Part shown: piece by piece, positions 1-64,000 of the stretch | Position numbering within the stretch: the stretch's first letter is position 1 | Layout: each line of letters begins with the position of its first letter | Assembly (NCBI RefSeq): GCF_023973145.1 | Contig: NZ_CP099546.1 | Span: 2,480,001 to 2,544,000 of the forward strand | Source of the DNA: Natronosalvus vescus | Lineage (GTDB): Archaea > Halobacteriota > Halobacteria > Halobacteriales > Natrialbaceae | Reading direction: 5' to 3' | DNA length: 64,000 bases | Notes under the pieces: generated by a model | Databases searched by the model: none | Seen by the model: only the letters and a program-made list of their open reading frames with translations | Told to the model about the DNA's origin: nothing | Program-made: the position numbers and the translations under genes

Positions 1-162
1 GTGGGGTTGAGACGCCATCACTGTACCAATTTAGAGCATGTTATTATTAGCTCACCAGAAAGTACTTGCTGGTGACTCTAAGAAACCATATATGAAGCGA
101 CGAGCCATCCTCACAGGGATCGGTATTACTGAACTCATATGTAATCTAACCGGTCATATGCA
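1..162. other. Left-edge AT-rich non-coding stretch
   Basis: This stretch has lower GC than the rest of the window. It contains an ATATATG-like sequence near 88-94. A 24-codon frame at 92-166 (+) starts MKRRAIL, like many haloarchaeal exported-protein N-termini, but it stops at once. Its stop overlaps the ATG of the next small frame (ATGA at 163-166). It may be the decayed 5' end of an exported protein gene. Nothing else is supportable here. Confidence 0.3.
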
Positions 163-372
163 ATGACAATGAGTGCTGTAAATGTTGTAGAGAACCTTGT
201 CGTGAATAGCGCAACTGTGACTGCTGTAGAATATATCGTGATGCACTCTGATGCCCCTTCGTTATATGCGCTTGCCAGAGTTATACTCAGAAATATTACA
301 CTTTTGTTTGTCATGAGCGTACTCTCGGTTATCGTATTCTTGTTTTTCATGAAGTTACTAGGTCATAGGTGA
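163..372 (+). CDS. Possible small membrane protein (69 aa), uncertain
   Basis: This is a short frame with one clear hydrophobic segment near its C-terminus (about residues 42-63, VILRNITLLFVMSVLSV...). The N-terminal half is only mildly hydrophobic. Its ATG overlaps the stop of a 24-codon frame beginning at 92 that starts with MKRRAIL, so it could be coupled to that frame or be its frameshifted continuation. It sits in an AT-rich accessory patch next to an insertion sequence. I do not recognise a family, and the frame may be non-coding. Confidence 0.25.
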   Translation: MTMSAVNVVENLVVNSATVTAVEYIVMHSDAPSLYALARVILRNITLLFVMSVLSVIVFLFFMKLLGHR

Positions 373-426
373 ACTGACAGTCGAGGGTTGTTTTCACACG
401 AGTTGCAAATTGTCACTTACCAACCG

Positions 427-612
427 CTACAAACCCAGCTGTCCTAACCGCTCAGCGAATTCAGTCACGGAACCGAGTTCTCCGTTGTAGTGGGTCTAAA
501 GGTCGCCAGTACTCCGGAAGAACATCGGACACTCGGGGCAGTGGTGGCGCTCAGTACCGACTCTGTACTGAACTTTCATCTTTGCGATGGTCGATCCTGC
601 CGAGTGCCACAT
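427..612 (-). pseudogene. Zinc-finger-like small protein remnant with internal TAG
   Basis: Read leftward from ATG at 612, this frame encodes about 61 residues interrupted by TAG at 498-496. The segment HHCPECPMFFRSTGDL followed by x-T-H has the spacing of a C2H2 finger (C-x2-C-x3-F-x5-L-x2-H), but the second histidine is absent. After the stop the frame runs on to TAG at 429-427. The insertion element at 622 begins nine bases upstream of the ATG and would cut off its promoter. It is most likely a decayed gene. A chance frame is the alternative. Confidence 0.35.
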
Positions 613-621
613 TCGCGCCCT

Positions 622-1557
622 GGGTCTTGTTTAGACGCGCGAGATCGGCCGGGTTAGGCCCTGATCGATTGTTCGATGTTTCTGACGGCAGCCTTTAGGA
701 CGAGTTCTCGGAACTGCCCAAACCACGTTCTTGCCTTAAGTGTGGAACCGAAACGCTTGCGCAACGCGAAAAATATCGATTCTGCGATAGACCGTTGATG
801 GTAGGTTTCATCATCAATCCGAGCATTGTGCGCAGCGTCGAGCGAGTAGAACTCACGATGCTTGATTACCGGTCTAATCCCCTCGTTTCGTAGCATCTGC
901 CGGAGTTCATCCCAATCAAACCCTTTGTCAGCGACGACAGTTTCCACGGTGCTGAGATTTCTTTTCAGGACTTGCCACGCAATCTGCGTGTCATGTGGTA
1001 GGTTCATCGAGCAGTGTACATCGAGAATGGCTCGCGTAGAACAGTCTACGAGAATAGTGGTTTTGACCGACTCAAACGTCCCTTTGACGCGTTTTGCGTA
1101 GTTATGACTCGACGAGCGATGAGCGATGCTGGTCGAGTCGATTGCTTGTACCTCTCCGGTATCGAATAGTTCCGCCGACAGCTGCAACAGCATCCGCCAG
1201 ACGGGCATCTTGAGATCTTGTTTTCGAGCACAAACGGTGGTGAAGTCCGGCAGCTCATCCGGTGAAAGGCCGAGTTTGGCGACAATAGCAGGCATTTCTC
1301 GAAGAACGTCTAGCAACCGTCGGTAGGAGTGATCGAGGTATTCTCGAAGACCATGGATCGCTACGATCACCCAATCGGCGTAGCCATCTTTTCCTTTGCT
1401 GAGAGGTTCTTTCGAACCGCTTCCGACAGCTTTTTGAGACAATTCGACACATCGTTCGGTGAAGCGGGCCAGTTTGGAGTGCACATCCACCTGTGCTCGC
1501 TTCATTTCCTAGAAATCCCGACATAGAGGCAATATTACTAGCGTCTAAACACGGCCC
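622..1557 (-). mobile_element. IS5-type insertion sequence, complete (936 bp)
   Basis: The element is bounded by imperfect 17-bp terminal inverted repeats that match at 15 positions: 622-638 (GGGTCTTGTTTAGACGC) and 1541-1557 read on the other strand (GGGCCGTGTTTAGACGC). It is flanked by a perfect 7-bp direct repeat GCGCCCT at 615-621 and 1558-1564, which is a target site duplication. One transposase gene fills it, read leftward. Intact ends, an intact duplication and an open transposase frame suggest a recent insertion. Confidence 0.93.
654..1505 (-). CDS. IS5 family DDE transposase
   Basis: The 283-aa protein has the DDE layout of IS5-group transposases: an N-terminal helical DNA-binding part, then the first Asp in VQAIDSTSIAHR (about residues 118-129), a second Asp in ETVVADKGFDWDELR (about 188-202) and the terminal Glu region YHQRSIAESIFFALRKRFG (about 236-254, Y-x2-R-x3-E with basic residues following). 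Length fits a single-ORF haloarchaeal IS5 member. It lies wholly inside the inverted repeats at 622 and 1557 and shows no frameshift, so it should be able to transpose. The exact IS name was not determined. Confidence 0.9.
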   Translation of the reverse strand: MKRAQVDVHSKLARFTERCVELSQKAVGSGSKEPLSKGKDGYADWVIVAIHGLREYLDHSYRRLLDVLREMPAIVAKLGLSPDELPDFTTVCARKQDLKMPVWRMLLQLSAELFDTGEVQAIDSTSIAHRSSSHNYAKRVKGTFESVKTTILVDCSTRAILDVHCSMNLPHDTQIAWQVLKRNLSTVETVVADKGFDWDELRQMLRNEGIRPVIKHREFYSLDAAHNARIDDETYHQRSIAESIFFALRKRFGSTLKARTWFGQFRELVLKAAVRNIEQSIRA

Positions 1558-1565
1558 GCGCCCTG

Positions 1566-1622
1566 TATTCAGCAGAAACTGAATGTTCTACTCAGATTCT
1601 GTCAGAAACAGCCTGCTGAATA
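1566..1622. repeat. Inverted repeat TATTCAGCAG / CTGCTGAATA
   Basis: A perfect 10-bp inverted repeat (1566-1575 and 1613-1622) encloses 37 bp. The left arm sits directly after the target duplication of the insertion sequence. A related arm, TATTCAGCA, recurs at 2644-2652 in the left-arm orientation, preceded by sequence that also resembles the DNA flanking the insertion (604-617 and 2625-2638). This looks like the ends of another, degraded mobile element, or a hairpin-type MITE. Confidence 0.5.
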
Positions 1623-1756
1623 TAGAGCATGGATGCACCACAAAGACCCCGTTTGTTTCACACCGAAAGCGGTGAACCATCTGTTCACTACACGTACGCA
1701 CCGAATCCAAAGCCCCACTGTAGCAGGGTATTCACTCCGGTGATGAGTAGTGCGAC

Positions 1757-2482
1757 TCAGCTATCAGTACGAGGCGTACCTGTTACACCAGCCCTGATCA
1801 TGTGGAATATTACCACCCACGCCAATCCTATCCAAATTAGTAGCGGCCAAATTGATTGGAAGACCCCGAAAGCCATCTGAATGTATGGGAAGGCAAAGGC
1901 TGCGATAATCACCGCTAAGCCAGCTCCTGCAAATGCGACCTCTTGCTTTGGAGAAGCGTTCGAAGCCACCGCTATCCATCCGAGAATCAGCGCGTATGGA
2001 ATAAGCGTTATTCCCTTGAGAACGGTCTCGAGCATAAATGTGAAATCTAGGCCGCCATGTTGGTATGATGTTGCTAATATGTAGAGTTCACCGTTCTCTT
2101 CGAGAAGGCTGTAGGTAATATAGTCACCATGCCCGTCGGAAGGAAACTCAGGTCGTTCCGAATACTGGTCGCAATAATACACAAACGGTCTACAATGCTT
2201 CATATTGTAGGATTGCCATCCAGTTGAGCCTACTGGTTGCTCTTTGACTTCCAGAAAGAGCCGTTGGGCGTCACCAGAGAGTTCACTCACAGAAGTTGGA
2301 CTGGCCCAATCAATATAGTCCTGGTTAGTTTGGTCGAAAGCGTCGGTCGAGTTATGAGCAACCTCATACCTCGGTTCATTTGAATGATAGGGGTTAAGAA
2401 CGAGTACTGCCGGGTGAAAAACGCAAATTAACAGGAGGAGGATTACAAGTGCTGAGAAAACTGACACTCGCCGAAATCTCAT
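1757..2482 (-). CDS. Membrane protein of unknown function (241 aa)
   Basis: The N-terminal segment (about residues 8-30, SALVILLLLICVFHPAVLVL) is a signal anchor. A 100-residue extracytoplasmic part follows with two cysteines (HCRPFVYYC, about residues 96-104). Three transmembrane segments then occupy about residues 150-230. The extracellular part contains the phrase ELSGDAQRLFLE, which I associate with small haloarchaeal membrane proteins without assigned function. GC is lower than in the housekeeping genes. The gene lies between TATTCAGCA-type repeats (1613-1622, 2644-2652) and may have arrived with them. No function can be assigned. Confidence 0.75.
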   Translation of the reverse strand: MRFRRVSVFSALVILLLLICVFHPAVLVLNPYHSNEPRYEVAHNSTDAFDQTNQDYIDWASPTSVSELSGDAQRLFLEVKEQPVGSTGWQSYNMKHCRPFVYYCDQYSERPEFPSDGHGDYITYSLLEENGELYILATSYQHGGLDFTFMLETVLKGITLIPYALILGWIAVASNASPKQEVAFAGAGLAVIIAAFAFPYIQMAFGVFQSIWPLLIWIGLAWVVIFHMIRAGVTGTPRTDS

Positions 2483-2916
2483 ACCACTTCACTTGTGTGA
2501 TTTTATAAGTCCTTTCTGGTCACAGTACAGGTGTTCGGGAAAGCGGGGCATGATACCAAACAGTCATACGATATCGTTCACCTGTACTTAGCGAACACTA
2601 CCATCGCAGATCGTCTCTCAGTCTGTGCCACGTTCGCGCTGTGTATTCAGCACAACTCCTGAAAACCATCACAAATCAAGGGATTCACAGGATCACAGTC
2701 GCCGCACTTCTCTCCGTACGTACTAGGTGGTCACTAGGAACGGTTCGTCAACTCGAGTGCTCACCGCTAAATCGGCTACGAACCGACCAGTTCGTTTCTC
2801 GGTTACGCCTGCTGGAGGATGGACGCTGGACGTAAAAAATCGGCGGCGAGGGTTCGGATCTGGTTCGATAGTAAACACCGACACGCTTTGACACTGCCGA
2901 ACCATATTTATACAAA
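2483..2916. other. Intergenic region without a supported gene
   Basis: This 434-bp stretch holds the TATTCAGCA arm at 2644-2652 and the GTGCCACGTTCGCGC segment at 2625-2639, which matches 604-617 with one mismatch. Short overlapping frames on both strands here look unlike proteins. A TTTATAC-like box near 2906 lies a short distance before the next gene. Confidence 0.5.
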
Positions 2917-3363
2917 ATGGGTGTACGAGCGGAACGATCCGGCGAGACGAACCCGTTCGGTGACGTCCTCCTATTTGGCGCGTTCGTCCCAATCGGGACG
3001 CTGATAGCACTCACTCATACACCACTCACAACTCACACCGACTTGCTTCCGATCGTGTGGGCAGGGATCGTCGTCTCGGCGACGGCAGGGATTGGACTGT
3101 GGAGTGAAATCCCCTCGTCCGCGCTCCTCCTCGGTGGCGTCGTCGGATTGGGAAGCGGCTGGCTCTTCGCCTCGTGGGCGTTCGACCTCGGGCTTCCGGT
3201 CGTGTTAGCGGCGCTGGGGGCGGCATCTATCGCCTTCGGGGCCAGCCTCGTGTACGTCTCCCGACTGTACCGGGGTGTCGAAGCGACGGGGCGAATGGGC
3301 GTGTGGCGCTACCTATTTCTCGCGCTGGGGGCGATCCCGTTCGGTGTGTTGTTCCTCCGGTAG
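2917..3363 (+). CDS. Four-helix membrane protein of unknown function (148 aa)
   Basis: After a short polar N-terminus (GVRAERSGETNPFGD) the protein is almost entirely hydrophobic. It has about four transmembrane segments, at residues 18-36, 45-62, 68-100 and 128-147, and ends in a positively charged tip. An ATATTTATAC box at about 2904-2912 lies only about 10 nt before the chosen ATG, so a start further downstream is possible, although no good internal ATG is present near the N-terminus. It stands alone between the accessory patch and the M24 gene. No family is recognised. Confidence 0.65.
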   Translation: MGVRAERSGETNPFGDVLLFGAFVPIGTLIALTHTPLTTHTDLLPIVWAGIVVSATAGIGLWSEIPSSALLLGGVVGLGSGWLFASWAFDLGLPVVLAALGAASIAFGASLVYVSRLYRGVEATGRMGVWRYLFLALGAIPFGVLFLR

Positions 3364-3553
3364 CGAACACGTCCCTCCCCCGGTGCACCACCGGCGTTCG
3401 GCGTGCGCGAACGAATCGGCTCGCTGACTGTACGTTTCTCCACTCGGAGGACGAACGGCGGCGCAATCCACTCGAGGTCGCACGACGCCCCGGGAAGGGG
3501 ACTCCTAAGCCGCCTCCTGAACCCTTTTAGTGTGACGGACTGAGTGGTCTCAC

Positions 3554-4771
3554 ATGGCCACGACACTCCCCGAAAGCGAGTTCGACGACCGCCTCGAGCG
3601 CGTTCGCGAGCGCATCGTCGACGCCGAGGTCGACGCCGGCGTCTGGTTCGGCGCGACGAGCATCGAGTACCTCACGGGCTTCGATCACATCCAGACCGAG
3701 CGGCCGGTCGTCCTCGCGGTGACGGGGGATCGGATCGAGATCACGGTGCCCCGCCTCGAGGTCGAACGCGTCGAGACCAACCCACGGATCGACGCCGTCC
3801 ACCACTACCGAGATTTCCCCGGCGGCGAGCCGATCGGCGTCGCGACGTCGATGCTCGAGGGACTCGACGTCGAATCGATCGCGGCCGACGCGGAGGGTGC
3901 GCCGGGGACGATGGGCTACCAGGGGCCGACGCTCGCGGAGGCTGCCGACGCGGAACTCGAGGTCGAGACCCAGGGCTGGGTGAGCCGGATGCGCTGGGAG
4001 AAGAGCGACGCCGAGGTCGACCTGATCCGGGAGTCGGCGAAGTGGGCGAACCTGGGCCACCGCTATCTCGCAGAGTACACCGCCGTCGGCGAACATCCGG
4101 CGACGGTGAGCCAGCGGGCCTCGATGGACGCCTCCCGGGCGATGCTCGATACTCTCGGCGACCGATACGTCGCCCGCACGCGTGGGTCGGGGCCGGTACA
4201 CGCCGGCTACATCACCGGCCCGCAGACGGCCCTGCCCCATGGCCACACCGCCAACCGACGGCTCGCGGAAGGCGACGTCCTCGTCACCGGCGCGTCGGCG
4301 AACGTCGACGGCTACCACTCCGAACTCGAGCGGACGATGTTCCTGGGCGAGCCCACGGACGAGCAGGGTCACTACTTCGAGGTGATGCTCGAGGCCCAGA
4401 CCATCGCCATCGACGCGCTCGGCCCAGGCGTCTCGATCGCTCACGTCGACGACGTCGTCGACTCCTACTTCGAGGAGCAGGGCGTCGCCGACCTGGCCCA
4501 GCACCACGTCGGCCACAACATCGGGATGGGCGGTCACGAACCGCCGTACATCGACCGCGGGTGGGACGACTACTGTGAACGGGAGTATACGACCTACGAC
4601 GCGGACGACGCCGTCATGCGCCCTGGCCACGTCTGGACGATCGAACCCGGCATCTACACGGACGAGGCGGGTTATCGCCACTCCGATACCATTGCGATCA
4701 CCGAGGACGGCATCGAGTGGCTCACGTACTTCCCACGCGACCTCGAGTCGAACGTGATCGACCTCGAGTAG
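3554..4771 (+). CDS. M24 family aminopeptidase-like protein (Xaa-Pro peptidase fold)
   Basis: The 405-aa protein has the creatinase-type N-terminal domain (residues about 10-150) followed by a pita-bread M24 domain (about 155-400). Landmarks are PHGHTANRRLAEGD (228-241), VGHNIGMGGHEPP (319-331) and TIEPGIY (362-368). By eye alignment to prolidases, only His321 and Glu364 of the five usual metal ligands are kept. The other three appear as Gly246, Glu257 and Ser377 in place of Asp, Asp and Glu. It may therefore be a metal-free hydrolase like creatinase, or a binding protein. The ATG start follows an AT-rich CCTTTTAGTG promoter-like stretch. Confidence 0.85.
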   Translation: MATTLPESEFDDRLERVRERIVDAEVDAGVWFGATSIEYLTGFDHIQTERPVVLAVTGDRIEITVPRLEVERVETNPRIDAVHHYRDFPGGEPIGVATSMLEGLDVESIAADAEGAPGTMGYQGPTLAEAADAELEVETQGWVSRMRWEKSDAEVDLIRESAKWANLGHRYLAEYTAVGEHPATVSQRASMDASRAMLDTLGDRYVARTRGSGPVHAGYITGPQTALPHGHTANRRLAEGDVLVTGASANVDGYHSELERTMFLGEPTDEQGHYFEVMLEAQTIAIDALGPGVSIAHVDDVVDSYFEEQGVADLAQHHVGHNIGMGGHEPPYIDRGWDDYCEREYTTYDADDAVMRPGHVWTIEPGIYTDEAGYRHSDTIAITEDGIEWLTYFPRDLESNVIDLE

Positions 4772-4892
4772 TCAGGAGTGGTGGTTTACGAGTGGAGATG
4801 CAACGATCGGATGTGCTGCGAGTGGCGATGTTGGTACTCGAGCGGCCCCGACTCGATAGCCGGAACTATCCGTCTACGACCTCACCAGCCGC

Positions 4893-6536
4893 TCACGGTG
4901 GCGTCGGCATCGGCTGGAGGACGTTCGACTCACAGCTGTGGCGATAGAACTGTCGGTACTGTCTGTCGCGGCTTTCGGGATCCGAAATCGTCTCGTGGGT
5001 GACCTGCTCGCTGACGATGTACATGTTGATCTGCACCAGTTCGCCCTCGTTCTCGACCGCCCAGCGTTCACAGAGGTGATCCCCGAGCATCGCCGCAGTG
5101 TCGGTGTGGTACCCGCCGCGCCGAACGCTGTTCATGTAGAAGCGTTCGCGGTAGGTGCCGTACTGCTTCTGGAGTTCGTCGTGCGGTCGGTCGTAGGTGA
5201 GCGGGCGGTCGTTGTACACGTCGACGTACTCGCCGCTTTCCGTTACCGCCGCGAAGACGTAGTAGCGATCGACCGTTCGCGGTTCGGGCGCGAACACGCC
5301 CCAGCCGATCGGCTGGTCGATCCCCAGACTCGAGGCGACCGTGTGAACTTCCCTGACGCCGACGGTCTCCTGGTAGCTCTCGACGAGCATCTCGTCTATG
5401 GCTTCCTCGATCGGTTGCTCGCCGTCGTGATCGACGACGGTGGCGACCGACTGGGCAGCGATCACGACCGACACGAACAGGATCGTGACGACGATGATCA
5501 CCATCGTGGCCGTGTACGTTATCGACCGATACTGGCGGACTCGGGAGCTCCTCGTCTGCGGATTCGGCACCGAACGAGCCGCAGCACAAAGTCGGTCACG
5601 CAGTGACTCGAGTCGTACCGCCTCCGGGCGAGTCGTGACGAACGCCTCGAGGCGATCCCAGACGGGCGTCTGAACGAACAACACCAGGCCGGCAAGGGCG
5701 ACGTAGGCGAACGCGCCGATGCGGACGGTGAGCGCGAAGGAGAGGTGGCCGCCGACGTAGAGGGTGAGCAGCGCCAGTCGCGACCAGCCGTGTGTGACCA
5801 GCAACAGCCAGCCACCGATCATCATCAGGTACCAGAGCATGCCGCCGTAGCCCAGCAAGGTGGTGAACTCTCGGGCGGTGTCGCCGAGGAGGAACGTCAT
5901 CTCGTCGAGGCCGAGCACCAGCGGTGCGGCCTCTCCCGCTCGCCAGGTGGTCGAGACGGATTTGATGACGCCGTTCGAGACGTACATGAACACCATCTGC
6001 CCCAGAATCAGCGCACTGGCGACGCTGGCGATGGCGGTTCTGGGCTCGCGCTCGCGGTGGGCGGCGTCGATCGACCAGCGTTCCCCGATCGGGAGGAAGA
6101 TCGCCCAGAACGTGAGCAGCCGAAACAGGGTGTCGGCGTAGCTCAACACCAGCGGGTTGTGGTGGTCGAGCGAGATGACGAACAGGAACGAGGCGATCAT
6201 CGCGAGGCGAGTCCTGTAGCCGACCAGCAACTGGAGTGCGAACAACCCCTGGACGACGAACAGGGCGGCGATCACCGTCGTACTCGTCGAGAGGTGGTAA
6301 AACGAGAACGCGTAGGGGGCGGCGATGTCGCGGGCGAGCGACCGGGGGACGACGCCGTGTTCGGTGTAGAACAGGTGGAAGTTCCGCGAGCGCAATCCAA
6401 GGTCGGCGAGAATCAACAGGGCGACGAACACGCGAAAGACGGCCAGTGCCCGCGTGTCGATGCTCACGCGGCGGCTGATGGCTTCGTGTAGCCGGCGAGA
6501 AATCGTCGAGCGGCGATGCATCGAGGTGGAGGGCAT
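4893..6536 (-). CDS. HTTM-domain membrane protein (vitamin K carboxylase-like)
   Basis: The 547-aa protein begins with a basic cytoplasmic stretch, then about eight to ten transmembrane segments over residues 30-380. The opening phrase ALAVFRVFVALLILADLGLR and the segment around FRLLTFWAIFLPIGERWSID are typical of HTTM proteins, which share a fold with the membrane part of vitamin K-dependent gamma-carboxylase. A soluble C-terminal domain of about 150 residues (GWGVFAPEPRTVDRYYVF...) follows. HTTM proteins are common in haloarchaea and their substrates are unknown. It is a single gene, convergent with the M24 gene. Confidence 0.8.
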   Translation of the reverse strand: MPSTSMHRRSTISRRLHEAISRRVSIDTRALAVFRVFVALLILADLGLRSRNFHLFYTEHGVVPRSLARDIAAPYAFSFYHLSTSTTVIAALFVVQGLFALQLLVGYRTRLAMIASFLFVISLDHHNPLVLSYADTLFRLLTFWAIFLPIGERWSIDAAHREREPRTAIASVASALILGQMVFMYVSNGVIKSVSTTWRAGEAAPLVLGLDEMTFLLGDTAREFTTLLGYGGMLWYLMMIGGWLLLVTHGWSRLALLTLYVGGHLSFALTVRIGAFAYVALAGLVLFVQTPVWDRLEAFVTTRPEAVRLESLRDRLCAAARSVPNPQTRSSRVRQYRSITYTATMVIIVVTILFVSVVIAAQSVATVVDHDGEQPIEEAIDEMLVESYQETVGVREVHTVASSLGIDQPIGWGVFAPEPRTVDRYYVFAAVTESGEYVDVYNDRPLTYDRPHDELQKQYGTYRERFYMNSVRRGGYHTDTAAMLGDHLCERWAVENEGELVQINMYIVSEQVTHETISDPESRDRQYRQFYRHSCESNVLQPMPTPP

Positions 6537-6641
6537 CTGTCACATTTCCCGCAGGGGGACGGGAAATACGTTTCTATCCCTCGAGCGAGCACACTCGGTC
6601 GAAACGGATGCAGCAGCCGAGCGGGCGATCGGTAGCGCCGA

Positions 6642-7718
6642 TCAGTCGTCAGCCGGAATCGCTCGAGGGATTCGAGGGGACGCCATCGCGAGGACGTCGT
6701 CGAAGAAGTCGAGGGTGTCCTCGGGGCCGGGGTTCGCTTCGGGGTGGTACTGGCGGGTGAGTACGTCGTACTCGATGCCGTCGAGACCTTCGGGGGTGTC
6801 GTCGTTGACGTTGATCTGGGAGATCTCGAGGTGCGCTCCTGGATCGGCGACGGTGTAGCCGTGGTTCTGGGTGGTCATGACGACCCGGCCCGACTCGAGG
6901 TCGAGTACGGGTTGGTTGACGCCGCGGTGGCCGAAGGTCATCTTCTCGGTGGTGCCTCCCAGCGCGCGGGCGACGATCTGCTGGCCGAGGCAGATGCCGG
7001 CGACGGGAAGTTCCTCGACGAAAGCCTCGACGAGCGAGACGGCCGCCCCGTAGTTGGCGGGGTCGCCTGGACCGTTAGAGACGAAGAGGACGTCGGGGTC
7101 GACGGCGTCGACGTCGGCGCTCGTGGCGTCGTGGGGGAAGACGTGGACGGTCGCCCCGCGGGCGAGCAGGGAGTCGACGATCGAGCCCTTGACGCCACAG
7201 TCGATCAGAGCGACGGTCGGCCCGTCGTTGTCGGCTCCGTGGACGGTCGGCTCGGCGACGCTGACCTGGGAACCGATCTCGGTGTGGTCGCTCATGGCTT
7301 TACAGCGCTCGAGTTCGGCGACGGCGTCGTCTGGGGTGGCGTGTTCGCCGACGGCGATCCCACACTTCATGGCGCCACCTTCGCGCACGTCGGTGACGAC
7401 GTCGCGGGTGTCAAGGTGGTCGACGGCGGGGACGCCCTCGGCCTCGAGCCAGGCGGCGACCTCGTCGGTGAGTTCGCGGGCCAGGACGGCTCGCGGGTGG
7501 ACGCGATCGGACTCGAAGCGCTCCTCGCGGACGCCGTAGTTGCCGATCAGCGGGTACGAGAAGGTCAGGATCTGTTCCTCGTAGGATGGATCCGTCAGAC
7601 TTTCTTCGTAGCCCGTGTACGCTGTTGTGAAAACCAGTTCCCCGCGTGCAGTCCCAGGAGCACGACCACGTCCCTCGAGTACGTGTCCGCTCTCCAGCGC
7701 TACGTAGGCCGGGTTCAT
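6642..7718 (-). CDS. carA: Carbamoyl-phosphate synthase small subunit
   Basis: This is the glutaminase subunit of carbamoyl-phosphate synthase, which supplies ammonia for carbamoyl phosphate used in pyrimidine and arginine synthesis. Residues 1-150 form the CarA-specific N-terminal domain (LVFTTAYTGYEESLTDPSY). The class I glutamine amidotransferase domain follows with nucleophile Cys243 (GICLGQQ) and the His325/Glu327 pair (YHPEANPGP). At 358 aa it is full length. The large subunit carB is not in the window. It is divergent from the Lrp-type regulator at 7821, with a palindrome between them. It starts in the ATG of CATTACGAG read leftward. Confidence 0.97.
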   Translation of the reverse strand: MNPAYVALESGHVLEGRGRAPGTARGELVFTTAYTGYEESLTDPSYEEQILTFSYPLIGNYGVREERFESDRVHPRAVLARELTDEVAAWLEAEGVPAVDHLDTRDVVTDVREGGAMKCGIAVGEHATPDDAVAELERCKAMSDHTEIGSQVSVAEPTVHGADNDGPTVALIDCGVKGSIVDSLLARGATVHVFPHDATSADVDAVDPDVLFVSNGPGDPANYGAAVSLVEAFVEELPVAGICLGQQIVARALGGTTEKMTFGHRGVNQPVLDLESGRVVMTTQNHGYTVADPGAHLEISQINVNDDTPEGLDGIEYDVLTRQYHPEANPGPEDTLDFFDDVLAMASPRIPRAIPADD

Positions 7719-7769
7719 TACGAGATACGTATTAGATCGTGCACCATAAGTGTTGTCTTCGAAGCGAAG

Positions 7770-7784
7770 TTACGAATTTCGTAA
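7770..7784. promoter_or_regulatory. Palindrome TTACGA-ATT-TCGTAA between carA and lrp
   Basis: This is a perfect inverted repeat with 6-bp arms and a 3-bp centre, placed 37 bp before the Lrp-type start and 52 bp before carA. Lrp/AsnC proteins bind imperfect palindromes of about this size, and often their own promoter. The position suits an operator that serves both divergent genes. A second short palindrome, CTTCGAAG, lies beside it at 7757-7764. Confidence 0.5.
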
Positions 7785-7820
7785 TCATCAAGTAGGCGTC
7801 ACGCGAACACCTAGATCTCA

Positions 7821-8234
7821 ATGGACGATCTCGACCGACACATCCTGAACATCCTCCGGCGAGACGCCCGCACGCCGTACACGGAGATCGCCGAGGAAGT
7901 GGGGACGAGCGAGGGTACCGTGCGAAACCGCGTCGAACGGATGAACGACGATGGCGTCATCGAACGGTTCACCGTCACCACGCGCACGGGGAACGTGAAG
8001 GCGATGCTCGAGATCAGCGTCGCCGTCGACGTCGACACCGCGAGCGTCTCCGAACGCATGGCCGAGTGGGAGGAAGTCGACTTCGTCTGGCAGGTTTCGG
8101 GCGAACAGGACATCGTCCTCGTCGTCGACGCGGCAGACACCCGCGGGGTCAACGCCTTGATCACGCAAGCGCGCGAGCAAGAGGAGGTCGTGAGTACGAA
8201 AACGCGGTTGATTCTCGAGGAGATGCTGGGGTAA
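7821..8234 (+). CDS. Lrp/AsnC family transcriptional regulator
   Basis: The 137-aa protein has an N-terminal winged helix-turn-helix (residues about 3-55, ILRRDARTPYTEIAEEVGTSEGTVRNR) and a C-terminal RAM-type ligand domain (about 65-135, with VSGEQDIVLVVDAAD). Family members respond to amino acids and regulate nitrogen and amino acid metabolism. The divergent neighbour carA depends on glutamine, so a glutamine- or amino-acid-linked control is plausible but inferred. The ATG at 7821 is 102 bp from carA. Confidence 0.93.
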   Translation: MDDLDRHILNILRRDARTPYTEIAEEVGTSEGTVRNRVERMNDDGVIERFTVTTRTGNVKAMLEISVAVDVDTASVSERMAEWEEVDFVWQVSGEQDIVLVVDAADTRGVNALITQAREQEEVVSTKTRLILEEMLG

Positions 8235-8265
8235 TCGACGACACGGAACCGCTGGTACGAGCCGG

Positions 8266-9003
8266 TCACGACTCGGGCTCGGGTTCTGGCGGCCGCCCGA
8301 CGCCTGGTGCCCCCTCGCCGAATACGTCGCCCGGATGTTTCCGACGGTGCACCGCACGGTATCCGCGTCGAAGGAGTCGGTCGACCGGCCGTCGCGCAAT
8401 GCGGACGTCGACGCGGCCGTCCCTGATCGCGGAGACGACCGATTCGGGCGTCAACTCGTCGGCGTCGATGCGCGTATACGCCCGCCCGACCTCAAACGGG
8501 TAGTGGGCGTCGCTGCCGGCAACGAGTGGCAAATCGCGCTCCCTGGCGAGCCGTTCGACGAGCGGTTGTGTTCTGGGGTGTTTGCCGTTGATCTCGATGG
8601 CGTCGAACGGAACCTCGTCCAGCGTCGCGACCGTGCTGTTCCGGAACGGGTGGGCGACGATCGCGACACACCCGCGGCCGTGGGCCATCTCGACCGCTTC
8701 CGCGGGCGTGTACTCGAGCGGAACCGTTTCCCGCGGCGGGTCGGGACCGACGACGAGGACGTGGCCGTGGGTTGTCGACACCTCGATGCCGGGGATGATG
8801 GTCGTCCCGCTCCCAGGGATGGCACCCCCCTCGTCGCGGTCGAACGGCGTGTAGTAGTCGTGATTGGTCGTTGCGACGCCGTCGAGGTCGCGCCAGGATG
8901 CGACGCGGGCGAGGAGACTCACCCCGATCGGATCGAATCGGTCGCCGAGCGCCCGATGTCCGTGGAAAAAGCGGGTGTGTGCGTGCAGATCCACGGCGAA
9001 CAT
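8266..9003 (-). CDS. PHP domain metal-dependent phosphoesterase
   Basis: The 245-aa protein shows the PHP signature metal ligands in order: DLHAHTRFFHG at the N-terminus (residues 5-15), TTNHDYY (about 45-51), the ICxHP-like segment VAIVAHPFRN (about 113-122) and SDAHYPFEVGRAYT (about 160-173). PHP proteins hydrolyse phosphoesters, often histidinol-phosphate or nucleotides. The substrate here is unknown. The last 40 residues are basic and proline-rich. Its start is 54 bp from the divergent diacylglycerol kinase-like gene. Confidence 0.85.
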   Translation of the reverse strand: MFAVDLHAHTRFFHGHRALGDRFDPIGVSLLARVASWRDLDGVATTNHDYYTPFDRDEGGAIPGSGTTIIPGIEVSTTHGHVLVVGPDPPRETVPLEYTPAEAVEMAHGRGCVAIVAHPFRNSTVATLDEVPFDAIEINGKHPRTQPLVERLARERDLPLVAGSDAHYPFEVGRAYTRIDADELTPESVVSAIRDGRVDVRIARRPVDRLLRRGYRAVHRRKHPGDVFGEGAPGVGRPPEPEPES

Positions 9004-9056
9004 ACCAACGCAGACGAGGGGAGAGCATTTTGGTTTTGGGGGCTGTCACTGCGTGT

Positions 9057-10097
9057 ATGGTCTCCCACCAGGCTGGCGAACGAGCGATTCGTTCGGACGG
9101 GTCGGGGTCGTCTTCGGAGCCGAAACCGGAGTCGGAATCGAAGCCGGCACCGGACTCGGTCGTGATCTGCAACCCGACCAGCGGGAGCGAGGATCACCTC
9201 GAGCGGGTACACCTGCTGGCGGCGAATCACGGGTGGCCGATCCGGGTGACGGAGACGGCGGGTGACGCCCGGGAATTTGCCCGAGAGGCGGCGGAAGGTG
9301 GGTTGACTCGCGTGGTCGCCGTCGGCGGCGACGGTACCGTGAACGAGGTGGTCGACGGATTGCTTTCGGCGGCAGTCGATGGGTGGCCGACGCTCGTGAT
9401 TGCGCCAGCAGGAACGGGAAACAACACCGCGTCGAACCTCGGGATCGAGAGCGTCGAGGACGCGTTCAGGCTCGCCGAGGACGGGGAGCGTCGGCAGATT
9501 GACCTTGGTGTCGCCAACGGTCGGGCCTTCATCAACTCCTGTATCGGCGGACTCACGGCCGAAGCGAGCCTCGAGACCTCGGCGGCGAGCAAGCGGCGAC
9601 TGGGTATCCTCGCCTACGTCGTCAAGACGATCGAAACGGCGGCGACCTTCGACCCGCCGACGCTCCGAGTGACCCTCGAGGACGACGACGCGAGTACGGC
9701 AGCCATCTGGGAGGGCGCGGTCGCACTCGCGTTCGTCGGAAACTGTCGGCGGTTCACGGCCGGACGCGCTGCACAGGCCCACGCCGAGGACGGTCTGCTC
9801 GAGGTGACGCTGGTCGAGAACGGATCGACGCCCGCGGTACTCGGCGATGCCGCACTCGAGCAACTTTTCGACCGGGATGCAGCCCACATCGTCCACCACC
9901 GCGTCCCGACGGTGACACTCGAACGGGTGGGACAGAAGCCGATCACTTACAGTCTCGACGGCGAGGTGCTCGAGACGGATCAACTCACGCTCGAGACCGT
10001 TCCTGCGTCGGTGCCGGTGGTCGTCGGTGAGGGATATCGGCCCGACCCCGACGTGTCGATGGGCGACGAGTCGAGCGAACTCGAGGGAGGGTCGTAG
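9057..10097 (+). CDS. Diacylglycerol kinase family lipid kinase
   Basis: The gene encodes a cytosolic or membrane-associated enzyme of the DAGK/YegS fold, phosphorylating a lipid alcohol with ATP. Motifs are VVICNPTSGS (phosphate-binding loop region), VVAVGGDGTVNEVVDG (the catalytic GGDGT) and IAPAGTGNN. The C-terminal half holds the beta-sandwich that closes the site, with a YSLDGEV element. I chose the ATG at 9057 because the longer frame to 8871 would run through the PHP gene promoter and coding start. A low-complexity Ser/Glu/Lys stretch lies between start and fold. In haloarchaea such enzymes may act in archaeal lipid metabolism; the substrate is unknown. Confidence 0.9.
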   Translation: MVSHQAGERAIRSDGSGSSSEPKPESESKPAPDSVVICNPTSGSEDHLERVHLLAANHGWPIRVTETAGDAREFAREAAEGGLTRVVAVGGDGTVNEVVDGLLSAAVDGWPTLVIAPAGTGNNTASNLGIESVEDAFRLAEDGERRQIDLGVANGRAFINSCIGGLTAEASLETSAASKRRLGILAYVVKTIETAATFDPPTLRVTLEDDDASTAAIWEGAVALAFVGNCRRFTAGRAAQAHAEDGLLEVTLVENGSTPAVLGDAALEQLFDRDAAHIVHHRVPTVTLERVGQKPITYSLDGEVLETDQLTLETVPASVPVVVGEGYRPDPDVSMGDESSELEGGS

Positions 10098-10242
10098 GGA
10101 CGATCCACAGGGGTCGTCGTAGTCACGTCCCGCCGATCGCTTCGAGCGTGTTCCCACGCTGGGCCCGGGGACGCAGCTTTCACGGCCGGCCGCGGCGTCC
10201 GCAGCCGATACTGGTTTTACGGACGACCCGTTCACTAGTTCC

Positions 10243-10809
10243 ATGGACGAGACTCCGGAATCGGGCGAACTTCCCCACAAGAACGCGGCACAGGACGTCA
10301 TCGCGGTCGACGCCGACGACACCGAACTCGGCGTGGTCAATCGCCTCGAGGCGCACACCGGCGAGGGGACGCGCCATCGGGCGTTCACGTCGCTCGTGTT
10401 CGACCAGGACGACAACATCCTGCTCGCCCAGCGTGCACCCGGCAAGCGGCTGTGGGGCACCTACTGGGACGGGACGGTCGCCTCCCACCCCGTCCAGGGC
10501 CAGAGCCAGGAGGATGCGACCCGCCAACGTCTCGAGGAGGAGCTGGGTATCACGCCGGATCAATACGAGGAGCTTCGGTTGACCGACCGATTCGAGTACA
10601 AACGCTACTTCGAAAACGCCGGTGTCGAACACGAGGTGTGTGCCGTCCTCAAGACGACCCTCCACGATACGAGACTCGACCCCGACGAAGAGGAGGTTGC
10701 GGGGCTCATGTGGGTGCCCTACGAGCGGCTCCACACCCACCCGGAGTGGTACCGACAGCTCCGGCTCTGCCCGTGGTTCGAGATCGCGATGCGACGGGAC
10801 GTCCGATGA
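10243..10809 (+). CDS. idi: Isopentenyl-diphosphate delta-isomerase, type 1 (Nudix fold)
   Basis: This enzyme would interconvert IPP and DMAPP for archaeal lipid and carotenoid synthesis. The 188-aa protein aligns along the whole type 1 family: HRAFTSLVFD (residues 45-54), LLAQRAPGKRLWGTYWDG (60-77), SHPVQGQ (81-87), a Nudix-like RQRLEEELG (94-102) and GVEHEVC (127-133) with the acidic pair Glu129/Glu131. The position of the usual catalytic cysteine, immediately before Ser-His-Pro, is Ala80. Metal ligand His82 is kept. Either another residue acts, or the enzyme is altered. It is a single gene after the lipid kinase. Confidence 0.85.
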   Translation: MDETPESGELPHKNAAQDVIAVDADDTELGVVNRLEAHTGEGTRHRAFTSLVFDQDDNILLAQRAPGKRLWGTYWDGTVASHPVQGQSQEDATRQRLEEELGITPDQYEELRLTDRFEYKRYFENAGVEHEVCAVLKTTLHDTRLDPDEEEVAGLMWVPYERLHTHPEWYRQLRLCPWFEIAMRRDVR

Positions 10810-10902
10810 GCAACTTCTAGAGGTGTGTTAACAAGCAACAATGTTTAAGGGGTGGCGGCGCTTACTGTCGCCCAGCGGTCGACGCAATCGACCCGTGACA
10901 CG

Positions 10903-11199
10903 ATGAGTACACCTCCACAGGAAGCCGATCGCCGCACTGTCGACCTCTCGCGTGAACAGCGCTGGGTCGTCCACCACGCGCTCGTCCATCGAGCGGACGA
11001 ATATATCGACGAGGATCGAACCGTTCCCGCTTGGCTCGTCCGACTCCTCGAGACCATCGAGGCAGACGGTCAGACGATGACGGTCAGACAGGGCCGAAAC
11101 CTCGCTACACTCCTCCAGGACGACGACCTCGAGTCGGTCGGTGCAGCCGACGACGATCTCGAGACCGTCGTCGACGAACTCGAGTCGGCACTTCACTGA
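10903..11199 (+). CDS. Conserved haloarchaeal protein of unknown function (98 aa)
   Basis: This is a small soluble acidic protein. After a polar N-terminus it contains RRTVDLSREQRWVVHHALVHRADE (about residues 10-33), two predicted helices and a C-terminal helix ending in VVDELESAL. No catalytic motif is visible. I chose ATG 10903 over the in-frame start at 10852 because a TATA-like ATGTTTAAG lies at 10839-10847 and would read through that upstream start. It precedes purS in the same direction. A DUF of haloarchaea is likely, but I cannot name a function. Confidence 0.7.
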   Translation: MSTPPQEADRRTVDLSREQRWVVHHALVHRADEYIDEDRTVPAWLVRLLETIEADGQTMTVRQGRNLATLLQDDDLESVGAADDDLETVVDELESALH

Positions 11200-11285
11200 C
11201 GGTCGTTTCGACGCCAGTATCCACAAACGTGTATGTCGAGCCGAACCCGAAAGCGTTTTTGAGCACGGTTACGGGGTATCAGATG

Positions 11286-11537
11286 ATGACCGCCTACACC
11301 GCCACGGTGACCGTCCGACTCAAGCACGGTGTGCTCGACCCCGAGGCCGAAACCACGCGCCGTTCGCTCGAGCGTCTTGGCTTCGAGCTCGAGGCCCTGC
11401 GTTCGGCCGACCGCTTCGAGATCGATCTCGAGGCGGACTCTGCGGATGCGGCCGCCGACAGCGTCGAGGAGATGGCCGAACGACTGCTCGCGAACCCGAC
11501 CATCCACGACTACGACGTGGAGGTCGACGAGCGGTAG
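11286..11537 (+). CDS. purS: Phosphoribosylformylglycinamidine synthase subunit PurS
   Basis: PurS is the small bridging subunit of the three-part FGAM synthase (PurL, PurQ, PurS) in purine synthesis. The 83-aa product has the expected size and fold: an opening beta strand YTATVTVRLKHGVLDPEAET, then RRSLERLGF, and a closing strand HDYDVEVDER. A second ATG three bases upstream (11283) is an equal candidate start. Its TAG stop is followed at once by the ATG of purQ, so the two are co-translated. purL is not in the window. Confidence 0.95.
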   Translation: MTAYTATVTVRLKHGVLDPEAETTRRSLERLGFELEALRSADRFEIDLEADSADAAADSVEEMAERLLANPTIHDYDVEVDER

Positions 11538-12230
11538 ATGGCAGTCTCGATAATTCGATTCGGCGGCTCGAACTGCGACCGCGACGCCGCGCGCGCCCTC
11601 GAGCACCTCTCGATCGACGCCGAAATCGTCTGGCACGAAGACGGCCTCCCCGAGGACGTGTCGGGTATCGTCCTCCCCGGCGGCTTCTCCTACGGTGACT
11701 ACCTCCGCGCAGGCGCGATGGCTGCCCATTCACCGATCCTCGAGGAGGTACGGGAGGCGGCCGCCCACGGGGTGCCGGTGCTCGGCATCTGTAACGGCGC
11801 CCAGATCGGCTGTGAGTCTGGGCTTACCGAGGGCGCGTTCACTACGAACGAGAGCGCCCGGTTCCAGTGTGAACACGTATACCTCCGCGTCGAGCGAACG
11901 GATACGCCCTGGACGGCCGCGTTCGAGGAGGGCGAGGTAATCGAGATCCCGATCGCTCACGGTGAAGGTCGCTTCGAGATCGACGACGACCACCTCACCC
12001 GACTCGAGACCGACGGTCGCGTGCTCTTTCGGTACTGCGACCTGGATGGGGAACTGACGGAGGCGGCGAATCCGAACGGCTCGAAACACAACGTCGCCGG
12101 CGTCCTCGGCGAGACCGACACCGTGGCCGTGATGATGCCCCACCCGGAGCGGGCGACGCTCCCCGACGTCGGTGGAACGGACGGCCAGGCGATTCTCCGC
12201 GGGTTCGAGCGCGCTGTGAACGCGGACTAA
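11538..12230 (+). CDS. purQ: Phosphoribosylformylglycinamidine synthase subunit PurQ
   Basis: PurQ is the glutaminase subunit of FGAM synthase, passing ammonia to PurL for conversion of FGAR to FGAM. The 230-aa product is a full class I amidotransferase: PGGFSYGDYLRAGAMA (oxyanion region), the nucleophile elbow GICNGAQIG with the catalytic Cys near residue 79, and MMPHPERAT with the catalytic His near the C-terminus. It begins directly after the purS stop with no spacer. Confidence 0.97.
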   Translation: MAVSIIRFGGSNCDRDAARALEHLSIDAEIVWHEDGLPEDVSGIVLPGGFSYGDYLRAGAMAAHSPILEEVREAAAHGVPVLGICNGAQIGCESGLTEGAFTTNESARFQCEHVYLRVERTDTPWTAAFEEGEVIEIPIAHGEGRFEIDDDHLTRLETDGRVLFRYCDLDGELTEAANPNGSKHNVAGVLGETDTVAVMMPHPERATLPDVGGTDGQAILRGFERAVNAD

Positions 12231-12395
12231 CGACGAATTCCCACCGAGTAGCCTGATCGAAACCGGCCCATACGTTTATTTCCTTTTGCACAAATGTGGA
12301 CTCATCCCGTGAGTCGAATCGAACACTAATGGGATGGGGGTTCGTTGAAAACACGAACACGATCTACAACCAACGTTGGTTTCACACGCAACTAT

Positions 12396-15300
12396 ATGGG
12401 AGAGTCCACCTACGTCGTCTACGTCGACCCCGGCCGTCCGGAGCGGATCGTCTCGATCGGTGACGAGATCGGGTTTGTGGTCGACCACGTCACCGAACGA
12501 ACCGACTGCCTCGAGCGTCTCGAGACGGCGGATTGCGTCGTCACGGAGTACGACCTGGACACGCCGGGGACGACCGGTCTCGAGCTCTGTCAGGCGATCC
12601 GGGAGCGCCGACCCGACCTGCCGGTACTCATCTACACCGCCAGCGGGAGCGAAGCGGTGGCTGGAGAGGCCATCGCCATGGGTGCAGCGGGGTACGTCCC
12701 GAAGTCCCAGGGCGTCAACACGCTCGTCACGCGGATCCTCGAGGTGGTGGTCGATGGTCGAGCCCGTTCGGTGGCCGGATCACGTTCGGCTTCGACGCTG
12801 GCCAATTCCGAACCCGACTCCGACGCTGAGCCCGACACCGACGCTGCCTCCGGAACCGTTTTCGAGGCTGGCGACCCCCACCTCGAGCGGCTCGTCGATC
12901 AGTCACCGGTCGCCATCATCGAGTGGACGCTGGATTTCGAGGTGCGTCGGTGGAACGGGAAAGCGACCGACCTGTTCGGATACGAACGCGAGGAGGCGCT
13001 CGGTACCAGGGGAACCGAGTTACTCGTCCCGGCCGACGGTCGAGACGCCTTCTCGACGTGGTGGGAGGAGTGGCTGTCGGGGACGCCGACGAGCAGCCAC
13101 GGCATTTCTAGAAACGTTCACAAGTCCGGTCTCGAGTTCCGGTGTGAGTGGTACAGTAGCCCGCTGGTCGACGATACTGGCACCGTTCGAAGCGTCCTCT
13201 CGTTCGTTCGTGATGCCACGACCGAGTTCAGACGGTCGGCTGCCCTCGAGACGTTACAGACGGCGACCCGAAAACTGATGCAGACGAGTTCGGTCGACGA
13301 CATCGGCGACATCGTGATCGAGGCAACGGACGAGATTGTCGATGGTGCGCTTGCCGGCGTTCGCATCTACGACGAGGAGAGCGACACGCTAGAGGCCATC
13401 GCGACGAGCAAGCGGTTGCAGCAAGCGACCGACGAGATACCGCCGATCGAACCTGGCAACGGGACGCTCTGGAACGTGTATGCTACCGGAACACACGACG
13501 TGATCGAGGATGCCTCGGTGGTGCGGGTTCCGTACGATATCGACGACGAGGTCGGTAATGCCGTCATCCATCCACTGGGAACGTATGGATTGTTGTCAGT
13601 CGCCTCCTCCGGCGCAACCAAACTCGAGGATGTCGACATAAATCTCATCCAGCTCCTCGCGGCGACCGCCGAAGCCGCACTCGAGCGGGCCGAACGCGAG
13701 CGCGAACTCGAGCGGGCGAAAACGCTCGTCGAGACGGTCGGGGACAGCATGTACGCGATCGATACCGACGGCCGTTTCGTCATGGTCAACGACACTCTGT
13801 CCGAAACCACCGGCTACGACCGCGAGCGATTGCTCGGCGAGCACGCATCGCTAATCCTGACCGACGACAGCCTCGCTCGGAGCCGACGCGAGGTCGGTCG
13901 ACTCATCGACGGTGACGCTGACACGGTCGCCACGTACGACGTCGACGTCGTCACCGCCGACGGCGACCGGATCCCGTGTGAGGTCAATACGACGCTTCTC
14001 GAGACCGAAGGCGAGAAAGCTCGAACCGTCGGTATCGTCCGCGACGTTAGCGACCGGAAACTGATGGAACGGGAGCTCAGCGACCGACGTGCCAAAATGG
14101 AGAAGCTTCACGAAATCGCCTCCAGGCTCGATGAGTGTGAGAACCCACAGCAGGTGTACGATCTGACGGTCGAGACAGCCGAAGACGTTCTCGAGTTCGA
14201 CGTTTGTGTGTTCGATACCGTCCAGGGAGAGTACCTGGTGACGGAAGCGGTCTCCTCGACGATTCACGACGAGGGGTACTCGAACCGGACGTCCATCTAT
14301 GGCGGCATCGCCGGGAAAACCCACCGACACGGGCGAACCTATCGGGCCGCCGACCTCCGATCCGATGATGACGCAGATCCCGAACAGGACGCCTACCGCG
14401 CCGTACTGAGCGTCCCGGTCGGCGATCGTGGCGTCTTCCAGGCCGTTTCGACAGACATCGGCGCGTTCGACAGCGACGATCAGGAACTCACAGAACTGTT
14501 GCTTTCACACGTCTCGGATACGCTCGACCGGCTGGCGTTCGAATCCCAGCTCAAAGAAGAACGCGACCGGTTCGTCGCCCTGTTCGAAAACGTCCCGGAC
14601 GCCGTCGTCAGCACCCAGCAGACCGACCGTGGGCCGGTCGTCGAGCGCCTGAATCCAGCGTTCGAACGAATCTTCGGATACGACGGTGACGACCTCAGCG
14701 GGGAACTGCTCGACCCGTTCGTCGTCCCGAGTGACCAAACCGAAGCGGCGACCGAGATCAACAGACGGGGCAATCAGGGCGAGCCGATCGAAGCCGAAGT
14801 CAAACGGCGAACCACCAACGGACTCCGCGATTTCATGATGCGCGTCGTCCCGATCGAGATGCACGAACACTCCGATCGGGCGTTCGGCCTCTATACGGAT
14901 ATCACGGAACAGAAACAGCGCCAGAAACGCGTCGAGATCCTCAACCGCGTCCTGCGCCACGACCTTCGTAACGGGATGAACATCATCAACGGCTCCGCAG
15001 AGATGCTCGCTGCGGCCGTCGACGACGAGGCGGATAAACAGTTCGCGGAGGCGATTCAAGAGCGGGCGTCCGAACTCATCAGCCTCGCCGAAAAAACCCG
15101 CGCGGTCGAACGAACGCTCGATCGCGACGACGCAGCGATGGGGCCGATCGACGTCGTCGAGCGTCTCGAGGCCGCCATCGATCGCATCGAGAGGGAGTAT
15201 CCGAGGGTCAACATCTCCATCTTCGAGTCGATCCCGGATCGGATTCATGCCCGGGCCGACGAAATGGTCGAGGACGCGATCTATCACGTCCTCGAGAACG

Positions 15301-15635
15301 CGATCGAACACAGCGACCGGGACGAGCCGACGGTCGAGGTTGCACTCGCGGAGGAAGACGGTGACGAGGAGATGGTCGTCGTCACCGTCGTGGACGACGG
15401 CCCGGGCATTCCCGACGATGAGCGGGCGTTGTTGCAAGAAGACGAGGAGATCACCCAGTTGCGCCACGCGAGCGGGCTTGGGCTGTGGCTCGTCAACTGG
15501 GTCGTCACCCAGTCGGGCGGTCAGCTGACGTTCCAGGAAAACGAGCCTCGAGGAACCGTCGTCAGGATGGCGCTCCCGACGGCCGAGATGCCAACGCACT
15601 CGTCCGCGCTCGACGGCACTGCGGCGAGTGACTAG
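12396..15635 (+). CDS. Multi-domain sensor histidine kinase (REC-PAS-GAF-PAS-GAF-PAS-HisKA-HATPase)
   Basis: The protein has about 1079 aa and no membrane segment, so it should sense in the cytoplasm. Domains in order: a receiver-like domain (residues about 8-120), PAS (about 160-280), GAF (290-430), PAS (435-560), GAF (575-730), PAS (740-850), a dimerisation domain with phospho-acceptor His in RVLRHDLRNGMNI (about residue 854), and an ATPase domain with N box LENAIEHS, G1 DDGPGIPD and G2 ASGLGLWLV. The receiver-like part has DLDTPG where D-x3-P is expected. I prefer ATG 12396 to 12345. A TTTATTTCC box lies at about 12273-12281. No partner regulator is adjacent. Confidence 0.92.
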   Translation: MGESTYVVYVDPGRPERIVSIGDEIGFVVDHVTERTDCLERLETADCVVTEYDLDTPGTTGLELCQAIRERRPDLPVLIYTASGSEAVAGEAIAMGAAGYVPKSQGVNTLVTRILEVVVDGRARSVAGSRSASTLANSEPDSDAEPDTDAASGTVFEAGDPHLERLVDQSPVAIIEWTLDFEVRRWNGKATDLFGYEREEALGTRGTELLVPADGRDAFSTWWEEWLSGTPTSSHGISRNVHKSGLEFRCEWYSSPLVDDTGTVRSVLSFVRDATTEFRRSAALETLQTATRKLMQTSSVDDIGDIVIEATDEIVDGALAGVRIYDEESDTLEAIATSKRLQQATDEIPPIEPGNGTLWNVYATGTHDVIEDASVVRVPYDIDDEVGNAVIHPLGTYGLLSVASSGATKLEDVDINLIQLLAATAEAALERAERERELERAKTLVETVGDSMYAIDTDGRFVMVNDTLSETTGYDRERLLGEHASLILTDDSLARSRREVGRLIDGDADTVATYDVDVVTADGDRIPCEVNTTLLETEGEKARTVGIVRDVSDRKLMERELSDRRAKMEKLHEIASRLDECENPQQVYDLTVETAEDVLEFDVCVFDTVQGEYLVTEAVSSTIHDEGYSNRTSIYGGIAGKTHRHGRTYRAADLRSDDDADPEQDAYRAVLSVPVGDRGVFQAVSTDIGAFDSDDQELTELLLSHVSDTLDRLAFESQLKEERDRFVALFENVPDAVVSTQQTDRGPVVERLNPAFERIFGYDGDDLSGELLDPFVVPSDQTEAATEINRRGNQGEPIEAEVKRRTTNGLRDFMMRVVPIEMHEHSDRAFGLYTDITEQKQRQKRVEILNRVLRHDLRNGMNIINGSAEMLAAAVDDEADKQFAEAIQERASELISLAEKTRAVERTLDRDDAAMGPIDVVERLEAAIDRIEREYPRVNISIFESIPDRIHARADEMVEDAIYHVLENAIEHSDRDEPTVEVALAEEDGDEEMVVVTVVDDGPGIPDDERALLQEDEEITQLRHASGLGLWLVNWVVTQSGGQLTFQENEPRGTVVRMALPTAEMPTHSSALDGTAASD

Positions 15636-15754
15636 CTCGCCCCCTCATAATTGCGATTTTCTTCGGGGAAAAAGAACCCGGTCGTTCACCACGGCGGAGG
15701 TCACCCGTTGGGCTGATTCGGTGGACTAGTCCCCTCCAACCATCGACTGATGAG

Positions 15755-15802
15755 TGAAACCGGATGGACGCCATCGGTTTCACCCACCAGTTCAGGCCTG
15801 GT
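15755..15802. repeat. Hairpin repeat GTGAAACCG-12 nt-CGGTTTCAC, copy 1
   Basis: 9-bp perfect arms (15755-15763, 15776-15784) enclose a 12-nt centre. They are followed by a conserved tail, CCAYCAGTTCRGRCYTGG. The same arrangement with the same spacing and tail occurs at 43752-43799. Here it lies between the converging ends of the histidine kinase and RaSEA genes. It may act at transcript ends or be a small dispersed repeat. Confidence 0.6.
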
Positions 15803-15815
15803 ACGCCACTAGCGA

Positions 15816-17000
15816 TTACCGCGTGAGCGGTTGATTGAACCCCGTCTCGAGGTCGAGGACGGCCTCCCAGGTCGCCTCACACTCACACGAAACCTGTTCG
15901 AACACCGTCGGATCCTGGCGCAGGTCGAAGTCCTTGATCGCCTTCTGGACGAGGTCGTCACACTCCCCGCAGTTGTGGGCGCCGCGGTCGGTGCCGTGGC
16001 CGACAGGGTCGGAGACGACGATGCCGTCGACGTCTGCGGTTCGCTCGAGCACCGCGGCGACCGACCAGAGCCAGGGCGGGCGGTAGCCATCGTGGAAGAA
16101 GAGTTCGTCGACCATGGTGTAGCGCTGGACGTTACACGGGTTCATCGAGACGGTGTGACAGCCCTCGACGGCGAGACAGCGCTCGACGGAGTCGACCATG
16201 TCCTCGAGTGCTTCGGACTCGGTGAGGAAGGGCGGTTTCATCAGGAGGTAGGCTTTGATGCCGGCCCCGCCGGTTGCGTTGTCTGAGTCGACTTCAGTGG
16301 CGTCGGCAACACCGTCGTCAGTACTCGCTCCATCGAGAGCGACACCATCCGCTGCACCGTCGCGAGCGGCGGCGTCCGCTGCCACGGCCTCTGCACAGGC
16401 GTCCTCGAAATCCTCGAAGTCGAAGTACTTGTTCACGCAGTCACGACGTACGCGGTCGGTCGCCGTCTCGAGACCCACGGCGACGTCCGTCTGGAGGCCG
16501 TACTGGGTGAAATCGGCGAGCTTCTCGCGGTCGACGAAGTCGGGGAGAGACTCGAGGACGATCCGTTCGCGGTCGCCGAAGGTTTCGGCGATGGCCCTAC
16601 GGGAATCTGCGCCGACCTCGCGTTCGTCGAGGAAGGAGCCGGAGGTGTAGATCTTGATCAGTGGGGCCGGCTCGTCGGCATTGTCGGCCTCGTGGTCGAG
16701 ACACACCTGGATCTGATCCATCAGCGCCCCGTGGGGAACGCTCCCTCCGTCGACGCTCTCGGCGACGTAGCCACACATCGTACAGCCGCCGGCGCGCGCC
16801 CAGCGACAGCCGCCGGTGTTCAGGATGATCGTCAGGCTCCGCTTGACGCCGCCGGGCGTGTTGTCCTCGTCGAGCCAGACCCGCGTGGGCTGGTGTGGGT
16901 CGTAGCTCTTCTCTTTGCGCGATCGGATCTCGCGCATCACCTGGTTGTGGGCGTCCATGCCCTTGCCCTGTTCGTAGACCTCGGGCGTCGGCTGGCTCAT
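15816..17000 (-). CDS. raSEA: Archaeosine biosynthesis radical SAM protein RaSEA
   Basis: RaSEA works with ArcS to form archaeosine at position 15 of tRNA from preQ0-lysine. The 394-aa protein has the iron-sulfur cluster segment GGCRWARAGGCTMCGY (C-x7-C-x2-C, an ELP3-like spacing typical of this family), a SAM barrel with IKIYTSGSFLD and VAVGLETATD, and a C-terminal C-x2-C pair (HNCGECDDLV). A low-complexity Ala/Asp insertion of about 45 residues near residues 225-270 interrupts the barrel between DFEDFEDACAEAV and IKAYLLMKPPF. I placed the start at MSQPTPEVYE; the upstream 55 codons read as non-protein. Confidence 0.88.
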   Translation of the reverse strand: MSQPTPEVYEQGKGMDAHNQVMREIRSRKEKSYDPHQPTRVWLDEDNTPGGVKRSLTIILNTGGCRWARAGGCTMCGYVAESVDGGSVPHGALMDQIQVCLDHEADNADEPAPLIKIYTSGSFLDEREVGADSRRAIAETFGDRERIVLESLPDFVDREKLADFTQYGLQTDVAVGLETATDRVRRDCVNKYFDFEDFEDACAEAVAADAAARDGAADGVALDGASTDDGVADATEVDSDNATGGAGIKAYLLMKPPFLTESEALEDMVDSVERCLAVEGCHTVSMNPCNVQRYTMVDELFFHDGYRPPWLWSVAAVLERTADVDGIVVSDPVGHGTDRGAHNCGECDDLVQKAIKDFDLRQDPTVFEQVSCECEATWEAVLDLETGFNQPLTR

Positions 17001-17362
17001 TACCGGAGGAAACGGCTCGAGGGGTAAAGCGGCTTCGTCTGTCGGCGGAGTTGGCTCGCACACCGGTGATGGAACCGAACAGACCGTGGTAGGGAATACG
17101 AACAGATCGACAAAACGTCTGTACATGGAGACAGATACTATTTTACGAGTTGCCTGATCACGCACACGTGTGATGGAGGGCCAGACGAGTCGGCTCGAAC
17201 AGCGAGCAGCCGCTGGTTTCGATGCCGTTCGCCTGGCCCAACACAGCGGAGGAGAATCGCTGTGAGGGTCGACTTCGCTCGAGCCCGAACCCGAACGCGC
17301 GTTTCACCCAATGCCGCTCGAGCACATTACCAGAAACAGCGACCGAACCCCGGTGAGACGCG
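17001..17362. other. Intergenic region with promoter and possible 30-aa ORF
   Basis: A TATTTTAC box at about 17139-17146 is followed by the palindrome-like ATCACGCACACGTGTGAT at 17157-17174 and an ATG at 17173. That ATG opens a 30-codon frame to TGA at 17265 (MEGQTSRLEQRAAAGFDAV...). The box-to-ATG spacing of 34 nt is compatible with a leaderless message. The SLC13 gene starts about 98 bp after it. The short frame may be a real peptide, or only the leader of the permease message. Confidence 0.35.
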
Positions 17363-19429
17363 ATGATCATCGACGGCGTGTCGACGGGCACGCTGATCGT
17401 CTTCGCACTCATCGCTATCGCGCTCGTCCTCTTCGTCTCCGAACTGATCCCCAACGACGTGACGGCGATCGGGATCATCGTCGCGTTGGCCCTCCTCGAG
17501 CCGTTCACCGGCGTCGGTTCCCGGACGGCCATCTCGGGATTTGCCAGCACGGCGACGATCACAATCGTCGCGATGTACATGCTCAGTGCGGGCATTCAAC
17601 GAACCGGTCTCGTTCAGCGACTCGGTCTGGTGCTCGCCCGGTTCACCAGAGGGAACCATCGTCGTGCTCTGTTGGCGACGATCGCGACGACCGGGCCGCT
17701 CGCTGGGTTCATCAACAACACGCCGGTCGTGGCAATTTTCGTCCCGATGATCTCCGACCTCGCCGAGAAGATCGGCGTCTCGCCGTCGAAACTCCTGTTG
17801 CCGCTGTCGTACGCGGCGATCCTCGGCGGCACGCTGACGCTGATCGGCACCTCGACGAACTTGCTCGCCAGCGAGTTTGCCGTGGGCATGCTCGGTCGCC
17901 AGCCGATCGGGATGTTCGAGTTTACGCTCCTCGGTCTCCTGGTACTGGTCGTCGGTCTCGTCTATCTCGCGACCGTCGGCTGGTGGCTCACACCTGCACG
18001 CGTTCCGGTGGATGCGGACCTCGTCGTGGAGTTCGACCTCGAGGATCACCTCACCCAGGTTCGCGTCGGTTCGAACGCCGCCCCGATCGGTCTCACCGTC
18101 GGCGAACTCGAGGCACAGCAGGAGGCGAACGTTCGCGTCCTCCAGCTCCGGCGTGCGGCCGACGTGGACGACAGCCCGACGGACGTCGACACTCCGCTCG
18201 AGTACGACGATGGTGGTGACAGAGCTACGGACACCGACACCGACACCGTACTCGAGTACGACGCCGAGGAGGGCAGCAAATCGGGAATCCAGCGGACAGC
18301 GGCGACCGCTCAGGGCGAGCACCCCCAACAGGAACTCGAGACCGCTTCAGCACCTGACGCTCGAGCGATCGACCAACCCAACGAATCGTTCGTCGCCGTG
18401 TCGTCCGACCAGCGGATCCGGGAGGGGGACGTGCTCACCGTCCACGGCACGCTGCAGGCGGTCAATCGCTTCGTCGAGAACCAGCGACTGCGGCAACTCG
18501 TTCGGGAACCGGTGACCGAGGAGACGTTCGACGACGCCTCGAGCGAGGACCTGCTGGCGAAAGCGGTCGTCCCTGAGGACTCGACGTTCGTCGGTGAGCC
18601 GCTCTCGGAGGCTCGATTTCGCGATGTCTATCGAACCACCGTTCTGGCGATTCGTCGCGACGGCGATCTCCTCCGAACCGAGCTACAGGACGTTCGACTC
18701 GAGCCCGGTGATCTCCTCCTGGTGCAGACGGTTCCCAGCACCATCGAGCACCTCGCCGACTCGAGGGAACTCATCGTCATCGAGGAGGACGCGGTCGACC
18801 GGTTTCTCGAGGGCGATCCGGAGACGCTCGCCCCGCTGTCAGCACGAACGCCGATCGCTGTCGCGATTATGGCCGGCGTCATCGGTGCGGCCGCCGTCGG
18901 CATCGCCCCGATCGTGATCACGGCCCTCGCCGGAGTCTTCCTCATGGTCGTCACCGGCTGTCTCTCGACGGGCGAAGCGTACGACGCCGTCTCCTGGAAC
19001 ATCGTCTTTCTCCTCGCCGGCGTGATCCCGCTCGGGATCGCACTCGAGTCGACCGGCGGCTCACAGCTTCTCGCCAACGGGCTCGTCGGAACCGGCGAAT
19101 TCCTGCCGCTGGCCCTGGTACTCCTGTTGTTCTACATCGTCACGGGACTGCTGGCGAACGTCATCACGCCGGTCGCGACGGTTGTGTTGATGATCCCCGT
19201 CGCCGTCGACGCGGCGGTGAGCCTGGGGGCGACGCCGTTCTCGTTCCTGCTCGCGGTGATGTTCGCGTCCGCGACGTCATTTATGACACCGGTGGGTTAT
19301 CAGACGAATCTGATGGTGTACGGCCCCGGCGGATACGAGTTCGCCGATTTCGTCAAGGTCGGTGGCCCGTTGCAGTTACTGCTCGCGTTCGTCACGACGG
19401 GCGGTATCGTCTTCATCTGGGGGCTGTGA
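17363..19429 (+). CDS. SLC13-type permease with central RCK_C (TrkA-C) domains
   Basis: The 688-aa integral membrane protein has two transmembrane halves, about residues 1-215 and 490-688, each with the family's hairpin motifs (NNTPVVAIFVP and the SxxTNLLAS-like GTSTNLLASEF in the first; NVITPVATVVLM and GYQTNLMVYGPGGY in the second). Between them are two cytoplasmic RCK_C-type regulatory domains separated by a disordered acidic spacer (about 275-330). The family moves sulfate, dicarboxylates or other anions, often with sodium. The substrate cannot be read from sequence. It stands alone, convergent with the lysine operon. Confidence 0.9.
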   Translation: MIIDGVSTGTLIVFALIAIALVLFVSELIPNDVTAIGIIVALALLEPFTGVGSRTAISGFASTATITIVAMYMLSAGIQRTGLVQRLGLVLARFTRGNHRRALLATIATTGPLAGFINNTPVVAIFVPMISDLAEKIGVSPSKLLLPLSYAAILGGTLTLIGTSTNLLASEFAVGMLGRQPIGMFEFTLLGLLVLVVGLVYLATVGWWLTPARVPVDADLVVEFDLEDHLTQVRVGSNAAPIGLTVGELEAQQEANVRVLQLRRAADVDDSPTDVDTPLEYDDGGDRATDTDTDTVLEYDAEEGSKSGIQRTAATAQGEHPQQELETASAPDARAIDQPNESFVAVSSDQRIREGDVLTVHGTLQAVNRFVENQRLRQLVREPVTEETFDDASSEDLLAKAVVPEDSTFVGEPLSEARFRDVYRTTVLAIRRDGDLLRTELQDVRLEPGDLLLVQTVPSTIEHLADSRELIVIEEDAVDRFLEGDPETLAPLSARTPIAVAIMAGVIGAAAVGIAPIVITALAGVFLMVVTGCLSTGEAYDAVSWNIVFLLAGVIPLGIALESTGGSQLLANGLVGTGEFLPLALVLLLFYIVTGLLANVITPVATVVLMIPVAVDAAVSLGATPFSFLLAVMFASATSFMTPVGYQTNLMVYGPGGYEFADFVKVGGPLQLLLAFVTTGGIVFIWGL

Positions 19430-19462
19430 GAACCCTCTCCAGTTAGTGTGGAAAATAGCCAC

Positions 19463-20611
19463 TCAGGCCGACTCGAGCACTCTCCTCACCGCCTCGTCAG
19501 CAGCAAGCACGTCTGCACGACGAACGTACTCCCGAGGCGAGTGGGCGACGGCCCCTTCGTCGTCTGCCAGTTCACCCGGCCCGAAGACGACCGTCGGCGC
19601 GTGAGCGGCGAAGTACGAGGCTTCGGTGGCGGCCGTGAACGGTCGGACGTCGCCTCCGGAGGCCTCAACGAGGGCGTCTACGACCGCCGCCTCGCGGTCG
19701 GTCTCCCAGGCCTCGAGGAACGGCGTCGGCCGATCGGTAAAGGCGAAGTCGACGCCGACGGCCTCGGGAACAGCGACCTCGAGGTGCTCGAGCAACGCAC
19801 CCTCGAACGTCTCGGTCGTCTCCGGGGGAACGCTTCGCCGGTCGATCGTCAGCCGAACCTGGTCAGGCACCTGATTCGTCGCTCCACCGCCGTCGACCAC
19901 CGTCGGCGTGAGCGTCGCGCTGCCGAGGTCGGGGTGTTCGGGCGGTGCGTCCGAGCGGTCGTCGAACGTCTCGAGGGCCCCGAGCACTGGCTCGAGGGCG
20001 GCGATGGCGTTCACGCCCGACTGCGGTTCGGCGGCGTGGGCGTTCGCGCCCGAGAGTGTAATCGTCCCCTCGAAGCGCCCCTTCGCGGCCGTGCAGACGT
20101 CGAGGCCGGTCGGCTCGCCGACGATGACGGCGTCGGCGTCCCGGATGGGTGAATCGGAGCGGGCGACGAGGGCGTGGGCTCCCGTCGACAGCACCTCCTC
20201 GTCGGGCGTGATCGCGAGCGTCACTCGGCCGGCGGGATCTGCCTCCAAAAATGCAGACAGTAGCACCGCGACTTGCCCCTTCGCGTCACAGGAACCCCGG
20301 CCGCGGATCGCGTCGCCGTCGGCCTCGCAGGGGACGTGCGGGGAGACGGTGTCGATGTGGGTGTTGAGGACGTAGTGGGGGGCGTCTCCGCCCGTCGAGG
20401 CCGGTGAGGCTGGGTCGCCGCTCGCCCGTTCGCCTCGAGTCGCCAGCACGTTCCCCGCCTCGTCGACCGCCGGCTCGAGCCCGTGTTCCTCGAGCGTCTC
20501 GACCAGGAAATCCCGCATACGACCGACGCCCGCGTCGGGGTGAGAGGGGATGGAAACGGCCTCCTCGAGGAACGCGAGGGGATCGAATTCGAAATCGCTG
20601 CCCCTCGTCAT
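19463..20611 (-). CDS. dapE: M20 family deacylase, probable succinyl-diaminopimelate desuccinylase
   Basis: The enzyme would release L,L-diaminopimelate from its N-succinyl form. The 382-aa M20 protein has the metal segment LNTHIDTVSP (about residues 79-88), the bridging Asp in RGRGSCDAKGQVA (about 103-115), Glu in TPDEEVLSTGAHAL (about 141-154) and the inserted dimerisation domain. It is last in the dapA-dapB-dapD-lysA-dapF-dapE operon and overlaps dapF by 4 bp. Related M20 enzymes such as LysK remove other acyl carriers. The presence of a succinyltransferase gene upstream favours DapE. Confidence 0.88.
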   Translation of the reverse strand: MTRGSDFEFDPLAFLEEAVSIPSHPDAGVGRMRDFLVETLEEHGLEPAVDEAGNVLATRGERASGDPASPASTGGDAPHYVLNTHIDTVSPHVPCEADGDAIRGRGSCDAKGQVAVLLSAFLEADPAGRVTLAITPDEEVLSTGAHALVARSDSPIRDADAVIVGEPTGLDVCTAAKGRFEGTITLSGANAHAAEPQSGVNAIAALEPVLGALETFDDRSDAPPEHPDLGSATLTPTVVDGGGATNQVPDQVRLTIDRRSVPPETTETFEGALLEHLEVAVPEAVGVDFAFTDRPTPFLEAWETDREAAVVDALVEASGGDVRPFTAATEASYFAAHAPTVVFGPGELADDEGAVAHSPREYVRRADVLAADEAVRRVLESA

Positions 20612-21471
20612 AGGTCGAACGACGAGAAGTGCGTCGACTGTACTTCGCCGTCGAACTCGTGTTCGACCGGGCCGAGCAACGTCGCGGTCTCGCCGTCGAA
20701 GCGGATCTCGAGGTCGCCGCCGGGCAGGCTGATAGGGATGGCGTCGGCGTCGACGAGATCGAGTCGACGGGCCGCGGCCGCGATGGCCACCGCGCCGGTT
20801 CCGCAGGCGTCGGTCTCGCCCTCGACGCCGCGCTCGAACGTCCGTTGGCGGAAACCGCCCTCTCCCTCGCCCTTGACGTCGCCGTCGACGCTTGCCAGGG
20901 TGACGTTCGTCCCCAGCGGGAAGTCTTCGGCGTGACGAACGGGCGGCGCGACGGCCTCCAGATCCACGGCGTCGACGTCCTCGACGAACGCGACGGCGTG
21001 GGGAACGCCCGTGTTAAGGACGCTCACCTCGAGGCCCTCGATCGACTCCTCGAGGACGGGGTCGTCGGCGCGAATCGGGACGGCCGGCGGATCGAACGTC
21101 GGCTCGCCCATCTCGACGGCGATCCGGTCGCCGTCGCGGGCGGCGTGGCGCGTCCCGGCCTGGGTGTCGATCATGACCTCGTCGCTGCCGGTGCGCTCCA
21201 TCGCCCACTGGCCCGCGACGCGGGCACCGTTGCCACACATCGGGGCCGTGCTGCCATCGGGCTGGACGAGGGTCATGATCACCCGCGGTGGGTTGTAGCG
21301 ATCCTCGAGGGCCAGAAAGAGGATGCCGTCGGCGCCGACGCCGGTCTCGCGGTCGCACTCGCGGGAGGCGAGCGCCCGTCGGTCGGGGACGTAGGTTTCG
21401 GCGTCGATGACGAGGAAGTCGTTCCCCGTTCCGTGGTACTTTCCGAATTCGATGTCGGCGAAGGCGCTCAT
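20608..21471 (-). CDS. dapF: Diaminopimelate epimerase
   Basis: The enzyme converts L,L-diaminopimelate to the meso form by a two-base, two-cysteine mechanism. Both catalytic cysteines are visible: MCGNGARVAGQ (about residues 78-88) and TDACGTGAVAI (about 216-226). The opening segment FGKYHGTGNDFLVIDA is diagnostic of the family. The 287-aa length is typical. It overlaps lysA upstream by 4 bp and dapE downstream by 4 bp, so the three are translationally coupled. Confidence 0.96.
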   Translation of the reverse strand: MSAFADIEFGKYHGTGNDFLVIDAETYVPDRRALASRECDRETGVGADGILFLALEDRYNPPRVIMTLVQPDGSTAPMCGNGARVAGQWAMERTGSDEVMIDTQAGTRHAARDGDRIAVEMGEPTFDPPAVPIRADDPVLEESIEGLEVSVLNTGVPHAVAFVEDVDAVDLEAVAPPVRHAEDFPLGTNVTLASVDGDVKGEGEGGFRQRTFERGVEGETDACGTGAVAIAAAARRLDLVDADAIPISLPGGDLEIRFDGETATLLGPVEHEFDGEVQSTHFSSFDL

Positions 21472-22844
21472 CGGGACACCTCCTGCGGTGATTCGTCGGC
21501 CTGTAACTCGCTGTCTAGTACGTGTCGCTCGAGCCGAACGACGTCCTCGATCGTCTCTCGCCGTCGGGAAAGTCGCGCGTCGCCGTCAGCCTCGAGCACC
21601 ACCGACGCTGGCCGCGGACGGGAGTTGTAGGTGCTCGCCATCTCGTACCCGTAGGCACCCGCGTTGCCGATCGCGAGCAGATCGCCTCGAACCGTTTCCG
21701 GGAGCGCACGGTCGGTACAGAACACGTCCGAACTCTCGCAGATGGGGCCGGTGACGGTCTGCTCACGGGTCGGTCGACCGTTCGCGTCGACTGTGAGGTT
21801 TCGGATCGCGTGGAACGACCCGTACATCGCCGGTCGCGCCAGGGTGGTCATCCCCGCGTCGACGCCGACGACCGTCGTCTCGGGTGCGTCCTTGACGGTG
21901 TTCACCCGCGTCAGGAGGACGCCCGCGTCGGCGACGAGGTAGCGCCCTGGTTCGATCGTCAGCCGTGCATTGCGACCATTGCGTAAGGTGGAGTCACCTT
22001 CAGTTTCCGTCTCACCGGCTGCAGATCCCGGCACCTCACCCAACGCTTCGCGGGTCGCCGCGGCGACCGCCTCGAGGTCGAGCGCCGGGTCGTCCTCCCG
22101 GTAGGGGACGCCGAAGCCGCCGCCGACGTCGACGAACTCGAGGCCGCCAACGGCGCCGGCCACCTCGCGGGCGAGGTCGCCGATCCGGGAGACGAACGCC
22201 CGGTGATCCTCGAGGTCGTCGCCCGAAACGCCGGATCCGACGTGGGCGTGGATCCCGACGACGTCGAATCCGCGTTCGGCGGCGTCGACGAGCGTCTCGA
22301 CGGCCCGATCGGCTGGCAAGCCGAACTTCGCGTCCGCACCCGTGCGAACCTTCTCGTGGTGACCCGCGCCGATGCCTGGGTTGACGCGCAGGCAGAGTCG
22401 TCCGTCGTACCCCCGTTCGACCAATCGGTCGATCGTATCGTTCGCGCCGACCGTAATCGTCAGGTCGGGGTTCTCGGCGGCGGCCTCGACGGCCACATCG
22501 AGGTCGGCGGCTGGTGGATTGACCGCCGTGTAGTGCACCTGTTCGCCCGTCGCCCCGGCCTCGAGCGCGCGGGCGAGTTCGCCGGCGGAGGCACACTCGA
22601 TGCCCGCACCCGCCTCGAGGAGCGTCTCGAGGACGTATCCGAGGGCGTTCGCCTTCGCGGCGTACAGGATTTCGGCGTCGGGGAACGCCGCCTCGAGTCG
22701 GGCGTAGTTCTCCCGTACGCGCCCGCGGTCGAGCACGTACAGCGGGGTGTCGTGAGCTTCGGCCAGCGCTCGAAGCTGGCTCCCGTCCCAGTCGCCGAGG
22801 CGGCGAACTGGCGGGTTCGATACCCCCGAATCGGCTGCGGTCAT
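21468..22844 (-). CDS. lysA: Diaminopimelate decarboxylase
   Basis: This PLP enzyme decarboxylates meso-diaminopimelate to lysine, the last step of the pathway. The PLP lysine is in EILYAAKANALG (near residue 60). Other motifs are GIHAHVGSGVSGD, EFVDVGGGFGVPY and, near the C-terminus, ICESSDVFCTD with the substrate-binding Cys. At 458 aa it is slightly long; the extra length includes a polar insertion (about residues 279-292, AAGETETEGDSTLR) before the LTIEPGRYLVADAG strand. It overlaps dapD and dapF by 4 bp each. Confidence 0.96.
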   Translation of the reverse strand: MTAADSGVSNPPVRRLGDWDGSQLRALAEAHDTPLYVLDRGRVRENYARLEAAFPDAEILYAAKANALGYVLETLLEAGAGIECASAGELARALEAGATGEQVHYTAVNPPAADLDVAVEAAAENPDLTITVGANDTIDRLVERGYDGRLCLRVNPGIGAGHHEKVRTGADAKFGLPADRAVETLVDAAERGFDVVGIHAHVGSGVSGDDLEDHRAFVSRIGDLAREVAGAVGGLEFVDVGGGFGVPYREDDPALDLEAVAAATREALGEVPGSAAGETETEGDSTLRNGRNARLTIEPGRYLVADAGVLLTRVNTVKDAPETTVVGVDAGMTTLARPAMYGSFHAIRNLTVDANGRPTREQTVTGPICESSDVFCTDRALPETVRGDLLAIGNAGAYGYEMASTYNSRPRPASVVLEADGDARLSRRRETIEDVVRLERHVLDSELQADESPQEVSR

Positions 22845-23680
22845 TGGTCTCGTAACACCTCTTCTCGTTCCGAGCGCTCGAGGGTACGATCCTCGAGGGC
22901 CGTCGCGACGACGGCTGGCTTGTAGGCCCCGCCCTCGAACAGGTCGTGTTCGCCGATGGATGATTCGACGAACCGCGTGAATGCCCGCCGTTCGGGTGGC
23001 AGTTCGCCGTACAGGATCTCCTCCTCGACGAGGTCGTAGACGGGGATTCTCGGCGTGAGCAGTGTATTCTCCCCCACGACGGAGTCCTCCCCGACGACGA
23101 AGCCCGAGGTGACCCGACAGCCGGCTCCCAGCGAGACGCCGTCCTCGACGACGACGGGGGCGCTCTCGACGGGCTCGAGCACACCGCCGATGAGCGTGTT
23201 CGCGCCGAGTTTGACGTTTGCGCCGATCTGTGCACAGGAGCCGACGGTGTCACAGGAGTCGACCAGCGCGCCGTCGCCGACGTACGCGCCGATGTTGACG
23301 AACGCCGGACTCATCAGGATGCAGTTCGATCCGACGTGGGCACCTCGTCGGACGACCGTTCCGTCGGGCGTATTTCGGGAGCCGCGCTCGCCAAAGTCGC
23401 TCGAGTCCGCGAGCGGGAGGACGTCGTTGTACGTGACGTCGCCGTACTCGCGGGTGCGGGTCTCACGTAGCCCGAAGTTGAGGAGGATGCCCTGTTTCAC
23501 CCAGGCGTTCGCCTCCCAGGTGCCGTCACGAGGTTCGGCCGCCCGCACCTCGCCGGCCTCGAGCGCGTCGAGGAAGGCATCGAGGGTTGCGTAGTCGCCC
23601 TCGGTGGCGGTCTCGGCGGCGACGTCGTCGGTCTGATAGCGGTTCCAGAGGTCGGTGATGTCGGATTCGAGCGTGGTCAT
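22841..23680 (-). CDS. dapD: Tetrahydrodipicolinate N-succinyltransferase
   Basis: The enzyme transfers succinyl from succinyl-CoA to tetrahydrodipicolinate. The 279-aa protein has a short helical N-terminal domain and then a left-handed beta-helix of hexapeptide repeats (about residues 105-220), with GAHVGSNCILMSPAFVNIGA and GTNVKLGANTLIGG-like turns typical of DapD. Its presence shows the succinylase branch of the DAP route. It lies between dapB (43-bp gap) and lysA (4-bp overlap). Confidence 0.94.
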   Translation of the reverse strand: MTTLESDITDLWNRYQTDDVAAETATEGDYATLDAFLDALEAGEVRAAEPRDGTWEANAWVKQGILLNFGLRETRTREYGDVTYNDVLPLADSSDFGERGSRNTPDGTVVRRGAHVGSNCILMSPAFVNIGAYVGDGALVDSCDTVGSCAQIGANVKLGANTLIGGVLEPVESAPVVVEDGVSLGAGCRVTSGFVVGEDSVVGENTLLTPRIPVYDLVEEEILYGELPPERRAFTRFVESSIGEHDLFEGGAYKPAVVATALEDRTLERSEREEVLRDQ

Positions 23681-23723
23681 GGTGGTTGGCTGGTGGTCAC
23701 AGGCGAAGGGTATAGATCGGTAG

Positions 23724-24491
23724 TCATGCAGCGATCACGTCCGAAAAGTCGTACTGTCCGGGATCCTGGTCGGCGAGCCAGACGGCCGCGTCGACGGCGC
23801 CGGCGGCGAACACGCCGCGGTCTTCGGCGCGGTGGGTGAGCCGCAGTTCCTCGTGGTTACCGGCGATCACGATCTCGTGTTCGCCGGTGACGTCTCCCGC
23901 TCTGAGAGCGTGGACGCCGATCTCGCCCCGTTCGCGTGGCTGGTCGCCCTCCCGACCGTGGGTTCGACCGGTGAAGTCGCCGGCGGCTTCGATCTCCTCG
24001 AGCAGTCGGTTGGCCGTCCCGCTCGGGGCGTCTCGCTTGCCGTTGTGGTGCGTCTCGACGAGTTCGACGTCGTAGCCCGGGAGGCTCGCGACGGCGTCGC
24101 CGATGATGTCGACGAGCGTCTGCACGCCGCGGGCGAAGTTGGGTGCGTGCAACAGGGGAATCTGTTCGCCGTACGACTCGAGTTGGTCGCGTTCACCGGC
24201 CGAAAACCCGGTGGTGCCGGTGACGAAGGCCACGCCGGCCTCCGCGCAGGCGGCGGCGTACTCGAGGGCCGATTCGGGGCCGGTGAAGTCGACGACGACC
24301 CCGGGCTCGCGCTCGGCCAGTAGGGGACCGAACTCGAGGGCGGATTCGATCTCGACGTCGCCAATTCGTTCGGGGTCGGGACGCCGGTTGACGGCGAAGG
24401 CCACCTCGCAGTCGGGACGTTCCGCGACGATGGCGAGGACGCGTCGGCCCATGCGGCCCGCGGCCCCCGTGATCCCGACCCGGATTGCCAT
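23724..24491 (-). CDS. dapB: 4-hydroxy-tetrahydrodipicolinate reductase
   Basis: The enzyme reduces hydroxy-tetrahydrodipicolinate with NAD(P)H. The Rossmann motif GITGAAGRMGRRVL is at residues 7-20. FVTGTTGFS and the substrate-binding EXHHXXKxDAPSGTA block (ETHHNGKRDAPSGTA) are clear. I chose the ATG at 24491, which overlaps the dapA stop by one base (TGATG). A GTG three bases upstream is also in frame. It is second in the lysine operon. Confidence 0.95.
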   Translation of the reverse strand: MAIRVGITGAAGRMGRRVLAIVAERPDCEVAFAVNRRPDPERIGDVEIESALEFGPLLAEREPGVVVDFTGPESALEYAAACAEAGVAFVTGTTGFSAGERDQLESYGEQIPLLHAPNFARGVQTLVDIIGDAVASLPGYDVELVETHHNGKRDAPSGTANRLLEEIEAAGDFTGRTHGREGDQPRERGEIGVHALRAGDVTGEHEIVIAGNHEELRLTHRAEDRGVFAAGAVDAAVWLADQDPGQYDFSDVIAA

Positions 24492-25405
24492 CACTCGGCC
24501 TCCGCCCGGGAGACGGGACGGTTCTCCAGATCCTCGAGTACGGCCTCGAGGTGGTCGCGGTGTTCCTCGTCGAGTCGGGTGAGCGGCGAGCGCATCCGCG
24601 CCGGGCCGTAGCCGCGGATTTCCATGGCTTCGTTCACGGGGATCGGGTTGGTCTCGACGAACAGCGCGCGCATCAGCGGGCCGAGTTCGTGGTGGATCGC
24701 GCGTGCGCGCTCGTAGTCCCCCTCGAGGGCGGCTCCGACCTTCGCGACGGTTCGCTCGGGTTCGATGTTGGCGACGACGCTGATCGCACCGTTGCCGCCG
24801 ACCGAGAGGATCGGGACGTTGAGCGGGTCGTCACCCGAGAGGACGGCGAAGTCCTGATCGGTCGTCCGCTCGACGATCTCGCCGATCGCGCCGAGGTCAC
24901 CTTCGGCGGCCTTGTACCCCGCGATGTTTGGATGGCTCGCGAGGTCGACGACCGTGTCGGGTTCGATCGTTCGGCCCGTCCGGGACGGGACGTTGTAGAC
25001 GATCTGTGGGACGTCGACCGCGTCGGCAATCGTCCGGTAGTGCTCGAGCAGTCCCTGTTGTTCGGGCTTGTTGTAGTACGGCGAGATCAGGAGGAGGCCG
25101 TCCGCGCCGGCGTCCGCCGCGCGTTCGGAAAGCTCCAGGGCCTCGCGGGTGTTGTTCGAGCCGGTACCGGCGATGACCGGTACGTCGTCGACGGCGTCGA
25201 TCACCGCCTCCACGACGCGAACGTGTTCGTCGTGGGTCAGGGTGGCCGATTCGCCGGTCGAGCCGACGGGAACGAGTCCGTCGACGCCGGCAGCCTCGAG
25301 GCGCCGGGCGTCAGCTTGCAGTGTGTCGAAGTCGATGCGTTCGTCGGCGTCGAACGGCGTACACATCGCCGGAAAGACGCCAGTGAAGTCGATGTCGTGT
25401 GTCAT
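24491..25405 (-). CDS. dapA: 4-hydroxy-tetrahydrodipicolinate synthase
   Basis: This aldolase joins pyruvate and aspartate semialdehyde, the first committed step to lysine. The 304-aa TIM barrel has PVGSTGESATLTHDEH (about residues 46-61), the catalytic tyrosine in IVYNVPSRTG and the Schiff-base lysine in IAGYKAAEGD. It is the first gene of the lysine operon and sets its promoter upstream of 25405. A second, more divergent DapA-like gene is at 41562. The other lysine genes (lysC, asd, the aminotransferase) are elsewhere. Confidence 0.95.
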   Translation of the reverse strand: MTHDIDFTGVFPAMCTPFDADERIDFDTLQADARRLEAAGVDGLVPVGSTGESATLTHDEHVRVVEAVIDAVDDVPVIAGTGSNNTREALELSERAADAGADGLLLISPYYNKPEQQGLLEHYRTIADAVDVPQIVYNVPSRTGRTIEPDTVVDLASHPNIAGYKAAEGDLGAIGEIVERTTDQDFAVLSGDDPLNVPILSVGGNGAISVVANIEPERTVAKVGAALEGDYERARAIHHELGPLMRALFVETNPIPVNEAMEIRGYGPARMRSPLTRLDEEHRDHLEAVLEDLENRPVSRAEAE

Positions 25406-25765
25406 TGGTCTGGATCTGGATGCTGTGGTGTGGTCGAAGCGATGCAGCCGATCCGGCTACCGCTTCTCGGTGGTAGTTCTGGTGTGCGTTCGATCCGGGT
25501 CGCGCCCAGGACGAGGATGCCAGCCTCGCAGCGAGCGCTCTCACGCACGTTTTTTCGATTTTGTGGGGGAAAAACGGGAAGCCGCGCCGCTCGAGGACAT
25601 CGGGCGAGTCTCGAGTGGGGCGCGGCGCATACACAGTGTACGGAAGCCGGGGGACTTATCGGTTGTGACTTTCGTCAAATGCTGCCGCGTGTGCTACCAC
25701 GAAACACGACAACGCTTCGGAGTTCCCGCGGCATTTATAGGTTCGAATTGCTTACTGTGGGGTGT
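25406..25765. promoter_or_regulatory. Divergent promoter region, dapA and htpX
   Basis: This 360-bp region separates the leftward lysine operon from htpX. On the right, TTTATA at 25735-25740 lies about 26 bp before the htpX ATG, the spacing of a leaderless haloarchaeal promoter. A poly-T/poly-A patch (about 25550-25575) could be a transcript end or an AT-rich promoter element for dapA. No riboswitch-like structure was recognised. Confidence 0.55.
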
Positions 25766-26590
25766 ATGACTGACTTTGGATTGAAAGTTCGAATGGCCGT
25801 CGTGGGAGCGATCCTGTTTGGTTTCTACATGCTCGTCGCGACGTTCGGCCTGATGATGCTCGGCCCGGGTGCGTGGCCGATCGTCCTCATCGGGATCCTG
25901 ATCCTGCCGGTAATCCAGTACAAAATCGGCAAGTGGGCGGCCCTCAGAGGGGCCGAGGAGATGCCCGAGGAGGGACAGTTCCAGCAGATTCACTTCATGA
26001 CCGAATCGCTGAGCCGGAAGATGGGCATCGACAAGCCCAAACTGATGGTCATGGACATGGGTACGCCCAACGCCTTCGCCACCGGCCGCAAAGGCGCCGG
26101 CGTCGTCGTCGTCTCGACCGAACTGATCCAGTTGCTCGACCAGGACGAACTCGAGGGCGTCATCGCCCACGAACTCGCCCACATCAAAAACCGGGACGTC
26201 GTCGCCATGGTGGTCGGCAGTTCGATCGCCATGATGGTCGGCTACGTCGCCTACTTCGCGGTGCTGTTCGGCGGCCAGCGCAACATCGCCACCTACGTCC
26301 TCGCCATGGTCGCCTCGATGCTGGCGAACATGCTCGTGATGATCTTCGTGCTCGCCATCTCCCGATACCGCGAGTACGTCGCCGACGACGACGCCCGGCA
26401 GGCGATCGGCTCCGGCGACCCCCTCGCACGCGCCCTCGAGAAGATTTCACGTGGCGCGCAGGGCCGCGAGTCGAAACTCGAGGACAGTGTCAACGCGATG
26501 GCGATCTTCAACGCCGACACGAGCCTCCTGTCCCAGTTGTTTGCGACCCACCCGCCGGCCGAAAAACGCATCCAGAAACTCCGGAACTAA
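25766..26590 (+). CDS. htpX: HtpX family membrane zinc metalloprotease (M48)
   Basis: HtpX degrades misfolded membrane proteins. The 274-aa protein has two N-terminal transmembrane segments (about residues 10-55), a cytoplasmic zinc-protease domain with HELAHIKNRD (near residue 135), two further membrane segments (about 150-200), and then the third-ligand Glu region SRYREYVADDDA. The ATG at 25766 follows a TATA box at the leaderless distance. Several frame-compatible upstream starts run through the antisense of dapA and are rejected. The protein ends in PPAEKRIQKLRN, the family's usual tail. Confidence 0.95.
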   Translation: MTDFGLKVRMAVVGAILFGFYMLVATFGLMMLGPGAWPIVLIGILILPVIQYKIGKWAALRGAEEMPEEGQFQQIHFMTESLSRKMGIDKPKLMVMDMGTPNAFATGRKGAGVVVVSTELIQLLDQDELEGVIAHELAHIKNRDVVAMVVGSSIAMMVGYVAYFAVLFGGQRNIATYVLAMVASMLANMLVMIFVLAISRYREYVADDDARQAIGSGDPLARALEKISRGAQGRESKLEDSVNAMAIFNADTSLLSQLFATHPPAEKRIQKLRN

Positions 26591-26660
26591 CCCGGTCGAG
26601 TAATTTTCACCCCTCACATCGAGGGAAGCGGTTTTGACACTGGGCCACAGAGAGATCGGT

Positions 26661-27158
26661 ATGTCGGATATCCATCCGGGCCAACGCGTCGCGGTGCTCG
26701 TCGACGCGCAGAACCTGTACCACACGGCCCAGAGTATTTATAGCCGCAATATCGACTACTCGGAACTGCTCGAGGGGGCGGTCGGCGAACGCCAACTCTC
26801 GCGGGCGATCGCCTACGTCATCCGCGCCGACTCGCCCGAAGAGGAGAGTTTCTTCGAGGCGCTGTACGATATCGGCTTCGAGACGAAGATCAAGGACATC
26901 AAGCGATTTTCGGACGGAACGAAGAAGGCCGACTGGGACGTCGGGATGAGTCTCGACGCCGTTACGCTCGCCAACCACGTGGACGCGATGGTGCTCTGTA
27001 CGGGGGACGGCGACTTCTCGCGACTCTGTTCGCACCTTCGTCACGAGGGCGTGAAAGTCGAGGTGATGGCTTTCGAGGCCTCGACGGCCGAAGAACTGAT
27101 CGCGGCCGCCGACGACTTCGAGGATCTGGGGTCGGATCACGAGACGTACCTGCTGTAG
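26661..27158 (+). CDS. NYN domain protein (LabA/DUF88-like nuclease fold)
   Basis: The 165-aa protein is a PIN-like NYN domain. Acidic residues expected in the active site are in VAVLVDAQNLYHT (first Asp), KKADWDVGMSLDAV, and VLCTGDGDFSRLCSHLRHEG (second Asp pair). It closes with VEVMAFEASTAEELIAAADDFEDL. NYN proteins are commonly RNA-processing nucleases; the substrate is unknown. I chose MSDIHPGQ at 26661 over an in-frame start nine codons upstream. It lies downstream of htpX and convergent with the interrupted metalloprotease gene. Confidence 0.88.
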   Translation: MSDIHPGQRVAVLVDAQNLYHTAQSIYSRNIDYSELLEGAVGERQLSRAIAYVIRADSPEEESFFEALYDIGFETKIKDIKRFSDGTKKADWDVGMSLDAVTLANHVDAMVLCTGDGDFSRLCSHLRHEGVKVEVMAFEASTAEELIAAADDFEDLGSDHETYLL

Positions 27159-27178
27159 CGCGTGTGATAACGGGAGGA

Positions 27179-27961
27179 TCAGGGGCGGAACTCTCCGTGA
27201 TATCTTTGCAGTTTCTCACGGGCGCACGTAGAGAAGTCGAACGAGAGGTAGTAGTTCCCGTCGCGTCTCTCGGGATAGAGTCCCCCGCAGGCGCATTGAT
27301 CAGCGGAGAACTGTCCCCGCTCGTCCACCCACGCGTAGGTACTCACCATCGGGCTTGCAACAGTGCCCTCGTCTATACTCTCGATCGATCCGTGTTCGTG
27401 TGCCAGTCCCAGCACGTGACCGATTTCGTGGAGGAGCACCTGCATGACCTGCATTGAGGACTCGTATGGCACGATGTCGGCAATTTCGGCTCGCGGTGGG
27501 ACGCGTTCGAGATAGCGGGCCCCGCCAACGGACGCGAGATTGTACACCCCAATCCCGGTTGGCGCGTGCTCCATCGCCCCGTCTGTCACGAGCAGGTTGA
27601 CGTCGGTAACGGGATCAATGCCATTTGTTCCCTGATGTCCGTGGAGCACTCGTCGTGGCCACTCACCACTCCTCGTGACACCGTACCCGTGCTCGGTCTG
27701 TACGGGTACGACGCCACCAAACGACAGGTCGACCCCGTCTTAGACTGCCGTGAACGCCGTTTCGACGTACTCCGTGATGCGGTCGTGTACCTCGTAGTCG
27801 GCACCTCGGTCACTGAGCCAGTATCGAATCTCGATCGATTCACGTGGCTGTCGCCTGGCGTACCAGACGCCTCCCCCGACGCCCCCCAGGGCAGCGAGGA
27901 ATCGTCGTCGCCTCACTCGTTCATACTCGGTAATCGGACAGTTATACCTTTTTTCGCTCAC
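27179..27961 (-). pseudogene. Secreted metzincin (matrixin-like) metalloprotease interrupted by one TAA
   Basis: The reading frame from GTG 27961 runs leftward without frameshift to 27179, except for a single TAA at about 27738-27736, between VETAFTAV and DGVDLSFGG. The N-terminus carries a twin-arginine-type signal (RRRRFLAALGG). The C-terminal part has the zinc motif HEIGHVLGLAHEH and a Met-turn SPMVST, followed by a cysteine-bearing tail. Only this one codon blocks a product of about 260 aa. It may be a recent nonsense mutation, a sequencing error, or a read-through site. A start further in is possible (GTG before RRRRFL). Confidence 0.75.
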
Positions 27962-28194
27962 GCCTGTGATTCACTTCGAGCGACTCGAGTTAACGACAGA
28001 CTCGAGTCAACGACGATCGGTTCACTCTGCTCGAGTCAACCGACTGGCCTGGAATCGCTCCACTCGAGCGTCTGAGAACCACTCTACTCGAGCGTCTGAT
28101 CAGACCGCACGCCAGAATCCGACACTTGCACCGACGTCCCCCGGGAACGGACGAACTCGAAGGGCTTTCCTCACGCCACCGCGAACGACCGACA

Positions 28195-28686
28195 ATGACC
28201 CAGCACGCTGGCGACGGTGCGGGCGAGGCGTACGCCGACCTCCGAACCATCGCCGACTACCAGTTCGGTGCCGGGGCCGGCGAGGCGTTGTTTCCCGCCG
28301 ACGAATCCCTGCGCATCGAACGCACGACCTCCGGTCGTCCCCAGCAGATTCACGCCGACGCCGGCCGCCTCGTCTCCTTCGGTACCGACGGCCGGTTCAC
28401 CCTCGGACTTGAGGGTGGGCGACGACTGCAAGAGGTCCTCGAGCACCCGGCCTATCGCGTCGTCGTAGACGACGAGAGCGAACCGTTCGTTCGCGACGGC
28501 AAGAACGTCTTCTCGAAGTTCGTGCTCGAGGCCGGCCCCGAGATTCGGCCCGGCGACGAGGTGCTCGTGGTTCACGAGCGGGGCGACCTGCTCGCGGTCG
28601 GGCGGGCGGAACTCGACGGGGAGTCGATCCTGGATTTCGAGACGGGGATGGCGGTGAACGTTCGGAGCGGTGCAGAATCTGTCTGA
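28195..28686 (+). CDS. PUA domain protein
   Basis: The 163-aa protein has a helical N-terminal part (ADLRTIADYQFGAGAGEALFP) and a C-terminal PUA RNA-binding domain (about residues 75-155, with VVVDDESEPFVRDGKNVFSKFV, RPGDEVLVVHERGDLLAVGRAEL). Such two-part proteins resemble the C-terminal portion of archaeosine tRNA-guanine transglycosylase and are widespread in archaea. A role in tRNA or rRNA modification is inferred. ATG 28195 was chosen over an upstream TTG. Upstream lie CTCGAGT-rich short repeats. Confidence 0.85.
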   Translation: MTQHAGDGAGEAYADLRTIADYQFGAGAGEALFPADESLRIERTTSGRPQQIHADAGRLVSFGTDGRFTLGLEGGRRLQEVLEHPAYRVVVDDESEPFVRDGKNVFSKFVLEAGPEIRPGDEVLVVHERGDLLAVGRAELDGESILDFETGMAVNVRSGAESV

Positions 28687-28792
28687 GGGGGACTGAAGTC
28701 GGCGCAGGGAATTAGAGCGGCGTTCGTGTTCGTTTTCCTACTGATACTGGTTTCAGGAATCGTTTACCTCCCCTCGAGTTCTCGGTTTACCT

Positions 28793-29422
28793 ATGACGAA
28801 CACGCTGTGGATTCTGGGCGGATCGGGGGACATCGGCCGCGCCGTTGCCCGTCGGTTCGGTGACGAGGGGCGGTCAGTGTGGCTGAGCGCCCGTACACCT
28901 GCTCGACTGCAGGATGCCGCCGACGAACTGGTCGCCGACGGCATCGACGCACGAGCGACCCGGGCGGATGCGGCACGGCGGGATGACGTGACGCGTGCGG
29001 TGCCCCGACTCGAGGAACTGACGGACTCCGTGACGGTGTTCGTCTACAACATCACCCCGCAACACGATCCCGACGAGCGGCCGCTCGAGGGGTACCTCCG
29101 CCACACGGTCGAGGGGTTCGCGACCGCCGTGGATGCGCTGTTCGACGCCGGGATGGGGGCCGAGCAGGTGGTCGTCCCGACTAGCTCGAGGGCCCGGAAT
29201 CCGGATCGCCTCTCACCGGCTTCGTACGCGGCGAAACAGGCGTTGTTCGGCTACCTCCGGGGGATCAGTTCTGAGCGAGAGACGACGGGAACGGTACTGT
29301 GGCTGGGTCGACGCGGAACGGAGACCGATTGGCGATGGCTGCGCCCCCAGGAGATGGCCGAGAGTGCCTGGGAATCCTACGAGGATCGACCCGACGAACT
29401 GCTCGTGGGGGATCTGTACTGA
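28793..29422 (+). CDS. Atypical short-chain dehydrogenase/reductase
   Basis: The 209-aa Rossmann protein starts with LWILGGSGDIGRAVARRFG, the SDR nucleotide motif (GGSGDIG at residues 9-15). The usual NNAG segment reads VFVYNITPQ, and the catalytic Y-x3-K is not intact: the sequence is SYAAKQA, with Lys three residues after Tyr. So it may bind a dinucleotide without normal SDR catalysis. The C-terminus is short. It stands alone, with no clear partner. Confidence 0.8.
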   Translation: MTNTLWILGGSGDIGRAVARRFGDEGRSVWLSARTPARLQDAADELVADGIDARATRADAARRDDVTRAVPRLEELTDSVTVFVYNITPQHDPDERPLEGYLRHTVEGFATAVDALFDAGMGAEQVVVPTSSRARNPDRLSPASYAAKQALFGYLRGISSERETTGTVLWLGRRGTETDWRWLRPQEMAESAWESYEDRPDELLVGDLY

Positions 29423-29536
29423 CTCCTACTTATTGTCCACCGTCAACCTACGTTCGCGGAGTAACTCGAGGTACCGATGAGCACCAGGGTTACATCGCCA
29501 CGCCCGAACTGACCGTTCGGGGCGTCGTCGACCGGT

Positions 29537-30334
29537 TTACTCGAGCAAACGCGCTCGGATCAAACACTTGTGGTTCGCGAACGACTCCACCCGTCCGTCC
29601 ACCTCCTCGATATCGAAAGCGGCTTTCGCGTCGGGGCTCGCCTCCCGAAGCAGCCGTTCGACCTCCTCTCGAGGCTCGCCCGTACACGACTGGCCGTCGG
29701 CCCAGTCCTCGAAGTCGAGGCGCTTTTTCATGCGCTCGGTCGTCTCGATCTCGAACCCAGCGGCGCGCAGCCACTCGAGCCACCGCTTGATCGTGTAACA
29801 CTCGACGTGGGTCGGATCGCGAAGCCGCTCGACGCGGTTGATGAACGTCCCGAGCGACTCGTCCTCGGGGGCTACCGAGTCCTCGAAGGCAAACGTGCCG
29901 CCGGGCTCGAGGACGCGGGCGACTGCCGAGACGAATTCGACGGGATCGGGAAAGTGGTGGGCCGCAATGCGACAGGTGACCGCATCGAAGGCTCCGGACG
30001 CGAACGGCAGGCGCTCGGCGTCGACGACCGCCCCCTCGAGTCCGTCGTACGCCTCGAGCGTCGTCGCGACCATCGACGGGGCGGCGTCGGCGGCGATTAC
30101 GGAGTTGACGCCCCGGTCGGCGACCGCGCCCGCGGTGTGTCCGGCACCAGTCGCGACGTCCAACGCCCTCGTCGCGTCTCTGCACCAGTCGGCTAGCCGC
30201 TCGAGGTCGGCCCCTCGGCGGTGGACGTCGCTCTCGAGGTAGTGTGCCGCGGCGTCGTCGAACGCGGCGGCGGTCGCCCGCTTTCGTTCGTTGGCGGGGC
30301 CATCCGATTCGTTATCCACGGCGTCGTCGTCCAT
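29537..30334 (-). CDS. Class I SAM-dependent methyltransferase
   Basis: The 265-aa protein has the Rossmann SAM fold: motif I LDVATGAGHTAGAVADRG, motif II acidic residue region VVDAERLPFASGAFDAVTCRIAAHHFPDP, and motif III RVLEPGGTFAFEDSV. The layout resembles UbiE/Coq5-type small-molecule methyltransferases. The acceptor is unknown. I chose MDDDAVDNES at 30334; frames extending to 30613 would cross the nac promoter. It is divergent from nac with 133 bp between starts. Confidence 0.88.
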   Translation of the reverse strand: MDDDAVDNESDGPANERKRATAAAFDDAAAHYLESDVHRRGADLERLADWCRDATRALDVATGAGHTAGAVADRGVNSVIAADAAPSMVATTLEAYDGLEGAVVDAERLPFASGAFDAVTCRIAAHHFPDPVEFVSAVARVLEPGGTFAFEDSVAPEDESLGTFINRVERLRDPTHVECYTIKRWLEWLRAAGFEIETTERMKKRLDFEDWADGQSCTGEPREEVERLLREASPDAKAAFDIEEVDGRVESFANHKCLIRARLLE

Positions 30335-30467
30335 ATTCTCGGTGGGTTCGCGGGGGCCGTGAACGTACCGTTTGGAACGACTTTTCGCCCCGAGAACGGG
30401 TAACCAGGCCGGCGACGTCGGGTACGGTTCCGGTGGGTTTTTGGCCGCGGCTGGCCACGTCTCGAGT

Positions 30468-30878
30468 ATGTTCGGAGGAGGCGGCGGACTCAACCCGCGA
30501 AAGATGGAACAGATGATGAAGCAAATGGGCATCGACGTCGACGAACTCGACGCCGAGGAGGTCATCATCCGGACGGCGGAACACGACCTCGTATTCACCG
30601 ACGCGGACGTCACGAAGATGGACGCACGCGGCCAGGAGACCTACCAGGTCATCGGCACCCCCGAGGAGCGCGAGCGCGGGAGCGCCGGTGACGCCGGTGG
30701 CGCTGGTGGCGACGCCGACGCCGGATTCGAGGACGACGGTGGATCCTCGGGGAGCGCCATCCCGGACTCCGACATCGAAATCGTCGCCGCCCGAACTGGC
30801 GTCAGCGAGGACGAGGCCCGCGACGCGCTCGAGGCCGTCGACGGTGACCTCGCCGCTGCGGTCGACCGACTCGAGTAA
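30468..30878 (+). CDS. nac: Nascent polypeptide-associated complex protein
   Basis: Archaeal NAC is a homodimer that shields emerging chains at the ribosome exit. The 136-aa protein opens with [21 protein letters not shown], then the NAC beta domain (about residues 20-62, [20 protein letters not shown]), a Gly/Asp-rich linker (about 68-95) and a C-terminal UBA domain ([21 protein letters not shown]). ATG 30468 gives the standard family start. It is 19 bp upstream of trmI and probably co-transcribed. Confidence 0.96.
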
Positions 30879-30897
30879 GCCGTTTCCTGTATCTATC

Positions 30898-31710
30898 GTG
30901 ACGACACCAATCGACGGCGAGACTGATGACTCGAGTGGATCCGACGGCGAGGCCCAATCCGACGACAACATCGACCGTCCACCCGTCGTCCTCATCCACG
31001 ACGATCGAGAACACCTGGTACAGCCTGGCGAGGAGTTCGGCTCCGATCTCGGCGTGCTCGAGGTACCACCAGACGTCGAACCAGGGCAGGTACTCGAGAC
31101 TCACCTGGGATCCGAGTTTCGCGTCCGTCGACTCCGCGGCCCGGATCTCTTCCATCACTTCGAACGCACCGGCGCGCCGATGGTGCCCCGCGACGTGGGG
31201 TTGATCATCGGCGAGACAGGCGTCGGCGTCGGCGACCGCGTTCTGGACACCGGCACCGGGACGGGCGTGCTTGCCGCATCGCTGGCCCGTGCGGGCGCGT
31301 CGGTCGTGAGCTACGAACGCGACCCCGACTTCGCCGACGTGGCCCGGGAGAACATGGCGCTGGGCGGCGTCGACTCGGACGTGGACGTGCGAACGGGCGA
31401 TCTTCGGGACGATCTCGAGGATCTCTCGGCTGGCCCGGGATTCGACGTGCTCACACTCGATACGGGGAACGCCCCGGAAATCGTCGCCCACGCGCCCGAC
31501 CTCCTCGTCGAGGGTGGGTTCGTGGCCGTCTACAGTCCCTTCGTGGAGACGGCCAGGGCGGCGACCGAGACTGCTCGGGAAGCAGGGCTCTCGGGAATCG
31601 TCACGCGCGAAACCATCCAGCGGGAAATGACCTTCGACGAGCGCGGCTCCCGGCCGTCGACGGCTCCCGTCGGTCACACCGGCTATCTGTTGATCGCTCG
31701 ATCGGAGTGA
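30898..31710 (+). CDS. trmI: tRNA (adenine-57/58-N1)-methyltransferase
   Basis: TrmI methylates adenines in the T-loop of tRNA. The 270-aa protein has the small N-terminal OB-like part of the family (VVLIHDDREHLVQPGEEFGSDLG), the linker RLRGPDLFHHFERTGAPMVPRDVGLI and SAM motif I DRVLDTGTGTGVLAASLARAG. The C-terminus has EREMTF-like residues (TIQREMTFDERGSRPS) typical of archaeal TrmI. GTG 30898 begins the sequence, just after the nac stop. The archaeal enzyme can modify both positions 57 and 58; specificity here is inferred. Confidence 0.93.
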   Translation: MTTPIDGETDDSSGSDGEAQSDDNIDRPPVVLIHDDREHLVQPGEEFGSDLGVLEVPPDVEPGQVLETHLGSEFRVRRLRGPDLFHHFERTGAPMVPRDVGLIIGETGVGVGDRVLDTGTGTGVLAASLARAGASVVSYERDPDFADVARENMALGGVDSDVDVRTGDLRDDLEDLSAGPGFDVLTLDTGNAPEIVAHAPDLLVEGGFVAVYSPFVETARAATETAREAGLSGIVTRETIQREMTFDERGSRPSTAPVGHTGYLLIARSE

Positions 31711-31821
31711 CCGGCTGTCGCGTTTTCGCTTTCGGCTGTCGCTGTTCGACCGGTAGTCCCTCTTCCCGCTCGAGTCATTGGTTGTCGGTAGGAAGCGCCG
31801 ACTCGAAACGGATGAGTATAA

Positions 31822-32130
31822 TTAGTTGTCGTCCTCGCGCCACTTGTACTCACAGGCGGTGCAGATGAAAAAGCGCGTCTCGGACTCGTCTGCCGAGCGG
31901 ATCTGCTGGAGATACCAGTAGGCTTCCTCGTTCCCACACTCGGGACAGCGGGTTTCCGTTTTAGGGAGGGCGGATTCCTCGGAGGATTCGATCACTTCGG
32001 AGGCTTCCTGGTCTTCCGTGACGATGTAGGCGTCGCTGTTGCCTTTCGGCTTCGTGAAGTCACAGCTGCCACAGACCCACAGTCCGTCGTCCGCTTTCAT
32101 CATCGAGCCGCATTCGTCGCAGAACTCCAT
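31822..32130 (-). CDS. tfs: Transcription factor S (TFS)
   Basis: TFS helps RNA polymerase cleave and restart stalled transcripts. The 102-aa protein has an N-terminal zinc ribbon (CDECG...CGSC, residues 4-23) and a C-terminal TFIIS-type ribbon (CPECGNEEAYWYLQQIR ... CTAC), with the catalytic acidic pair in RSADESET. It is full length and well conserved. A linker of about 35 residues is acidic. It is a lone gene, convergent with trmI. Confidence 0.96.
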   Translation of the reverse strand: MEFCDECGSMMKADDGLWVCGSCDFTKPKGNSDAYIVTEDQEASEVIESSEESALPKTETRCPECGNEEAYWYLQQIRSADESETRFFICTACEYKWREDDN

Positions 32131-32258
32131 GTATCCGGCTACAGCGGTCGAGACACATTAATGGCGCGTTCTCCCGCTGGGCGCTGGCCGACCGCGGCCA
32201 TCTCGAGCGACGGCAGGAATTGATCGGGGATGCTGGAGCGACGATCTCGGTTGGGTGG

Positions 32259-32513
32259 CTACCCCTCTCCTTCCGACTGGTACGGCTCGCCGATGGCTTC
32301 CCGCGGGAGCACGTTGTACAACGAGTCTTCGAGGGCATCTGCGGAGTCGTACTCGTCGCTGTGCGTGTCCGCAATGGCGTCTCCCAGGTTGGTTTCGCCG
32401 TCCGCCAGCAACAACGTCACGTCGTCGAACGCGCTAGCGGCCTCCGCCCGAGAGACAGGGTAAGGGAGTTCCTCGAGGATCTGTTCGACCCGGCTGAGTT
32501 TGACCTCGTCCAT
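32259..32513 (-). CDS. DUF5789 family protein (84 aa)
   Basis: This is a small acidic haloarchaeal protein of unknown function. The sequence MDEVKLSRVEQILEELPYP, then VSRAEAASAFDDVTLLLADGETNLGDAI, is the signature I recognise as DUF5789. Only soluble helices are predicted, with no cysteine or metal motif. It is leftward, 129 bp from the TFS start, and may share its regulation. DUF5789 proteins are often near general transcription or translation genes, but no role is known. Confidence 0.8.
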   Translation of the reverse strand: MDEVKLSRVEQILEELPYPVSRAEAASAFDDVTLLLADGETNLGDAIADTHSDEYDSADALEDSLYNVLPREAIGEPYQSEGEG

Positions 32514-33123
32514 ACCTCAAGTGTCGACTCCCCCGGCCTTGTACTGTGCTGGCTATTCACATGAGTGTCAGTTCCGGTGATGCATTGGTGTCCCGCGAGG
32601 GCGCTCGTTCCGTCGATAGGACGTCGACTACGTTGGTGTCGTGGCGATAGGGCGTCGACTGCGTTGGTGTCATACGCGCGAGCACGCATTCGCGCATTAT
32701 GCAATAAATCGCCTCGAGGATCAGCTAATCGGCTCGAGGTCAGTGGAGGATCGACACGACCCCGGTGAAGCCCGTCCCCCGGTAGGTCGACGTATCGGGC
32801 TCAGTTGCCAACTGTTTCATTCGGTAGTAGTGGCTTACACGTACAGCGGAATTCGTATGATCGTGTTACGACCGGTTCGAGCGTCGTAATCCCTGCATAC
32901 AGGAGAGCGATAGCGCTATCAGAGGGAAAATGATTGCCTGGAAGCGCGTAATCGTCGCTTATTCGGCCGACGGAGGCCTGTCCAATCGATCCGTATGTTC
33001 TTCTCTACCTGATCATTCGTCCAAAAAATCGTGAACGAACAGTCTGGTTCGAACTACAATATGTAAATTTAATGAATGTGCAACGAAAAAGTTTATGTGT
33101 GAAAGGCCAGGTTACGCAAATGC
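32514..33123. other. Intergenic region with short tandem repeat and promoter
   Basis: No gene is supported in this 610-bp interval. A 27-bp unit repeats at 32614-32640 and 32645-32671 (CGATAGG..CGTCGACT..CGTTGGTGTC) with two mismatches, at a period of 31. The right end is AT-rich. TTTATG at 33092-33097 lies 32 nt before the next ATG and matches the arrangement of the paralogue promoter at 34617. Confidence 0.55.
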
Positions 33124-34083
33124 ATGGCGAAGAAGTCTCCCACTACCGACGTTGAATCTTCGACTTCCACCCGTAATTCGGTCTTACCCCGCCGATCGTA
33201 CCTCCGTTCGATCGCGACGGCCGCTGTCGCGACGGCCGCGGTCGGTGCTGGCACCGCTGCCGTGGCGGCCGACACCGACGACTACGAGACGGTGACACTC
33301 GATGCCGGTGAGGATCTCCTGGTCACACTCGAGGACGGCGAGACGCTGGAGAACGTGCTGTACGACTGCACGGCCGAGGGTGCGCGCGTGACGATCGCCG
33401 CGCACGCGACCGACTGGACGGTTCGCAACGTCGGTATCAAGGGCGAGTTCGACAACGGCGCGCCGGACGCCGCGTTCGGCATCTCCGACGTCGGCGGCGG
33501 CTCGAGCACGATCGAGAACGTTTACGTCGCCGACGGCGCGGTTCACGGTTCCCAGGCAGTCGGCGAAACGGCGTTCTGGGTCGCTCCGGATCACAACGGA
33601 CACATCGATTTCAAGCGCGTCAACGTTCAGAACTTCCCAGACAACGGCATCTACGCCTCCGCGCCCGCCGGTAAGGGCGGCGGCTCGATCCACATCGATC
33701 AGTGTTTCGCGGCGAACAACTACGTCTCCAACTTCCGGATCGGTTCTGAAGGCAGCGCCGTGACGAACTCCAACGTCTACGTCGACCGTGACGGCTACGG
33801 CGGTCGCGGGATCTGGGTCTGGTCACCCGGCACCTGCGAGATCGAGAACTGCCAGCTCGACATCAACGGCCACAATTACGCGATCGACGCCGGGGCGAAC
33901 GGCAACGGTACGACGGTCGAGGTCGAAGAAACCGACTACAGTACGGACTTCCACGGTGGGGTCAACGAGACGGCTGGCTCGACGGTTCACCTCGGCGACG
34001 ACGTCGGGACGGATCCCGATCCGGTCATTCCCAACGGCGTTCCAGAAACGCCCGAGGAGGCGGCGGCTGGCGACGACGCCTGA
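33124..34083 (+). CDS. Tat-exported right-handed beta-helix protein, short paralogue
   Basis: The 319-aa protein begins with a twin-arginine signal (RRSYLRSIATAAVATAAVGAGTAAVAA, about residues 20-48; motif RRSYLRS). The mature part has repeated short strands with conserved turns (ENVLYDCTAEGARVTIAAHATDW, IENVYVADGAVHG, VNVQNFPDNGIYASAP, IENCQLDINGHNYAIDAGANG), as in pectate-lyase-like beta-helices. Catalytic residues of lyases are not evident, so it may bind surface polysaccharide. It is a close paralogue of the gene at 34649 but lacks that protein's C-terminal repeats. Both genes share the promoter layout. Confidence 0.8.
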   Translation: MAKKSPTTDVESSTSTRNSVLPRRSYLRSIATAAVATAAVGAGTAAVAADTDDYETVTLDAGEDLLVTLEDGETLENVLYDCTAEGARVTIAAHATDWTVRNVGIKGEFDNGAPDAAFGISDVGGGSSTIENVYVADGAVHGSQAVGETAFWVAPDHNGHIDFKRVNVQNFPDNGIYASAPAGKGGGSIHIDQCFAANNYVSNFRIGSEGSAVTNSNVYVDRDGYGGRGIWVWSPGTCEIENCQLDINGHNYAIDAGANGNGTTVEVEETDYSTDFHGGVNETAGSTVHLGDDVGTDPDPVIPNGVPETPEEAAAGDDA

Positions 34084-34648
34084 TTCGACGATCATACGAC
34101 GCTGACGTGTGCGGTGGTTCCTGCTGACGCGTGCGGTGCGCCCTCCTACGCCTGGTGCATACACCGATTCGGTGCAATTCGGTCTCGCTGTTTTCCCGGC
34201 TTGCTGCTGACTCACAAGAGGCGGTATTTTTGTTTTCGTACGGCTCCTAATGTCTGTTTCCAGACGTCGCACGTACGCTCACCTCTTCTCTCGCGTGTGA
34301 ACTCGAGCACTGCCTATTCCAGTGTTCGACGGAACCTCTTGCTCCTGCTTCCGGTAATCGCTCCGTGATAGTCTCCGTTCCCGAGGGGTAGTAGCTCGTT
34401 ACCCGGATGTTACTCACTCGAGCAGAACTATCTCGAAGGTGGATACATCGATTCGTTCGGGCTAATTCGGGCGTCTGGCCTGGTAATACCATATTAGACG
34501 TCTTGCTTCCCCAAGTTGAGATATAAAGAATTGTGGGAGTTCAACCATAGTTTCTTCGAGATAAATTCTCACAACTGTTAGTATCTGTAAAATCAACTGT
34601 TAATATCTACGGAAGATTTATGTTGGTATGTCCGGATTACCAACTTGC
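34084..34648. promoter_or_regulatory. AT-rich region with direct repeats before the long beta-helix gene
   Basis: The right part is unusually AT-rich. A 15-bp unit occurs twice, at 34572-34586 (CAACTGTTAGTATCT) and 34594-34608 (CAACTGTTAATATCT), with one mismatch and a 22-bp period, about two helical turns. The TATA-like TTTATG at 34617-34622 follows nine bp later. The geometry suggests an activator or repressor binding as two copies beside the promoter. No gene is supported in the left part. Confidence 0.5.
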
Positions 34649-36721
34649 ATGGCACGCGACTCTTCGGAACTGGATAGCGACGATTTGGCCGCAGGATGCG
34701 ACGAAAACGGCGATTTTACCGGTAATAACGGATTACTCCACCGACGAAGCTACCTGAAGCTCGCCTCGGCGAGCGCGATCGCGAGCACGGCGATCGCCGC
34801 AGGCGCAGGCAGCGCCGCCGCGTCGGAGTACGACGTCATTTCCGTCGGTGCGGGACAACGACGCGTAATCAACGTCGACTCGAACGAGACGCTCGAGAAC
34901 GTGTTGATCGATTGTACGGCTACTGGTGCGCGCGTGACGATCGCCGCCCACGGCACGAACTGGACGATCCGAAACGTCGGGATCAAAGGACGTGTGACCG
35001 GAACGAACGCGACGTTTGGTGTCTCCGACCGGGGCGGCAACACCTCGCGCATCGAGAACGTCTACATCGGCGACGGCGCGACGAGCGGCCACCGCCACGG
35101 ACTCGGCATCTGGGTCGCCCCCCAGCACAGCGGGCACATCGACATCGACCGGGTCAACATTCAGGAGATGGGTGACAACTCGTTTTACTGCTCCGCGCCG
35201 ATGCACGGCGGTGCCGGTGGGACGGTCGACCTGTCGAACTGTTACTCCCGGGACTCCTGGGTCTCTCACTTCCGCCTCGGCGAGGGCTCGGTGACGAACT
35301 GTACCGCCGTCAACACGGCCGCACACAAAAACGGCCGTGGCGTCTGGGCCTGGGCACCCGGCATGGTCACCGTGGAGGACTGTCAGCTCGCGACGGGCGG
35401 TCGCCACTACGCGGTCGTCGCCGGGGCAAACGGCCGAGGAACCAGCGTCCACATGCGTAACACGCAGTACGACACCGGATTCAACGGCGGTCTCAGGCGG
35501 ACGAGCGGCGCGACGATCGACCTCCAGTCGGGCAACGGCACGAACCCGCGCGATATGGTCCCCGACGGCTGTCCGACCAGCGCGGAGGAAGCCGCGGGCG
35601 GGTCGGCGTCCTCGAGCGCCGACGGTCAGAGCCAGGCGAGCGGTCAGGAGTCCACCTCGAGTCTGCCGAACACCATCGTCTTCGACGGCCGCGAGGCGAC
35701 GGCCGAGACGACCGAGTACGAGTTCACGGCCAGCGGTGCGGTCGAACCCAGCACGGACGACGACGCGACGATCGACGCCGAAGCCCAGGTCGACGGGAGC
35801 CACGCCGAGGGTGTCGTCGCCAACTACCTCGACGCCTTCCGTTTCGAGGGGTCGATCGTGTCCCTCCGCGTCGACGGCGACGCAGCGGTTCGGGTCAATG
35901 GCGTCGAGATCGACCCCAACCGGTTCGACGACCGACTCGAGAACGTCCTGCTCGTCGAGGGCAGTGACGAGTCGGCTTCCCGGTACGAGTTCACCGTCGA
36001 CGGCGAGCTCGTTCCCTCGACCGACGAGGGCGCGACGATCGACGACGGGCTCGAACTCGAGGACGGCCACGTCCAGGGAACCGTCGCCAACTGGCGCGAC
36101 GCCTTCCGGTTCGATGGCGACCTCGAGCAACTGACGATCGACGGGCCGGCCACGGCTATTCTCAACGGCGAGGAGATCGACCCCAGCGACTACGGCGTCG
36201 ACCGTCCGAACGTTCTCGAGATCGAGGGTACCGGCGAGCCTGCGAGCTTCGAAGTGACCGTCGACGGGACGATCGCCTACGACGGCGACGATGTCGAGGA
36301 CGTGACGGTCGTCTCCGGGACGACGGTGCAGAGTTCGATCACCGACTCGACCCAGCGATTCACCTACTCGGGCGCGCTCACCGACGTCACGTTCACCGAC
36401 GGTGACGCAACGGTTCGAGTCAACGATGACGCCGTCGACGTCGCGGACATCGGCGACCACGAACTGCTCCCTCACGCGATCGTTATCGACGGGACGGAGA
36501 CAGACGATCCGGCAACGTACTCCTTCAGAACCACCGGGAACGTCGTGAAATCCGACTATCGGAACGCCTCGATCGACGAGGACGACATCATCGAGGGTCG
36601 GGCCGTCCGCGGTGCCGTCGGCAACTGGCTCGACGCCTACTGGTTCGACGGCGAGGTCGAGGACGTGACCGTCCTCGGTGACGCCGACGTCGACATCGTC
36701 TACAATGCCCGCGATCAGTAG
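34649..36721 (+). CDS. Tat-exported beta-helix protein with four C-terminal beta repeats
   Basis: The product is about 690 aa. It has a twin-arginine signal (RRSYLKLASASAIASTAIAAGAGSAAA, about residues 32-58) and then a beta-helix domain closely matching the paralogue at 33124 (ENVLIDCTATGARVTIAAHGTNW, IENVYIGDGA, VEDCQLATGGRHYAVVAGANG) to about residue 310. After a Ser/Gln/Ala linker come four related units of about 85 residues, each with a strand (NTIVFDG, NVLLVEG, NVLEIEG, HAIVIDG) and a VxGxxVxNxxDAFRFxG core. Start 34649 is preferred to 34628 because it matches the paralogue in TATA spacing. A surface-binding role is likely; the ligand is unknown. Confidence 0.82.
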   Translation: MARDSSELDSDDLAAGCDENGDFTGNNGLLHRRSYLKLASASAIASTAIAAGAGSAAASEYDVISVGAGQRRVINVDSNETLENVLIDCTATGARVTIAAHGTNWTIRNVGIKGRVTGTNATFGVSDRGGNTSRIENVYIGDGATSGHRHGLGIWVAPQHSGHIDIDRVNIQEMGDNSFYCSAPMHGGAGGTVDLSNCYSRDSWVSHFRLGEGSVTNCTAVNTAAHKNGRGVWAWAPGMVTVEDCQLATGGRHYAVVAGANGRGTSVHMRNTQYDTGFNGGLRRTSGATIDLQSGNGTNPRDMVPDGCPTSAEEAAGGSASSSADGQSQASGQESTSSLPNTIVFDGREATAETTEYEFTASGAVEPSTDDDATIDAEAQVDGSHAEGVVANYLDAFRFEGSIVSLRVDGDAAVRVNGVEIDPNRFDDRLENVLLVEGSDESASRYEFTVDGELVPSTDEGATIDDGLELEDGHVQGTVANWRDAFRFDGDLEQLTIDGPATAILNGEEIDPSDYGVDRPNVLEIEGTGEPASFEVTVDGTIAYDGDDVEDVTVVSGTTVQSSITDSTQRFTYSGALTDVTFTDGDATVRVNDDAVDVADIGDHELLPHAIVIDGTETDDPATYSFRTTGNVVKSDYRNASIDEDDIIEGRAVRGAVGNWLDAYWFDGEVEDVTVLGDADVDIVYNARDQ

Positions 36722-36958
36722 ACCATAGACACCGTCCCGACCTGACCACTCTCGCTGTCGCATCAGTATCGAGGTGAGACTCGCGCTTTGAGGACGCGTC
36801 TTCTGGATACCGGGGTGCGATCAGGAGAACGGGTGTCCGACGTGCCGAACGTATCTGCTACGCATTTTATCATTCCTACTTATATAATGGCGATTATACT
36901 TCCGGGAAATTGGTCAATACTAATGACTTTGAGCCCAGTTTTTCGGCACTGAAGGGAA

Positions 36959-37756
36959 ATGAACGAGATCGAAGTAGGCCAGTATTTTGATACAGCGTCA
37001 GAAACATACACGCACGAGAAATCCGTAGAAGAAATCAGTTCCTGGCCCATCGTCGATGAGTTTATCGCCGACCTGAGTAGCGAGGGCGACCGGCTGCTGG
37101 AGATTGGGTGTGGCGACGGACTCTTGCTCGAGTACGCGTTGAACCAAACTGACGTGACGGAGGCGTACGGACTGGATCTCTCGACGACGATGCTCCCCGA
37201 CCCGAACGACGCCGTTCAGGCCCGCTATGTCCAGGGATCAGCAACGGATCTCCCGCTGCCGTTCGAGCCGGAATCGTTCGAGTTTGTCGTCATGAGTGAT
37301 GTTCTTCACCACCTCGTTGGAGCGAACCGGTCGCAGTCGAAACTGAAAGCTCAAGCCGCATTGATCGAGGCGGTGAACCTCCTGAAGGAGGGAGGCCATC
37401 TCATCATCAAAGACATTTATCACCCGAGCCACGTTGGGCCCGACAAACTGGTACCGTACGCCATTTTTTACGGGCTCAAGTACTTCGTCGAGATCGCCTC
37501 TGCAATCGACGAGGAAGCCACACGGGGGCTATTGGTATCGTTTTACACGGCGGACGAACTGGTTGAGATGCTCCAGCAGGCCGGAACGACGGTCGTGAAA
37601 GAAGAAGAGGTCAGTCGAGGCAAGCAGAAAACCGTGGTGAGGCGCGCTCTCATTGGCGAGTCGACCTGTATCCGATTGTACGCCAGAAAGCAATCGAGAC
37701 AATTGGAACGAGCTCGTAGTTCTCATAATACCCACCGAAAGTCAAAACATACCTGA
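36959..37756 (+). CDS. Class I SAM-dependent methyltransferase, atypical base composition
   Basis: The 265-aa protein has a typical fold: motif I LLEIGCGDGLLLEYAL, VTEAYGLDLSTTML, and FEFVVMSDVLHHLVGANRSQSK, then LLKEGGHLIIKDIYHPSH. The C-terminus includes a two-helix segment and ends with a basic tail. GC and codon use are lower than in neighbours, and the flanking DNA is AT-rich, so it may be a recent acquisition. The acceptor is unknown. It is downstream of the beta-helix genes and could modify cell surface glycans, which is only a guess. Confidence 0.8.
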   Translation: MNEIEVGQYFDTASETYTHEKSVEEISSWPIVDEFIADLSSEGDRLLEIGCGDGLLLEYALNQTDVTEAYGLDLSTTMLPDPNDAVQARYVQGSATDLPLPFEPESFEFVVMSDVLHHLVGANRSQSKLKAQAALIEAVNLLKEGGHLIIKDIYHPSHVGPDKLVPYAIFYGLKYFVEIASAIDEEATRGLLVSFYTADELVEMLQQAGTTVVKEEEVSRGKQKTVVRRALIGESTCIRLYARKQSRQLERARSSHNTHRKSKHT

Positions 37757-37873
37757 TCGCAATCAGGGGATACGATCCGTGTATACCTCGTTGCAGTTGC
37801 TGCTCTATTTATTTGGATACTTTGGTGATGAACCGAATTATGTGGGGAAGCGATTCACGTACAAATCGTATGC

Positions 37874-38215
37874 TCAGTACAACACGCCGCCGAGGGGGAT
37901 TTCGCTCCCGACTTCGAAATCGGGCGTCACCAGTACCGGATACCCGTCCTCGCTCGGGACGCCGACGGTGAGTACCTCGGATGTGAATCCGGCGATCCGA
38001 ACCGAGCCGAGGGTCGTCGCACACAGCACCTGTCGCCCGACCAGTTCCTCGGGGTCGTAGTGGTAGTCGTGCTGGCCGGCCGACTGCACCGTGCCGTGTT
38101 CTTCGCCGAGATCGATCCAGAGCTTCGTCATGTACTCCTTTCGCGCCTCGGGGAACGCCTCCGCGCGGACGACCTCACCGACGACGATCTCGACGTCGAA
38201 TGGGCTTTCGGGCAT
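37874..38215 (-). CDS. csaA: CsaA-like tRNA-binding domain protein
   Basis: The 113-aa protein is a single OB-fold of the EMAP/tRNA-binding type: FDVEIVVGEVVRAEAFPEARK, KLWIDLGEEHGTVQSAGQ, LVGRQVLCATTLG and a closing VLVTPDFEVGSEIPLGG. In bacteria CsaA binds tRNA or acts as an export chaperone. The archaeal role is not settled. I chose MPESPFDVE rather than the in-frame start nine codons earlier. It is convergent with the methyltransferase and lies downstream of thiD. Confidence 0.88.
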   Translation of the reverse strand: MPESPFDVEIVVGEVVRAEAFPEARKEYMTKLWIDLGEEHGTVQSAGQHDYHYDPEELVGRQVLCATTLGSVRIAGFTSEVLTVGVPSEDGYPVLVTPDFEVGSEIPLGGVLY

Positions 38216-38288
38216 GCGTCGAGTCAGGGCCGCCGGCGGCATAATCGTGCTGGCAGGGGCGAGTGCTACCGCGGTTGCACGTCACCCT

Positions 38289-39095
38289 TCACTCGAGCAG
38301 GTCGACGAACGGATTCACCGCACCGGGCCCCCGGCCCACGTCGTAGTGGGAGCGGACGGCTCGCCCGACGAACGCGGTCGACGCCTCGACGGCGGACTCG
38401 AGGCCTTCCCCGCGTGCCAGTCTGGCGGCAATCGCCGCCGAGAGAGTACACCCCGAGCCGTGGGTCGCTTCGGTGTCGATCCGTGGGTGGGTGAACGTCG
38501 TGGCGCCATCGGGAGTAACCAGCAGGTCACGAACGGTGTCGCCCGGGACGTGGCCGCCTTTTACCAGCGCCGCGTCGACGCCGAGGTTGAGCAGGGCGTC
38601 CCCGGCGGCACGGGCACTCTCAGCGTCCTCGACCAACACGTCGGTCAGCACCTCGGCTTCGTCGGCGTTGGGGGTGACGAACGTGGCTTCGGTCAGCAGG
38701 TGTTCGTAGGCCGCCTCCGCTTCGGGATCGAGCAACCTGTCGCCCGAGGTGGCGACCATGACGGGATCGACGACGACCGGCACCTCGAGTTCGGCCGCGT
38801 GGTCGGCGACGAGATCCACGATTTCGGCGGTCGCGAGCATCCCCGTCTTGACCGCCCGGACGTCGAAATCGTCGGTGACGGCGCGAATCTGGGCGTCGAT
38901 TTCCTCGAGCGGGAGGACGTGTGCGGACTCGACGCCGCGGGTGTGCTGGGCCGTCACCGCCGTGATGGCCGTCGTCCCGAAGACCCGGTGGGCGGCCATC
39001 GTCTGGATGTCGGCCTGGATGCCCGCGCCGCCACCGGAATCGCTGCCGGCGACGGTGAGCGCGACCGGTCGCGAAATCGGCGTGGCTCGTTCCAT
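38289..39095 (-). CDS. thiD: Hydroxymethylpyrimidine / phosphomethylpyrimidine kinase
   Basis: The enzyme makes HMP diphosphate for thiamine synthesis. The 268-aa ribokinase-like protein has the N-terminal [35 protein letters not shown], and [17 protein letters not shown] near the C-terminus. Many archaeal ThiD are fused to ThiN; here only the kinase part is present. It begins within a TGATG overlap (stop and ATG) with the 11-codon ORF at 39095-39130, which in turn overlaps the AIR-synthase-like gene, so all three may be translated in relay. Confidence 0.95.
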
Positions 39096-39130
39096 CAGCG
39101 GTCACCTCCACTCGAGGCGTGTTCGGCCAT
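39095..39130 (-). CDS. 11-aa relay ORF created by a 36-bp tandem duplication
   Basis: The sequence ATG GCC GAA CAC GCC TCG AGT GGA GGT GAC CGC TGA encodes [11 protein letters not shown]. It is a near copy of the last codons of the AIR-synthase-like gene ([11 protein letters not shown] at its C-terminus): 39102-39132 and 39138-39168 differ at two of 31 positions and lie 36 bp apart. Both junctions read TGATG, so a ribosome ending the upstream gene could start here, and one ending here could start thiD. Product function is doubtful; the arrangement may be what matters. Confidence 0.4.
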
Positions 39131-40170
39131 CACCACTCACCTCCGCTCGAGGCGTGTTCGGCCATCGCCTCGAACGCACCCCAGAACGGGTCGGTTCCCG
39201 GGTGGTCGATCGACTCGCCGTCGACGGTCACGCCGCTCCCGTCGGTGACCTCGCCGACGATCGCTGCGGGAATCCCCTCGTTCTCGAGGGCCGAGAGGAC
39301 GTCGTCGACGCCTTCGGGGGCGACCGTCGCCAACAGGGTGCCCTCGCTGATCGAGATCCAGGGATCGATGCCGACGGCGTCGCAGGTCTCGAGCACGCCG
39401 GACAGGACGGGAATTCGGTCGCGTTCGATCGCCATGCCGACGCCGGCGGCCCGGGCCATCTCGAAGAGGCCGCCGTAGACGCCGCCCTCGGTGGCGTCGT
39501 GCATCGCGGTGACGGCATCCCCGGCGACCGAGGCCGTGAGCATCGCCTCCTGGATAGGACTCATGTCGAAGTAGCGGTCTTTCGCCGCCTCGAGCACGTG
39601 GGGTGCGAGGTCGTCGGCGAGGACATCCCCGTACTGGATGGCCATGAGGCCGGTCGCCTCGACGGCCGGCCCTTTGGTAACGACGACGTGATCGCCTGGC
39701 TGGGCACCGTCTGGACGGATTAGATCCTCCATATCGCCGACGGCGAGTGCGGTAGCGCCGCCGACCATGGGGTAGTTGCACCCGGCGTAGCGAGCAGTGT
39801 GTCCGGTGACGACCGAGACGCCGAGGTCGCGAGCCTCGCGGTCGAACGTCTCCCAGACCGTCGCGAACTCCTCGTCGGTGATCTCGGGCGGGAGGTTGAA
39901 GTCGATGCTCAGGTACGCCGGCTCGAGCCCGGAGACGGCGACGTCGCTGAACAGGATGTGGAAGGCGAACCACGCGGCCCGCTCGAAGCCGAGCGAGGGC
40001 ATGATGAACACCGGATCGGTCGCCATCGCGACGGCTCGTCCGCCGACGTCGATCACGCCGAAGTCGACGCCGTGGGCCGGCGAGAGCCGGACGTCCTCGC
40101 GGTCGGCACCGAGGTTCGGGTAGATGTACTCCTCGAAGAACGCGCGGTCGGCTTTGCCGAGTTCGTCCAT
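39130..40170 (-). CDS. AIR synthase-related protein (PurM/ThiL/HypE superfamily)
   Basis: The 346-aa protein has the two-domain PurM-like layout: an ATP-binding N-terminal half ([23 protein letters not shown], about residues 29-51; [14 protein letters not shown]) and a C-terminal half ([34 protein letters not shown]). A paralogue lies at 40380. Placement next to thiD, through a relay ORF, makes a role in thiamine or another cofactor route plausible, for example a kinase. The reaction is not known. It starts at ATG 40170. Confidence 0.78.
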
Positions 40171-40379
40171 ACTGGTGGTATTACTTGGTTGTACAAATGG
40201 CTACTGCCTCGGCTGCTGTATGGTCTCGAGATCCTGTGGGTCAGTGATACTGGACGATTTCTGCCCCTGATCGTCGGATCGAGACCGGCGTGTTGGTTCG
40301 GTTCGTTCCGTCGGCTCTGCTCGAGGTGGCTCGAGACGACTCGAGTTGGTTCCACCTGCGCCCTGCTCCTGTGGAAGCC

Positions 40380-41417
40380 CTACTCGTCGGCCAGTCTGGC
40401 GTACACGTCCCAGGACGGATCGGTTTCGGGGTGGGGGAGGGGCTCGCCGTCGACGACGACTGCGGGGGCGTCCGCGTCGCGCTCGTGAACCGTCCCGATG
40501 GGGGCGACGGTCGTTCTGCGGCCCTCGAGCGCTGCCAGTACGTCGTCGACGCCCTCCGGGTCGACGGCCAGGACGAGCGAGCCACAGCTGGTGGCCGTCC
40601 AGGGGTCGAACGCGAGGGCGTCACACACCGATTCGACTGCGGGTCGCAGGGGAACGGCCGACCGCTCGACGTCGAACTGGGTGTTCGAGCCGGTCGCCAT
40701 CTCGTTGAGCGCACCGGCGAGCCCGCCCTCGGTAACGTCGTGTATCGCCCGCACCGGGCCGGCCGCGGCAGCCGTGAGCGCGTCCCGAACGCAGTAGACG
40801 TCGTCGAGGCAGGACTGGGCGGCCTCGAGCGTCGTCCCCGAGACGCCGACGCGCTCGCCGAAGAGGGTGCTCAACAGGCCGACGGCTTCGACGGCGGGGC
40901 CGGTGGTCACGAGCAGGCGGTCGCCGGGTCGAGCGCCGTCGGGGCGGATTACCTCGGCGTGGTCGCCGACGCCGAGGACGGTAGCCGCTCCGACCCATGG
41001 GTACGCACAGTCGGAATAGCGGGCGGTGTGGCCCGTCGTCACCGCGACGCCGAGATCGGCGCACTCGGCGTGGATGGTCTTCCAGACGGTGGCAAACTCG
41101 GCGTCTGTCATCTCCGGGGGGAGCGTGAAACAGATCGAGAGGTGGCTCGGTGGGATCCCGCTGACGGCGACGTCCGCCAGGATCAGGTCGAGGGCGAACC
41201 GCGCCGCCCGCTCGAAACCGAGGTCGGGAAGAATCGACACGGGGTCGGTCGCCATCGCGACGGCCTGGTCGCCGACGTCGACCACCCCGAAGTCGACGCC
41301 GTGAGTCGGCCCGAGGGCGACGTCCTCGCGATCGGCACCGAGACGGGTCGCCACGTGGCGGTCGAAGAACGACCGGTCGATCTTGCCGAGGGCGGGCTCT
41401 GAATCGGGATCAGTCAC
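40380..41417 (-). CDS. Second AIR synthase-related protein
   Basis: The 345-aa paralogue of the gene at 39130 has closely aligned segments: [65 protein letters not shown] and IHDVTEGGLAGALNEMATG. It has the same length and layout. GTG 41417 was chosen by comparison with the paralogue's start, because 267 further in-frame codons upstream do not look like protein. The two copies lie 209 bp apart in the same direction and probably arose by duplication. Roles may have diverged. Confidence 0.76.
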   Translation of the reverse strand: MTDPDSEPALGKIDRSFFDRHVATRLGADREDVALGPTHGVDFGVVDVGDQAVAMATDPVSILPDLGFERAARFALDLILADVAVSGIPPSHLSICFTLPPEMTDAEFATVWKTIHAECADLGVAVTTGHTARYSDCAYPWVGAATVLGVGDHAEVIRPDGARPGDRLLVTTGPAVEAVGLLSTLFGERVGVSGTTLEAAQSCLDDVYCVRDALTAAAAGPVRAIHDVTEGGLAGALNEMATGSNTQFDVERSAVPLRPAVESVCDALAFDPWTATSCGSLVLAVDPEGVDDVLAALEGRRTTVAPIGTVHERDADAPAVVVDGEPLPHPETDPSWDVYARLADE

Positions 41418-41561
41418 GACCGTCGGTTCTCGAGGCGCGGGCTTAGAATTGCTGATCTGACGGGACACGTGGTCGGTCGCCGGCTGTCGTCCGGTGGCTA
41501 CAGTGGTGACGTCACCTGCCGCGACCCCTCGAGATAAACCCCCGCCGACCGAACGGCCGCT

Positions 41562-42431
41562 ATGCACGGCACTGGCGTCCCACTGGCAACGCCGTTTACC
41601 GAGGCGGGAGCAGTCGACCACGACGCGCTGGCGTCGCTCACTACCTGGCTCGAGGACGGCGGGGTCGACTTCTTCGTCCCCTGTGGCTCGACCGGCGAAG
41701 CACCGCTTTTGACCCTCGAGGAACGGACGCGGGTCGTCGAGACCGTCGCGGCCGCTACTGACAAGCCGGTGCTCGCGGGCACCGGTCACGAGGGGTTCGA
41801 GCCGACGCTCGAGGCGACCGAGCGCGCCGCCGAAAGTGGTGCCGATGCGGCGCTCGTGGTCACCCCTTCGTACTACGGCAGCGACGACGCCGCGCTGGGG
41901 CGATACTACCGGGAACTGGCCGACGCGTCGCCGATCCCGATCTACTGCTACAGCGTCCCGAAGTTCACCGATCACGCGCTCTCGCCGCGAACGGTCGAGT
42001 CGCTGGCGAGCCACGAGAACGTCGCCGGGATCAAGGACTCGAGTGGCAGCCTCGAGTCGATACAGCGACTCGTCCGGTTCACGGACGATGCGGACTTTTC
42101 GGTGCTCGTCGGTAGCGGCAGCGTTTATGCAGCGGCGCTCGACACGGGTGCAGCGGGTGGGGTGCTGGCGCTGGCCAACGCCGTCCCCGAGCGAGCCGCG
42201 ACGGTGTTCGAGCGCCACCGGGGTGGGGATGTCGATGGGGCACGGTCGCTGAACGCCGACCTTGTCGAACTCAATCGCGCGATCACAGCGCGCTACGGCG
42301 TGCCGGGCGTGAAAGCGGTGCTGTCGCTCCGGGGCCAGCCTGTCGGATCGCCGCGACGGCCGCTCGAGCCAGTCGACGACGACGTGGAGGCCGAACTCGA
42401 GACGTTGCTATCGGTTGCGCTCGAGGCCTGA
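41562..42431 (+). CDS. Dihydrodipicolinate synthase family aldolase (DapA-like)
   Basis: The 289-aa class I aldolase has VPCGSTGEAPLLTLEER (about residues 39-55), the tyrosine in PIYCYSVPKFT and the Schiff-base lysine in VAGIKDSSGSL. It differs from the operon dapA at 24491 in substrate-side residues and is not near lysine genes. Relatives include keto-deoxy-gluconate aldolases, N-acetylneuraminate lyase and trans-o-hydroxybenzylidene-type enzymes; the substrate cannot be stated. It is divergent from the AIR-synthase-like paralogue. Confidence 0.85.
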   Translation: MHGTGVPLATPFTEAGAVDHDALASLTTWLEDGGVDFFVPCGSTGEAPLLTLEERTRVVETVAAATDKPVLAGTGHEGFEPTLEATERAAESGADAALVVTPSYYGSDDAALGRYYRELADASPIPIYCYSVPKFTDHALSPRTVESLASHENVAGIKDSSGSLESIQRLVRFTDDADFSVLVGSGSVYAAALDTGAAGGVLALANAVPERAATVFERHRGGDVDGARSLNADLVELNRAITARYGVPGVKAVLSLRGQPVGSPRRPLEPVDDDVEAELETLLSVALEA

Positions 42432-42642
42432 CGCTGTCGACTGCGCTCGAGGGCGACGCTGGCAACAATGCTCGAGGTTCAATGCGGACGGACTCGCATT
42501 TTCTCGCGGTGTTCGGAACGACTGGTGTAACTGGTTTGGTGCAGCTGGTTTGGTGTAACTGCTTTCGGTTGCGTATACGGCATCTCTTACCCGCCCTCGG
42601 TTGCGAAACTGCTACCCCAACTGAGGCCGTTCGTTTGTTCTA

Positions 42643-43755
42643 ATGGCACTCTCGAGCGTCGACCTCCCGGGACGCCCCATCGAGTTCACCGTCTCGGAGG
42701 TAACCGGTGCAATTGGGGATTCGGTTACGGTCGTTCCACTCATCGTGGCCCTCGCCGCGACGACCGACGTCTCGTTGGCCCACATTTTCGTCGGCTTCGG
42801 CGTCTTCCAGATCGTCTGGGGACTGGTGTACGGGATGCCGATGTCGCTTGAGCCGATGAAGGCGCTGGTCGGACTGGCAATCGTCGGGTCGCTGTCGGCC
42901 CCCGAACTGGCCGGAGCCGGGTTGCTCGCCGGGGCCGCGTTGCTGGTCGCCGGCCGGATGGGGCTCGTCGGCCGACTCGAGGCGATCGTCGGCGAACCCG
43001 TAGTACGGGGGATCCAGCTGGCCGTCGCCCTCTTGCTCCTCGAGGCCGCGTTCGACCTCTCGATGGCGTCGATGCCCGTGGCGCTCCTGGGCGTCGCCCT
43101 CGTGATCGCTCTTTCCCTGGTCGGGTTTCGGCGGGCGAGCGCGCTCGTCGTCCTCGGGATCGGCGGTGGCGTCGCCGTCTTCGCCTACGGCGTTCCAACG
43201 CCACGACTCCCTGCGCTGGCGATCTTCCCGAGCGGGGTTCCCACCCTCACGACCGGTGCGCTCGAGGGGATGGTCGCCCAGCTGGGAATGACTCTCGGGA
43301 ACGCCGCCATCGCGACGGCGCTGCTGTCCGCGGATCTGTACGACCGACGAGTGTCGCCGGACGACCTCGCCCAGAGCATGGGAGCGACGTGTCTCGCGGC
43401 GATTCCCGCCGGGGGCCTGCCAATGTGTCACGGCAGCGGTGGCCTCGCCGGAAAGTACGCCTTCGGGGCCCGGACGGCCGGGGCGAACCTTATCCTCGGC
43501 GGGGGCTACCTCGCGCTCGCGCTCGTCGTCACCGGGGGTCTCCTCGCGGCGTTCCCGCTCGCGCTACTCGGCGTCTTGCTCGCCGTAGTCGCGGTCGAAC
43601 TCGGGCGGAGCGCGCTGGCCCCGCTGTCCGGTTCCCGCGAGTGGGCGGTCGTCCTCGGGGTCGCCCTCGTGGGCGCGTTCGTCAACATCGGCATCGCCCT
43701 GGTGGCCGGCCTCCTCGTGTGGCTGGTACTCGAGCAGGCGTCGACAGGGGCGTGA
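42643..43755 (+). CDS. Molybdate/sulfate-type transporter (MOT1-like)
   Basis: The 370-aa protein has about ten to twelve transmembrane segments and the SulP-related motif in its first helices (FTVSEVTGAIGDSVTVVPLIVALA). Other landmarks are GMPMSLEPMKALVGLAI and GGLPMCHGSGGLAGKYAFGARTAGAN, the latter typical of the MOT1 family of molybdate transporters. The anion moved is likely molybdate or sulfate; specificity is inferred. It stands alone. The stop codon overlaps the start of the 30-bp hairpin repeat at 43752. Confidence 0.85.
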   Translation: MALSSVDLPGRPIEFTVSEVTGAIGDSVTVVPLIVALAATTDVSLAHIFVGFGVFQIVWGLVYGMPMSLEPMKALVGLAIVGSLSAPELAGAGLLAGAALLVAGRMGLVGRLEAIVGEPVVRGIQLAVALLLLEAAFDLSMASMPVALLGVALVIALSLVGFRRASALVVLGIGGGVAVFAYGVPTPRLPALAIFPSGVPTLTTGALEGMVAQLGMTLGNAAIATALLSADLYDRRVSPDDLAQSMGATCLAAIPAGGLPMCHGSGGLAGKYAFGARTAGANLILGGGYLALALVVTGGLLAAFPLALLGVLLAVVAVELGRSALAPLSGSREWAVVLGVALVGAFVNIGIALVAGLLVWLVLEQASTGA

Positions 43756-43799
43756 AACCGCTACCAGTAATCCGGTTTCACCCATCAGTTCGGACTTGG
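43752..43799. repeat. Hairpin repeat GTGAAACCG-12 nt-CGGTTTCAC, copy 2
   Basis: The same 9-bp arms (43752-43760, 43773-43781), the same 12-nt gap and a tail similar to the copy at 15755. It begins inside the last codon and stop of the transporter gene, so it sits at its 3' end. The first copy also sits at gene ends. See the repeat finding. Confidence 0.6.
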
Positions 43800-43883
43800 A
43801 TAGCACGAGCGCTCGAGTGGTGGGAAGCATTGGTACTCGAGCGACGGGAAGGGCTTTTTCCTCGCGCACGCGAGTAACGAGAT

Positions 43884-44006
43884 ATGACCGAGAGTGGTAT
43901 GACCGAGAACTGGCAAGCGCTGTTCGAGCGCGGGGCGACGTTCGACGTCGATCGGGAGGCGATCGCGACGGCGCTGGCAACGCGGCGGGAGGACGACGAT
44001 GCCTGA
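43884..44006 (+). CDS. 40-aa acidic protein upstream of PIN-like gene
   Basis: The small frame encodes MTESGMTENWQALFERGATF, then DVDREAIATALATRREDDDA. It is soluble, acidic and helical. Its stop overlaps the start of the next gene (ATGCCTGA, 43999-44006), so the pair is translationally coupled. An internal ATG at 43899 would shorten it by five residues. The arrangement, a short acidic protein before a PIN-like protein, resembles a toxin-antitoxin pair, but neither sequence has a proven member I can name. Unknown function. Confidence 0.55.
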   Translation: MTESGMTENWQALFERGATFDVDREAIATALATRREDDDA

Positions 44007-44472
44007 GCAGCCGAACCCGGCCCGGGTGGTCGCCGACGCGGACGTGCTCGCGGCCGATGTCTTCCTCGGCGGGCCGGCCCGGGAGGCCATGGATCAGGTT
44101 CGGCGTCACTCCTGGGTCGAGCTGGTCGCCTCCGACGAGTTGCTTGCGGATACGGAAGCGATCGTCGCCGAGCTGGGGGATCGCGACCTGGCGGCGGCCC
44201 ACCGCGAGCGACTCGAGGCCGAGCGCGTCCGGGTCGAACAGCCACCGGGGGATCACCCCGCGCTGGCTTCGGCCTACCAGGGCCGGGCCGCCCACCTGCT
44301 GTCGTTCGACGACCGGCTCACGTCGGCGAAAGCCGGGCTCACCCTCCAGCCACGGGTGTCTGTGAGCGTGCGGCCGCCCGACGCGTTCGCCACGCTGTTC
44401 GATCCCGAGAGCCTCTACGAGGCAGTCGAAGGCGGTTCGTATCCGGGGCCGGATCGGAATCCGCGCGCGTGA
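43999..44472 (+). CDS. PIN-like domain protein of unknown function (157 aa)
   Basis: The N-terminus reads RVVADADVLAADVFLGG, the strand and first Asp pair of a PIN-like domain, followed by WVELVASDELLADTEAIVAEL and a late acidic segment LLSFDDRLTSAKAGL where a second metal-binding Asp pair could sit. It is a haloarchaeal family without assigned function. It overlaps the 40-aa gene at its 5' end. A nuclease role, possibly as the toxin of a pair, is inferred. There are no membrane segments. Confidence 0.65.
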   Translation: MPEQPNPARVVADADVLAADVFLGGPAREAMDQVRRHSWVELVASDELLADTEAIVAELGDRDLAAAHRERLEAERVRVEQPPGDHPALASAYQGRAAHLLSFDDRLTSAKAGLTLQPRVSVSVRPPDAFATLFDPESLYEAVEGGSYPGPDRNPRA

Positions 44473-44565
44473 GCGGTCGTCAGTAATCGGCTGGGGCTTG
44501 TGAACCGGTGCTCGAGCAGCAACTGGCAGCGAGGCCGCGAGCGATGTCGCTCGGTCTCGAGACGC

Positions 44566-45402
44566 TCACTCCTGTTTCCGCCAGGGAATCACACCGGGGA
44601 CGACCACCCACCGTCCGAAGCGACGCCGCAGGCGATGGGGGAGCAGGCGGGCGAACGTGGCGAGGATCCGGTTTCGGCGGCCGGGAATCACCATCCCGTC
44701 ACCGCGCTTTGCGCCCCGATAGCCCGCCGCCGCGACCCGTTCGGGGGTGAGCATGAATCGACGCTCAAGCCACGACGACCCCCGACCGCTGCGGTCGTGG
44801 ATGCCCGTCGAGACGGGCCCGGGACAGAGGGTCGTGACGGTGACGCCTGAATCCCGGCACTCCTCGGCGATGGACTCGGTAGCGGAGACGAGCGCGGCCT
44901 TGCTCGCGTGGTAGCCGGCCATGTACGGCCCCGGCTGGAAGGCGGCCGTCGAGGCTACGGTGAGGATGAGCCCGTCGTTTCGCTCGCGCATGGGCGGCAG
45001 AAACTGGCTGATGAGCGCGAGCGGAGCTTCGACGTTGACCCGCAGGAGGTTACGTTCGGTCTCGAGGTCACTCTCGGCATACGGGCCGTAGGTCGCCGTG
45101 GCGGCGTTGTTCACCAGGGCGTCGATCCGGATCTCGCGTTCGAGGAGGTGATCGCGGATTCGCTCGGGGGCGTCGGACTCGACGAGGTCGATCGAAATCG
45201 CCGTGACGGCGACGTCGTACTCGTCGTGGAGGTTCCGGGCCGCTGCCTCGAGTCGTTCCTCGTCTCGAGCGACCAGCACCAGCTCCCAGCCGTCGGCGGC
45301 GAACTCGGCGGCCAGGGCGCGACCGATGCCGCGGCTACCGCCGGTGATGAGGGCCGTTTTTGGGTGGCGCTGGTCGCTCGAGCCCGACTCCTGAGTGGGC
45401 AT
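44566..45402 (-). CDS. Short-chain dehydrogenase/reductase
   Basis: The 278-aa classical SDR has all marks: TALITGGSRGIGRAL (residues about 16-30, Rossmann motif TGGSRGIG), NNAATATYGPY (NNA motif), SSTA-like VASTAAFQPG and the catalytic YHASKAAL with Tyr and Lys four apart. A C-terminal basic extension (LPHRLRRRFGRW) suggests membrane contact. The substrate is unknown; the family includes ketone and fatty-acyl reductases. It is a lone leftward gene. Confidence 0.88.
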   Translation of the reverse strand: MPTQESGSSDQRHPKTALITGGSRGIGRALAAEFAADGWELVLVARDEERLEAAARNLHDEYDVAVTAISIDLVESDAPERIRDHLLEREIRIDALVNNAATATYGPYAESDLETERNLLRVNVEAPLALISQFLPPMRERNDGLILTVASTAAFQPGPYMAGYHASKAALVSATESIAEECRDSGVTVTTLCPGPVSTGIHDRSGRGSSWLERRFMLTPERVAAAGYRGAKRGDGMVIPGRRNRILATFARLLPHRLRRRFGRWVVVPGVIPWRKQE

Positions 45403-45812
45403 GCTCGAGGGTAGGAGGGTGGGATCGAAAAAGCGCGGGGGTTCTCGTGTGTGTGGATCTATTGGGTTGGGCGTGCTGCGAACAATCGAATCGCAGTGTA
45501 ATCACCGCGAAAGCCCCTGGCACGCTCGACCCACCGGGGCTCCATGCGCGCGCTCGCGTCGCTCGCGTGCTTTAGTCGCCCGGGAGGGATCGACCGCGCC
45601 AGCCCCTTTCATTCCCACCCATGTCAGCTGGCCGAACAGGCATTGCGGGTGGGAATGAGGGGCTTTCGCGGTGTTCGATGCGGTTACAGATCAGTCTGTG
45701 TGTACGCTGACCACCACTCTTTGACCACTATTGATTCGAACTTTCAGTCGTTGACCACGCACGCGAGGACTCGAGCGTATGAGCTGAGAGCAGTACGACC
45801 TGAACCGGATCG
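45403..45812. other. Intergenic region with a 171-bp palindromic element
   Basis: No gene is supported. CACCGCGAAAGCCCC (45503-45517) is the exact complement of GGGGCTTTCGCGGTG (45659-45673). Inside, CCCC-TTTCATTCCCACCC (45603-45620) pairs with GGGTGGGAATGAGGGG (45647-45662). The right arm is continuous where the left is split by about 85 bp, so the element is a large imperfect hairpin. It could be a transposon remnant, a MITE or a structured RNA. Confidence 0.55.
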
Positions 45813-46418
45813 TCAGCGTTCGGCGTACCAGTCGGCGAACGTTGCCAGGGCGCGTCCGCGGTGGGAGATGGCGTTTTTCTTCGCGGCGGTCATCTCCGCG
45901 AGCGTCTGGCCGTTGTACTCGAAGATTGGGTCGTAGCCGAAGCCGCCCTCGCCGCGGGGGGCGACGAGCGTTCCGGCGACCGAGCCCTCGAAGGTTTCGA
46001 CGCCGTCGGCGTCGGCGTAGGCGAGGACGGTTCGGAAGTGTGCCCGGCGGTCGTCCTCTGCTTCGCTTTCGGCGAGTCGCCACAGCCGTTCGACGCCGAC
46101 GGTGTGCTGGACGTAGGCCGCGTAGGGGCCGGGAAAGCCGCCCAGCGCGTCGACGAACAGGCCGGTGTCGTCGACGAGGACGCCCTCGAGGTCGCGATCC
46201 GGATCGTCCTCTCTGAGGGCGTCGTAGGCCTCTCGAGCACCTCGAGTGGCGATGTCGGCGAGCTCGTCGCTCTGGATTTCGGTGTAGTCGTAGCGTACCT
46301 GTTCGACGTGTGCCAGGCCCTCGAGGTACTCGCGGGCTTCCTCGACTTTGCCCTCGTTGCTGGTGACGAATTTGATCGTCGGGATCGAGGCCGAGGTCGG
46401 GTTCGCGGTCGGGGTCAT
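45813..46418 (-). CDS. rdgB: XTP/dITP diphosphatase (non-canonical purine NTP pyrophosphatase)
   Basis: The enzyme removes deaminated purine nucleotides (ITP, XTP). The 201-aa protein has the family landmarks IKFVTSNEGKVEEA near the N-terminus, LVDDTGLFVDALGGFPGPYAAYVQ and the late GGFGYDPIFEYNGQTLAEM with SHRGRAL. The start at MTPTANP follows an alternative nine codons upstream. It is divergent from the VOC gene, with about 100 bp between starts. Confidence 0.93.
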   Translation of the reverse strand: MTPTANPTSASIPTIKFVTSNEGKVEEAREYLEGLAHVEQVRYDYTEIQSDELADIATRGAREAYDALREDDPDRDLEGVLVDDTGLFVDALGGFPGPYAAYVQHTVGVERLWRLAESEAEDDRRAHFRTVLAYADADGVETFEGSVAGTLVAPRGEGGFGYDPIFEYNGQTLAEMTAAKKNAISHRGRALATFADWYAER

Positions 46419-46518
46419 ACTCGATGGCCTGTCTGGGAGGGTCAAAGCGTCGTCGGTTGCCGTCGTCCAGATCGCCGTCTCCGCTATTCTTTTGCCGCCG
46501 GCGACTGAGGATTCGGAT

Positions 46519-47283
46519 ATGGACGCAACGCTCGATCACGTTATGCTTCGCGTCGAAGACCTCGAGGAATCGCTGGAGTGGTACCAGACGCATCTGGACT
46601 ACGAGGAGAAGGGCCGCTGGGAGGCCGACACCTTCACCAACGTTTTCCTCGGATCGGCGGACATGCACGACGACGGCTCGCTCCTCGAGCTCACGTACAA
46701 CCACGACGGCCGGAGCTACGAGATGGGCGACGCCTGGGGGCACATCGCCGTTCGGGTTCCGGAGGACGAACTCGAGTCGAGCTACCAGCAGCTGATGGAC
46801 GAGGGCGTCGAGGACTACCGCGATCCGGAGTCCTGCGGGAACCGCTACGCCTTCGTTCAGGATCCGGACGGGCACGAGATCGAGATCGTGAAGCGCGACT
46901 ACGGCGCGAAGTGGTCGCTCGATCACACGATGATCCGCGTCGAGGATGCGACTGAGGCGCTCGGCTACTGGACGCGGACGTTCGAGTACGACGAGATCGG
47001 TCGCTGGGAGGCCGACACCTTCGCGAACTACTTCGTGCAGCGCGAGGGGGCGGCCGACGAGGAGATGACCGTCGAGCTGACGTACAACTACGACGGGCGG
47101 AGCTACGAGATGGGCGACGCCTGGGGCCACCTGGCGGTTCGGGTCGACGACCTCCACGACGTCTGGGAGCAGGTGCTCGAGCGCGAGAGCGAGGACTATC
47201 GCGATCCGGAGTCCTGTGGGGATCGGTACGCGTTTACGAAGGATCAGGACGGGCACGAGATCGAGATCGTGACGCGGGATTGA
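46519..47283 (+). CDS. Two-domain VOC (glyoxalase-like) protein
   Basis: The 254-aa protein is a tandem duplication of one VOC domain: residues 1-125 and about 130-254. Matching segments include LDHVMLRVEDLEESLEWYQTHL / LDHTMIRVEDATEALGYWTRT, GRWEADTFTN / GRWEADTFAN, and SYEMGDAWGHIAVRV / SYEMGDAWGHLAVRV. Each half ends in an EIEIV strand, with His/Glu metal sites of glyoxalase I type. A lactoylglutathione lyase-like or methylglyoxal role is likely; haloarchaea use gamma-glutamylcysteine rather than glutathione. ATG 46519 follows a strong promoter-like TTCTTTTG box. Confidence 0.85.
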   Translation: MDATLDHVMLRVEDLEESLEWYQTHLDYEEKGRWEADTFTNVFLGSADMHDDGSLLELTYNHDGRSYEMGDAWGHIAVRVPEDELESSYQQLMDEGVEDYRDPESCGNRYAFVQDPDGHEIEIVKRDYGAKWSLDHTMIRVEDATEALGYWTRTFEYDEIGRWEADTFANYFVQREGAADEEMTVELTYNYDGRSYEMGDAWGHLAVRVDDLHDVWEQVLERESEDYRDPESCGDRYAFTKDQDGHEIEIVTRD

Positions 47284-48003
47284 GGCGGTTTCAGGAGGGT
47301 TCGTTTTTTGACGGTGGATCGGTGGCCTCGAGTCCTGTGTTTAACTCTTGGTGCTGGGTTGGCTCGAGTCGCCGTACCGATTCAGGATACAGGGCTGGCT
47401 CGAGTTCTCGGTCTGATTCGGTACGCTATGTGGGCTCGAGCATTCGTTCGGGATCGCAGGGACGGGTTGGGTCGTAGCGACATCTCGGCTGCGTAGACGA
47501 GTGTCGAGTCTGCGCTCCCGATGGGAGTCGGTCGGTCGCGTCTCCACCCTGATGGGTTTCCCACACTCTCAGACGCGTTCGAAACTGTGAGCGTGCGACG
47601 TTCCTGATTGTCTCGAGTCCGGAGACTACACTTTCATTTTCTGATCTCTGGGATGGGAAAAACTACGCAAACCGGTGTTTATATCGCTCGAGCGACGCGT
47701 TTTGCCGGTGTTTCGTGCTGTCAGCCTCGCTGAGTGTTTCACGCTCGACAGTCACGGGACTTTATATGTGATCTCGCGGTGATTTGTCGATCACGTCTCG
47801 AGTAATACAGGCTTACACTGCTCCTCGAGGCCATTTGTGTGGGTTTCGCACACCCCAGACCCACCACAAAGCATTTATAATTATAGGCCATCGGTATCTA
47901 ATACCCCTACCCAGGGTGACAGTAGTAAGTAGGGCCTCACACACGGTAATGTGTGATTGGGCACGAACGATACTGTTGCCGTAACAACAATACAACGATA
48001 ACA
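47284..48003. promoter_or_regulatory. Long upstream region and 5' leader of the S-layer gene
   Basis: The 720 bp contain no gene. The left half has GGCTCGAG-type repeats about every 35-45 bp (47356-47440). A BRE/TATA-like CACAAAGCATTTATAATTATAG lies at about 47866-47886; initiation about 25 nt later leaves a 5' leader of about 100 nt. In that leader, TCACACA (47937-47943) and TGTGTGA (47950-47956) form a perfect 7-bp stem with a 6-nt loop. Repeats TGTTTCxxGCT-like at about 47711-47750 may be regulatory. S-layer genes need strong, controlled expression. Confidence 0.6.
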
Positions 48004-50400
48004 ATGACAGGAACGAAACAGAAAGTTAGCTCAGCCCTGATGGCTGTGCTGATGGTGCTTTCCGTTGTTGCCATCGGTGGCGCTGCCTTCGCAGGCTCCG
48101 CTGCTGCTGCGCACAATGACGGTGAGCGCACAACCACATTTGAGAATATCTCCTCAGATGAGGACTATTACCAGGGACAGACTATCAACGTAACCGAACT
48201 CGGTGCTAACGCTGACGCGGTTAACGTCATCGAAGGTACAAGTGGCAGCGAAGGTGACAGAGTGACCACGCTCCGTGTGAGCGATGAGTCCGTCACCCTT
48301 AGCTCCGCTCTGACCGAAGACCTCGATGGTCCGTACTACCTCGAGGTTGAGTACGATGACACGACCGCTGACGAAGACTCGAGCACCATGTGGTTCAGTG
48401 AGCAGGTCATTGAGGTTGACTGGGACTCTGAGGAAGTCAATGCTGGCTCCTCCGCTACCCTCAGCTACGATGATGTTAGCGACCAGCCACGCGACGAAGT
48501 TGACCTCTACGTGAGTGCCGAGGACGCTGACGGCGATGCTGTCAGCGCCGAGGATCTCAACGCAACCTTCGGTGACGCTGCTGACACCATGGAAGACGTT
48601 GATGACGCAGTCGTGATCGAGGGTCACACCGCTGACGAACTCGACGCCGACTTCACCGGCTGGGCCGAGGGCGACTACACGTTCACCGTGAGCGTCTCGG
48701 ACACCACCGCTGAGGACACGGCAGAGATCAGCGTCGGTGAAGCACCTGACTTCGCAACCAGCTTCAGTGCTGACAACTACGACGGTATCACCGGCGACTA
48801 CGTCGAGTTCACCGTCGAATTCGATGGTGGTGACTCCGCAAACGTCACGATCTTCGACGACAGTGAAGAATACTACGAGGCTAACCTGACGGTTGAGGAC
48901 GGCAGCGGTGACGGCGAAGTCACCGTCCGTATGAACACGTACCTGGCCGGTCAGGGCGGAACTGATGCCTTCGAAGCTGTTGACGAGGACGACACTGTTA
49001 CTGTCGAAGACGACAACAGCCTGGAGGAATACGACGATGCGCGCCTCCCAGCAGACATCCTCGAGATGCACGTCTTCCCAGACGGTGAGACGGAGGACGA
49101 GGATGACATTGCGTTCATCACGCTCGAAGCCGGCTCCGTTGGCGACCTGAACACCTACGTTGTCTCCGAGCCTGCTGCCGATGACGATCTCGAGGACATC
49201 CTCGAGAACGCGCTCGAGCGCAACAACGTCGCTGAAGGTGACCACCTCGTCTTCGAAGTTGAGGCAACCGGTCTCTACGGATACCTCGACGCTGATGACT
49301 TCGACGACGACGAAGGTCTCGAGATGATCTTCCAGGACACTGAGGAGCCACGATTCGGCTCGGCTGACTCGGTCAACCTGAGCGACGCTATCTCCGCCGA
49401 ATGGGCGGAAGTCCACACGGACGCTGACAGCGGCGCGTTCTACGTCGTCGTTGATCAGGAAGCAAGCAACGCTAGCGTTGACCAGACCTGGGACGTGACG
49501 TTCAGCATCGACGCTGACGAGAACGTATACCACGACGAGGACGTCGAAGTCTCGGACACCTTCTCGGTTGAAGAGCGCTCCGTCGAACTCGTCGGCGACT
49601 TCGACGAGGACGACCGACTCCAACTCACCCATTCCGATGAAGCAGTCATCGAGGGTGAGACCAACATCGCCCCCGGTGGAGACAACGCTGAGTTCCGTCT
49701 CCGCTTCGCCGAGAGCGTCGCACGCACGTCCGCTGACGTCAACGATGACGGCTCCTTCGCCGCCACCGTTGACCTGAGCGACCGTGCAGTTGGCGACGAG
49801 TTCGAAATCCGAACCACGCTCGGTGACGACCGGATCTACAACGACGCAGTCGTCGTGGACGCCGAGCCTGAGCCAGAAGCTCAGTTCGAAGCCACGCACG
49901 ACGTAACCGTTGACGAGGACACGGCCAACATCGACGTCGAAGTCTCCAATACTGGTGACGCCGACGGCGAGACCACGGTCGAGTTCGTCTTCGACGGCGA
50001 GTCCGTGATCGACGAGGAAGTGTCCCTCGAAGCAGGTGCCTCCGAGGCATTCAGCGAAGCAGTCGCTGACCTCGAGGACGGTACCTACGACTGGACGCTC
50101 TCCCTCGACGGTGAAGAACTCGACAGCGGCTCCGTCGACGTCGAAACTGAGGCCCCTGACGATGACGAGGCCCCTGACGACGACGATGACGAAGCCCCTG
50201 ACGACGATGACGATGACGCGGCACCTGACGACGACGATGACGACGATGCCGCACCTGACGACGACGACGATGACGATGTCGTCGACGACGACGATGACGA
50301 CGACGAGACCGATGACGACGGTCAGCCCGGATTCGGTGTCGCCGTCGCCCTCGCAGCCCTGCTCGGAGCCGCCATGCTGGCACTCCGCCGTCAGGACTAA
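48004..50400 (+). CDS. csg: S-layer glycoprotein
   Basis: This is the main cell-surface lattice protein. The 798-aa product has a signal peptide (KVSSALMAVLMVLSVVAIGGAAFAGSAAA), a large acidic extracellular region with at least seven N-glycosylation sequons (for example NIS, NVT, NAT, NLT, NLS), and a C-terminal anchor QPGFGVAVALAALLGAAMLALRR of PGF-CTERM type, handled by archaeosortase. The pre-anchor stalk is almost pure Asp with Ala-Pro (about residues 717-775) where some relatives have Thr-rich O-glycosylated stalks. Codon use is richer in GCT and GTT than neighbours, typical of a highly expressed gene. Confidence 0.93.
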   Translation: MTGTKQKVSSALMAVLMVLSVVAIGGAAFAGSAAAAHNDGERTTTFENISSDEDYYQGQTINVTELGANADAVNVIEGTSGSEGDRVTTLRVSDESVTLSSALTEDLDGPYYLEVEYDDTTADEDSSTMWFSEQVIEVDWDSEEVNAGSSATLSYDDVSDQPRDEVDLYVSAEDADGDAVSAEDLNATFGDAADTMEDVDDAVVIEGHTADELDADFTGWAEGDYTFTVSVSDTTAEDTAEISVGEAPDFATSFSADNYDGITGDYVEFTVEFDGGDSANVTIFDDSEEYYEANLTVEDGSGDGEVTVRMNTYLAGQGGTDAFEAVDEDDTVTVEDDNSLEEYDDARLPADILEMHVFPDGETEDEDDIAFITLEAGSVGDLNTYVVSEPAADDDLEDILENALERNNVAEGDHLVFEVEATGLYGYLDADDFDDDEGLEMIFQDTEEPRFGSADSVNLSDAISAEWAEVHTDADSGAFYVVVDQEASNASVDQTWDVTFSIDADENVYHDEDVEVSDTFSVEERSVELVGDFDEDDRLQLTHSDEAVIEGETNIAPGGDNAEFRLRFAESVARTSADVNDDGSFAATVDLSDRAVGDEFEIRTTLGDDRIYNDAVVVDAEPEPEAQFEATHDVTVDEDTANIDVEVSNTGDADGETTVEFVFDGESVIDEEVSLEAGASEAFSEAVADLEDGTYDWTLSLDGEELDSGSVDVETEAPDDDEAPDDDDDEAPDDDDDDAAPDDDDDDDAAPDDDDDDDVVDDDDDDDETDDDGQPGFGVAVALAALLGAAMLALRRQD

Positions 50401-51091
50401 CGTCGTAACCTAACCACCGGATTCACTCCGGCCCGCGGTTTCACTTTTATTGAACGCTACACTTCGTAGCCGCAGTACTATCCTCCATAGCGACCGCTCA
50501 CCGCGAGTCCTGGCGTTGCTTCGAGTAACGGGTGCAGGACGTTAGCGAAACCGCACTGTTCCGTCTCGCCGTTTCACCCTATCCGATGACCTAGCCACCG
50601 ATACACCACTCTCGCCTGCTCGATCCTCGATCGCCCCCAACAGCGGCTCACGTTCGTCCCCGACAGCCGGCTCGAGTGGGTCGATCGCGATCAAGATGGG
50701 TCACGCTATCGGATGGCGTGTTCCGCAACTGTTCCGCTATTTTCATTCATCACGCGTACCCGCGCGAGGATCTGAGTCAGGTCGTGATGAATGGACGTGT
50801 ACGGTGGATCGTGATGAGTAGACGAGTATGATGGTGGAGAGATCGATCAAGTAGCTGTCCATCACACTCGAGCCTCACGCGGACACTACTACAGACACGG
50901 TCGGGCACCTAACAGACACGACTAGGAACGCTCCACGGTACACCATCGCAACTGGCACAATTCGGATCGACGGCTCGAGCAACTCGGATCCGACTCGCTA
51001 CAGTCGCTAACCAGCGTTAACACACGCACCAAACGCGCACCAAATACACACTACAACCGCAACACAAACCGAACCTCGATCCAGGCCCCAA
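50401..51091. other. Region downstream of the S-layer gene, no gene supported
   Basis: This 690-bp stretch has no convincing frame. Just after the stop, GCGGTTTCACTTTTATTG (about 50436-50453) is a T-rich transcript-end candidate. A short imperfect repeat TCGTGATGA..GGACG occurs at about 50789-50835. The rest is rich in CA runs. Both flanking genes converge here, so it may hold transcript ends and nothing more. Confidence 0.5.
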
Positions 51092-52468
51092 TCAGTCGTC
51101 GGCCGCCGGCACGTCCGCTGTCTCCTCAAGCTCGCTCTCGCGCTCGCGCTCGAGATACTCTAGATACTCGTCGGCGTCGATTGCCGCCTTCGAGCCCATA
51201 CCCGCCGCGGTCACGGCCTGCTGGTAGTGGAAGTCGACAACGTCACCTGCACCGAAGATGCCCTCGACGCCCGTCGCCGTCTGGCCGCCACCGTCGCCTC
51301 CGCGGGTCTGGAGGTAGCCCTCCTCGTCGAGTTCGACGCCGGTGCCCTCGAGGTACGCCGTGTTGGGGGTGTGGCCGATGGCGAAGAAGACCGCGCCGAC
51401 CTCGAAGTCGAACTCCTCGGTTTCGGGATCCTCGAGGCGGTCGGTGGGGTGGCCCAGTTCGTTGCGCACGAGGGTGGCGTGGTCGATGCCGTCCTCCGGC
51501 GAGCCGTGGATCTCGATCACCTCGGTGTTCTTCATGATCTCGATGTTCCCGTCCTCGACGTGCTCGTGGACGCGGTCGATCCAGTAGTCCTCCGCGCGGA
51601 ACTCCTCGCGGCGGTGGGCGATGTAGACCGTGTCGGCGAACTTCGTGAGGAAGGAGGCTTCCTCCATGGCGGCGTCACCCCCGCCGACGACGAGCATGTC
51701 CTCGTCGCGGAAGAACGCGCCGTCACAGGTCGCACAGGTCGAGAGCCCGTAGCCCATCAGCTCCTCCTCGCCGGGGATGCCGAGGGTGCGGGCGCTGGCA
51801 CCCGAGGCGGCGATGACGGCGTCCGCGGTGTACAGGTCGCCGTTGGTCAGCTCGACGCAAAACGAGCGGTCGGAGGCGCCGGCTTCGTGGGCGGCGTCAC
51901 GGCTCTCCGCCCGCTCGGAAACGCGCTGGACGTCGGTGACGATGCCGTTTTTGAACTCGGCACCGAACTGGCGGGCCTGGGCTTTCATGTTGTTCACCAG
52001 CTCCGGGCCGCTGATTCCGTCGGGGAAGCCGGGGTAGTTGGCGACGTCGGTCGTCAGGGTAAGCTGGCCGCCGGGTTCGTCGCCCTCGATCACCAGGGGG
52101 GCGTTGTTCGACCGACCGGCGTAGATTGCAGCGGTCAGGCCGGCGATGCCCGTCCCGGCGATGAGCAGGCGTCGGTGCTCGACGATCTCGCAGTCGGGGC
52201 GTTCGATCCCGAGTTTCTCGTCGAGTTCGCCGGTCTCGTCGAGGGCGCTGGTCTCGTCCCAGCCGCCGACGAGCTCGTCGTCGATGAACACCTCGGGGGC
52301 GGTCTTTCGCCCCTCGGCGCGCTCGACCATCTCCTCGAACAGGTCGTCGTCGCCGGTGACGTTGTAGGTCTCGTACTCGATGCCCTTGGCGTCGAAGAGA
52401 TCCTTCGCCTTCTCGCAGTAGGAACAGTCATCTTTGGTGTAGATTTCGACTCGAGGCTGGTCGCTCAT
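51092..52468 (-). CDS. Glutaredoxin-thioredoxin reductase fusion protein
   Basis: The 458-aa protein joins a glutaredoxin-like domain (residues about 5-85, with redox pair CSYC at 15-18 and TAPEVFIDDELVGG) to a full thioredoxin reductase (from about 93) with FAD motif GTGIAGLTAAIY, redox CATC in STCATCDGAFF, NAD(P)-binding VVGGGDAAMEEA and the late GIFGAGDVVD. The reductase could pass electrons to its own glutaredoxin part or to a partner thioredoxin. The C-terminus is acidic. Single gene, convergent with the S-layer gene. Confidence 0.9.
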   Translation of the reverse strand: MSDQPRVEIYTKDDCSYCEKAKDLFDAKGIEYETYNVTGDDDLFEEMVERAEGRKTAPEVFIDDELVGGWDETSALDETGELDEKLGIERPDCEIVEHRRLLIAGTGIAGLTAAIYAGRSNNAPLVIEGDEPGGQLTLTTDVANYPGFPDGISGPELVNNMKAQARQFGAEFKNGIVTDVQRVSERAESRDAAHEAGASDRSFCVELTNGDLYTADAVIAASGASARTLGIPGEEELMGYGLSTCATCDGAFFRDEDMLVVGGGDAAMEEASFLTKFADTVYIAHRREEFRAEDYWIDRVHEHVEDGNIEIMKNTEVIEIHGSPEDGIDHATLVRNELGHPTDRLEDPETEEFDFEVGAVFFAIGHTPNTAYLEGTGVELDEEGYLQTRGGDGGGQTATGVEGIFGAGDVVDFHYQQAVTAAGMGSKAAIDADEYLEYLERERESELEETADVPAADD

Positions 52469-52561
52469 GTTCTACTGTTCGGCGAACACGGCGTAAAGCC
52501 TTACGTTCGCGGAGCGCGTTTCCCGCCCGGCCGCCTAGCGGAAGCGAGGCACACAAACGAC

Positions 52562-53851
52562 CTACGTGCCATCCACCTGATCGACAAACTCGACGGTGAC
52601 GGCGACGTCCCGATCGGTTCGTTCCTCGATGGCGGTTTCGAACGCCTCGACGAGATCGGGATAGCTGACGCCGTCGGGTCGGCGGACGACGATCGTGACC
52701 GCATTGGTCTCGGCGAGGTTTGCCCCGGCGAACGTCGACTGGACGTCGACGAGTTCGAGTTCCTCGTAGGCAGGATCTTCGAGCACCTCGCGGGCCTCGT
52801 CGTTGACGGCGTGTTCGAAGAGGACGTGCTGACCGAGGACGCCGCCGGTGACGAGGAGGGCCGCCATGAGAATTGCGAGCGCCGGAGCGACGTTCGCGAG
52901 GTGTTCTCGGCTGAGGTTGGCCCGGAACGCCCCGCGTGTCCAGTCGTCGGGGCGATAGCCCAGGTACCAGAAGACGAGCAGGCCCGAGAGGACGATCGAG
53001 ACGGTGTTGATCGCGAGCAGGACGAACGCGCCGAAGGCGACCGTGAGGCCACCCCACGCCAGGCCGATGCCGACGGCGGCGGCCGCGGGGATGAGTGCGG
53101 CGGCGATCATCACGCCGACCAACGAAACCGGGAGGGCGGTGGCGAGGCCGAACGCGCCGGCGGCTCCCGCACAGATGCCGACGATCAACGAGAGGAGTCC
53201 TGGGGCGATGCGGGTGCTGACCTGGTTGATAGCCGTGATCTCGAGCGTCGTCGGGACGACGCCACCGTAACGAAGGAGCCAGGCGAAGACAAACGCACCC
53301 CCCATCGCCGCCACGAGGCCGCTGACGAGCGAGGAGATTCCGCCCACGATCATCCCCCGGTCGTTGAGCACCATCCCGACGGTGCCGGTCAGCGCGGCGC
53401 TCACCTGGGGGGCGATGACCATCGAGCCGACGACGATGGCGGGCGAGTCGAGCAGGAGGCCGGCCGTCGCGACGATGGCGCTCAGGACGGTCATCGCGTA
53501 GTAAGTGAGCCGACTCGGCGTCATGTTCAGCGCCCGCGTCCGAATCTCCTCGGAGAAGATGCTGTCGTCGGTTTCGGTGCCGCTGACGAACCGCTCCTCG
53601 AGATCCTCGATACCCGGCGTCCGGGCGGTTTCGATCGAACTCACGATGACGAACTGATCGTCGATTCCGGCTTCCTCGAGGGATTCGAGCACCTCCTCGA
53701 CGGCCTGGGTCGGGAGCGGAAACTGGACGAGGACGTCGGCGCTATCCGTGCTGTCCTCGGTGACGACCACGTAATCGATCCCATCGGACTCCAGCGCGGA
53801 CAGCACCGCCTCCCGGTCGTCGCTCGAGACGAGCACCTCGATGAGTCGCAT
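52562..53851 (-). CDS. DUF389 / TIGR00341 family membrane protein
   Basis: The 429-aa protein starts with a soluble part of ferredoxin-like fold (residues 1-110, RLIEVLVSSDDREAVLSALES), then eight or so transmembrane segments with the DUF389 landmark LLDSPAIVVGSMVIAPQVSA, and ends with a second soluble segment (SYPDLVEAFETAIEERTD). The family is present in bacteria and archaea and has no assigned activity. I prefer MRLIEVL at 53851 to the GC-rich extension 23 codons upstream. It is divergent from the small DUF357 gene. Confidence 0.85.
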   Translation of the reverse strand: MRLIEVLVSSDDREAVLSALESDGIDYVVVTEDSTDSADVLVQFPLPTQAVEEVLESLEEAGIDDQFVIVSSIETARTPGIEDLEERFVSGTETDDSIFSEEIRTRALNMTPSRLTYYAMTVLSAIVATAGLLLDSPAIVVGSMVIAPQVSAALTGTVGMVLNDRGMIVGGISSLVSGLVAAMGGAFVFAWLLRYGGVVPTTLEITAINQVSTRIAPGLLSLIVGICAGAAGAFGLATALPVSLVGVMIAAALIPAAAAVGIGLAWGGLTVAFGAFVLLAINTVSIVLSGLLVFWYLGYRPDDWTRGAFRANLSREHLANVAPALAILMAALLVTGGVLGQHVLFEHAVNDEAREVLEDPAYEELELVDVQSTFAGANLAETNAVTIVVRRPDGVSYPDLVEAFETAIEERTDRDVAVTVEFVDQVDGT

Positions 53852-53980
53852 CGGTGGCGATATCACGCCGAGCGGGATACGTCTTTGGCGCGATCGCATG
53901 TGCTGGTGTGACACGGTCATACGGGAGAGGAGATGATCTCGAGTCGACGCGTTTACGGCCGCGTCGGACGTCCAACCAAT

Positions 53981-54265
53981 ATGGCCGCAGATCTCGAGGA
54001 AAAGACCGATCGCTACGGAACGCTACTCGCGGAGGCCCTCGAGGCAGCGACGGTCGCCCCACCAGCGGAAACACCGATGGCAGTGGCCGCCGAGGAGTGT
54101 TACGAGATGGCCGAATCGTACCTCGAGGACGGCCGTCACTTTCGGGACGACGACGATCTGGTGAACGCGCTCGCGGCGTTCTCCTACGGCCACGCCTGGC
54201 TCGATGCGGGTGCTCGTGTCGGCCTCTTCGACGTCCCCACGGAGGGACACCTTTTTACTGTCTGA
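53981..54265 (+). CDS. DUF357 family protein (94 aa)
   Basis: This is a small helical protein conserved across archaea. Landmarks are ADLEEKTDRYGTLLAEALEAA, then EECYEMAESYLEDGRHF and VNALAAFSYGHAWLDAGAR, a set of three to four helices typical of DUF357. No function is known. Start MAADLEE at 53981; the in-frame extension upstream is unlikely. It lies between the DUF389 gene and tfb. Confidence 0.85.
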   Translation: MAADLEEKTDRYGTLLAEALEAATVAPPAETPMAVAAEECYEMAESYLEDGRHFRDDDDLVNALAAFSYGHAWLDAGARVGLFDVPTEGHLFTV

Positions 54266-54480
54266 CCTGGTGGAGCACGCCAAGTGGCCCCTGCTGGACG
54301 CCGTAATTATCAATGATCGATCATCCTATAACCGAAACGCACATAACTGTTCCGGGGACTGTTTATATAGTAGCCGAAAACTTTATATACTTTTCGCCCT
54401 TACCATGTGTTAGCTGAGGCGACCGGGTTTTCTTTCTGGTTCCCCCACCCGGCAGCCTTGAGTAACCAACCCGATTCACC
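54266..54480. promoter_or_regulatory. tfb promoter region with two TATA boxes and a palindrome
   Basis: Two strong TATA boxes lie 20 bp apart: TTTATATA at 54362-54369 and TTTATATA at 54382-54389. The predicted 5' leaders are about 73 and 93 nt. A perfect 12-bp palindrome ATGATCGATCAT sits at 54313-54324, about 38 bp before the first box. This fits a promoter with two start sites and an operator for a general transcription factor gene. Confidence 0.6.
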
Positions 54481-55470
54481 ATGACAGATACGACACTCCG
54501 AACCTACAGTGGCGAGACACAGCGAGAGCAGGAGCCACGGTCGACCGAGAGCGAGCACGAGCACGAAGACGAGAGCGAACACTGCCCCGAGTGTGGCGGC
54601 CGGCTCGTCTCCGACAGCGAACACGCCGAGACGGTGTGTTCTGATTGTGGCCTCGTCGTTGAGGAAGACGAGATCGACCGCGGGCCCGAGTGGCGTGCGT
54701 TCGACTCCGCCGAAAAGGACAAAAAGAGCCGCGTCGGTGCCCCGACCACGAATATGATGCACGATCAGGGACTGTCGACGAACATCGGCTGGCAGGACAA
54801 AGACGCCTACGGCCGCGCCCTCTCGAGCCGCCAGCGCCAGAAGATGCAGCGGCTTCGCACCTGGAACGAGCGCTTCCGCACCCGCGACAGCAAAGAGCGC
54901 AACCTCAAGCAGGCCCTCGGCGAGATCGACCGTATGGCCAGCGCACTCGGACTCCCGGAGAACGTCCGCGAGACCGCCAGCGTGATCTACCGCCGGGCAC
55001 TCAACGAGGATCTGCTCCCCGGCCGCTCGATCGAGGGCGTTGCGACGTCGTCGCTGTACGCGGCGGCCCGCCAGGCCGGCACCCCGCGCAGCCTCGACGA
55101 GATTGCCGCCGTCAGCCGCGTCGACCGGATGGAGCTCACCCGCACCTACCGGTACATCGTTCGTCAGCTGAACCTCGAGATCAAGCCCGCTGACCCCGAA
55201 AGCTACGTCCCGCGGTTCATCAGCGACCTCGACCTCTCCGACGAGACCGAGCGCCGTGCCCGCCAGCTGCTCGACTCGGCTCGCGAGGAGGGCGTCCACA
55301 GCGGTAAGTCGCCGGTCGGCCTCGCCGCCGCCGCGGTGTACGCCGCCGCGCTGTTGACCAACGAGAAGGTTACCCAGAACGAGGTGAGTTCCGTCGCCAA
55401 CATCTCGGAAGTAACGATCCGGAACCGGTACAAGGAACTGCTCGAGGCCGGCGACACGATGACGGTCTAA
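54481..55470 (+). CDS. tfb: Transcription initiation factor IIB
   Basis: TFB recruits RNA polymerase to TBP-DNA. The 329-aa protein has a Glu/His-rich N-terminus, a zinc ribbon (CPECG...CSDC, about residues 35-57), the B-reader (GPEWRAFD, then TTNMMHDQGLSTNIGW), and two cyclin-like repeats (about 125-210 and 220-320) with ARQAGTPRSLDEIAAVS and ISEVTIRNRYKEL. Haloarchaea carry several TFBs; this one has the full set. Its promoter is described separately. Confidence 0.97.
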   Translation: MTDTTLRTYSGETQREQEPRSTESEHEHEDESEHCPECGGRLVSDSEHAETVCSDCGLVVEEDEIDRGPEWRAFDSAEKDKKSRVGAPTTNMMHDQGLSTNIGWQDKDAYGRALSSRQRQKMQRLRTWNERFRTRDSKERNLKQALGEIDRMASALGLPENVRETASVIYRRALNEDLLPGRSIEGVATSSLYAAARQAGTPRSLDEIAAVSRVDRMELTRTYRYIVRQLNLEIKPADPESYVPRFISDLDLSDETERRARQLLDSAREEGVHSGKSPVGLAAAAVYAAALLTNEKVTQNEVSSVANISEVTIRNRYKELLEAGDTMTV

Positions 55471-56121
55471 GGGTGGCGATACAGTCGCTGTCGATGGTGG
55501 TGCAAGTACGGATGTCGATGGCGTGAGCGATTTTGTTTTCGGACGAACGTCCCAACCACCAGTCCAGCATGTGCTCTGACAGCGCTATGCATGGACTGTC
55601 CGAGTGCTCTCGAGCGGTCACTGGTGGTTGGTGGTAACTCGTGTGGTCGTTCGTGTCCAGTCCAGTGCTGGGTTCCCCGGACGTACTGACTGGTCTACGA
55701 CCAATTCGAACATCACGAAATCCCCTGCGGTTCCTTCGGTCACGACACGCTGCCCTCGTTTTCTCCGCTCGCGACAAACTGCCCCTCGTTTTCTCCGTTC
55801 GCGAGGACGTCTCTCGCCCGCCGAAAGCGACAGCGACTCCCGGAGTCGAGCGAGTCTGCCCCTTTCGTGGTGATTGCACCGCGTACCGAGTACTCGTGGT
55901 CATCTCTGAACACGGCCGTCCAGTGCAATCAAATCGGCCGTAACCGCCACTTACCGCCGAGAAATTCGGACGATAGAGACTCGAGGCTGCCCGAAAGCCG
56001 ACGACAGACTGCCCAGAAGTGTCGACAGACGGCCCGGAAGTCGACGCCACAGCTACTCGGCGTCGGTGTCGCTGTCAGTGTCGCGGCAACGTTTTTGAGG
56101 GTGGGTGTGTATTGCCATAGC
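55471..56121. other. Non-coding region with short repeats
   Basis: No gene is supported. CTGCCC(C)TCGTTTTCTCCG(C/T)TCGCGA occurs twice in tandem at about 55751-55803. AGACTGCCCAGAAG and AGACGGCCCGGAAG near 56005-56040 are a second pair. The interval also includes a GC-rich hairpin-like segment near 55865-55945 (GCACCG.../...GTGCAATCA). The next gene begins at 56122 after a TTTTTGAG box. Confidence 0.45.
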
Positions 56122-56301
56122 ATGGTCGAAACGACCGTTCAACTATTGTGTCCTGAATGTGTGAAAGAGTGGCAGGTCTCCCCGGGCGAACTCCCGTCCT
56201 CCACATCGATGTTTCACTGTCCGAACTGCCACGCCTCCCGTCGGATGGCCGAGTTCATGCGAACCGATCGTGACCTCCGAACGCTGAAACAATTAGGCTA
56301 G
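56122..56301 (+). CDS. Small zinc-ribbon protein (59 aa)
   Basis: The 59-aa product has two C-x2-C pairs, LLCPECVKEW (near residues 9-12) and FHCPNCHASRR (near 32-36), forming one zinc ribbon, then a basic helix MAEFMRTDRDLRTLKQLG. It is a conserved haloarchaeal DUF of unknown role; zinc ribbons of this size often bind nucleic acid or other proteins. ATG 56122 follows an AT-rich ACGTTTTTGAG box about 30 nt upstream, consistent with a leaderless message. Confidence 0.75.
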   Translation: MVETTVQLLCPECVKEWQVSPGELPSSTSMFHCPNCHASRRMAEFMRTDRDLRTLKQLG

Positions 56302-56715
56302 CGCTACCGACTCCTGGCAGCGCACACGTTCAGCTAGCACTTCTCGAGCGGCTGGTGCGGGTACTGTCTCCACGTTTCACGTTTCGAGTCACTGTTTCTC
56401 TGTTCCGTCGAGTGTCTCCGGTGTGGTGCCAACGGTGTGAACGGTTCCTCCTCGCGCACGCGCCGTGCACGCCAGGATCTGTCGCCGAGACCTGTTCGAG
56501 TACGTGACTGTTTCGGCCTCGATTCCGTCGGTTTCCACCAGCACCGGGATAGTAGGGATCGGCAACGAGCTGTTAGGCTGTCCCTGTCAGTGGGTTTCCG
56601 TCGGACGTATTTCTCAGTCAAACGGTCTCGAATAATGATATCCTGGGTGGCCATTAACAGGTGCGTGTTAACGCGACTCAAGATAATAATATAACCCTGC
56701 AGTGGATAGGATTGC
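56302..56715. promoter_or_regulatory. Upstream region of the UPF0058 gene with a palindromic site
   Basis: No gene is supported in these 414 bp. TTAACA (56654-56659) and TGTTAA (56666-56671) form a perfect inverted repeat with a 6-bp centre. TAATATAA at about 56687-56694 is a TATA box about 26 bp before ATG 56716. The palindrome sits just upstream of the box and suits a regulator site. Confidence 0.5.
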
Positions 56716-56958
56716 ATGGTTATGAAGAAACAAGAGCTCATTCACCTTCACGGCCTTCTTGCCGAAGTATCGAACCACTGTGCCAACTGGGATGACTGTC
56801 AGATTTCGCTCGATGAATACGAGTCTCTTGGTATTCGACCGACATCAATTCACAAATCGAAAACTGATCACAAAGCGGCTGTTTTTGCACTTGCGGGGGG
56901 AATCACGGAACCGATGCGAGAGGGGGAAGCCGAGGCAGTCGCCGCCACGGCCGACTGA
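56716..56958 (+). CDS. UPF0058 family protein (80 aa)
   Basis: This small protein is conserved across haloarchaea and other archaea. MKKQELIHLHGLLAEVSNHC is the family's hallmark N-terminus, followed by an ISLDEYESLGIRPTSIHKSK region and an acidic tail. Function is unknown. ATG 56716 fits the TATA spacing; the second ATG at 56722 gives the usual family N-terminus and is equally possible. It is preceded by a palindromic site. Confidence 0.85.
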   Translation: MVMKKQELIHLHGLLAEVSNHCANWDDCQISLDEYESLGIRPTSIHKSKTDHKAAVFALAGGITEPMREGEAEAVAATAD

Positions 56959-57335
56959 GTTGCCTGTGACACCCTACGCGTAGTCTACAGCCCGAGCGGA
57001 TGCGCTTTTCTCTCTCCTGTCTTGCCGTGTTCGGTTCGTTCTCAACAAGTGGTGGTGTCTGTAGTACGTCCGTACGATTTCAACCGCTGCTTTCGATCGG
57101 TTCGCGGTTTGGACGATCACGACATTGTGGCGGTCTGTAGGTGCTACTGCACGTCTATCCACACCCGATCGCAGACTCATCTTGCGATCGGTGTGTACAT
57201 CGTTTCGGTTGGTACGATAGCGTTTCGTGAGAACGGTCGTCGAGAAACGGCCCGCGTCACAGCCGTTCGAGTCGAGGTCGTCGGAATACCGTGTTCGCTG
57301 GGTTCGTCGTAGGGTTCTCTACCCGGCTTACATGC
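56959..57335. other. Intergenic region without a supported gene
   Basis: These 377 bp show no protein-like frame. Both flanking genes end here, since the UPF0212 gene is read leftward, so it is a convergent region. Mixed-GC DNA, no strong hairpin found. Confidence 0.5.
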
Positions 57336-57881
57336 CTACTCGAGGAGGTCTTCGAACTCGGGGAGGACGTCGTCGCCTTCTTCGTTGTCGGTATCGGTGT
57401 CTCCGTTGTCGGTATCGGTGTCGCTGTCGTCGTCGGTATCGGTCGTTTCCGGTTCGTCGATACTGTCGTCGGCTGACTCGGTATCCGCCTGGTCTTCGTC
57501 GACTTCGTCGACATTATCGCCATCGCCGTCATCGTCATCGTCGTCCTCTTCGATAACGACGACCGAAAGCACCTCGAGCGGGATATTCGCCAGACGCTGA
57601 CCGATCTCCTTGCGGGCGATGCGGGAGGCGTGTTCCTCTCGCTCGACGTTGAAGACGGTCATCTCGAGTTCGAGGGCGACGAGAGCCTCGTCGGCGGCGA
57701 TGAAGGCGGGCGGAAGCTCCTCACCGGAGGGGGAGGTGCGCTCGCCCATGTTGATTTCGACGTAGTTCAGGTCAGGGTTTAGCATCTCGCCAGTCTTCGA
57801 GATCGCGATGCGGATTGCCTCGTCTTCCGTCTCGACGTCGTACACCGGCACAGCAGCTTCGACGACAACCCTGCAGTGCAT
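57336..57881 (-). CDS. UPF0212 (DUF555) family protein with long acidic tail
   Basis: Residues 1-118 match the family: MHCRVVVEAAVPVYDVETED, then ISKTGEMLNPDLNYVEINMG, and LEMTVFNVEREEHASRIARKEIGQRL. The remaining 60 or so residues are a nearly pure Asp/Glu/Thr tail (for example TTDTDDDSDTDTDNGDTDTDN) ending in VLPEFEDLLE. The conserved core has no known activity. The tail is much longer than I expect for the family and may be a haloadaptive spacer before a conserved end. It is divergent from the glycosylase gene. Confidence 0.85.
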   Translation of the reverse strand: MHCRVVVEAAVPVYDVETEDEAIRIAISKTGEMLNPDLNYVEINMGERTSPSGEELPPAFIAADEALVALELEMTVFNVEREEHASRIARKEIGQRLANIPLEVLSVVVIEEDDDDDDGDGDNVDEVDEDQADTESADDSIDEPETTDTDDDSDTDTDNGDTDTDNEEGDDVLPEFEDLLE

Positions 57882-57950
57882 AGGTAGGTATTGTATCGCA
57901 TGTGGTATGAAGGTTCGCCCGCCGACCATCTTCGACACTTCGAAAGGCCC

Positions 57951-58880
57951 ATGCCCGCCCTCGCTCACGCTCCGGGCATGGAAACGGGCGTCATCTCGAG
58001 CGACGAACTCGTGGGTGGTTTCGACCTGTATCTGACCCTCGAGAGCGGGCAGTCCTACCTCTGGACGCGGAACGACGGCGCGATGTACACCGGTGAGCGC
58101 ACCCCCGAGGCGTGGTACCAGACGGTCGTCGATGGGACGCCGATTCAGGTGCGCCAGCCGACGGGAGCGGCCGACGGGAACGTCGAGTGGCGCTCGAGTA
58201 CCGACGCCGACCCCCTCGTCCGGCGGCTGTTGCGACTCGAGGACGACCTCGAGGCCATCGCCACCGACGCCCCCGACGATCCGCTGATCAGAGAGGCCTA
58301 CACGACCCACGACGGGATGCGACTGGTGGCTGATCCGGCCTTCGGCACGCTCATCTCGTTTATCTGTTCGGCGCAGATGCGGGTCGGTCGTATTCACGGC
58401 ATGGTGTCGACCCTCGCCCGCGAGTACGGCGACGCGTACGCCCTCGGCGGGGAGCCGATCCACGCCTTCCCGACCCCCGAACAGCTCGCGACGGCGAGTG
58501 AGGCCGACCTGCGCGACCTGAGCCTCGGCTACCGGGCCCCCTACGTCGAACGCACCGCCGAGATGGTCGCTACGGGCGAGGCTCACCCGGCGGAGGCCCG
58601 CGACCTCGAGTACGAGGCCGCTCGCGACTCCCTCACCCAGTTCGTCGGCGTGGGCGACAAGGTGGCCGATTGTGTCCTGCTGTTCGCGCTCGGATTCGAC
58701 GAGGCGGTTCCCCTCGATACGTGGATCAAGACGGCCATCGCGGAGTATTACCCCGACTGCGACCGCGGGAACTACGGTGACACCTCTCGGGCGATCCGCG
58801 AACGTCTCGGCGGTCGGTACGCGGGCTACGCCCAAACGTACCTCTTTCATCATCTTCGAACGGGTGCAGTCGACGCGTAA
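57951..58880 (+). CDS. 8-oxoguanine DNA glycosylase-type base-excision enzyme
   Basis: The protein (about 309 aa) is an OGG/AlkA-type HhH glycosylase: an N-terminal beta part with GGFDLYLTLESGQSYLW, then the HhH-GPD domain with SFICSAQMRVGRIHGM, the hairpin FVGVGDKVADCVLLFALG (catalytic Lys in GDKVAD) and PLDTWIK (catalytic Asp). It should excise oxidised or alkylated purines; the exact lesion is uncertain. Start candidates are 57951, and 57978 (METGVISSDEL), which fits the family N-terminus; TTG 57891 is less likely. Confidence 0.87.
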   Translation: MPALAHAPGMETGVISSDELVGGFDLYLTLESGQSYLWTRNDGAMYTGERTPEAWYQTVVDGTPIQVRQPTGAADGNVEWRSSTDADPLVRRLLRLEDDLEAIATDAPDDPLIREAYTTHDGMRLVADPAFGTLISFICSAQMRVGRIHGMVSTLAREYGDAYALGGEPIHAFPTPEQLATASEADLRDLSLGYRAPYVERTAEMVATGEAHPAEARDLEYEAARDSLTQFVGVGDKVADCVLLFALGFDEAVPLDTWIKTAIAEYYPDCDRGNYGDTSRAIRERLGGRYAGYAQTYLFHHLRTGAVDA

Positions 58881-59074
58881 GGGACAGCCGGGGCACTTGT
58901 CGGATCGGAACGCAACCGGTTCCGGTGAACTGCGTCCGTTGGCCACAACTATAGTATTTGCACCATATCGATACAGATAGTGTACTATTATCGCTCAACG
59001 CTCGTCGGTTTTGGATAGAGCGTCGACTCGCTCTCGCTCGAGCGACGAAATCGTCTCTGATCGCCGTTGGCTGG

Positions 59075-59953
59075 TCACTCGCCGACTCGAGCCCGAATCG
59101 GGCCCGGAATCGCCTCGAGCACCATCGTCCGATCGTACCGGCCGGTTCGGATCAGGCCGAAACAGAACACTCCGGCGACGCCCGCAGCGATCCAGTTGCC
59201 GTACAGGAGGTTGATCGACCCCCACAGCACCACGAAGCTGACCAGGTCGTCGAGGATGAAGCGACAGGAGTGGACGCGCTGGAGCAGCGCCGCCCGGTCG
59301 AAGGCGATGTCGACCAGCACGACGGCGACGGTGCCCGAGATGAGCCAGCCAACGTAGTTCGAGACGGGGACGCCGTAGTAGACGCCGGACTCGAACGACC
59401 AGAAGCCCACGGCGACGGCGGCGGGGTCGAGCACGAGGTCGACGGCGACGACCGCGGCGATGGCTGCCGGGAGGCGCACGAGGGCGCTCTCCGCATGCGA
59501 CCTGCACACCAGCAGCGTGAGCAGGTACGCGTTCAACACGAGCGGGATGAAAAACAGCGGGAGCGCAAGGGGCACCTCCCCGAAGAGCATCGGCCCGAGC
59601 TGGATCGTGTACTCGAACGCGCCGTAGGGCCAGTCCGTGCGAACACCCACGAGCTCGATCGCGTAGGTGTACGCCGTCAATAGCCCCAGGCAGGCGAGCG
59701 CCCACCGGCCGATTCGGGGCAACAGGCCGACGATCAGCGGGGACCGCATCACGAGCGTCCCGAAGAGGATCAACAGCGGGTTGTACGCCAGCGGCGCGGG
59801 TAACAACCCCTCTGCGCTGCCGACCAGGGTGATCGCGCCGACGAGGGGAAAGATGACGGCGATGGTAAACCGGTTGTTCGTTATCAGGGTCTCGAGGCGA
59901 CGCTGGACGGTTGCCCTGTCGACCGTCTCGGATCGTGCGGAGCGATCAGCCAT
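59075..59953 (-). CDS. cruF: Bisanhydrobacterioruberin hydratase
   Basis: The enzyme adds water to bisanhydrobacterioruberin, the last step to bacterioruberin. The 292-aa integral membrane protein has about seven to eight transmembrane segments and the family landmarks PYGAFEYTIQLGPMLFGEVPLALPLFFIPLVLNAY and GVYYGVPVSNYVGWLISG. It is the third gene of crtD-lyeJ-cruF and overlaps lyeJ by 8 bp, so they are co-translated. The order is that seen in other bacterioruberin-making haloarchaea. Confidence 0.93.
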   Translation of the reverse strand: MADRSARSETVDRATVQRRLETLITNNRFTIAVIFPLVGAITLVGSAEGLLPAPLAYNPLLILFGTLVMRSPLIVGLLPRIGRWALACLGLLTAYTYAIELVGVRTDWPYGAFEYTIQLGPMLFGEVPLALPLFFIPLVLNAYLLTLLVCRSHAESALVRLPAAIAAVVAVDLVLDPAAVAVGFWSFESGVYYGVPVSNYVGWLISGTVAVVLVDIAFDRAALLQRVHSCRFILDDLVSFVVLWGSINLLYGNWIAAGVAGVFCFGLIRTGRYDRTMVLEAIPGPIRARVGE

Positions 59954-60830
59954 AGAACACCCTCCAGAGCCCGCCCATCGTCAGCGTGGCGCCCACGACG
60001 GTGTTGATCGCCGGGAACCACCAGTACGCCCTCGAGACGGCGACGCTCGAGGTGGCGATGGCGACGACGAGCGCGGGGTAGACCGCCATCGCGAGGCCCA
60101 TGCGATAGTCGATAGCGCCGAAGGCGACAGCGCTGCCGAGCCAGCAGCCCCCGCAGTAGGCGTAGGTTCGCCGTTCGCCGAGTACGGTCGCCGTCGTTCT
60201 GATCCCAGCCTGCCGATCCGGCTCGATGTCGGGAATCGCCGAAAACGTGTGCATCCCCATCGCCCACAGCCACGCGCCGGCGACGGCGAGGAGTGGGGGC
60301 TGGGTGCCCGCCACGGCGGCGTAGGCGGCAGCACCGGGGACGATGTAGAGCCCGTTCGAAACGGAATCGAGCACCGGCGTCGTCTTGAAGCGCACGGGCG
60401 GCGCGCTGTAGCCGGCTCCGAGAGCGAGGAAGAGGGCGATCCAGGGCCAGGACGGACGCGGAAGCCACGGGAGCAAGAGCAGTGGCGCGACGGCACCCAC
60501 GACGACGGCCACCGGTACGATCCGATGGCCCGCATACCGCGCCTCCCGGTCGTCCTTTTTGGGATTCTCGGCATCGATCTCTCGATCGTAGATGTCGTTG
60601 ATCCCGTACAGAAAGACGTTCGCCGGGATCAGGAAGTACGCGAACAGCACGATCACCGCCGGCGTGACCAGATCGGTCGGCGTCTCGGCCGCGTAGGCGA
60701 CCCCGACGAGTACCGGCCCGGCCAGATAGAGCCAGAAGCGTGGTCGGGAGAGCGTGAGCAGGTACGAAAGCTGGTCGACCCAGCGACTCGAGACATCCTG
60801 GTCGACCAACTCGTCACGGCGTCCCGTCAC
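59946..60830 (-). CDS. lyeJ: Lycopene elongase (UbiA family)
   Basis: The enzyme adds C5 units to lycopene to build the C50 backbone. The 294-aa prenyltransferase has both Asp-rich motifs, YGINDIYDREIDAENPKKDD (first) and IPDIEPDRQAGIRTT (second), and eight or so membrane segments. It lies between crtD (gap of about 83 bp) and cruF (8-bp overlap). It may also suppress bacterioopsin-linked use of lycopene, as known in Halobacterium. Confidence 0.93.
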   Translation of the reverse strand: MTGRRDELVDQDVSSRWVDQLSYLLTLSRPRFWLYLAGPVLVGVAYAAETPTDLVTPAVIVLFAYFLIPANVFLYGINDIYDREIDAENPKKDDREARYAGHRIVPVAVVVGAVAPLLLLPWLPRPSWPWIALFLALGAGYSAPPVRFKTTPVLDSVSNGLYIVPGAAAYAAVAGTQPPLLAVAGAWLWAMGMHTFSAIPDIEPDRQAGIRTTATVLGERRTYAYCGGCWLGSAVAFGAIDYRMGLAMAVYPALVVAIATSSVAVSRAYWWFPAINTVVGATLTMGGLWRVFYG

Positions 60831-60913
60831 GGTGACTCACCGCCTGGGGGTACCAGCACGCGTGACTCGCAGTGGGTCGACGGGACACGGTAGGGTGACG
60901 GAACGACCATAGG

Positions 60914-62398
60914 CTATTCGCCGTGATCCTCGAGCACTTTTTCGGCCGTCAGTTCGCCGCTGATCAGACACATGGGGACGCCGATTCCGGGCGTCGTGTA
61001 CGAGCCAGCAAAGTAGAGCCCGTCGACTTCCTTCGAGCGATGCGGTGGCCGGAAGAGCGACGTCTGTCGGAGTGTGTGAGCCATGCCCAGCGCCGTCCCC
61101 GCGTAGCTGTTGTACCGATCGGCGAAGTCCTCGACGCAGAACGACTCCTCGAAGACGATGCGATCCCGGAGGTCGGTGCCGGTGTTGTCGGCGATGTCCT
61201 CGAGTACCTGGTCACGATAGGACGACCGCAACTCGGGGGTGTCCTCGAGGCCCGCGGCGATGGGCACGAGGACGAACAGGTTGGTGTGTCCCTCGGGCGC
61301 GACGGTGTCGTCGGTTTTCGAGGGCACACAGAGGTAGTAGGCGGGGTCGTCCGGCCAGGCAGGATCGTCGAAAATCTGTGCGAAGTGCTCGTCCCACCCG
61401 GTGGGGAGGACGAGCGTGTGGTGGGCCAGCTCGGGGACGTCTCCCTCGACGCCGAGGTAGAGCAGGAACGCGGATGGGGCGTAGGTTCGCGACGCCCAGT
61501 AGTCGGCGGCGTAGCCTCGGCGTTCGGTTGCCAACAGCTCCTGTTCGGTGTGAGCGTAGTCGGCGTTACTCACCACGTAGTCCGCCGTGAGCGGGCCGTC
61601 CGGCGTTTCGACGAGGAACGACCCGGCGTGGCCTTTGATCTCGGTCGCGGGTCGTCCCGTCTCGTACTCGACGCCCAGTTCCGAGCCGAGGTCGGCGATG
61701 CCGTCGATGACGCCGCCCAGCCCGTTCTCGGGGTACCAGACGCCCAAGTTGAAATCGACGTGACTCATCAGGTTGTACAGCGCGGGCGTGTTCCTCGGAG
61801 AGCCGCCGAGAAACACCAGCGTGTACTGCATGATCTGCTGGAGCTTCGGGTGGTCGAAGTATTTCTCGACGTGGCCCTGCATCGAGCCCAGTAACGAGAG
61901 CCCGCGGGCCTGACGGGCCACGTCCAGATCCAGGTAATCGCGCAGTCGTTCCCGATCCTCGTAGACGAAGTGTTTCATCCCGACCTCGTAGTTCTCTCGG
62001 GACGTCTCGAGGTAGCGTTCCAGAGCGTCGCCAGCACCGTCTTCGTACGCCTCGAACACGTCCTTCGTCCGCTCGAGGTCGGGCGTGATGTCGACTCGAT
62101 CCCCGTCCTTGAAGAAGATCCGATAGTGGGGGTCGAGGTGGGTCAACTCGTAGTAGTCCGCGGGCGTCCGATCGAAGGTCGCGAAAAAGCGCTCGAAGAC
62201 GTCGGGCATCAGGTACCACGACGGCCCCATGTCGAAGCGAAAGCCGGCTTCCTCAAGGCGACTTGCCCGGCCGCCGAGCTGGTCGTTCTTCTCGATCACC
62301 CGGACAGTCGCACCGGCGTCGGCGAGGTAACACGCCGTCGACAGTCCACCGATTCCAGCGCCGATGACGACGACCGACGCTCCCGCCAGCGATTGCAT
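60914..62398 (-). CDS. crtD: Carotenoid 3,4-desaturase / phytoene desaturase family
   Basis: The 494-aa FAD enzyme has the N-terminal VVVIGAGIGGLSTACYLADAG dinucleotide motif, NDQLGGRASRLEEAGF, and the C-terminal CrtI signature GLYFAGSYTTPGIGVPMCLISG. In bacterioruberin synthesis CrtD introduces double bonds into the C50 chain; position with lyeJ and cruF supports this over phytoene desaturase. It is the first gene of the leftward cluster; its own promoter should lie between 62398 and the SDR gene. Confidence 0.93.
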   Translation of the reverse strand: MQSLAGASVVVIGAGIGGLSTACYLADAGATVRVIEKNDQLGGRASRLEEAGFRFDMGPSWYLMPDVFERFFATFDRTPADYYELTHLDPHYRIFFKDGDRVDITPDLERTKDVFEAYEDGAGDALERYLETSRENYEVGMKHFVYEDRERLRDYLDLDVARQARGLSLLGSMQGHVEKYFDHPKLQQIMQYTLVFLGGSPRNTPALYNLMSHVDFNLGVWYPENGLGGVIDGIADLGSELGVEYETGRPATEIKGHAGSFLVETPDGPLTADYVVSNADYAHTEQELLATERRGYAADYWASRTYAPSAFLLYLGVEGDVPELAHHTLVLPTGWDEHFAQIFDDPAWPDDPAYYLCVPSKTDDTVAPEGHTNLFVLVPIAAGLEDTPELRSSYRDQVLEDIADNTGTDLRDRIVFEESFCVEDFADRYNSYAGTALGMAHTLRQTSLFRPPHRSKEVDGLYFAGSYTTPGIGVPMCLISGELTAEKVLEDHGE

Positions 62399-62563
62399 GG
62401 TCGTCTGTGGTCTCGGCTAGTTGATAAACCTGTGTCATACTTTGGGAGGGGTGGTATAAACACGCGTAGGGAGCGCGACCATACACAGCGAGGGATGGAA
62501 CCCAGTCGACGCTCACCAGCCGGTATCCGGTGGCTTGGTATTCCCGGCCGTCCTCGAGCCCGT

Positions 62564-63289
62564 ATGGACGAATCAACTGTCGTCGTCACCGGCGGCACGG
62601 GCGGCATCGGCAGCGCGGTGGCAGCGGCGTTTCTCGAAGCGGGCGCGACGGTCGTCATCGGTGCTCGAGACGCCGCCGAAATCGAGGAAACGGTCGACTC
62701 GCTGGCTAGCGATGGCGACGGTGACGGTGACGATGACGGGCACCCACAGATCGAGGGGCTCCGAACCGACGTCCGCGACGAGTTCGACCTCGAGCGCCTG
62801 ATGGAGACTGCCTCGAGAGCAGGAAAAACGGGCGGCATCGACGTCGTCGCCGCCTGCGCGGGCGTCTACCACGGAACGCCGGGCGAGACCCCCAGCGATA
62901 GCGAGCCCTACAGCCGGTTCGACGATCACCTGGCGACGAACGCGAGAGGTGTGTTCGGAACGATCACCGAAGCGCTTCCCCACCTGAACGAGGGGGCTCG
63001 CGTCCTCGTCCCCACGGGGGCCGTTGCCCGCGAGGCCAAACCGGGCTACGGCTCCTACGCGATGTCGAAAGCCGCCGCCGAGGCCGTCGTGCGGGGATTC
63101 GCCGCCGACACCGATTTCGTCGTGGGCTGTCTCGAGCCGGGCCAGCTCGCCACGGAGCTGACGAACGGGCATGGCCGCGACCCCGAGACGGTTGCTGGGA
63201 TGTTCGTCTGGGCGGCGACCGAGTGCATTCCGGCGACGTTGGATGGTGCCGTCGTCGATCTGAAAACGTGGAAGCAGGCGACGCGGTAG
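62564..63289 (+). CDS. Short-chain dehydrogenase/reductase
   Basis: The 241-aa SDR has VVVTGGTGGIGSAVAAAFLEAGA near the N-terminus and the catalytic YAMSKAAAEAVV with the proper Y-x3-K. The usual NNAG reads AACAGVYHG, with Cys for Asn. An acidic low-complexity insert (GDGDGDDDGHP) follows the second strand. The substrate is unknown. It is divergent from crtD, 165 bp away, so a role in carotenoid or retinoid chemistry is possible but unproven. Confidence 0.85.
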   Translation: MDESTVVVTGGTGGIGSAVAAAFLEAGATVVIGARDAAEIEETVDSLASDGDGDGDDDGHPQIEGLRTDVRDEFDLERLMETASRAGKTGGIDVVAACAGVYHGTPGETPSDSEPYSRFDDHLATNARGVFGTITEALPHLNEGARVLVPTGAVAREAKPGYGSYAMSKAAAEAVVRGFAADTDFVVGCLEPGQLATELTNGHGRDPETVAGMFVWAATECIPATLDGAVVDLKTWKQATR

Positions 63290-63416
63290 CGGGTACTCGT
63301 CGTTCACCGTTTGCTGGTGGACGTTCGCCGTTCACCGTTCGTGGCTCGTCATTTGCCGTTCGTTACGCTCTGCTCGAGCGAATACGTCAGACTTCTCGAA
63401 TTCGAACCAGGAACCG

Positions 63417-63995
63417 CTACAGCGTCCGATCGCTGTCCGGATTCTCGAGCTCCCACAGCAGTTCGGGTAAAAACGCCTCGAGGTTGTCGATCACCCGTCG
63501 GTCGCTCACGTCCAGTCCCTCGCAGTGGTCGTGAGCCGACTCCCTGATGTCGACGTGGAGACCGTCGTCCTCGAGCCAGACCCCGAGGGGGAACACCGAA
63601 CACCGCGTCGGCTTCCAGTCGTGCTCGAGGTGGAGCGAACACAGTCCGTCCTCGCGGAGAAATGCACAGGCCTGGCCGTCCTCGGCGACGTGCTCCTCGC
63701 GTTCTTTTTCCTCGCGGGTGACGAACGGCTCACCTCGAAACTGGGTCGTCGTCTCCGCAAGGTTCGCCCGCTGGGCCAGCTCGAGGAGGTCGCGGTCGTA
63801 CAGCAACACGCCGTGGTGACAACACCAGGTACAGTCTTCGACGCACTCGAAGGTGAGGTCGGGATCGAACTCGACGACGACCTCGCGGTCGGGGTAGACT
63901 TCGACGCGGCGGTTCCCGTCGTCGTCACTCGAGGCCTTCGTTGCACCATCGCCATCACTCGAGCTATTCCTCGCCTCGTCGCCGTCGGTGGACAC
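63417..63995 (-). CDS. YkgJ-type cysteine cluster protein, start near window edge
   Basis: The 192-aa product has several cysteine pairs in the order CVEDCTWCC, CAF...GLCSLH and CSVFPLG, a cluster typical of the YkgJ/Fe-S-type CxxxCxxC family, and a HDHCEG segment. The function is not known; family members likely bind zinc or an iron-sulfur cluster. The N-terminal 35 residues are low-complexity acidic. A GTG at 63995 is the start within the window. Codons upstream of it are cut off at 64000, so the true start could lie beyond. Confidence 0.78.
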   Translation of the reverse strand: MSTDGDEARNSSSDGDGATKASSDDDGNRRVEVYPDREVVVEFDPDLTFECVEDCTWCCHHGVLLYDRDLLELAQRANLAETTTQFRGEPFVTREEKEREEHVAEDGQACAFLREDGLCSLHLEHDWKPTRCSVFPLGVWLEDDGLHVDIRESAHDHCEGLDVSDRRVIDNLEAFLPELLWELENPDSDRTL

Positions 63996-64000
63996 GGCTG

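Follow-up and report, generated by a model that had tools for sequence, protein, structure and literature searches.

Two paralogous genes for predicted Tat-exported β-helix proteins in Natronosalvus vescus share a phased palindrome array, suggesting an archaeal control system not described before

The lac operon of Escherichia coli has an operator at its promoter and auxiliary operators both upstream and within the coding sequence, arranged in helical phase. The two archaeal genes described here, termed A and B, resemble it in having a promoter site, upstream and intragenic sites, and phasing, but differ in their archaeal TATA/TFB promoter, their probably leaderless mRNA and their larger number of auxiliary sites—and looping is, in their case, a proposal. 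Within the archaea, the available text of two articles describes control regions of Ss-LrpB and other Lrp proteins that are similarly built, with several copies of a palindrome of about 15 bp, helically aligned near the core promoter (PMC2995911, PMC4046817). Compared with the regions described there, the A/B sites are spaced more widely and more variably, a conserved intragenic site forces a rare codon, and the predicted targets are two paralogs and an unrelated gene. For the proteins, a point of comparison is WceF of Pantoea stewartii, a parallel β-helix protein encoded in an exopolysaccharide cluster, for which the accessible part of the source reports both cleavage and lectin-like behaviour (PMC7949094).

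Genes A and B are neighbours in the window, i.e., the whole stretch of 64,000 nucleotides that was analysed (contig NZ_CP099546.1, positions 2,480,001 to 2,544,000). The gene calls and coordinates of the original prediction were right, as was its view of A and B as paralogs: the two β-helix domains share 46% identity across 291 residues. For B, the longest open reading frame would begin at 34628; the conserved start at 34649 is favoured by the tag ATGGCACGCGA, found at the start of all 24 B genes. The predicted features are collected in Table 1.

Table 1. Predicted features of the A/B locus (window positions; operator centres relative to the start codon)
Feature	Position	Strand	Remarks
Gene A	33124..34083	+	319-aa twin-arginine secreted (predicted) parallel β-helix protein, no repeats
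Gene B	34649..36721	+	690-aa twin-arginine secreted (predicted) protein; β-helix aa ~61-317, four ~89-aa β-sandwich repeats aa ~341-690
Start tag of B-type genes	34649..34659	+	ATGGCACGCGA; invariant, identical codons in 24/24 B genes
TATA box of A	33092..33097	+	TTTATG, 32 nt before ATG 33124
TATA box of B	34617..34622	+	TTTATG, 32 nt before ATG 34649
Operator O1 of A (predicted)	33100..33116	.	TGAAAGGCCAGGTTACG; centre -16, left arm weaker
Operator O2 of A (predicted)	33172..33188	.	CGTAATTCGGTCTTACC; intragenic, centre +56, rare Leu codon TTA
Upstream operator of A (predicted)	32947..32963	.	centre -169
Upstream operator of A (predicted)	32885..32901	.	centre -231
Upstream operator of A (predicted)	32854..32870	.	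centre -262; 31 bp (3 turns) to either neighbour
Upstream operator of A (predicted)	32823..32839	.	centre -293
Operator O1 of B (predicted)	34625..34641	.	GGTATGTCCGGATTACC; centre -16
Operator O2 of B (predicted)	34721..34737	.	GGTAATAACGGATTACT; intragenic, centre +80
Operator O3 of B (predicted)	34482..34498	.	GGTAATACCATATTAGA; centre -159
Operator O4 of B (predicted)	34387..34403	.	GGTAGTAGCTCGTTACC; centre -254, 95 bp from O3

The two promoters agree at 24 of 45 positions. Among 155 further upstream regions from this genome (taken from first-ATG, uncurated starts), the maximum was 18 to A and 19 to B, and none carries TTTATG at -32. The placement of this hexamer exactly 32 nt before both start codons, as originally described, is borne out; and the objection that the two promoters might be no more alike than random haloarchaeal ones does not hold, because their match lies far above that of the genome's other promoters and is conserved across the family. 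The likeness of TATA box and leader is real, but the matching part is mainly the palindrome of a putative regulator, which also occurs upstream of and inside the genes.

This palindrome, (G)GTAAT-N5-ATTAC(C), is present in 2-6 copies per gene in 44 of 46 A/B genes. In both genes and their relatives, one or two copies usually lie 150-300 bp upstream, the O1 copy sits between TATA box and start codon (centre -16), and the O2 copy falls in the coding sequence just 5' of the Tat twin-arginine codons. At a position weight matrix (PWM) score of at least 9.39, O1 was found in 20/22 A and 18/24 B genes, O2 in 19/22 and 22/24, an upstream site in 19/22 and 21/24, and at least two sites in 44/46 genes. 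Most of the counts draw on the very 22 loci and window that served to train the matrix, five near-duplicate loci being excluded from training. O1 and O2 occurred together in 29 of 30 loci, a set that includes the window itself (L176 is without O2), and in 21/21 of those 30 whose starts had played no part in training. Perfect GTAAT-N5-ATTAC sites number only three in the genome, the O2 of B among them.

The palindrome was also recovered de novo, from a count of all 4-base half-sites with spacers of 0-20. Removal of five near-duplicate loci, and with them 10 of the 46 genes, had left 36 non-redundant A/B regions for this count. The commonest palindrome was GTAA-N7-TTAC, with 48 sites in 28 genes; in 100 shuffles it averaged 0.18 (maximum 2), and the best count of any palindrome was at most 11. 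Across the window and 22 loci, 70 of 75 perfect sites lie within -320 to +120 of an A/B start, and the whole 3.84-Mb genome holds only 20 perfect sites (control, 7). The intragenic copy forces the rare Leu codon TTA: the O2 Leu is encoded by TTA in 20/22 A genes and, among the 24 B genes, in all 22 that have retained it, whereas TTA makes up 5 of 638 Leu codons elsewhere. There are exceptions: four B genes of Natrinema (L015-L017 and L020) have a degraded O1, the minus-strand B-type paralog of L031 has no site, and for a third paralog of the N. vescus genome (3809715) a single, weaker upstream site was found. Among homologs outside the family, none of 17 scorable (20 fetched) has the O1/O2 pattern, and four have an isolated match.

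Site spacings gave a coherence peak near 10.6-10.9 bp that no jittered set reached (0/5000 and 0/20000), in tests run without the distances classed as 'other' (16, 90, 141, 223, 238 and 372), with distance-merging rules chosen after inspection of the data (one test used 17 merged distances), and with spacings that, through common ancestry, are only partly independent of one another. The majority fall between 51 and 165 bp (5-16 turns), and certain A genes have distances of 19 and 31 bp. The spacing of the predicted copies shows steps of the DNA helical turn, and the shared phased array suggests, at the level of sequence, that archaea control cell-surface proteins by a system not yet described. 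No literature report of GTAAT-type operators or of looping in haloarchaea was found in the openly accessible journal literature searched.

Both proteins appear to be exported. The motifs PRRSYLRS and HRRSYLKL and, in translation, a following hydrophobic segment mark A and B as predicted Tat substrates, and RR.[YFL][LIVM] is present in 46/46 homologs used, in keeping with the common signal first described. AlphaFold models give a parallel β-helix in both (A, pLDDT 80 and pTM 0.79; for B, pLDDT exceeds 80 over most of the helix), and the best VIA Z of 20.9, against PL6 lyases and other β-helix chains, supports a right-handed parallel β-helix in these models; together with the domain identity given above, this upholds the proposed common domain. 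The four C-terminal repeats of B also stand, beginning near residues 341, 432, 521 and 610, but with a period of about 89 residues rather than 85; the third is without the signature N[YW]xDA[FY]xF. Neither A nor B matched a Pfam or NCBIfam family, a sequence search of solved structures with B returned no match, and Foldseek gave nothing at E<=0.001 for either protein, the top row for B being WceF at a weak score (E 3.6e-3, 11% identity). The study provides a conserved pair of unannotated, predicted secreted proteins.

The A/B pair of the Natrialbaceae is, as judged from gene content, ancient and co-conserved. Both gene types are present in 20 of 22 related loci, and the fetched DNA of L033 and L035 held only the B-type gene; L033 lies on one contig with L028, which has a complete pair, giving 20/21 when counted by contig. 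A recent duplication was rejected on these counts. Of 23 B relatives, 15 have repeats at least 55% (55-61%) identical to those of the window but a helix only 33-45% identical, which makes the helix the variable part of B. The idea of a duplicate that gained a binding part fails accordingly, since the repeats are the conserved half and the pair is found in 20/22 loci. Such a helix, varying while the ends on either side stay constant, may reflect adaptation to surface glycans that change. A and B did not resolve as two clean clades (the labels need five tree changes, and long branches meet), and for this reason we make no claim on whether the helix varies by fast change or by domain exchange.

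On balance, we lean towards A and B being an ancient exported pair under one cooperative dimeric regulator that would bind all copies and repress, the helix meeting a surface glycan. A putative dimeric regulator, common to both genes, would bind every copy cooperatively and bend or loop the DNA; once bound, it would repress A/B transcription, because O1 covers the region to which TFB and polymerase have to bind, and O2 is located downstream of the start. A change in the regulator's signal would then lead to production and export of both proteins. Outside the cell, the β-helix would act as an enzyme or a lectin on a surface glycan that differs between strains, and the constant B repeats would anchor the helix or assemble it. 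The regulator may, alternatively, activate A/B rather than repress them. A more specific form of the repression proposal, in which 3-6 phased operators over ~400 bp form a repression loop, a constant frame of promoter, signal and repeats holds an exchangeable glycan-reading helix, and a 250-aa gene (nearly family-wide) is co-switched, seems to us somewhat doubtful; its intragenic operator would be written in codons of the signal peptide, at the cost of using TTA, which is nearly absent elsewhere. With the palindrome, its exact places, phasing and targets all conserved, direct isolation of the putative archaeal regulator becomes possible, and simple spacing mutants could test archaeal DNA looping or wrapping in vivo.

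A regulator of the archaeal Lrp/AsnC (feast/famine) type, whose dimers would wrap the control region and be switched by an amino-acid-like effector, is a tentative yet serious candidate. Such a protein may act as an activator when scarce and as a repressor when abundant; the proposal is a special case of the cooperative dimeric regulator that specifies its class. The A/B site is itself a 15-bp 5-5-5 palindrome, sites form a semi-palindromic cluster (2-6 sites, 44/46 genes) with helical periodicity, and 19- and 31-bp spacings occur in A genes. In the available text on archaeal Lrp, targets are clustered imperfect palindromes, helix-aligned and two or three turns apart (PMC2995911), a spacing that only the 19- and 31-bp distances fit, and Ss-LrpB has a 15-bp palindrome, three cooperative sites and DNA wrapping (PMC4046817). 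However, no Lrp gene was recognised among 18 genes adjoining strong sites, only part of which were Pfam-scanned, and the haloarchaeal Lrp-type motif of CsmR, given as TATCA-N4-TGATA in the accessible part of its source, differs from the A/B palindrome (PMC13286277).

Regarding the proteins, a glycan-binding or cell-contact role is plausible from the modelled fold and from polysaccharide-biosynthesis neighbours in relatives, where a Wzx-type flippase lies near the pair in 11/22 loci and a 594-aa multi-membrane protein in 20/22; no polysaccharide cluster surrounds the window's own pair. It appears rather unlikely that A and B are simply members of the known β-helix lyases, hydrolases or C5-epimerases of polysaccharides, a reading compatible with the operators. 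The models match PL6, PL9, AlgE and AlgG chains at Z 18-21, and a β-helix followed by C-terminal modules recalls the A and R modules of AlgE; the fold agrees with PL6 alginate lyases at Z 20.9 over 239 residues (rmsd 3.0), but at 9% identity and with Z tied with other families, many CAZyme and non-enzyme β-helices among them. PL6 lyases have a catalytic Lys/Arg and a metal site. At the level of sequence (alignment A2), A shows no invariant Lys; no catalytic residues were recognised, and neither protein matched a Pfam or NCBIfam family.

We regard as unlikely a tandem-DUF7344 winged-HTH regulator, autoregulated through the same operator. The gene of P0006, a protein with two DUF7344 stretches, lies at 3804265, 5.5 kb from the third paralog, and has GTAAGTCTTGGTTAC centred 9 bp 5' of its ATG; a perfect site at -9 also precedes the gene in its two best relatives (read directly in L095, deduced from coordinates in L093), and a second DUF7344 protein often adjoins B in relatives (14 loci). 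Nevertheless, P0006 is matched (E<=1e-15) in only 27 of 121 family genomes, whereas the array is found throughout the family; 25 of 28 loci are without a perfect site, and the genome has 36 DUF7344 matches. P0003, the DUF7344-2TM neighbour, was rejected as regulator: across the loci its gene carries no perfect site, and the family has 36 members in the genome. A generic haloarchaeal leaderless promoter inherited through duplication is a very improbable source of the likeness: leaderless starts and a TATA box at such a distance are usual in haloarchaea (72% leaderless transcripts in Haloferax volcanii, in the available text of PMC4983044), but 24 identities in 45 exceed the at most 19 of the 155 other regions, the palindrome also occurs at -160, in the coding region and on the unrelated 250-aa gene, and the de novo count and the placement of 70/75 sites contradict it.

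The conserved 250-aa gene has a site matching at least 7/8 at -18 in 24 of 30 loci. Its product shows two GxxH motifs by eye; as a TraB/PrgY/GumN protein it reached 13.7 bits against PF01963, below the cut-off of 26.8. Weaker candidate targets are a PGF-CTERM surface protein gene in the window with a site at -195, a sugar nucleotidyltransferase gene with two sites 22 bp apart, and a lone 109-aa repeat protein with a TATA box and the right half-site only.

The twin-arginine beta-helix paralogs A (33124-34083, plus strand) and B (34649-36721, plus strand) lie where the original prediction placed them and encode products of 319 and 690 amino acids, respectively—the latter counted from the ATG at 34649, the conserved start, with a longer reading frame possible from 34628. 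The two proteins share 46% identity across 291 aligned residues, and Pfam and NCBIfam returned a family for neither. The promoter likeness noticed at the outset is borne out as well: TTTATG stands 32 nt 5' of both starts, and the two upstream regions are identical at 24 of 45 positions, above all 155 other upstream regions of the same genome (at most 18 identities to A and 19 to B; means of 11.6 and 11.3). The original observation is real, conserved and more interesting than as first described.

A scan of named genomes yielded 22 loci, all labelled Natrialbaceae. In 20 of these, tblastn with start finding placed a short A-type gene together with a repeat-bearing B-type gene—usually with A directly 5' of B in the same direction, and convergent in four Natrinema loci. 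The pair is an old one. With the window's own pair included, the gene set comprised 22 A and 24 B. At the level of the order, 116 of 293 genomes had a beta-helix relative (E<=1e-20), and the matches inside the family were much the stronger ones. The four C-terminal repeats predicted for B are present (starting near residues 341, 432, 521 and 610), with a period of about 89 residues instead of 85. In 15 of 23 B relatives, the last three repeats are 55-61% identical to those of the window's B and the helix 33-45%, so the helix is the variable module of B and the repeats its conserved half. Both parts exceed 57% identity in L014, L019 and L023, L021 shows 61% in the repeats and 53% in the helix, and the repeats are short or diverged in L018, L022, L031 (minus strand) and L035; the A helix is 42-82% identical in 21 relatives. 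These comparisons argue firmly against a recent gain of a binding part by B, and do not support the earlier view of a duplicate that gained one.

Besides the TATA box, alignment of the upstream regions revealed a palindrome between TATA and ATG, which recurs about 160 bp upstream and in the coding sequence just 5' of the twin-arginine codons. When all 4-base half-sites were tried de novo with every spacer in 36 A/B genes, GTAA-N7-TTAC came out as the top palindrome (48 sites in 28 of the 36 genes; shuffle mean 0.18), with GGTAAT-N5-ATTACC as the extended consensus. The window and the 22 loci hold 75 perfect GTAA-N7-TTAC sites, 70 of them at A/B genes; the whole genome has 20 such sites and only three of the form GTAAT-N5-ATTAC, one being the intragenic site of B. 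Counted at a PWM score of at least 9.39 in all 46 genes, there were no sites in 1 gene, one in 1, two in 12, three in 13, four in 18 and six in 1—the window's A. The array was absent from beta-helix homologs in other families.

The right arm of the intragenic palindrome coincides with a leucine codon, which 20 of 22 A genes spell TTA, as do all 22 B genes (of 24) in which this leucine is retained; elsewhere in A/B genes, TTA accounts for 5 of 638 leucine codons. Because the protein has no need of TTA, it is the DNA that is under selection here. No other single observation argues as strongly as this codon conservation that the array has a function and that it goes beyond a promoter.

Upstream sites lie chiefly 142-145, 153-155 or 164-165 bp from O1, the putative operator between TATA box and ATG, and O1 lies 54, 72-75 or 94-97 bp from O2, the putative operator inside the coding sequence. 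Upstream pairs are separated by 19, 31, 51-53, 62, 74, 95, 106-109 or 118-119 bp, with 185, 195 and 282-284 bp as less common spacings. Coherence peaked at 10.6-10.9 bp, a value reached by 0 of 5000 jittered sets and, under stricter merging of spacings, by 0 of 20000—figures that overstate independence, because the distances are partly inherited. The one-turn steps between clades are nevertheless hard to explain other than by helical phasing.

O1 is centred 16 nt 5' of the start codon. For Haloferax volcanii, one report puts leaderless transcripts at 72% (PMC4983044), and with TATA at -32 the A and B transcripts probably begin at or close to the ATG, which would put O1 between the TATA box and the start, and O2 within the transcript. 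A regulator on O1 and O2 would hinder initiation, and the upstream copies could raise its local concentration via cooperativity, wrapping or looping. The sequences themselves establish the sites, their places and phasing, the selection acting on them and their co-occurrence; from these we infer a single regulator, repression and looping, and we likewise infer a glycan role for A and B. Archaeal precedents for multi-site control include Lrp-type regions (PMC2995911, PMC4046817), and presumed repression loops in archaea are mentioned in a review (PMC7408454). The A/B array differs from the Lrp-type regions by its spacing and its conserved intragenic site, and is a variant of multi-operator control. 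Many A and B genes also carry, at about -62 to -52 from the start, a third conserved element, (TG)TAAATTTAA, situated some 28 bp 5' of TATA.

The TATA-operator layout of A and B is seen again in this genome in a doublet that precedes a conserved 250-aa gene at 2312102, which has orthologs in 109 of 121 family genomes. Among its 30 fetched loci, 24 carry a site matching at least 7/8 at -18, the left arm is altered in the other six, and a second site lies near -91 or -127 in many; in other families, a site scoring at least 9.39 occurs in 8 of 20 upstream regions, at scattered positions. Against Pfam, the sole match of the protein was TraB/PrgY/GumN, sub-threshold. A perfect site lies 9 bp 5' of the start of a tandem-DUF7344 gene, and likewise in the two nearest relatives of that gene. 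Further sites are tabulated: the PGF-CTERM surface protein contains DUF7827 and is presumably S-layer-like, and the sugar-nucleotidyltransferase gene with its two sites could tie the regulon to glycans.

Positions of the start tag, related genes and further palindrome sites
Feature	Position	Remark
Start tag ATGGCACGCGA	34649-34659 in B; also L003, L012, L024, L027, L188-L207	codons GCA CGC fixed
109-aa single-repeat protein	L012 near 1779 (genome 1104941); L024 1110; L027 1182	
Third paralog	genome 3809715-3811886 (L042)	four C-terminal repeats, longer and of a different type
Strong site AGTAATACAGGCTTACA	47801-47817	195 bp 5' of PGF-CTERM surface protein gene 48004, in window
Two sites 22 bp apart	genome 2871964 and 2871986 (L082)	133-155 bp 5' of sugar-nucleotidyltransferase gene

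In the fetched DNA, 51 different proteins begin with the start tag; almost all are relatives with a beta-helix or a single repeat, including some from other families in which the operator is absent. GCA makes up about 12% of alanine codons elsewhere and is fixed in the tag. The tag appears to reflect another constraint, separate from the operator, on the DNA or RNA where these probably leaderless mRNAs begin. The 109-aa single-repeat protein, which has no signal peptide, shares the tag and the repeat with B.

The AlphaFold model of A is a parallel beta-helix predicted with confidence (pLDDT 80.3, pTM 0.79); that of B shows a helix and four beta-sandwich repeats, with the placement of these parts relative to one another unsure (pTM 0.44). 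PL6 alginate lyases ranked top in VIA-align (Z 20.9, rmsd 3.0, 239 residues); other carbohydrate-active beta-helices scored equally well, and an adhesin nearly so. Neighbours in the relative loci, counted as lower bounds given the limited fetched flanks, include a 594-aa multi-membrane protein (20 of 22), a 435-aa protein with a TGGVDST motif (15), a DUF7344 HTH protein (14), a TFB (13), a Wzx-type flippase (11) and a Gfo/Idh/MocA oxidoreductase (5); this conserved neighbourhood points to polysaccharide. The window's pair sits elsewhere, 35 kb from this genome's orthologs of the relatives' HTH-TFB pair. The third paralog is located 5.5 kb from the tandem-DUF7344 gene, near a Wzx-like gene.
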